From: Actinoplanes liguriensis
Lineage (GTDB): Bacteria > Actinomycetota > Actinomycetes > Mycobacteriales > Micromonosporaceae
NCBI GenBank assembly: GCA_000715855.1
Contig: KL571233.1
Coordinates: 1,904-13,161 of the forward strand
Direction: 5' to 3'
Length of the DNA stretch: 11,258 nt
Numbering within the stretch: position 1 is the stretch's first letter; every line of letters begins with the position of its first letter. Of this stretch, positions 1 through 11,258 are shown one piece after another. The position numbers were made by a program, and so were the translations under genes. The notes beneath the pieces are model-generated. The model was given only the letters and a program-made list of their open reading frames with translations. It ran no database searches and was not told where the DNA came from.

Positions 1-13
1 GTATAAGAGACAG
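1..13. other. Residual Tn5/Nextera mosaic-end adapter
   Basis: The first 13 bases, GTATAAGAGACAG, are the last 13 bases of the 19-base Tn5 mosaic end used in Nextera libraries. The reverse complement of the same element closes the window. This is library sequence, not genome, so genomic sequence starts at 14. Confidence 0.95.
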
Positions 14-712
14 ATGCTGGTCGACGCGCTGCTCCGCGGCGACTCGTCGGACGTGCTGGCCAGCCGCGCGGCCGCGCTCGGCTGGGTGGACTCGCCACCG
101 GTCGCGGTGGTGGTGGGCCGCTCCCCCGGCGGCGACATCACGGCCGTGCTGCACGCGCTCTACCGGGCCGCCCGGCGCGCCCGCCTCGAGGTGATCGGCG
201 GGTTGCACGGCGACCGGCTGGTCGCGGTGGTCGGCGGCGCGACCGATCCGGTGGCGACGGCCTCGTCGCTGAGCTCCGGGTTCGGTGACGGGCCGATCGT
301 GGTCGGCCCGGCCGTGCCGGCCCTGGAGCAGGCCACCGAGTCGGCCCGGGCCGCGCTGGCCGGGTTCCGGGCCGCGCCGGCCTGGCCCGGGGCGCCGACT
401 CCGGTCGCCGCCGACGACCTGCTGCCGGAACGTGCGCTGGCCGGCGATCTGGACGCCCGGCGGAAGCTGCGCAACGACGTGTACGGGGCGCTGTTCCGGG
501 CCGGCGGCGGCCTGCTGGAGACCCTTGACGCGTTTTTCGCGGCGGGCGGGGTGTTGGAGAGCGCGGCGCGGGAACTTTATGTGCATCCGAACACGGTCCG
601 GTACCGGCTGCGGCGGGTGGCGGAGGTGTGTGCGCTGTCGCCGATGGACGGGCGGGACGCGTTCGCGCTGCGGATGGCCCTGGGCATCGGGCGGCTCGAC
701 CCATCGAGCTGA
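14..712 (+). CDS. fasR: PucR/CdaR-type transcriptional regulator, FasR-like (5' end missing)
   Basis: This is the C-terminal 232 residues of a DNA-binding regulator, probably the activator of the fab operon that follows. The open frame runs straight out of the adapter, so the ATG at 14 is almost certainly an internal methionine, and about 150-200 residues are missing compared with the usual length near 400. Residues about 28-122 look like the degenerate GGDEF-like (CdaR) middle domain. Residues about 166-228 are the PucR C-terminal helix-turn-helix: LLETLDAFF, then ESAARELYVHPNTVRYRLRRV, whose HPNTVRYRL core is typical of the family. In Streptomyces a regulator of this class, FasR, sits directly before fabD-fabH-acpP-fabF and activates it. 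The same placement here supports the name, but the missing N-terminus prevents a firm assignment. Confidence 0.85.
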   Translation: MLVDALLRGDSSDVLASRAAALGWVDSPPVAVVVGRSPGGDITAVLHALYRAARRARLEVIGGLHGDRLVAVVGGATDPVATASSLSSGFGDGPIVVGPAVPALEQATESARAALAGFRAAPAWPGAPTPVAADDLLPERALAGDLDARRKLRNDVYGALFRAGGGLLETLDAFFAAGGVLESAARELYVHPNTVRYRLRRVAEVCALSPMDGRDAFALRMALGIGRLDPSS

Positions 713-718
713 ACCGAC

Positions 719-739
719 ATTTCGCTTATAAGCAGAAAT
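719..739. promoter_or_regulatory. AT-rich palindrome just after the fasR stop
   Basis: GCTTATAAGC (724-733) is a perfect 10-base palindrome. It is extended by ATTTC (719-723) and GAAAT (735-739), leaving one unpaired A at 734. It begins seven bases after the fasR stop and is strikingly AT-rich for this genome. No T-run follows, so it is a poor intrinsic terminator. A regulator site or a weak transcript-end hairpin are both possible. Confidence 0.45.
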
Positions 740-840
740 GCATGAGCCCGTACGAAGATCCAGTGCCCAGCGTCACAGGCGACATCCACTAACGATCGGC
801 CCGCCGAATAGCACCTAATCCACCCAACTCCACCCCCGTT

Positions 841-872
841 TTGTAGGAAACCTACAACGTCTGTCGTAGGGT
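841..872 (+). promoter_or_regulatory. Candidate FasR operator and promoter of the fab operon
   Basis: TTGTAGG (841-847) and CCTACAA (851-857) form a perfect 17-base palindrome around AAA. A third half-site, GTCGTAGG (863-870), faces the second: CCTACAAC and GTCGTAGG match at 7 of 8 positions across a 4-base spacer. Together they make three alternating half-sites of a GTAGG motif. TAGGGT (867-872) could serve as a -10 element about 50 bases before the fabD start. TTGTAG (841-846) as -35 would give a long 20-base spacer, as seen at some activator-dependent promoters. That FasR binds here is inference from the gene order. Confidence 0.55.
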
Positions 873-925
873 TTCGTCGCGCCCGGCAACCCCGGAACGC
901 CCCCCGATCCGGAAGAGTCGAAGAC

Positions 926-1855
926 GTGCTCGCCGTACTCTCGCCCGGCCAGGGCTCCCAGAAGCCCGGCTTCCTGACCCCCTGGCTCGAACTCGCCGGT
1001 GCCCGTGACCGCCTGACCGCCTGGTCGGCGCTCGCCGGCGTCGATCTGGTGCACCTCGGCACCGACGCGGACGCCGAGGAGATCAAGGACACCGCCCGCA
1101 CCCAGCCGCTGCTGGTCGCCGCCGCTCTGCTGGCCGCCGCGCAGCTCCCGCTGGAGCGGGCCGGCGTGATCGCCGGCCACAGCGTCGGTGAGCTGGGCGC
1201 CGCCGCGGCCCCCGGGGTGCTGACCCCGGAGGACGCGATCACCCTGGCCGGGGTCCGTGGCCGGGAGATGGCCGCCGCCTGCGCGCTCGAGCCGACCGGG
1301 ATGTCGGCCGTGCTCGGCGGCGACCCGGACGAGGTGATCGCCACGATCGAGAAGCACGGGCTGCACGCGGCCAACCGCAACGGTGCCGGCCAGATCGTCG
1401 CGGCCGGCGCGGTGGACGCGCTCGCCGAGTTCAAGGCGGCCCCACCGGCCAAGGCCCGGGTCATCCCGCTGGCGGTGGCCGGGGCCTTCCACACGCCGTA
1501 CATGGCGCCCGCGGAGACCGCGCTCGCCGTTGTCGCGAAGAACACAGCCGTCACCGACCCGGCCCGGACGCTGTTGTCGAACCTGGACGGCACGGCGGTG
1601 GCGAGCGGGCGCGAGATGCTCGACCGCCTGGTCCGCCAGATCACCGCCGGCGTCCGGTGGGACCTGTGCATGGGAACGCTCAAGGACCTCGGTGTCACCG
1701 CGGTCATCGAGCTGCCCCCGGCCGGCACGCTGGCCGGCCTGGTCAAGCGGGAGTTGAAGGGCGACGGAGCTCCGGAGATCGTCACCCTGAACACACCGGA
1801 CGACCTGCCCGCCGCGCGCGATCTGATCGCCCGGCACGCCACGCCACAGCACTGA
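926..1855 (+). CDS. fabD: Malonyl-CoA:ACP transacylase FabD
   Basis: It moves malonate from CoA to the acyl carrier protein, supplying the extender unit of type II fatty acid synthesis in the cytoplasm. The 309 residues match the family length. The N-terminal PGQGSQ (7-12) is the family signature and oxyanion region. GHSVGELG (84-91) carries the nucleophile Ser86. Arg111 in VRGREM binds the malonyl carboxylate. His189 in GAFHTPYM is the catalytic base. The start is a GTG at 926, because homology begins at once (MLAVLSPGQGSQ); GGAAG at 911-915 is a weak Shine-Dalgarno ten bases upstream. It is the first gene after the 213-base regulatory gap and is followed 30 bases later by fabH. Confidence 0.97.
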   Translation: MLAVLSPGQGSQKPGFLTPWLELAGARDRLTAWSALAGVDLVHLGTDADAEEIKDTARTQPLLVAAALLAAAQLPLERAGVIAGHSVGELGAAAAPGVLTPEDAITLAGVRGREMAAACALEPTGMSAVLGGDPDEVIATIEKHGLHAANRNGAGQIVAAGAVDALAEFKAAPPAKARVIPLAVAGAFHTPYMAPAETALAVVAKNTAVTDPARTLLSNLDGTAVASGREMLDRLVRQITAGVRWDLCMGTLKDLGVTAVIELPPAGTLAGLVKRELKGDGAPEIVTLNTPDDLPAARDLIARHATPQH

Positions 1856-1861
1856 CGCGCG

Positions 1862-1880
1862 CAGTCGCGACTGAAGGAGG
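1862..1880 (+). promoter_or_regulatory. 12-base palindrome touching the fabH Shine-Dalgarno
   Basis: CAGTCGCGACTG (1862-1873) is a perfect palindrome that ends exactly where the strong ribosome binding site AAGGAGG (1874-1880) begins, five bases before the fabH ATG. As RNA it would be a 4-bp stem with a CGCG loop, probably too small to block ribosomes. As DNA it could be a protein site. Chance is not excluded. Confidence 0.35.
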
Positions 1881-1885
1881 AACGG

Positions 1886-2836
1886 ATGGTTGCGGGTTCC
1901 CGCATCGTCGCGATGGGTCACTACCAGCCCTCGCGTGTGGTCACCAACGAGGATCTGACCAAGACTCTGGACACGAACGACGAGTGGATCCGGAGCCGGG
2001 TCGGCATCGCGGAGCGGCGCATCGCCGACACCGAGACGGTCGCCGACATGGCCACGTTCGCCGCCGAGAAGGCGCTGGCCGCGTCCGGTCTGAGCGCCGC
2101 CGACATCGACCTGGTGGTGGTCGCGACGTGCTCGTCGATCGACCGCTGCCCGAACGTCGCCACCCGGGTGGCGAACAAGCTGGGCATCACCGCCCCGGCG
2201 GCGTACGACCTGAACACCGCCTGCTCCGGCTTCTCGTACGCGGTCGGCAGCGCGGACCACGCGATCCGCGCCGGCGCCGCCCGCCACGCGATCGTGATCG
2301 GCGCGGAGAAGCTCTCCGACGTCACCGACTGGTCGGACCGCAAGACCGCGGTGCTCTTCGGTGACGGCGCGGGCGCCGCGGTGATGAGCGGTGTGCCGGA
2401 CGGCGAGGAGCCGGGTGTCGGCCCGGTGCTCTGGGGCTCCGCTCCGGACAAGGGCGACGTGCTGCGGATCGAGGGCTGGCGCCCGTACATCGAGCAGGAG
2501 GGCCAGATCGTCTTCCGCTGGGCCACCACCGAGCTCGCCCCGTTCGCGATCGAGGCCTGCCGCCGGGCCGGCGTCAAGCCGTCCGAGCTGGCCGCGTTCG
2601 TGCCGCACCAGGCGAACACCCGGATCATCGACGGCATCGTGAAGCGGCTCGGTCTGAGCGAGACCGCGATCGTCGCGAAGGATCTGGTCGAGTCCGGCAA
2701 CACCTCCGCGGCGAGCGTGCCGCTGGCGCTGTCCAAATTGATCGAGCGGCGCGAGGTGCCCTCCGGGGCGCCGGTGCTCCTGTTCGGCTTCGGTGGTGGC
2801 CTGACCTACGCCGGTCAGGTTGTCCGCTGCCCGTAA
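1886..2836 (+). CDS. fabH: Beta-ketoacyl-ACP synthase III (FabH)
   Basis: It condenses a short acyl-CoA primer with malonyl-ACP to start each fatty acid chain. In actinobacteria the primer is often branched (isobutyryl- or methylbutyryl-CoA), which the sequence alone does not show. The 316 residues are of normal length. The catalytic triad is complete: Cys113 in NTACSGF, His241 in PHQANTRI and Asn272 in SGNTSAAS. DEWIRSRVGI (32-41) near the N-terminus and the C-terminal GFGGGLTYAG are further KAS III signatures. The ATG at 1886 has AAGGAGG five bases upstream, the strongest ribosome binding site in the operon. It lies between fabD (30-base gap) and acpP (46-base gap) and is surely co-transcribed. 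Confidence 0.97.
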   Translation: MVAGSRIVAMGHYQPSRVVTNEDLTKTLDTNDEWIRSRVGIAERRIADTETVADMATFAAEKALAASGLSAADIDLVVVATCSSIDRCPNVATRVANKLGITAPAAYDLNTACSGFSYAVGSADHAIRAGAARHAIVIGAEKLSDVTDWSDRKTAVLFGDGAGAAVMSGVPDGEEPGVGPVLWGSAPDKGDVLRIEGWRPYIEQEGQIVFRWATTELAPFAIEACRRAGVKPSELAAFVPHQANTRIIDGIVKRLGLSETAIVAKDLVESGNTSAASVPLALSKLIERREVPSGAPVLLFGFGGGLTYAGQVVRCP

Positions 2837-2840
2837 GCTC

Positions 2841-2882
2841 ATTCAGCACAAACCGTAAAAACCGAGAGGAAAAAGAACAAAA
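2841..2882 (+). promoter_or_regulatory. A-rich leader before acpP
   Basis: These 42 bases contain 24 A and only 15 G or C, in a region that is otherwise strongly GC-rich. They include AGAGGA (2865-2870) as a modest Shine-Dalgarno 12 bases before ATG. The first acpP codons (GCA ACT CGT GAA) also avoid G and C at third positions, unlike the rest of the operon. The likely effect is an unstructured ribosome landing site that raises translation of the carrier protein above its neighbours. Confidence 0.6.
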
Positions 2883-3125
2883 ATGGCAACTCGTGAAGAG
2901 ATCACCTCTGGCCTCGGCGAGATCCTCGAGGAGGTCGCCGGGGTGAACCCGGACGACGTCGCCGAGGGCAAGTCCTTCACCGACGACCTGGACGTCGACT
3001 CGCTGTCGATGGTCGAGGTCGTGGTGGCGGCCGAGGAGAAGTTCGGGGTCAAGATCCCGGACAACGAGGTCCAGAACCTCAAGACCGTCGGTGACGCCGT
3101 CACCTACATCGAGGCGAACGCCTGA
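2883..3125 (+). CDS. acpP: Acyl carrier protein
   Basis: This is the 80-residue carrier that holds growing acyl chains as thioesters on a 4'-phosphopantetheine arm. The attachment serine is Ser40 in the DVDSLSMVE motif, followed by the acidic recognition helix (EVVVAAEEKFGVKIPD) that partner enzymes bind. The protein is strongly acidic, as the family requires. An A-rich leader precedes it, and the fabF start lies only one base after its TGA, so fabF is probably translationally coupled. The phosphopantetheinyl transferase needed to activate it is not in this window. Confidence 0.98.
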   Translation: MATREEITSGLGEILEEVAGVNPDDVAEGKSFTDDLDVDSLSMVEVVVAAEEKFGVKIPDNEVQNLKTVGDAVTYIEANA

Positions 3126-3126
3126 C

Positions 3127-4353
3127 ATGAGCACTGTCGACGTCGTCGTCACCGGGCTCGGCGCGACGACCCCGCTGGGCGGGGACGTCGCGTCCACTTG
3201 GGACGCCATGCTCGCCGGCCGCTCCGGGGTGAGCTCTCTCACTCAGGAGTGGGCCGGGCAACTGTCCGTCCGCATCGCCGCGCAGATCGCCGTGGATCCC
3301 TCGGAGGTCATCGAGCGGGTCCGGATGCGGCGGCTGGACCGCAGTGAGGCGATGGCCATCGTCGCCGCCAAGCAGGCCTGGGCCGATTCCGGCCTGGAGG
3401 GCACCGGGCTGGACCCGGAGCGTCTCGCGGTCAGCTTCGGCAGCGGCATCGGCGGCGCCATCACCCTGCTCGACCAGGACGACATCCTGGAGAAGTCCGG
3501 TCCGCGGCGGGTCAGCCCGCACACGGTGCCGATGCTCATGCCGAACGGCCCGGCAGCGTACGTCGGGCTCGAGGTCGGCGCCAGGGCCGGGGTCCGGGCC
3601 ATGGCGAGCGCCTGCGCCACCGGCGCCGAGGCGGTCGCCCTGGGTCTCGACCTGATCCGCGCCGGTCGCGCGGACGTGGTGGTGGCCGGCAGCACCGAGG
3701 CCGTGATCCACCCGCTGCCGATCGCCGGCTTCGCCTCGATGCGCGCCATGTCGACGCGCAACGACGATCCGGAGCGGGCGTCCCGTCCGTGGGACAAGAA
3801 CCGGGACGGCTTCGTCCTCGGTGAGGGCGCCGGCGCGCTGATCCTGGAGCGTGCCGACCACGCGGCGGCCCGCGGGGCCACCGTGTACGCCCGTCTGGCC
3901 GGGGCCGGCATCACCTCGGACGGCTACGACATCGTCCAGCCCGACCCGGAGTGCAAGGGCGGCATCCGGGCGATGTCCATGGCGGTGCGCGACGCCGGTC
4001 TGACCGGTGCCGACATCGCGCACGTCAACGCCCACGCGACCTCGACCCCGGCCGGCGACATGGGCGAGGTCCTGGGCATCCGGGCCGCGGTGGGTGGCCA
4101 CCCGGTGATCACGTCGACGAAGTCGATGACCGGGCACCTGCTGGGCGCGGCCGGCGCGCTGGAGTCGATCGCCACCATCCTGGCGATCCGCGACAGCGTG
4201 GTTCCCCCCACGATCAACCTCGACGACCCGGACGAGCGCCTGGATCTCGACGTGGCGGCGTTCAAGGCCCGCCCGCTCGACATCCCGGCGGCCATGAACA
4301 ACTCGTTCGGCTTCGGCGGCCACAACGTGGCTCTGGTCTTCACGCGTCCCTGA
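3127..4353 (+). CDS. fabF: Beta-ketoacyl-ACP synthase II (FabF)
   Basis: It catalyses the elongating condensations of acyl-ACP with malonyl-ACP. The 408 residues include the complete Cys-His-His set: Cys163 in SACATGAEAV, His303 in NAHATSTPAGD and His337 in KSMTGHLLGAAG, with the conserved Lys332. NNSFGFGGHN near the C-terminus is the usual KAS II ending. I place the start at the ATG 3127, one base after the acpP stop, because homology begins at MSTVDVVVTGLG; an upstream in-frame start at 3091 would only add residues read from the acpP reading region. GAGG at 3111-3114 is a weak ribosome binding site, fitting coupling to acpP. Its stop lies 20 bases before a strong hairpin that covers the next gene's start. 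Confidence 0.97.
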   Translation: MSTVDVVVTGLGATTPLGGDVASTWDAMLAGRSGVSSLTQEWAGQLSVRIAAQIAVDPSEVIERVRMRRLDRSEAMAIVAAKQAWADSGLEGTGLDPERLAVSFGSGIGGAITLLDQDDILEKSGPRRVSPHTVPMLMPNGPAAYVGLEVGARAGVRAMASACATGAEAVALGLDLIRAGRADVVVAGSTEAVIHPLPIAGFASMRAMSTRNDDPERASRPWDKNRDGFVLGEGAGALILERADHAAARGATVYARLAGAGITSDGYDIVQPDPECKGGIRAMSMAVRDAGLTGADIAHVNAHATSTPAGDMGEVLGIRAAVGGHPVITSTKSMTGHLLGAAGALESIATILAIRDSVVPPTINLDDPDERLDLDVAAFKARPLDIPAAMNNSFGFGGHNVALVFTRP

Positions 4354-4373
4354 CGCGTCGCAGCCAGGGAAAG

Positions 4374-4419
4374 GAGGAGCCGTGATCCGCGACCCCGGAT
4401 CACGGCTCCTCGCTCTTTT
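4374..4419 (+). promoter_or_regulatory. 16-bp hairpin with T-rich tail enclosing the start of the AccD6-like gene
   Basis: Positions 4374-4389 and 4396-4411 are perfect reverse complements (16 bp, no mismatch) around the 6-base loop CGACCC. They are followed by GCTCTTTTC. The 5' arm contains most of the Shine-Dalgarno (AAGGAGGAG, 4371-4379) and the GTG start (4382-4384). The 3' arm is codons 6-10 of the gene. The shape is that of an intrinsic terminator, yet it overlaps a translation start. A ribosome finishing fabF at 4353 would cover the 5' arm, so coupling or attenuation is plausible. The Ser codon TCA (residue 7), unusual among the TCC/TCG serine codons of this gene, is needed for pairing. 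Confidence 0.75.
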
Positions 4420-5653
4420 CGACCACGACACGATGCGTCCGCTCGCCCCGGCGGACGACTCGGGCGTCCTGCACGCCCGGGGCTCGGTCGACGGCACGCC
4501 CGCGATCGCCTTCGCCACCGACGCCTCCCGGATGGGCGGTGCGATCGGTGTGGCCGGCTGCGGGCGGGTGGTCGAGGCGATCGATCTCGCGATCCGGGAA
4601 CGGGTTCCGGTGATCGGCGTCTGGCATTCCGGCGGGGCGCGCCTCGACGAGGGCGTGGTCGCGCTGGACGCGGCCGGTCAGATCTTCGCCGCCACGGTCC
4701 GGGCGTCCGGCCGGATCCCGCAGGTCTCGGTGCTGGCCGGGCCGACGTCCGGCAGCGCGGCCTACGCGGCGGCGCTCACCGACGTCGTGATCACCGGGGT
4801 GGGCGACTCGCCCCGGGTCGCGCACGTGCTCGCCGACGGCGACGAGGCGGCGCTGGACGCGGCCCGGCGGACGGCGCGGATGCTGGGTCACCCCGGCCGG
4901 CTCTCGCCTGCCGACATCCGGCCCGGCAGCACGCTGGGCCGATCCCTCGACTCACTCTTGCCGGTGGTCACCGATCAGGCTTATGACGTACGGCCATTGC
5001 TCCGTGCCCTTCTCGACGAGAACGGCATGGAGTTGCACGCCCCGTGGGCGCCGAACCTGGTGACCACGCTGGGCCGGTTCGCCGGTCGCACGGTCGGCGT
5101 GGTGGCGAACAACCCGCAGCACCTCGACGGCTGCCTGGACGCGGCCGCCGCCGAGAAGGCCGCCCGGTTCGTCCGCATGTGCGACGCCCTGGCCCTGCCG
5201 CTGATCGTCGTGGTGGACACCCCCGGATACCTCTCCGGGCCGGACGCCGTGGTCCTCGGCGGCGCCCAGTTGCTGCACGCGTTCGCCGAGGCCGTCGTGC
5301 CGAGAGTGACCCTGGTCACCCGTCGCGCGTACGGCGGCGCCTACCTCGCGATGAACTCCCGCGCGCTCGGCGCCTCCGCGGTCTTCGCGTGGCCCGGCAC
5401 CGAGCTCGCGGTGCACGACCCGGCGGCGGCCGTGCCGATCCTGCACCACCGGCGGCTCGCGGCCACCCCGCCCGAGGAACGCGGCGCCCTCCACGAGCGG
5501 CTGGCCCGGGAGGGGGTCGAGACGGCCGGGCGGGCCCTGGAGATCGGCCTGCTCGACGCCGTCGTCACCCCGGACGAGACCCGCCGCCGGATCGCCGAGG
5601 CGCTGGCCGCGGCCCCGCCGGCCCGGGGCGCCCACGGCAACATCCCGCTCTGA
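4382..5653 (+). CDS. accD6: AccD6-like carboxyltransferase subunit, divergent
   Basis: The closest family I recognise is mycobacterial AccD6, the carboxyltransferase beta subunit of acetyl/propionyl-CoA carboxylase, which also follows the fab/kas genes. It would hand carboxyl groups from biotin to acetyl-CoA to make malonyl-CoA. Crotonase-fold features remain: WHSGGARLDEG (81-91), GPTSGSAAY (120-128), DTPGYL (279-284), RRAYGGAYLAMNSR (314-327) and the HGNIPL ending. At 423 residues it is short. About 35-40 residues expected after ALTDVVI (132-138) are missing. The DQE-type acidic motif after PGYL is absent, and the usual MGA after ELAV is replaced by HDP (345-347). Homology from residue 4 supports the GTG start inside the hairpin. 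It may be an inactive or altered paralogue; biotin carboxylase genes are not nearby. Confidence 0.8.
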   Translation: MIRDPGSRLLALFDHDTMRPLAPADDSGVLHARGSVDGTPAIAFATDASRMGGAIGVAGCGRVVEAIDLAIRERVPVIGVWHSGGARLDEGVVALDAAGQIFAATVRASGRIPQVSVLAGPTSGSAAYAAALTDVVITGVGDSPRVAHVLADGDEAALDAARRTARMLGHPGRLSPADIRPGSTLGRSLDSLLPVVTDQAYDVRPLLRALLDENGMELHAPWAPNLVTTLGRFAGRTVGVVANNPQHLDGCLDAAAAEKAARFVRMCDALALPLIVVVDTPGYLSGPDAVVLGGAQLLHAFAEAVVPRVTLVTRRAYGGAYLAMNSRALGASAVFAWPGTELAVHDPAAAVPILHHRRLAATPPEERGALHERLAREGVETAGRALEIGLLDAVVTPDETRRRIAEALAAAPPARGAHGNIPL

Positions 5654-5669
5654 CGCCCGGGCCGGGGCG
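5654..5669. terminator. Short GC hairpin between convergent genes
   Basis: Only 16 bases separate the two convergent stop codons. CGCCC (5654-5658) and GGGCG (5665-5669) can pair around a 6-base loop. No T-run follows on either strand, so this is at best a weak two-way pause or a Rho-dependent end. Confidence 0.3.
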
Positions 5670-7409
5670 CTACTTGACGCAGGCGCTGCGGGGCAGGCCG
5701 GCGACGGCGATCGGTGACCTACCCGGGGCGGCGGCCTTACCCGCGATCACAGCGGAGAGCGCGGTCAGGGACAGCTTGCTCGACGAGTACGTGGCCAGCA
5801 GCGTCGGCGACTTCGCGTAGGCGAGCAGCCCGGGCAGGTCCATCATCACCGTCACGGGCGCGTCCGGGGACAGATCGACCGGCTTGTCGCCGTACCCCAC
5901 CAGGTGGATCTCCGCTCCACCGGCGGCCCGCACCTCGACACCGTCCGCCTGCAGCGCCTTGACCAGGGTGGACCGGGCGAGCTCGCGCGACGGCGGCGCG
6001 GTGACCGTGACCGGCCCGGTGACCAGCGGCCCGGTGCAGCGCCCGCGCAGCACGGTGACCGAGGCCGCGTCCAGCGCGGCGACCGCCTGCTGGTGCGTCT
6101 GCGCGCCGAGCACCGACAGGTCGGGCTGGGCGGTGGCCGCGGTCCGGAACTTCAGCGTCAGGATCCGGGTGACGGCCTCCATCAGCCGCTCCCGCTTCAG
6201 CGTGCCGTTCTTCAGCCCGGCCACGATGCCGTCCCGGGCGGCGCCGATGTCCGGCGGCATGAGCAGCATGTCGTTGCCCGCGTTGAGGGCGCGGACGGCC
6301 GCCTCGCCGGGCGCCCACTTCTTCGCCGGCTCCATGTTCATCGCGTCGGTGATCGCCACCCCGGTGAACTTCAGCTCGCCGCGCAGCACGTCGGTCATCA
6401 GCTTGTGCGAGAAGGTGGCGGCCACGCCCTTGTCGATCGCCTGCAGGTCCAGGTGGCCGGACATCACCACCCCGGCGCCCGCGTCCACGCCGGACCTGAA
6501 CGGCGGCAGATCCTGCGCGCGCCAGGCGGCCGCGGTCTGCTTGATCGCCGGGAGCACCTCGTGGCTGTCCCCGGTGGTGTGCCCGTGGCCCGGGAAGTGC
6601 TTGAGGGCGGCGGAGACCCCGGCGCCCTGCAGCCCACGGACGGCCGCGGCGACCTGCTTGGCGTTGGCGGTCGCGTCCGAGCCGAACGAGCGGGAGCCGA
6701 TCACCGAGCTGCCGGCCGTGCCGAGCGTGTCGGCGACCGGCGCGAAGTCGACCGTGACGCCCATCGCGGCCAGCTCCTCGCCGGCCCCGCGCCACGCCGC
6801 CTCGGTCAGGTCCGGGCGGCCCGCGGCGCCGACCGCGAACGCCGACGGCAGCGCGGTGACCCCGTCGGTGATCCTGGTCACGACGCCGTACTCCTGGTCG
6901 GTGCCGATCATCAGCGGCGCCCCCGCGGGCAGTTGCCGGGCGGCCGCCTGCAGGCCGTCGGTGAGCGCACGGACCTGCTTCGGGTTCTCCACGTTCGACG
7001 TGGGGTTGGTCTTGCCGGTCGGGTCGTTCTGCGTGAACGAGACCAGGATCAGGCCGCCCAGCCGGTACTTGGCGATCATCTGGGCGGGCGTGTCCACCCC
7101 GGCCAGGCTCCGGTTGCCGGCCGCCGACCCGGCGTCGACCTGCGTGGCCGAGCCGCCGTACGCATACGGCATCAGCACCTGGCCGGCCAGGTCCTCGTCG
7201 CTCAGCCTGGCCACCGTCTCGGCCGCCCGCACCACGGGATCACCGGACGGCGCCGACGCCGACTCGGAGACCGGGCCGGATGCCGCGGACGCGACCGGCC
7301 CCGCGTCCGGCGGGGCCGTTGGAGCCTTCGCGTCGTTCCCGCATGCTCCGGCGAGCAGAACCAACGGTGCGACAAATGCGACACGGGACAGCTTTTTCAC
7401 GAACGCCAT
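5670..7409 (-). CDS. Family 3 glycoside hydrolase lipoprotein (NagZ-like beta-N-acetylhexosaminidase)
   Basis: This 579-residue exported protein has a lipoprotein signal (KKLSRVAFVAPLVLLAGAC) with the lipidated Cys23, followed by an Ala/Pro/Ser-rich linker to about residue 58. The family 3 catalytic barrel spans roughly 60-430. KHFPGHGHTTGDSH (270-283) is the NagZ-type loop whose Asp-His pair acts as acid/base, and Asp355 in AITDAMNM is the expected nucleophile. Residues about 440-575 form a second domain like the family 3 C-terminal sandwich. The likely substrate is N-acetylglucosamine in peptidoglycan turnover, acting outside the membrane; other beta-hexosides are possible. The ATG at 7409 has no clear Shine-Dalgarno, and a small GCGGA/TCCGC hairpin (7421-7434) lies just before it. 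It follows the DUF3145 gene by 37 bases, probably on one transcript. Confidence 0.9.
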   Translation of the reverse strand: MAFVKKLSRVAFVAPLVLLAGACGNDAKAPTAPPDAGPVASAASGPVSESASAPSGDPVVRAAETVARLSDEDLAGQVLMPYAYGGSATQVDAGSAAGNRSLAGVDTPAQMIAKYRLGGLILVSFTQNDPTGKTNPTSNVENPKQVRALTDGLQAAARQLPAGAPLMIGTDQEYGVVTRITDGVTALPSAFAVGAAGRPDLTEAAWRGAGEELAAMGVTVDFAPVADTLGTAGSSVIGSRSFGSDATANAKQVAAAVRGLQGAGVSAALKHFPGHGHTTGDSHEVLPAIKQTAAAWRAQDLPPFRSGVDAGAGVVMSGHLDLQAIDKGVAATFSHKLMTDVLRGELKFTGVAITDAMNMEPAKKWAPGEAAVRALNAGNDMLLMPPDIGAARDGIVAGLKNGTLKRERLMEAVTRILTLKFRTAATAQPDLSVLGAQTHQQAVAALDAASVTVLRGRCTGPLVTGPVTVTAPPSRELARSTLVKALQADGVEVRAAGGAEIHLVGYGDKPVDLSPDAPVTVMMDLPGLLAYAKSPTLLATYSSSKLSLTALSAVIAGKAAAPGRSPIAVAGLPRSACVK

Positions 7410-7446
7410 CGAATCAGGTCGCGGAAAGCTCCGCCACGCGAACCCC

Positions 7447-7938
7447 TCACCCGACCCGGGTCAGGAGCGTGACCGGAGCGCCGTCGCCCGCGTACCGGTA
7501 CGGCTCGAGCTCCGCGTCCCACGCGGTGCCGAGCGCCTTTTCCAGGGCATGCGCCAGCGCCTCCGGAGCCCGGGCGGACGCCATGATGGCGCGCAGCCGG
7601 TCCTCGCCGATCTGAATGTCGCCCGAGGCGCCCATCGTGCCGTGGAACAGCCCACGACCGGGGACGTGCATGAAGCGCTCGCCGTCCAGCCCCGGACTCG
7701 GCTCTTCGGTCACCTCGAAACGGATCATGGGCCACTGCCGGAGGGCAGCAGCCAGCTCGGCGCCAGTTCCCGCGCGTCCCGTCCAGCTGCACTCGGCTCG
7801 GCGCATGCTCGGATCGACCTGCTGCACGGTCCAATGCAGATTGACCGGCGCAGTCAGGACGCGCGCTATGGCCCATTCGACGTGCTGGCACACGGCGAGC
7901 GGGGTTGAGTGGACGTATACGACGCCACACGTTGGCAC
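7447..7938 (-). CDS. DUF3145 family protein
   Basis: This 163-residue soluble protein matches the actinobacterial DUF3145 family as I remember it: TCGVVYVHSTPLAVCQHVEWA at the start, RFEVTEEPSPGLDGERF in the middle (about 92-108) and a final segment with WDAELEPYRYAGD. The family has no established function. Related genes lie next to the fab cluster in other actinomycetes, so the placement supports the call. The start is a GTG at 7938 with GGGAGG (complement of 7944-7949) five bases upstream. There is no signal peptide or membrane segment. It is the first gene of the minus-strand unit, with the family 3 hydrolase 37 bases downstream. Confidence 0.88.
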   Translation of the reverse strand: MPTCGVVYVHSTPLAVCQHVEWAIARVLTAPVNLHWTVQQVDPSMRRAECSWTGRAGTGAELAAALRQWPMIRFEVTEEPSPGLDGERFMHVPGRGLFHGTMGASGDIQIGEDRLRAIMASARAPEALAHALEKALGTAWDAELEPYRYAGDGAPVTLLTRVG

Positions 7939-8181
7939 GGTGACCTCCCGGAGACCGAGGTGCGTCTTCCCCTACGACCTCGACCGCGGTTGATCGTGTC
8001 CCATGATGCCGGTTGGTACGGATGGTGCGCCAGAGAATCCGCAACATCGACTGTGGGACCAGTCGTAGTGGCACATCCAGTCCAACGCCTGTACCTGCTC
8101 CGACGGTGCGGTTCACCTGGGGTCGTGTAGAGTTGCCACGGCCTTTTTATCTGCTCAAGCTTTTCTCCAAGGAGTACCGCC
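7939..8181. other. Divergent intergenic region
   Basis: These 243 bases separate the DUF3145 gene (-) from the small protein gene (+) and must carry both promoters. TAGAGT at 8128-8133 is a possible -10 for the plus-strand gene, but I see no -35 at the right distance. ACCGCGGT (7983-7990) is an 8-base palindrome and may be chance. I see no RNA gene and no convincing reading frame. Confidence 0.4.
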
Positions 8182-8508
8182 GTGGCAGGCAACACCTCAA
8201 AGACCGCCCGCGCATCAGTCCGCGCCGGCCAGGGCACCGGTGGCGCCCTCAGCGTGCTCGGTGAGTACAAATACCTCATCCCGCTCGCCAACGGCCGCTT
8301 CGCGTACGTGCGCAACCTGACCAACGGCAAGACCACGCACCTCAAGACCGACTCGGACGCTTTCGTCGAGGAGATCCGGGTGCTGGCCGGTGCCGGCCAC
8401 GGTGCGAAGATCCGCGCCGAGCTCGTCGCGCTGCACGCCACCAGCCCGGAAGACGGCTGGGACGCCGCCGAGAAGCGTCTCGTCGACGCCGGCGTCTTCG
8501 AGGGCTGA
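8182..8508 (+). CDS. Small conserved-looking protein of unknown function
   Basis: This 108-residue protein starts with GTG at 8182, seven bases after a good ribosome binding site (AAGGAG, 8169-8174), and ends 19 bases before a strong terminator. It is therefore a self-contained single-gene unit. The first 20 residues are basic and Ser/Thr/Gly-rich. Residues 28-55 (EYKYLIPLANGRFAYVRN, then TNGKTTHLKT) look like two or three beta strands. The rest (DAFVEEIRVLAGAG, GAKIRAELVALHA, DGWDAAEKRLVDAGVF) looks like amphipathic helices. There are no cysteines, no signal peptide and no membrane segment. I cannot assign a family; a nucleic-acid or protein-binding adaptor is possible but unsupported. Confidence 0.8.
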   Translation: MAGNTSKTARASVRAGQGTGGALSVLGEYKYLIPLANGRFAYVRNLTNGKTTHLKTDSDAFVEEIRVLAGAGHGAKIRAELVALHATSPEDGWDAAEKRLVDAGVFEG

Positions 8509-8527
8509 GCAGCTCTCCGAACGCGCT

Positions 8528-8573
8528 GAAAAGGCACCTCGCGGCTTCGCCGGGAGGTGCCTTTTCGCTTTTC
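8528..8573 (+). terminator. Strong intrinsic terminator
   Basis: GAAAAGGCACCTC (8528-8540) and GAGGTGCCTTTTC (8554-8566) pair perfectly over 13 bp. An inner CGGC-TTC-GCCG hairpin (8542-8552) extends the stem. T-runs at 8562-8565 and 8569-8572 follow. The A-run at the foot also makes it usable from the minus strand, so it could end transcripts arriving from the carbonic anhydrase side. Confidence 0.92.
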
Positions 8574-8583
8574 CTGAAGATCG

Positions 8584-8811
8584 GCCCAAACAGATCATCA
8601 CCGGCCGCAGCACCCGGATCAGCCCAAACGGATCATCACTGGCCGCAGCGCCCGGAGCAGCCCAAACGGATCATCACCGGCCGGAGCGCACGGATGGGCT
8701 TAAACGGACCACTACCGGGCACAGCGCCCAGCTCAATCCAAACGGATCATCACAGGGCGCGTCGCCCGGCGAAGCCCAAACGGATCATCGCCGGACAGCC
8801 GCGCGAGACGG
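8584..8811. repeat. Tandem array: six units of exactly 38 bases
   Basis: Units start at 8584, 8622, 8660, 8698, 8736 and 8774, every one 38 bases with no insertion or deletion. Each opens with a well-kept block close to GCCCAAACGGATCATCAC, then CGG or similar, followed by a looser GC-rich half (often CCGCAGCGCCCGG). Units 1-3 are most alike; units 4 and 5 have changes in the first bases (GCTTAAAC, ATCCAAAC). Because 38 is not a multiple of three, no frame is kept, so the array is not coding. A shortened seventh copy may start near 8810 (GGATCGTGCCGG). Function unknown. Confidence 0.9.
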
Positions 8812-8928
8812 ATCGTGCCGGGACATGCCCGGCCGGGATCGGACGGGACAAGGCCACCGGGCCGGGAACACGAACGGGGAGAAAGCGGACGGACCTCGAA
8901 CGGCCGGACGAGGAACCGACGGGACGGG
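8812..8928. other. Purine-rich spacer, no gene seen
   Basis: This stretch between the repeat array and the carbonic anhydrase stop is dominated by short related words such as GGACGG, GGGACGGG, CGAACGG and GAGGAACC on the plus strand. I see no ribosome binding site, no convincing frame and no hairpin with a T-run. It may be decayed repeat material. Confidence 0.5.
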
Positions 8929-9543
8929 TCAGGACCGATCGAGGAACTCGACCCAGCCGGTGTCCAGGTCGTAGATCGCGCCGACCACGTCCACCGTCCC
9001 CGCCGCGATCCCCGCCGCCAGGTCGGGGGTCGCCCGCAGCCGCTTCACGGTCCGCTCGACGTGCGCCCGGATCACGTGGTCAGCGGCCGCCGGATCGTCC
9101 AGGTCGACCCCGTCGGCCGCCGGCGCGATCTCCCCCACCAGGTAGCCCACGTCCCCCTCGGGAAGGGCCCCGGCGCGCACCGCCCCCACCGTCGCGGTCA
9201 CCGCGCCGCAACGCTTGTGCCCCACCACCAGGGCGAGTGAGACGCCGAGCGACGACACCGCGAACTCCACCGACCCGATCATCGAGCGGTCCAGCACGTG
9301 CGCGCCGGAGCGGGCCACGCAGATCGAGCCGAACGGCTGGTCGAAGATCGCCTCGAGCGGCACCCGCGAGTCGATGCAGCCGAGCACGACGGCGTGCGGC
9401 TGCTGACCACCGGCGGTGGCGGCCGCCTGGGTGACGTTGTGCCCGTAATGCGGTTTCCCGTACACGAAGCGCTTGTTGCCCGTGATGAGCTCGCCCAGCG
9501 ACGTGCTGGGTGTGATGGCCTGGGCAGCGCGGATGGCTGTCAT
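8929..9543 (-). CDS. Beta-class carbonic anhydrase
   Basis: It interconverts CO2 and bicarbonate in the cytoplasm; bicarbonate is a substrate of acyl-CoA carboxylases, though this gene is not in the fab operon. The 204 residues include the zinc ligands Cys56, His109 and Cys112 (GCIDSR at 55-60, HKRCGAV at 109-115) and the catalytic Asp58-Arg60 pair. LGELITGNKRFVYGKPHYGHN (16-36) is the usual N-terminal segment. I choose the ATG at 9543; a TTG at 9573 would add ten residues (MAVRAARIDV) but has no Shine-Dalgarno. The ATG has only a weak AGCGAGA upstream. It is divergent from the alpha/beta hydrolase, with 149 bases between the starts. Confidence 0.93.
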   Translation of the reverse strand: MTAIRAAQAITPSTSLGELITGNKRFVYGKPHYGHNVTQAAATAGGQQPHAVVLGCIDSRVPLEAIFDQPFGSICVARSGAHVLDRSMIGSVEFAVSSLGVSLALVVGHKRCGAVTATVGAVRAGALPEGDVGYLVGEIAPAADGVDLDDPAAADHVIRAHVERTVKRLRATPDLAAGIAAGTVDVVGAIYDLDTGWVEFLDRS

Positions 9544-9692
9544 GACGTCGATTCTCGCTGCCCGGACGGCCAAGAAAAGTAATTGGGAGGCAGCTCACGG
9601 TCACCGGGGCGGACAGTAGCCGATCGTGGTGATCGCGAGTGATGATTATTTCCCGTGGGTACGAACGGGGCGTGAGTAGCGCGGAGGTGCCC
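9544..9692. other. Divergent intergenic region (carbonic anhydrase / hydrolase)
   Basis: These 149 bases must hold both promoters. An AT-richer patch (GATGATTATTT, 9641-9651) could hold a -10 for the hydrolase, but I see no matching -35. No RNA gene or strong repeat is visible. Confidence 0.35.
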
Positions 9693-10634
9693 ATGTCCGA
9701 GCGGACCGAGATCGTGATGCCCGACGGTGTGCGGCTGCACGCCGAGATCGCCGGGCCGGCCGATGCCCCGGTGACCGTGGTGCTGCTGCACGGCTGGTGC
9801 CTGGACAGGCGCACCTGGCGGCGGCAGGTGGAGGCGCTCGGCGGCCTGGGCCGGCGCGCGCCGCGGGTGATCGCCTACGACACCCGGGGGCACGGCCGGT
9901 CGTCGGCCACCCGGCGCAGCTCGGCCACCCTGGATCAGCTCGGTGACGACCTGGCCGAGGTGCTGCGCCGGCTCGCCCCGACCGGTCCGGTGGTGCTCGC
10001 CGGGCACTCGATGGGCGGCATGACGATCATGGAGTTCGCGCACCGGCATCCGGCCGAGTTCGCCGCGCGGGTGGCCGGGTTGCTGCTCGTCTCCACCACC
10101 GCCGAGGGACACACCCATACTCGGTACGGCCTGCCGGAGAGCCTGGCCGGTGTCATGCGCATGGGCGAGACGCTCGGGGCCGGCGTGCTGGCCCGGTCCG
10201 GCGCGTGGCGTCCGCACCGGGCGGTGCTGCCCGTCCTGGCGCCGGCGCTGCGCTGGCTGCTCTTCGGGGACCGGTGTGCCGACGACGCGCTCGGCCTGAC
10301 CCTGCGCAGCGTGGGCCGCGCGTCGCTGCGTTCGATCGGCGGGTTCCGGGCCTCGATCGGCGCGCAGCAGCGGCTGGACACGCTGACCGCGATCGGTGAC
10401 GTCCCGGCCGCGGTGCTGGTCGGCGACCGGGACAGGCTGACCCCGCTGCCGTGCGCGGAGTCGATCGCGGCCGCCCTTCCGCACGCCCGTCTGGCCGTCA
10501 GCCCGGGCGCGGGCCACATGCTGCCGCTGGAACGCCCGGACGAGGTCTCCGCCGCGCTGGTCGAGATCGTGCGCCGCGCGAACCGCACCACCCGCAAGGC
10601 GGCACGGCGCACGCAATACCGCGAAGCCGCTTGA
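9693..10634 (+). CDS. Alpha/beta-fold hydrolase
   Basis: This 313-residue soluble enzyme has a complete alpha/beta hydrolase triad: Ser106 in the nucleophile elbow GHSMGG, an Asp in GDRDRLTP (Asp247 most likely) and His275 in GAGHMLPLERP. HGWCLDRRTW (33-42) provides the oxyanion loop, and DTRGHGRS (63-70) is the usual strand-turn motif. Residues about 145-225 form the variable cap domain, so the substrate cannot be read. It resembles esterases, haloalkane dehalogenases and non-heme peroxidases of this fold. I start it at ATG 9693, which has GGAGG at 9683-9687; an ATG at 9639 would add 18 residues with no family similarity and no ribosome binding site. The C-terminal tail (from about 294) is Arg/Thr-rich. 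Confidence 0.9.
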   Translation: MSERTEIVMPDGVRLHAEIAGPADAPVTVVLLHGWCLDRRTWRRQVEALGGLGRRAPRVIAYDTRGHGRSSATRRSSATLDQLGDDLAEVLRRLAPTGPVVLAGHSMGGMTIMEFAHRHPAEFAARVAGLLLVSTTAEGHTHTRYGLPESLAGVMRMGETLGAGVLARSGAWRPHRAVLPVLAPALRWLLFGDRCADDALGLTLRSVGRASLRSIGGFRASIGAQQRLDTLTAIGDVPAAVLVGDRDRLTPLPCAESIAAALPHARLAVSPGAGHMLPLERPDEVSAALVEIVRRANRTTRKAARRTQYREAA

Positions 10635-10691
10635 GCGGAACAACAGCGCACCCCCGGTCGTTTCTGTAACGCTGAACGATGCGGCGAAACA

Positions 10692-10823
10692 GGGTCGGGG
10701 TGGTGGATCGCACGGGGCTGCGGCGTGGCCCGGGTGACGCCTGACGGTGCCCGCCGATCGGCGAACGACGCCGGACCCCCCCTGGACCTCGCCCCGCACT
10801 CGTGCGATCCGCCACCCCGGCCC
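10692..10823. repeat. Long inverted repeat / potential structured RNA before helD
   Basis: Positions 10692-10716 pair with 10799-10823 over 25 positions with no mismatch when three G-U pairs are allowed (T10695, T10704 and G10715). The core includes GGATCGCACG against CGTGCGATCC. The inside (10717-10798) holds further dyads, such as CGCCGATCGGCG (10752-10763) and GGCGT/ACGCC (10722-10726, 10737-10741). The 3' arm also overlaps CGGCCCAGGGCCG (10818-10830), a 13-base dyad that could compete. It begins 57 bases after the hydrolase stop and ends nine bases before a plausible -35. It could be a transcript-end structure, an RNA switch or a small transposon remnant. Confidence 0.75.
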
Positions 10824-10832
10824 AGGGCCGCT

Positions 10833-10862
10833 TTGTCGCGGATTGCAGGGCAGGAGTAAGTT
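10833..10862 (+). promoter_or_regulatory. Candidate promoter of the HelD gene
   Basis: TTGTCG (10833-10838) and TAAGTT (10857-10862) are separated by 18 bases and fit a housekeeping actinobacterial promoter. They would give a leader of roughly 50 bases before the TTG start. I did not see the rifampicin-associated inverted repeat known before some helR genes. Confidence 0.5.
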
Positions 10863-10918
10863 CGATTGCCCCCTTCGCGCGAGCGCTGGCGGTGCGCATG
10901 AAAGGGAGAACGACCGAC

Positions 10919-11241
10919 TTGAGCGACGCCACCGTCCTGCAACAGGAGATCGCTGTCGAGCAGCAGCACGTGGACCGGGTCTACGCCCGCCTCACCGAGC
11001 TGCGCAAGGACGCGTCCCGCGCCGAGAAGGAGGGCTATCAGCTCGCCGGCGTCGGAACGTTCGGTGCTCTGGTCGAGCGCGACGCGATGGTCTTCCACGC
11101 GGCCCGCCGACGGCACGCGCTGGACACGGAGTATGAGGGGCTGGTCTTCGGCCGCCTCGATCAGTTGGACGGCGCCACCCACTACGTGGGCCGCATGGGT
11201 ATCCGCGACGACAGCTCGAAACCGCTGGTCGTGGACTGGCG
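10919..11241 (+). CDS. helD: HelD-type RNA polymerase-recycling ATPase (3' end missing)
   Basis: This is the first 107 residues of a superfamily 1 helicase-like ATPase that releases stalled RNA polymerase from nucleic acid. The start of the protein (TVLQQEIAVEQQHVDRVYARLTELRKDA) is the long N-terminal coiled coil expected to enter the polymerase secondary channel. FGRLDQLDGATHYVGRMGI and PLVVDWR (about 78-108) are the conserved lead into the ATPase core. The Walker motifs lie beyond the contig end. I choose TTG at 10919, with AAAGGGAG (10901-10908) ten bases upstream; an in-frame ATG at 10898 would add seven residues but lacks a good ribosome binding site. The frame runs into adapter at 11242, so the truncation is technical. 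Confidence 0.85.
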
Positions 11242-11258
11242 CTGTCTCTTATACACAT
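11242..11258. other. Tn5/Nextera mosaic-end adapter
   Basis: CTGTCTCTTATACACAT is the first 17 of 19 bases of the reverse-complement Tn5 mosaic end, mirroring the fragment at 1-13. Translated on the minus strand it gives the well-known MCIRDS artefact. Confidence 0.97.

What the first reader, a model, noticed from the sequence alone, without database searches (positions are those of the whole stretch)
4374..4419. Terminator-shaped hairpin that swallows the start codon of the last fab-operon gene
A perfect 16-bp stem with a 6-base loop and a CTCTTTTC tail contains the Shine-Dalgarno, the GTG and the first ten codons of the AccD6-like gene. A terminator has no reason to lie inside a start region unless it regulates: it could stop transcription after fabF, or block translation unless the ribosome ending fabF 20 bases upstream keeps it open. 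This would set the ratio of condensing enzymes to carboxyltransferase. The TCA serine codon needed for pairing suggests selection on the RNA, and homology from residue 4 shows the start is real.
Basis: partly seen in the sequence, partly recalled or inferred. Interest (0 to 1): 0.8.

Follow-up and report, generated by a model that had tools for sequence, protein, structure and literature searches.

The report
Terminator hairpin covering a gene's start
A very strong RNA hairpin that looks like the end signal of a fatty-acid gene cluster sits exactly on the start of the next gene, and close relatives have kept the hairpin after losing that gene, which suggests an end signal that took over a gene's starting point while the gene fades.

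Summary
The hairpin is real: 16 of 16 Watson-Crick pairs, 6-nt loop, U-rich tail, covering most of the Shine-Dalgarno, the GTG and codons 1-10 of the accD6-like gene behind fabF. Comparing what follows fabF in 67 genomes of the genus (nearest named relative Actinoplanes siamensis) explains it. The same stem is found in four related genomes, and its pattern in no other of 354 family genomes. Two of the four keep accD6 (window, G083). G066 keeps only its first 48 codons; G016 has none, and there the stem stands between fabF and a converging gene. All seven inferred stem substitutions keep or restore pairing. Genomes with intact accD6 directly behind fabF mostly lack such a hairpin (4 of 23 have one); genomes without accD6 usually have one (25 of 36). 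Best reading: the fab-operon terminator, lying over the accD6 start, so that accD6 is made only by leakage or fast initiation. The window's AccD6 lacks 36 residues of the canonical enzyme and shows relaxed but still purifying selection. A conserved device setting the enzyme ratio is not supported. There are no RNA data: termination and translational block are inferred.

The parts
926..1855 (+). fabD-like (malonyl-CoA:ACP transacylase)
   Evidence: best NCBIfam family TIGR00128, below its curated cut-off
1886..2836 (+). fabH
   Evidence: TIGR00747 and NF006829 above cut-off
2883..3125 (+). acpP
   Evidence: NF002147 above cut-off
3127..4353 (+). fabF, last gene before the hairpin; stop TGA 4351-4353
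   Evidence: TIGR03150 above cut-off; the same gene found in 67 of 67 genus genomes
4354..4373 (+). 20-nt spacer, including an A-rich stretch and the first base of the SD
   Evidence: sequence
4374..4389 (+). 5' arm of the stem: most of the SD, GTG and codons 2-3
4390..4395 (+). 6-nt loop
4396..4411 (+). 3' arm of the stem: up to and including codon 10
4412..4420 (+). U-rich tail GCTCTTTTC (5 T in the first 8 bases)
4382..5653 (+). accD6-like acyl-CoA carboxyltransferase gene whose start is buried; lacks the segment matching residues 153-188 of M. tuberculosis AccD6
5670..7409 (-). converging beta-N-acetylhexosaminidase-like gene; in G016 its stop directly follows the hairpin
   Evidence: (best family below cut-off)

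Best explanation
The hairpin is the transcription terminator of the fabD-fabH-acpP-fabF operon in a small clade, and it lies on top of the start of the next gene. Shown by sequence: one stem per genome in four related genomes, with changes that keep pairing, and kept where accD6 is truncated (G066) or gone (G016). Inferred: RNA polymerase mostly stops here, or the hairpin fixes the 3' end of fabF mRNA. In transcripts that read through, the same stem hides the SD and GTG, so accD6 is held down twice. Leakage happens when the 5' arm is occupied before the 3' arm is made; a ribosome finishing fabF, or initiating on accD6, would then act as antiterminator. The window looks like an intermediate stage: accD6 still an open frame, shortened in its catalytic half, under relaxed but purifying selection.
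For: Same stem, one place each, in 4 of 354 family genomes: G000, G083, G066, G016 (exact pattern). They form a clade, supports 0.99, 0.97, 1.00, in a tree of 30 of the 67 genus genomes. G066: only codons 1-48 of accD6 match, stem kept; G016: no accD6 match, stem between fabF and the converging gene. All 60 cells of the 15 outer pairs are paired in the four; 7 inferred substitutions, 0 of 600,000 random simulations as good. One ancestral A-G mismatch (pair 11/46) repaired in three different ways. Stability -31.2 to -37.9 kcal/mol, 3-5 T in the first 8 tail bases. Strong hairpin behind fabF in 25 of 36 genomes without accD6 against 4 of 23 with it intact, Fisher 1.4e-4 without correction for ancestry. 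Start opening energy 33.2 kcal/mol, but about 8-11 until base 4400 is transcribed and 32.2 at 4411. accD6 dN/dS window-G083 0.278, window branch 0.38.
Against: No RNA data. Four sequences only; the formal covariation count is not significant (98 of 500 shuffles reach the number of two-sided pairs, 22 of 500 the score), and adding G080 and G023 removes what signal there was. G066's loss could be recent, so its stem may be a relic. The simulation rests on an ancestor inferred by hand and ignores coding constraint. G016's tail is poor in U (3 of 8). 11 of 36 genomes without accD6 lack a strong uninterrupted hairpin there, and 4 of 6 broken cases too, so a hairpin is not required for losing accD6.
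Confidence: 0.68

Rival explanations
1. A regulatory attenuator maintained for accD6's sake: termination and start block, relieved by ribosomes finishing fabF, set the ratio of condensing enzymes to carboxyltransferase.
For: accD6 in the window and G083 is still under purifying selection although the stem predates their split. Spacers of 20 and 10 nt fall in the range where E. coli ribosomes repress terminators. A separate lineage, G085, has its own 16-bp stem burying the accD6 start.
Against: 19 of 23 genomes with intact accD6 lack a strong hairpin at or before the start. The stem is kept without the gene in G016. Spacer not conserved: 10 to 77 nt. No alternative antiterminator pairing longer than 6 nt to either arm within about 200 nt on either side. 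No Rfam match in the window.
Confidence: 0.13
2. A 3'-end stabiliser rather than a terminator: transcription ends further on (Rho or processing) and the hairpin only protects the fabF mRNA from 3'-5' decay; accD6 is blocked as a side effect.
For: In Streptomyces clavuligerus highly structured, U-poor 3' ends may be of this kind (PMC8269248, passages); G016's tail has 3 U in 8.
Against: Window and G066 tails have 5 U in 8 with an A-rich stretch upstream, the pattern of intrinsic terminators. The two readings differ only in how the 3' end is made.
Confidence: 0.1
3. A neutral perfect palindrome, made by template switching on an imperfect one at the accD6 start, with no function; accD6 is simply dying.
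For: Outgroups G080 and G023 have partly complementary arms, the differences from G080 cluster at mismatched positions, and accD6 is absent or broken in 42 of 67 genomes.
Against: Later changes in all four lineages keep or restore pairing, also in G016 where nothing is coded. Template switching may explain the origin but not the upkeep.
Confidence: 0.06
4. The annotated start is wrong and translation begins at the downstream ATG (4433), outside the stem.
For: ATG at codon 18 is shared by G000, G066, G083 and G080.
Against: No SD by eye and no sigma-70-type promoter-like site (other promoter types not covered). Codons 3-14 encode the RDPxxRLxxxFD stretch conserved in AccD6 proteins. The codon is CTG in G023.
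Confidence: 0.03

Closest known systems
Intrinsic (Rho-independent) terminators of high-GC actinobacteria (PMC8269248 and PMC12207403, passages read)
   Same: Long GC-rich stem, short loop, 3-5 U in the first 8 tail bases, A-rich stretch upstream, just behind an operon's last essential gene
   Different: Its 5' arm is the ribosome binding site and start codon of a following gene with an intact frame
pT181 repC attenuator with an RBS inside the terminator hairpin (PMC5435934, passages read)
   Same: One hairpin can both terminate transcription and hide the ribosome binding site
   Different: pT181 has the RBS in the 3' half, an antiterminator and an antisense RNA, in a 5' leader; here RBS, start and first codons make up the stem, between two genes of an operon, with no antiterminator found
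Bifunctional terminator/RBS-sequestering attenuators proposed by Naville and Gautheret 2010 (PMC2965389, section 17 read)
   Same: The predicted double control of transcription and translation by one hairpin
   Different: They had only candidates in leaders; here the element is within an operon and persists after the gene is lost
Ribosome-repressed terminators near stop codons (tR2 constructs, pyrBI; PMC4824070, abstract and passages read)
   Same: Short stop-to-stem distance, 20 nt in the window
   Different: Distance is not conserved here (10-77 nt) and the effect was measured in E. coli only

Membership tests
Intrinsic terminator (high-GC type) | Stable GC-rich stem with short loop (S. clavuligerus highly structured class: below -23 kcal/mol) | tested here: met
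   -37.8 kcal/mol, 16 bp, 6-nt loop; class limit from PMC8269248
Intrinsic terminator (high-GC type) | U-rich tail (3 or more U in 8 nt after the stem) | tested here: met
   5 of 8 in the window; 5, 4 and 3 in G066, G083 and G016
Intrinsic terminator (high-GC type) | RNA 3' ends at the site and little read-through | not testable with these tools
   no RNA data
pT181-type dual attenuator | Terminator stem contains the ribosome binding site | tested here: met
   SD and GTG in the stem; start opening energy 33.2 kcal/mol
pT181-type dual attenuator | Competing antiterminator structure | tested here: not met
   longest exact complement to either arm is 6 nt in 4150-4373 and 4412-4650; longer-range or imperfect pairing not tested
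pT181-type dual attenuator | Antisense RNA controlling the switch | not tested
   no search for antisense promoters beyond the sigma-70-type scan, which found none
Translational-coupling hairpin | Stem includes the end of the upstream reading frame, so that translation melts it | tested here: not met
   stem begins 20 nt after the fabF stop
Ribosome-repressed terminator near a stop codon | Stop-to-stem distance under about 27-30 nt | tested here: met
   20 nt in the window, 10 in G083, 22 in G016; 77 in G066; threshold from E. coli
Known RNA family (riboswitch, T-box, leader) | Match at Rfam gathering score | tested here: not met
   0 matches in the window
Canonical AccD6 carboxyltransferase | Match to M. 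tuberculosis AccD6 without loss of catalytic-domain segments | tested here: not met
   matched stretches 16-152 and 189-473 of 4fb8; 36 residues between are missing (relatives)

The most novel reading that the evidence does not exclude
A start-codon region has been turned into an operon terminator: the 5' arm of the terminator is the ribosome binding site and start of accD6, so initiation on accD6 is itself the antiterminator, and transcription of the gene depends on its own translation beginning before the 3' arm appears. The arrangement shuts a dispensable gene down in steps, and the terminator outlives the gene, as in G066 and G016.
Probability: 0.3. Interest if true: 0.75.

Novelty: new variant of a known kind. 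Interest (0 to 1): 0.55.

Why it matters
How operons shorten and where new terminators come from is seldom caught in the act. Here one small clade and its neighbours show the stages side by side: gene pair without hairpin, gene with a hairpin over its start, a 48-codon stump with the hairpin, and the hairpin alone at the operon's end. It would also be a natural, intra-operonic case of one hairpin controlling both termination and initiation, and a single reporter series could test it.

Tried and rejected
Ratio-setting device for fatty-acid synthesis: rejected as the main reading (see rivals).

Dispersed repeat or mobile palindrome: rejected. The exact stem pattern is found at one place per genome in 4 of 354 genomes, and the 201-base junction has no second copy of the hairpin in the genome (the other two matches are a fabF-end paralogue and the palindrome itself).

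Assembly artefact: rejected. The same stem is in three other genomes, although this assembly carries adapter sequence elsewhere.

First impression that accD6 is rare in the genus (9 of 67 at E <= 1e-118; 10 of 354): wrong, because the missing segment splits the matches. Corrected by reading what follows fabF in all 67.

Formal covariation: too few sequences. Plasmid collection searched with the junction: 6 records, matching the fabF end only.

Structure prediction of the window's AccD6 (pLDDT 80.8, pTM 0.80) gives a confident fold despite the missing segment; no fold search was run on it.

The first alignment of the four hairpins used wrong coordinates and was discarded. A first table of start accessibility without the fabF tail was replaced.

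Limits of the counts: 'intact', 'broken', 'spacer' and 'absent' were assigned by hand from tblastn results. 'Absent' means no tblastn match at E <= 0.01 in the roughly 1.5-1.6 kb behind fabF; at least G007, G079 and G082 show traces by eye. The hairpin score limit of 28 leaves out G064 (27.8); the scan allows loops of 3-12 and no bulges. The tree uses 30 of 67 genomes.

Full report
What is there. The fab operon of the window runs fabD, fabH, acpP, fabF (the fabD call is below its family's curated cut-off). Twenty nucleotides behind the fabF stop begins a perfect 16-bp stem (4374-4389 with 4396-4411) with a 6-nt loop and the tail GCTCTTTTC. The stem holds most of the SD, the GTG (4382) and codons 1-10 of an accD6-like gene. 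It folds at -37.8 kcal/mol, z -6.7. The start is the most upstream one its frame allows, and the RDPxxRLxxxFD stretch it encodes is conserved in AccD6 proteins. In a 405-kb sample of the same genome it is the longest of 9 perfect stems of 13 bp or more and the only one spanning a predicted start (crude gene calls). Opening its start costs 33.2 kcal/mol, more than any of 163 sampled SD-bearing starts (maximum 26.5).

Who it belongs to. The nearest named relative is Actinoplanes siamensis (AccD6 79%, FabF 97%); G083 gives the identical junction. I read what follows fabF in all 67 genomes of the genus that are held. accD6 follows directly and intact in 23, after a long spacer in 2 (intact as far as the fetched DNA reaches), broken or a trace in 6, and absent in 36 (hand-assigned classes). 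A strong uninterrupted hairpin at or before the accD6 start, or within 100 nt where no start was assigned, is found in 4 of 23, 1 of 2, 2 of 6 and 25 of 36 respectively. Fisher's test for absent against intact gives 1.4e-4, with no correction for ancestry. The four intact cases are the window, G083, G080 and G023. They lie together on a tree of 30 of the 67 genomes, with weak support for the nodes joining G080 and G023 (0.17 and 0.55). In G080 and G023 the strong hairpin lies in the spacer, not on the start.

The same stem without the gene. The exact stem pattern is found in 4 of 354 family genomes, one place each: the window, G083, G066 and G016. They form a clade (G083,(G016,(G000,G066))) with supports 0.99, 0.97 and 1.00. 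G066 matches accD6 in codons 1-48 only. G016 has no accD6 match; the stem lies between fabF and the end of the converging hexosaminidase-like gene. So the hairpin does not need accD6.

Pairing under selection. Over the 15 outer pairs all 60 cells are paired in the four; the innermost pair of the window is not kept. Taking G080 as outgroup, pair 11/46 was an A-G mismatch in the ancestor. It has been repaired in three ways: G to U in the 3' arm (G000 and G066), A to U (G083) and A to C (G016) in the 5' arm. In G016 the outermost pair went from G-C to A-U. Of seven inferred substitutions none leaves a broken pair; 0 of 600,000 random simulations matched this (ancestor inferred by hand, coding constraint ignored). 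The formal covariation counts on four rows are weak: two pairs changed on both sides, reached by 98 of 500 shuffles; score reached by 22 of 500. G080 and G023 do not have the full stem (84% of cells paired over six rows). In the window the 3' arm and tail use codons rare in the sample: GGA, TCA, GCT, CTT.

State of accD6. The window's protein lacks the residues matching 153-188 of M. tuberculosis AccD6. Of the 32 alignment columns of this segment the window, G083 and G080 keep 3, G010, G035 and G073 keep 8, and G023 keeps 20 but without the motif; eight canonical genomes (G005, G008, G018, G022, G024, G030, G031, G068) and G081 carry it unchanged. dN/dS is 0.278 between the window and G083, against 0.10-0.23 for six pairs of segment-keeping genomes. 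By branch, the window gives 0.38 and G083 0.23, against 0.04-0.20 for seven segment-keeping branches. G080, which also lacks the segment, gives 0.16, so relaxation is not uniform. Selection is relaxed in the window but far from neutral. If the stem is of single origin, as the tree suggests, it predates the window-G083 split, so the gene must have been translated to some degree with the stem in place.

How it probably works (inferred). Polymerase leaving fabF meets the terminator. Until about base 4400 is transcribed the SD and start are open (opening cost 8-11 kcal/mol); once the 3' arm is complete at 4411 they are shut (32.2). A ribosome or 30S subunit that occupies the 5' arm before then would prevent both termination and occlusion. 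In E. coli a terminator 17-18 nt behind a stop had efficiencies of about 0.12 to 0.8 depending on sequence, and about 0.9 beyond 30 nt (PMC4824070, passages). The spacers here are 20 and 10 nt where accD6 survives, 22 and 77 nt where it does not, so spacing alone does not explain retention. No antiterminator pairing longer than 6 nt was found nearby.

A separate case. G085 (FabF 88%), which keeps the canonical AccD6 segment, has its own 16-bp stem burying the accD6 GTG with a long loop (z -4.2; opening 25.7 kcal/mol). It is not terminator-shaped. This speaks for start burial recurring in accD6, and is the best point in favour of a regulatory reading.

Known kinds. The S. clavuligerus definition of highly structured U-rich 3' ends (PMC8269248, passages) is met by the sequence. 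A terminator that also hides an RBS was proposed in 2010 as not yet demonstrated (PMC2965389, section 17), and double control was shown with translational fusions of the pT181 attenuator (PMC5435934, passages). Seven literature searches (listings of at most 15 papers each, several of longer lists) showed no title or abstract opening on an intra-operonic terminator built from a start codon and outliving the gene, nor on this junction; the library holds open-licence papers only.

Verdict. Observation confirmed. The terminator reading is favoured; the ratio-setting purpose is not. The window is best seen as an intermediate in the removal of accD6 from the fab operon, with the terminator lying over its start.

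Noticed in passing
window 11242-11258; L147 from base 246: The window ends in a Nextera/Tn5 adapter-like stretch (identified from memory) followed by a run of N in the contig; 11 of 20 sampled stretches of this genome (L148-L167) also hold the 19-base adapter word or its complement. The assembly is adapter-contaminated at gaps.
   Followed up: partly
window 4382-5653; also G083, G080, G010, G035, G073, G023: AccD6-like proteins of this clade lack most of the FVTGPEVVRSVTGEQVDMERLGGPEPHGRRSG segment and change GGAAYGPA, yet stay under purifying selection and give a confident predicted fold: a shortened enzyme or a reused relic.
   Followed up: partly
L109:1405-1500 (G085): Separate 16-bp stem burying the accD6 GTG, with the same TCA CGG CTG CTG codon run on the 3' arm and a long loop that itself folds.
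   Followed up: partly
L085:2721-2840 (G080) and L086 (G023): Strong hairpins (17 and 10 bp) in the spacer between fabF and accD6, upstream of the SD, in the nearest relatives outside the four-genome clade.
   Followed up: partly
L081 (G066), first 77 nt after fabF: The spacer contains near-repeats of the fabF 3' end and early spacer, which move the terminator from about 20 to 77 nt behind the stop.
   Followed up: no
fabF-downstream region of the 67 genus genomes: accD6 is intact directly behind fabF in 23 of 67, present after a spacer in 2, broken in 6 and absent in 36: repeated loss within one genus, with assorted terminators in its place.
   Followed up: partly
window 8528-8566: Second strong inverted repeat (18 nt, 94% complementary, 3-nt gap) with T-rich ends on both strands, behind an ORF ending at 8508: an ordinary terminator candidate.
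   Followed up: no
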